NCBI GenBank assembly: GCA_020723935.1
Contig: DYHY01000002.1
Span: forward strand, 18,476 to 25,270
From: Candidatus Micrarchaeum sp.
Lineage (GTDB): Archaea > SpSt-1190 > DYHY01
DNA length: 6,795 nucleotides
Reading direction: 5' to 3'
Part shown: piece by piece, positions 1 to 6,795 of the stretch
Position numbering within the stretch: the stretch's first letter is position 1
How the letters are laid out: each line of letters starts with the position of its first letter
Notes under the pieces: generated by a model
Told to the model about the DNA's origin: nothing
The model's input: only the letters and a program-made list of their open reading frames with translations
Database searches by the model: none
Made by a program: the position numbers and the translations under genes

Positions 1-231
1 TTGGCAACATTCTTCTGACGGATTATCGTTGCCACGGACCTCCCTTCAGGTCGGCTCCTCGCCACGTTCTTCTGACGGAACTGGTTGTGGCGATGAACCT
101 CCCTTCAGGTCGGCCCTTGGCAACATTCTTCTGACGGATTATCGTTGCCACGGACCTCCCTTCAGGTCGGCCTTTGGCAACATTCTTCCGAGGGCCTGCT
201 GTCGCCGCGGACCTCGCCGCCGCTAGGCCCC
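1..231. repeat. Tandem array of four 57-59 bp units with internal inverted repeats
   Basis: Four head-to-tail units lie at about 1-57, 58-116, 117-173 and 174-231. The first begins at the window edge, so the array may continue to the left. Units 1 and 3 are almost identical, unit 2 is diverged in the first arm, and unit 4 is the most diverged. Each unit has a first inverted repeat (unit 1: TGGCAAC at 2-8 with GTTGCCA at 28-34) and a second one (GACCT at 37-41 with AGGTC at 48-52 around a CCCTTC loop). The TTCTTCTGACGGA segment between the arms of the first repeat and the CCCTTC loop are conserved in units 1-3. There are no unique spacers, so this is not a CRISPR array. The units are not all multiples of three long, which argues against coding repeats. 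The function is unknown. Confidence 0.9.
1..231 (-). ncRNA. Putative structured repeat RNA, or structured 3' UTR of the lipoprotein gene
   Basis: Differences between units keep the stems paired. In unit 2 the first stem is TCGCCAC (59-65) with GTGGCGA (87-93), which means two compensated pair changes relative to unit 1 (3/33 G-C to C-G, 6/30 A-T to C-G). Three single changes (96/111 in unit 2; 179/203 and 211/228 in unit 4) give G-U wobbles only if the RNA is read from the minus strand, and A-C mismatches if read from the plus strand. One pair at a stem end (175/207) favours plus. The minus strand is also the strand of the lipoprotein gene, whose stop codon lies 14 bases before the array in the direction of transcription. 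I see no separate TATA box, so read-through from that gene is the simplest source. No known RNA family is recognised. Confidence 0.45.
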
Positions 232-244
232 TTGCTACTTTCCT

Positions 245-1189
245 CTAGCCGCCCGGGCTCTCGGAGACGGTGACCTTCTTCGTCGCTATCTTGAAGACTG
301 TGAAGCCGGAGGCCGCGAAGCGAGCTGAATAGGTCTCCTGCGGGACGGAGATCTGCGGCGGCGCGACGGTCGCGCGCAGGACCGAGCCGTTCTTGGCGCT
401 TATGTCCCAGTCCGAGGCCTGCAGGCAGGTGTATCCGGACTCGCAGTTGGGGACGATCGTCGAGAAGCCGCCCTTGCTCGCGACGGCGAAGACGACCGGT
501 ATCTGGAGCTGGGCGCTCGAAACCTCGAAGTCGCGCAGGGATTCTATCCCCTCGGTGTCGCTCTTCCTCGCGGTGAAGGAGAGAAGTATCGGGAACTCCT
601 TCCCCGCCTGGGCGGGCTGGTTCTGGAACTCCACGTGGAGCCTGACCGGGCCCATGGAGACGTCCTTGGATTCCGCCTTGGCTCCGGGGGAGGTCCTCGC
701 GAACTCGTCGGGCGAGAGGACCTTGATTGACTCGTAGGCGCCGGAGACGTCGAAGGAATACTGGACCTTCACCGAAACCTCCTGGGTGAAGCTAGTCTGG
801 GTTGAGTCGGCCCAAGAGGACCTGTCCTTCGCCGTGACGGTGCAGACCACCTGGCGCGCCTCGCCGGGGGCTATGTCCCCGACGAAGACCTCGGGGCACC
901 CGTCGATGTTGGGGCCGAAGTTGTAGAATACGGCGTTCACGTTCCTGAGGGAGACAGGCCCCGCGTTCGATATGTCCGCGACGAGGTCCGCCTGGCCCCC
1001 GGCCGGGAAGCTCTGGGCCGAGGAGAAGGTTGAGGCTATCAGGAGGATGTTCTCCGTGTTCCCAGTTTGCTGGCCCCCGCCGCCGGTGGAGCCGCCCGTC
1101 CCGGATGTCGCGCATCCGGCGAGGATGACTGAGGCGGCTACGAGGATCGTGATTGTCAGGAGGCCTGGCTTGCTTGTGGAGTGTCCCAT
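245..1189 (-). CDS. Secreted lipoprotein with two Ig-like/beta-rich regions, function unknown
   Basis: The 314-residue product starts with a lysine-containing n-region, a hydrophobic stretch (about residues 10-24) and a lipobox LAGC ending at Cys26, so it is probably lipid-anchored on the outside of the cell membrane. A Gly/Ser/Thr-rich linker follows (about 27-46). Two beta-rich regions come next, at about 60-160 and 180-310. The first has the ADLVADISNAGP type of start seen in CARDB/NEW3-like Ig domains, but this is a resemblance by eye only. Cys98 and Cys116, and Cys249 and Cys255, could form disulfides. An upstream in-frame ATG at 1225 would add 12 residues, but it overlaps the GATAAAT TATA box. 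The ATG at 1189 gives a proper signal peptide and is preferred. The stop is TAG. The gene follows the membrane-protein gene on the same strand after 64 bases but seems to have its own promoter. No catalytic motif is visible. Confidence 0.85.
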   Translation of the reverse strand: MGHSTSKPGLLTITILVAASVILAGCATSGTGGSTGGGGQQTGNTENILLIASTFSSAQSFPAGGQADLVADISNAGPVSLRNVNAVFYNFGPNIDGCPEVFVGDIAPGEARQVVCTVTAKDRSSWADSTQTSFTQEVSVKVQYSFDVSGAYESIKVLSPDEFARTSPGAKAESKDVSMGPVRLHVEFQNQPAQAGKEFPILLSFTARKSDTEGIESLRDFEVSSAQLQIPVVFAVASKGGFSTIVPNCESGYTCLQASDWDISAKNGSVLRATVAPPQISVPQETYSARFAASGFTVFKIATKKVTVSESPGG

Positions 1190-1223
1190 TTTGCTTCTTC
1201 TGGCCCCTTCCCGGCTTCCTTGC

Positions 1224-1230
1224 ATTTATC
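1224..1230 (-). promoter_or_regulatory. TATA box of the lipoprotein gene
   Basis: Read on the minus strand the sequence is GATAAAT, the same core as the AMP phosphorylase promoter. Its centre is near 1227, so transcription should begin near 1201. That gives a leader of about 12 bases before the ATG at 1189, with a purine-rich GAAGAAG stretch in it that may help ribosome binding. The box overlaps the alternative ATG at 1225, which argues against that start. Confidence 0.55.
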
Positions 1231-1253
1231 TCTAACCCTCCGCACGGCCCGCC

Positions 1254-2489
1254 CTAGCGCTCGAGCCTCACCGCGAGGTCCCCCACGCGGAAGACTCCGG
1301 AGCCCGTCGAGCGGAAGACGAGCGTGTTCTGGCCGAAGACGGCCTGGCCGTCCCGGAAGAAGAGCCTCACCTTCCCCGCCTTGGCGTCGGCCTCGTAGAG
1401 TATGTTCTCCCGGTCGCCTATGAGCGCCACCTGTAGGGGCCCGGGGGAGGATATCTCGGAAATCTCGAACTCGAGCGCCCCCTTCAAGCTCCCGGCGCGC
1501 ATCCTGGCAATGTCGTCCTTGGAAAGCGTGAACGAGACCGCCGGGGTGCCCTTGGCGCTCGTGGAAGTGAAGACTATCACCTCGGAGGACGATATCTCCA
1601 TCAAGCCGTCGCCCTCGCCCTCCAGGCCGAACGATATTGTGTTGTCGTCCGAGACGCCGGAAAGGGACTTGGAGAAGTCGACGACGACCGGGAGCGTCCC
1701 GGCGCCGGGGGAGCCCTTCCAAATGGTGGCGTTGTTTATCCTTATCCCGAGTATCGCGCTGTCGGGGCTCGCCCGCGTTATCGTGAAGACGACGCGGCCG
1801 AGGACGAACGCCGAGACCTCGTCGCGCGAGAGGGCGAAGGGGAACGCCTGGGAGGTGGCGTTGAGGGTGTCGGGCCTGACCGATATCGAGGAGAGGGTGT
1901 AGATGGACGGGCTCCAGATCTTCCAGCCCGAGGAGGTGGACGAGAACTGGAGGACGTTGGGGCCCGCCTCGAAGGAGCCCGTCTTGTTCGCGAGGGAGAC
2001 TTGCATCGCCTCCCCGGCCCGCGGGCTCCCCGTCCAGACCAGGTCCCCGTTGAGGCGCAGCAGGAGGAGGCCCAGGCCGTTGGTGTCCTCAACCTTGAAA
2101 TAGACCGTCACCGGCCCGTCGTCGGATTCGTGGTTGAAGGAGACCTCGCGCTCCTGGCTCGTCAGTATCCCGCGGGCGATGTCGTCTGGGCCCGCGTCGA
2201 CCGCGAGGGGCGCGACGTCGCGCACGGAATTGAGCTTGACGCGGCCAAGGTAGACGTGCCTGAAGCCGCTCCCGGAGTTGCCTCCGACGAGGCCGACGTC
2301 CCCCTGGAGGAGCACGTCCTTGGGGATGAGGGCGGGGAGGCTTATGTCGCTGAACGGGAACTTCCTGTCGGGCGCGTTGAAGGCGACGAGGACGACGAGG
2401 AGCAGGACCGCTAAGGCGAGGAGGAGGACCATGACGAAGCCGAAGCCCCTGCGTCCCCGTTCGGGTAGCCTGCCCGTCTCTGCCGCCAT
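1254..2489 (-). CDS. Single-pass membrane protein with three repeated beta-sandwich-like modules
   Basis: The 411-residue product has a short basic N-terminus (RGRR at 11-14), one strong transmembrane helix at about 16-37, and a long region that probably lies outside the cell. That region holds three related modules at about 100-205, 215-308 and 318-410. Each opens with a DDIARG, RDEVSAF or KDDIARM helix-like segment. A strand pattern follows: G-V-hydrophobic-F/Y; then, in the first two, an LRLNG or IRINN turn with W-T/K-G-S-P; then a late F-S/G-hydrophobic strand, preceded in modules 1 and 3 by GPNVL or GQNTL. The fold looks like an all-beta domain such as a jelly roll, perhaps for binding carbohydrate or protein, but no family is recognised. 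A TTG start at 2546 would place the promoter inside the gene. The ATG at 2489 lies 30 bases from the TATA centre and fits a near-leaderless mRNA. The lipoprotein gene follows on the same strand, which suggests a shared surface role. Confidence 0.85.
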   Translation of the reverse strand: MAAETGRLPERGRRGFGFVMVLLLALAVLLLVVLVAFNAPDRKFPFSDISLPALIPKDVLLQGDVGLVGGNSGSGFRHVYLGRVKLNSVRDVAPLAVDAGPDDIARGILTSQEREVSFNHESDDGPVTVYFKVEDTNGLGLLLLRLNGDLVWTGSPRAGEAMQVSLANKTGSFEAGPNVLQFSSTSSGWKIWSPSIYTLSSISVRPDTLNATSQAFPFALSRDEVSAFVLGRVVFTITRASPDSAILGIRINNATIWKGSPGAGTLPVVVDFSKSLSGVSDDNTISFGLEGEGDGLMEISSSEVIVFTSTSAKGTPAVSFTLSKDDIARMRAGSLKGALEFEISEISSPGPLQVALIGDRENILYEADAKAGKVRLFFRDGQAVFGQNTLVFRSTGSGVFRVGDLAVRLER

Positions 2490-2514
2490 TTGCAAGGGGA
2501 GATGCTGCCGGCAT

Positions 2515-2524
2515 TTTATATAAA
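2515..2524. promoter_or_regulatory. Palindromic TATA box shared by two divergent genes
   Basis: TTTATATAAA is a perfect palindrome and the only good TATA box in the 94-base gap between the membrane-protein gene (start 2489, minus) and pelota (start 2584, plus). With the usual archaeal distance of about 26 bases, transcription would begin near 2493 leftward (leader about 4 bases) and near 2546 rightward (leader about 38 bases). No clear BRE favours one direction. Confidence 0.65.
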
Positions 2525-2568
2525 GGTTGCCGGGAATGAGGCCCAAAGGCGCCGCGGGGCGCCCGTGC

Positions 2569-2572
2569 GGAG
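2569..2572 (+). promoter_or_regulatory. Possible ribosome binding site of pelota
   Basis: GGAG lies 11 bases before the pelota ATG, inside the predicted leader. A closer AAGG at 2577-2580 is too near the start for normal spacing. The match to the anti-Shine-Dalgarno sequence is short, so support is modest. Confidence 0.35.
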
Positions 2573-2583
2573 ATGCAAGGTAA

Positions 2584-3645
2584 ATGAAGGTCGTCTTCTA
2601 CGACGAGCGCAAGGGCATCCTCAAGCTTGCCATGGAGACCGAGGACGACCTCTGGCATGCCTCGAACATCATCACCGAGGACGGGAAGACCGTCGCCAAG
2701 ATGCACACCGTGCGCAAGGTGAAGAAGCAGCTTTCGGGTGACAGGGTCGAGGCGGAGAAGGTCTCCGTCACTCTGTCGATCAGGGTCGAGCGCGTCGAAT
2801 ACCATCCGTTCTCCGGAGCGCTCAGGGTGACCGGGAAGGTGTGCGGCGAGAACGAGGTAGCGCCCCTAGGGAGCTACCACACCTTCTCCCTGGAGCCGGG
2901 CGCCGTCGTAACGGTGGAGAAGGAGGGCGGCTTCGGGCAGCTGGACTGGGAGAGGATCAAGGCTTCCAGGAGGAACCAGCCCAAGGTCCTCGTCCTCCTC
3001 ATCGACAGGGACGAGGCGGAGTTCGCCACCGTCACGGCCGAGGGCGTCAACTGGGGCGCGCAGGTGAGATCAAGCCTCCCGCCGAAGGCCGAGAAGGGCT
3101 ACGAGAGCGCGATGAAGGAGTATTTCGGGAACGTCCTCTCGGCGATGCGATCGCTCTCCGGCAAGGCGGAGGCGATAATTGTCGCCGGGCCCGGGAACGC
3201 GAAGGAGAATTTCGAGGAGTTCTGTGAGGGCAAGATCGAGTTCTCGGTGCAGAACGCGTCGTCCGCGACGAGGGCCGCTTTGAAGGAGGTCCTCGCTAGC
3301 GGCGTGTCCAAGATCCTGGAGGAGACTAACGTCGCCAAGGAGAGCGAGATCGTCGAGGAGCTCTTCGCCAGGCTCGGGACGGGCCCCGACAAGGTCGCCT
3401 ACGGCATGTCGGCGGTGGGGGCCGCGGCCGAGGCGGGGGCGGTGGAGAGGATTATGGTCACGGACGGCCTCATCAAGAAGGCGCGCCTTGAGGGAAACTA
3501 TCCGCAGCTGGAGTCGGCGATCAAGGCGGTCGAGGCCGGCGGCGGAAGGGTGAGCATAATCTCGGAGAAGCACGAGGCGGGCGGGAAGCTATCGGGCCTC
3601 GGGGGGATCGCGGCGGTCCTCAGGTACGCTTTTTCCCGGTCCTGA
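2584..3645 (+). CDS. pelA: Pelota (Dom34 family), ribosome rescue factor
   Basis: Pelota is a paralogue of release factor aRF1. With the archaeal partner aEF1A (aABCE1 then splits the subunits) it recognises stalled ribosomes with an empty or blocked A site in the cytoplasm. The 353 residues match the usual archaeal length. The N-terminal Sm-like domain (about 1-130) has DDLWHASNII at 21-30, VRKVKK at 43-48, LRVTGKV at 80-86 and GSYHTFSLEPG at 96-106. The central domain (about 133-260) starts with VLVLLIDRDEAEFATV. The C-terminal domain (about 265-350) ends with the family signature HEAGGKLSGLGGIAAVLRY at 330-348. There is no GGQ motif, as expected for Pelota and unlike aRF1. The ATG at 2584 aligns with the family's MKV start. 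The gene is divergent from the membrane-protein gene. I am confident of the family. Confidence 0.97.
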   Translation: MKVVFYDERKGILKLAMETEDDLWHASNIITEDGKTVAKMHTVRKVKKQLSGDRVEAEKVSVTLSIRVERVEYHPFSGALRVTGKVCGENEVAPLGSYHTFSLEPGAVVTVEKEGGFGQLDWERIKASRRNQPKVLVLLIDRDEAEFATVTAEGVNWGAQVRSSLPPKAEKGYESAMKEYFGNVLSAMRSLSGKAEAIIVAGPGNAKENFEEFCEGKIEFSVQNASSATRAALKEVLASGVSKILEETNVAKESEIVEELFARLGTGPDKVAYGMSAVGAAAEAGAVERIMVTDGLIKKARLEGNYPQLESAIKAVEAGGGRVSIISEKHEAGGKLSGLGGIAAVLRYAFSRS

Positions 3646-3655
3646 ACGAGGGACG

Positions 3656-3675
3656 GGCCCGCCTGCGGGCGGGCC
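3656..3675. terminator. GC-rich hairpin just after pelota, possible terminator
   Basis: GGCCCGCC (3656-3663) and GGCGGGCC (3668-3675) form a perfect 8-bp stem with a 4-base loop, starting 10 bases after the pelota stop. No T-run follows it. A run of five T (3630-3634) precedes it within the last pelota codons. Archaeal termination depends mainly on T-runs, so the hairpin may instead protect the mRNA 3' end. Confidence 0.4.
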
Positions 3676-3714
3676 GCCCGTTGGCGCAATGGCGCGTTCC
3701 GGGCCGCGGCAATG

Positions 3715-3722
3715 GATAAATA
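3715..3722 (+). promoter_or_regulatory. TATA box of the AMP phosphorylase gene
   Basis: GATAAATA is an A/T island in a GC-rich gap. Its centre near 3719 is 26 bases before the ATG at 3745, so transcription would begin at or next to that codon. This points to a leaderless mRNA and argues against the upstream in-frame ATG at 3724, which lies only two bases after the box. Confidence 0.65.
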
Positions 3723-3744
3723 GATGGCCCGGCTAGCCCCTGGC

Positions 3745-5277
3745 ATGCTCAAGCTGAAAGTGAGGCTCGTGGACATCGAAAGCGGGGGGAAGAGCGTCGC
3801 GCTTGTCAACAAGGACGACGCCGCTGAGCTAGGAGTGCACACGACCGACCGCGTGAACATCGAGCGGGACGCAAAGAAGCAGACATTCATGGTCGAGGTC
3901 ACGAAGAACATGATGCGCCCGGGCGAACTCGGGCTCCTCGACAACCCGTTCGACAACGAGGAGGCGCTCGACGGGAAGATCGTGACCGTGGAGTCGGCCA
4001 AGACCCCGAGCTCCTCCGGTTACATCAAGAAGAGGCTCCTCGGGACGAAGCTGTCCAGCGAGGAGATAACCGAGATAATAAACGATGTTGTGTACAGCAG
4101 GCTCTCGGACATCGAGGCCGTGTTCTTCATGGCCTCCTGCTACAACAACGAGTTCTCGGAGGAGGAGCTCACGGCCCTCGCGGGGGCGATGGTCTCGGCG
4201 GGCAGGACACTCTCGTTCCCAGGGAAGGACGTCGTGAGCAAGCACTGCATAGGCGGCGTTCCGGGGAACAGGACAACGATGATCGTCGTCCCGATACTCG
4301 TCGCGGCGGGGCTCACGGTGCCAAAGACTTCAGCCCGCGCAATATCCTCGCCAGCTGGGACCGCGGACGTGATGGAGGTCCTCTGCAGCGTCGAGCACAC
4401 GATAGACAAGGTAAGCTTCATCGTGAACAAGGTCGGCGGCTGCATTGTCTGGAACGGGGCGGTGAGCCTCTCGCCCGCCGACGACAAGCTCAACCAGCTC
4501 AGGTACCCGCTGCGCCTGGACCCGCGGCCCTTCCTCCTCGCGAGCATCCTCTCGAAGAAGAAGGCGGAGGGGGCAAAGAAGGTCCTGATAGACATACCCG
4601 TCGCGCGCGGCGGGAAGGTCGACAACGAGGAGGAGGGGAGGACGCTTGCGAGCCAGTTCATATCCCTGGGAGTGAAGCTGGGCTTGGAAGTGGAGGTCGT
4701 TCTGACCGCCGGGGACCATCCCATCGGCAACGGGATAGGCCCGGCCCTGGAAGCCGCGGACGTCTTGATGGTCCTGGAGGGCAAGCAGGAAGCGCCCCTG
4801 GACCTGCGCCAGAAGGCAATAAACCTCGCGGGCCTCATCCTCGAGATGGCGGGCAAGGCCCCCCGGGGCGAGGGCGAGATAATGGCCGAGGAGATACTCT
4901 TCTCGGGCAGGGCCCTTTCCAAGTTCCAGGAAATAGTCCACGCACAGGGCGGCAAGGCGAGCGTCGCGAGCGCGGACGTCTCGTTCGGGAAGCACAAGCA
5001 GAGGATCCTCGCCGACGCCGACTGCACCGTCTTCGGGTTCAACAACAACCAGATAACGAAGATCGCGCGCTCGGCGGGGGCCCCGAAGAACAAGGGCGCT
5101 GGGATCTACCTCTTCGTGAAGCGCGGCACCAAGGTGAAGAAGGGCGAGCCCTTCTACGAGATATACTCCGAGCAGAAGGAAAAGCTGGACTTCGCCGTCG
5201 CGGTCGCAAAGGAGGACAACGGGATAGTGATGGAGCGCTCGGTCCTAGGGATCGTCGGCGGCGCGGGAATCGGCTAG
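3745..5277 (+). CDS. deoA: AMP phosphorylase (archaeal DeoA-related family)
   Basis: The enzyme splits AMP (and CMP or UMP in studied homologues) with phosphate into the free base and ribose-1,5-bisphosphate. In archaea the product passes to ribose-1,5-bisphosphate isomerase and form III RuBisCO; neither partner gene is in this window. The 510 residues fit the family length of about 500. The N-terminal domain (about 1-84) is the extra domain of archaeal AMP phosphorylases that bacterial thymidine phosphorylases lack. The core has KRLLGTKLSSEEI at 96-108, a phosphate-binding loop KHCIGGVPGNRT at 166-177, SARAISSPAGTADVMEVL at 196-213 and AGDHPIGNGIGPALEA at 322-337. The last replaces the commoner TDGSQP(V/I)GRGIGP form, so small active-site changes are possible. 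The C-terminal alpha/beta domain is at about 410-505. The ATG at 3745 gives the family-like MLKLKVRLVDIESG start. The gene appears to be transcribed alone. Confidence 0.96.
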   Translation: MLKLKVRLVDIESGGKSVALVNKDDAAELGVHTTDRVNIERDAKKQTFMVEVTKNMMRPGELGLLDNPFDNEEALDGKIVTVESAKTPSSSGYIKKRLLGTKLSSEEITEIINDVVYSRLSDIEAVFFMASCYNNEFSEEELTALAGAMVSAGRTLSFPGKDVVSKHCIGGVPGNRTTMIVVPILVAAGLTVPKTSARAISSPAGTADVMEVLCSVEHTIDKVSFIVNKVGGCIVWNGAVSLSPADDKLNQLRYPLRLDPRPFLLASILSKKKAEGAKKVLIDIPVARGGKVDNEEEGRTLASQFISLGVKLGLEVEVVLTAGDHPIGNGIGPALEAADVLMVLEGKQEAPLDLRQKAINLAGLILEMAGKAPRGEGEIMAEEILFSGRALSKFQEIVHAQGGKASVASADVSFGKHKQRILADADCTVFGFNNNQITKIARSAGAPKNKGAGIYLFVKRGTKVKKGEPFYEIYSEQKEKLDFAVAVAKEDNGIVMERSVLGIVGGAGIG

Positions 5278-5314
5278 AAAGGGCCCCTCGGTCCGAAACA
5301 AAATTCCGAATCCA

Positions 5315-5329
5315 CCGAAATATTTAAAA
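5315..5329 (+). promoter_or_regulatory. Strong archaeal promoter: BRE plus TATA box
   Basis: CCGAAA (5315-5320, BRE) is followed directly by TATTTAAAA (5321-5329, TATA), close to a textbook archaeal promoter. Transcription should start near 5351, leaving a leader of about 30 bases before the ATG at 5381. AAGGGGAA at about 5362-5369 may serve as a weak ribosome binding site. Two more CCGAA copies lie at 5293-5297 and 5306-5310. Confidence 0.75.
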
Positions 5330-5380
5330 CCCGGCCGCGATTCCCCGGCGGAAGCGACAAAAAGGGGAACGATTCGTAAG

Positions 5381-5854
5381 ATGAAGAACGCGAAGAAGAA
5401 CGCACAGGTCGGAGTGGAAGCGGGCAAGGAGATACTTCTGGACGGGCTGGCCGTCTGGGGGTACCTGGCTAGCTGCTTGATTCCGGTAGTGCCAGAAAGC
5501 GTCGCAATGGCGTCCTCGCAGCGCATCTTCAAGGACCATCCGGAAAGGTACGCGGGCTTCGCGAGCGGGATGGCGGGCTTGGGGGAGCTAGGTGGAGCAT
5601 ATCTCATGCACGAGAACGGGGACGGCTTTGTCTGGCAAATGGGCGCGGTCCTGCTTACTACGGACGCCTGCTACAGGATCCTCGCCACAGCATCGCGGGC
5701 CGCGCCCTACGCGGAAAGCGCGGGGGTCACGGGCCTGCGGGCGGTCGGGCAGGGCGTGAAGGCCGCCCTTTCGAAGTACGTCAAGGAGAAGGTCACGAGC
5801 GCCGAGAGGGTCGTGGCGGAAAAGTCGGAATACGGGGACCCGACCAAAAGCTGA
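5381..5854 (+). CDS. Small protein of unknown function, possibly membrane-associated
   Basis: I do not recognise this 157-residue protein. It begins with a lysine-rich segment (MKNAKKN). Three moderately hydrophobic stretches follow, at about 20-44 (with WGYLASCLIPVVP), 58-76 (Gly/Ala-rich) and 83-106 (FVWQMGAVLLTTDACYRIL). The C-terminal third (about 118-157) is charged and probably helical. The hydrophobic stretches contain polar residues and glycines, so they may be weak membrane helices, a membrane-bound hairpin or helices buried in a soluble fold. Cys32 and Cys97 are the only cysteines. Support for a real gene comes from a near-consensus BRE/TATA promoter at 5315-5329, codon use like its neighbours and a clean convergent end 19 bases from the kinase gene. 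No catalytic motif is seen. Confidence 0.8.
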   Translation: MKNAKKNAQVGVEAGKEILLDGLAVWGYLASCLIPVVPESVAMASSQRIFKDHPERYAGFASGMAGLGELGGAYLMHENGDGFVWQMGAVLLTTDACYRILATASRAAPYAESAGVTGLRAVGQGVKAALSKYVKEKVTSAERVVAEKSEYGDPTKS

Positions 5855-5873
5855 ACGCAGGGCGCGCGGCCAC

Positions 5874-6795
5874 TCAGTCCTCTTTCCTCCTGACATACCT
5901 ACCGCGGCTCTCCACTTTCTTGAGCCGGGCCGCTACCTCGGGGAACTTCGTCTCGTACGCGGAAAGGATCCTTGCGAAAGCCTCGGCGGCCTCCCCGGTG
6001 TGCGTGCTGGCGAGCGCCTCCTCGAGGACGTGGAGGTCCACCGCCCGGTCCTCCGCCGAAGCCGAGAACCTCGCGAGGCCGAAGTCTATGAGATGGACCT
6101 TCCCGCCCGAAAGGACCATGTTCGACGTCGTAAGGTCCCCGTGGATTATCCCGGCCGAGTGCAGGCGGATCACTTGGTCGGCGATCCGCTCGGAAAGCCC
6201 GACGTCGAAGGCGGCCTTTAGCGTCGGCCCGTCGAGGAACTCCATCCTGACGACCGCGCCCCTCTCGTCGGAGGAGTGGATGCGGGGGACGTTGACTCCC
6301 GCGGCCTTCGCCCGCTTGAGCACGCGGGCTTCGAGGCGCGTCCTCTGGAGGCGCAGCTTCGAATCGATCGCAGCGTGCCGGTATCCCTTGGCCACGCGGG
6401 TCTTGATGAGCGTCTTCTCCCCCTCGCGCTCGATGACCGCTTCCGCCCCCCGCGCTATCACGCCGCGGGGAAGGATCCGGAAGCGTACGGCCTTGACTAG
6501 CGTCGTCGGCGAGGGGGCGGAGCCGTAGAATCTCCTGAACTCTTCGGCGATGAGCTCGCGCGAGCCGGAAAGCTCGTGGCCCTCCCAGTCCGCCTCGGAA
6601 AGCTTGGCGAACTCCACCTCCCGCGCGCAGGTTATCTCCACCCTTGCGAACTCGCTCCCGTCCTTCCTGAGGAGCGGGACGACGTCGCCCGCGCGAAGAT
6701 CCTTCTCGTCGTTCAGGCGCAAGGTCGCCGTCTTTCTTCCCGAAAGTATGAGCTCCAGGAGGCTTTCGGAGAAGCGCAGGTATTTGCCGTGCGGC
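5874..6795 (-). CDS. bud32: ASCH domain fused to KEOPS kinase/ATPase Bud32 (5' end outside the window)
   Basis: Bud32 is the small atypical kinase/ATPase of the KEOPS complex, which with Kae1 makes the t6A37 modification of tRNAs. 306 codons are visible. From the right edge the frame reads YLRFSESLLELILSGRKTAT, then AGDVV, AREVEFAKLSEADWEGHEL and FRRFYG, the pattern of an archaeal ASCH domain (about 6785-6470). A full Bud32 kinase follows: RGAEAVIE, Lys at 6402-6404 (TLIKTRV), YRHAAIDSKL and EARVLKRAKAAGVNVPRI, catalytic HGDLTTSN at 6120-6143, IDFGLA with DFG at 6078-6086, EDRAVDL at 6033-6053, and the terminal SRGRY-RRK tail. All key residues are present. A TTG at 6720-6722 is a possible start only on paper, because it would cut the SGRKTATLRL motif in two. 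No other start codon is visible upstream, so the start lies off the edge. Many euryarchaea carry Kae1-Bud32 fusions; here the visible N-terminal partner is ASCH. Confidence 0.93.
   Translation of the reverse strand, partial: PHGKYLRFSESLLELILSGRKTATLRLNDEKDLRAGDVVPLLRKDGSEFARVEITCAREVEFAKLSEADWEGHELSGSRELIAEEFRRFYGSAPSPTTLVKAVRFRILPRGVIARGAEAVIEREGEKTLIKTRVAKGYRHAAIDSKLRLQRTRLEARVLKRAKAAGVNVPRIHSSDERGAVVRMEFLDGPTLKAAFDVGLSERIADQVIRLHSAGIIHGDLTTSNMVLSGGKVHLIDFGLARFSASAEDRAVDLHVLEEALASTHTGEAAEAFARILSAYETKFPEVAARLKKVESRGRYVRRKED

Follow-up and report, generated by a model that had tools for sequence, protein, structure and literature searches.

A tandem array of two-hairpin units between convergent genes in a small archaeal genome, probably an ordinary lineage-specific hairpin repeat

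REPs have been reported across bacteria and archaea (PMC12306157), and the convergent REPs of bacteria mostly sit within 20 bp of the ORF ends on either side (PMC3733652). We analyzed a tandem array of hairpins in a draft archaeal genome (G000; 1.14 Mb, 47 contigs, 91% complete) whose placement, 14 bp from one stop codon, agrees with that of convergent REPs. The array occupies positions 1–230 of the window, the whole 6,795-nt stretch analyzed here (C17:18476–25270), which starts directly after a run of 100 Ns (L002 9877–9976) representing a scaffold gap. It adjoins this gap and is cut by it, and its four head-to-tail units (57, 59, 57 and 57 nt, in the order A-B-A-diverged) are those of the assembled side alone. 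TRF called a period of 57 with 3.3 copies over positions 1–188, and a fourth, diverged unit lies at 174–230, beyond that call; together with the unit alignment, this bore out a preliminary description of the locus as four units of two hairpins each. In window coordinates, the features are:

1–57, minus strand: unit 1 (type A), adjoining the scaffold gap; hairpin A stem 2–8/28–34, conserved loop segment 10–22, hairpin B 36–57
58–116, minus strand: unit 2 (type B, 59 nt); hairpin A stem 59–65/87–93 with two double-changed pairs, hairpin B 95–116
66–69/78–81, minus strand: inner stem of unit 2, GTTC/GAAC, present as first described
117–173, minus strand: unit 3 (type A), differing little from unit 1; hairpin A 118–150, hairpin B 152–173
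174–230, minus strand: unit 4 (diverged edge unit); hairpin A 175–207, hairpin B 209–230 with its inner pair changed from C-G to G-C
245–1189, minus strand: lipoprotein-like gene encoding 314 aa, counted from the ATG at 1189

Between the lipoprotein stop codon (247–245) and the end of the array (230) lie 14 bases, the spacing originally reported. This gene, which matches no Pfam or NCBIfam entry, has homologues in the related genomes G001, G005 and G006. Beyond the gap, a plus-strand gene resembling TIGR00375 (316 bits, slightly under the cut-off of 326.6) runs into it and, judged from its relative in G001, would stop about 20 bases inside. The array is thus flanked by two convergent genes whose 3′ ends face it, the TIGR00375-like gene on the plus strand and the lipoprotein-like gene on the minus strand, and is equally the 3′ flank of the former. 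Elsewhere in the window, the lipoprotein and an adjacent membrane-anchored protein (245–3645) lie beside pelota, in an order that G005 and G006 share and that G001 preserves at least in part, and neither protein matched a Pfam or NCBIfam family; at 5874–6794 the minus strand encodes the KEOPS kinase Bud32 carrying a fused ASCH domain at its N-terminus.

Read on the minus strand, each unit consists of hairpin B (22 nt), one base, and hairpin A (33–35 nt). Hairpin A has a 7-bp stem enclosing 19–21 nt, including a 13-nt segment, TCCGTCAGAAGAA, that is identical in units 1–3. Hairpin B is built from an outer stem GGGCC/GGUCC, a GA/GA internal loop, a 2-bp inner stem (CC/GG or GC/GC) and a four-base loop, which is UGAA in units 1–3, giving the pattern GGGCC-GA-NC-NNNN-GN-GA-GGUCC. 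The 18-nt core of hairpin B and the loop segment of hairpin A are both unchanged in units 1–3, and the stem between them varies. A putative kissing interaction between the two loops, CUGAAGGG with UCCGUCAG, was seen by eye. The 59-nt length of unit 2 breaks the reading frame and rules out a coding repeat.

Hairpin B recurs elsewhere in G000. Besides unit 4, whose hairpin B is the nearest in the array to the dispersed consensus GGGCCGAGCNNNNGCGAGGTCCG (one mismatch), four further sites match that consensus with at most one mismatch:

C31:21678: exact copy of hairpin B, between apparent divergent gene starts
C17:70680: copy with one mismatch, directly past the stop of a GlmS-like ORF
C17:96383: copy with one mismatch, at the contig end
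C29:18432: copy with one mismatch, in a hairpin-rich stretch that holds no convincing ORF

A control search with the reversed pattern returned three matches in total at up to three mismatches, and the pattern search found no copy of the consensus in G001. A looser hairpin B pattern was not informative (88 matches versus 57 in its control). The loop of hairpin A was not found dispersed in G000 in a loop search; a match with one mismatch on C1 was discarded, as it falls at the beginning of a methyltransferase-like ORF, and a covariance-model match at C29 37818–37890 was set aside as taking in sequence immediately 5′ of a start codon, including the Shine-Dalgarno-like GGTGAGGT.

Other repeats were observed in the same genome. 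The left end of C17 (1–267; L051 1–267) carries a hairpin-rich tandem array in which the 27-nt CATCCCCAGAGGGGGATGAAGTGGTAG alternates with spacers of two types to form a 97-bp dimer repeat, with an RNA fold z of −6.4 on the plus strand and no Rfam match. A GC-rich 82-bp tandem repeat runs off both the right end of C8 (L025 902–1087) and the left end of C9 (L034 1–128) and has GCGAGGTCCG in common with hairpin B. At C17:70640–70760 (L027 about 440–560), the last codons of the GlmS-like ORF (NLAKSVTVK) recur in diverged form past its stop, with the hairpin B copy between.

The dispersed copies bear on the register of hairpin B. The stem first proposed, ACCT/AGGT, is preferred by DNA energy parameters in units 2 and 3, but only two of its four pairs survive in unit 4 and in each dispersed copy. 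We replaced it with GGGCC/GGUCC, in which 92.9% of cells are retained and one pair occurs as either C-G or G-C. This comparison carries a caveat: the pattern used to collect or confirm the dispersed copies already contained the palindrome, except for the copy on C31, which the covariance model found first.

With the four units aligned on the minus strand, 94.6% of cells are paired in the two-hairpin structure, and the stems are preserved far better than by chance. When the 12 substitutions of unit 2 were placed randomly, all 14 pairs were kept with at least two double changes in 0.01% of cases (0.0001, about one in 10,000 trials), and random placement of the 16 substitutions of unit 4 gave a result as good as that observed in 0.27% (0.0027). 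As the preliminary description had stated, unit 2 exchanges two pairs of stem 1 on both sides (25-57, from G-C to C-G, and 28-54, from A-U to C-G) and leaves TTCTTCTGACGGA identical. Including pair 8-15, both-sided changes affect three pairs, a number that 31 of 500 column shuffles also reach, and independent both-sided events are few, at most about three.

As RNA, the array folds with an MFE z of −6.4 on the minus strand and −4.8 on the plus strand, ranking first and second, respectively, by fold z among 134 segment-strands (244 nt) from the surrounding 16.8 kb. Pairs that hold as G-U on one strand only give a mixed signal: three (3-20 in all units, 2-21 in unit 2 and 28-54 in unit 4) can form on the minus strand alone, and three (1-22 in unit 3, 2-21 in unit 1 and 24-58 in unit 4) on the plus strand alone, where a single plus-directed change had been counted before. 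Pair 3-20 is a constant G-U in eight of eight hairpin B copies, and this constancy together with the folding energy still favours the minus strand. Some constraint at the RNA level is suggested by this invariant G-U, by the conservation of the loops and by the stronger folding of the minus strand. Of the original proposal, a minus-strand RNA under selection for its structure, the structure-preserving change and the better minus-strand folding stand; the small number of events, the shuffles, the mixed G-U signal and the absence of the array from a relative weaken the rest.

That relative is G001, of the same family, in which the two flanking genes are direct neighbours in convergent orientation, their stops about 6 bases apart, and no array is present. 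Different genes follow the lipoprotein homologue in G005 and G006, where the covariance model found no match. Collection of homologous units from related genomes had been suggested as a test, and the search yielded no larger alignment: further arrays of the same kind were found neither in G000 nor in related genomes by DNA and covariance-model searches (61, 10 and 394 genomes), and about 390 other genomes gave no convincing relative. All genome-wide statements here are based on pattern and model searches. The two best foreign matches of the wide search apparently lie inside coding sequences, and a two-core pattern run against genome and viral collections gave three isolated, chance-like matches that showed neither structure nor tandem repeats. 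In agreement with the first reading, which knew of no matching family, Rfam returned no match above the gathering score (best sub-threshold E 3.3). It had also been argued that homologous units found only as scattered repeats lacking conserved pairing would speak against an RNA; hairpin B is indeed dispersed in G000, though its pairing is conserved.

We propose, with confidence that is about evenly balanced, that the array is part of a lineage-specific family of REP-like hairpin repeats, one locus of which was expanded into a tandem array between convergent genes, and that any function lies in the structure of a transcript's 3′ end. Absence from the syntenic site, dispersal of hairpin B only in G000, placement at convergent 3′ ends and the other arrays at contig ends fit a lineage-specific palindromic repeat family, and the array is a real but probably ordinary hairpin repeat of this kind. 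The A-B-A order of units probably arose by unequal exchange or slippage. Scans for tRNAs, terminators and promoters gave nothing relevant, two promoter-like sites being bacterial-type matches within the repeat itself. No T-run of at least five occurs in positions 1–1250, and the terminator scan found no terminator-like site in the array, which makes read-through plausible. Minus-strand read-through from the lipoprotein gene would place a chain of stable hairpins at the 3′ end of the mRNA, where, by analogy with convergent REPs of bacteria, they may protect against exonucleases and reduce read-through between the facing genes. Such a structure at the 3′ end of the lipoprotein transcript would be the simplest role, if there is one. 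As it stands, the locus adds an uncharacterised lineage-specific repeat family; if transcribed, it would represent the expansion of a palindromic repeat at convergent 3′ ends in a small-genome archaeon whose phylum is poorly sampled, and would offer a test of how to tell selection on RNA structure from template-switch mutation.

Counting against this proposal, mutation and not selection could have produced the stem changes. The strongest alternative is a mutational by-product devoid of RNA function, a quasi-palindromic minisatellite in which arms and units exchange sequence by template switching or gene conversion and the stems thereby stay matched; we regard this as possible, at perhaps half the weight of our proposal. 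Template switching can introduce multibase compensatory changes in one event, and both makes and mends stems (PMC8794818); the two double changes of unit 2 fall in the same stem and could represent a single such event. The 55-nt identity of units 1 and 3 shows a recent duplication, and the array's absence from G001 also suits a by-product. It accounts less well for the constancy of TCCGTCAGAAGAA and the hairpin B core beside a variable intervening stem, for the better folding of one strand, and for the invariant 3-20 G-U, which template switching would be expected to shift toward Watson-Crick pairing.

The same contrast of a conserved loop with a stem that varies yet stays paired, combined with the minus-strand z, would suit a multi-unit small RNA of the minus strand, in which the hairpin A loop would be bound repeatedly by a protein or a target RNA. 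The lack of an Rfam relative, the absence from G001 and about 390 other genomes, the mixed strand signal and a promoter scan that gave nothing relevant make this improbable. Slightly more doubtful still is a new tandem RNA of archaea built from repeated domains of two hairpins, in which the invariant 13-nt loop segment and the GA/GA hairpin would bind protein or RNA several times per molecule. Least probable is an element acting at the DNA level, with an IS200/IS605-, REP- or attC-like enzyme, either transposase or recombinase, recognizing the single-stranded hairpins and an incidental RNA fold: its imperfect palindromes, dispersed copies and presence in G000 but not G001 are offset by a search that found no Y1 transposase family member in the 91% complete genome, the lack of gene cassettes between units, and the unremarkable folding of single units as DNA (z −1.3 to −2.0).

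Among known systems, tandem structured RNAs such as CRISPR arrays and archaeal H/ACA and C/D guide RNAs also have repeated structured units of similar length. The units here are contiguous, however, and repeat as a whole, lacking the variable spacers of a CRISPR array, and they show no visible ACA box or paired C and D boxes. Integron attC sites were rejected by eye, as there are no cassettes and no matching core boxes. Prokaryotic satellites and minisatellites (PMC6749651) are likewise non-coding tandem repeats with units longer than 30 nt, mostly at one locus; the array differs in that its units are hairpins that stay paired in spite of substitutions. It does not formally qualify as a REP, on account of tag and transposase: by eye, the units have no GTAG, and CGTC occurs only within the hairpin A loop and not at a palindrome end, and the REP-associated Y1 transposase (PF01797), found by the control in five of 14 genomes, was not found in G000. 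Typical REPs also have far more copies than the roughly four dispersed ones found here, where hairpin B alone is dispersed, and the array differs from REPs in its direct head-to-tail units, each of two different hairpins. Both hairpins nonetheless fall within the REP/BIME size range for an imperfect intergenic palindrome (about 20–40 nt), and with the REP/BIME elements, including the convergent GTAG and CGTC families (PMC3733652, PMC12306157), the array shares short intergenic palindromes that are both dispersed and clustered, lie near convergent 3′ ends, differ in presence among related genomes and can fold as RNA.
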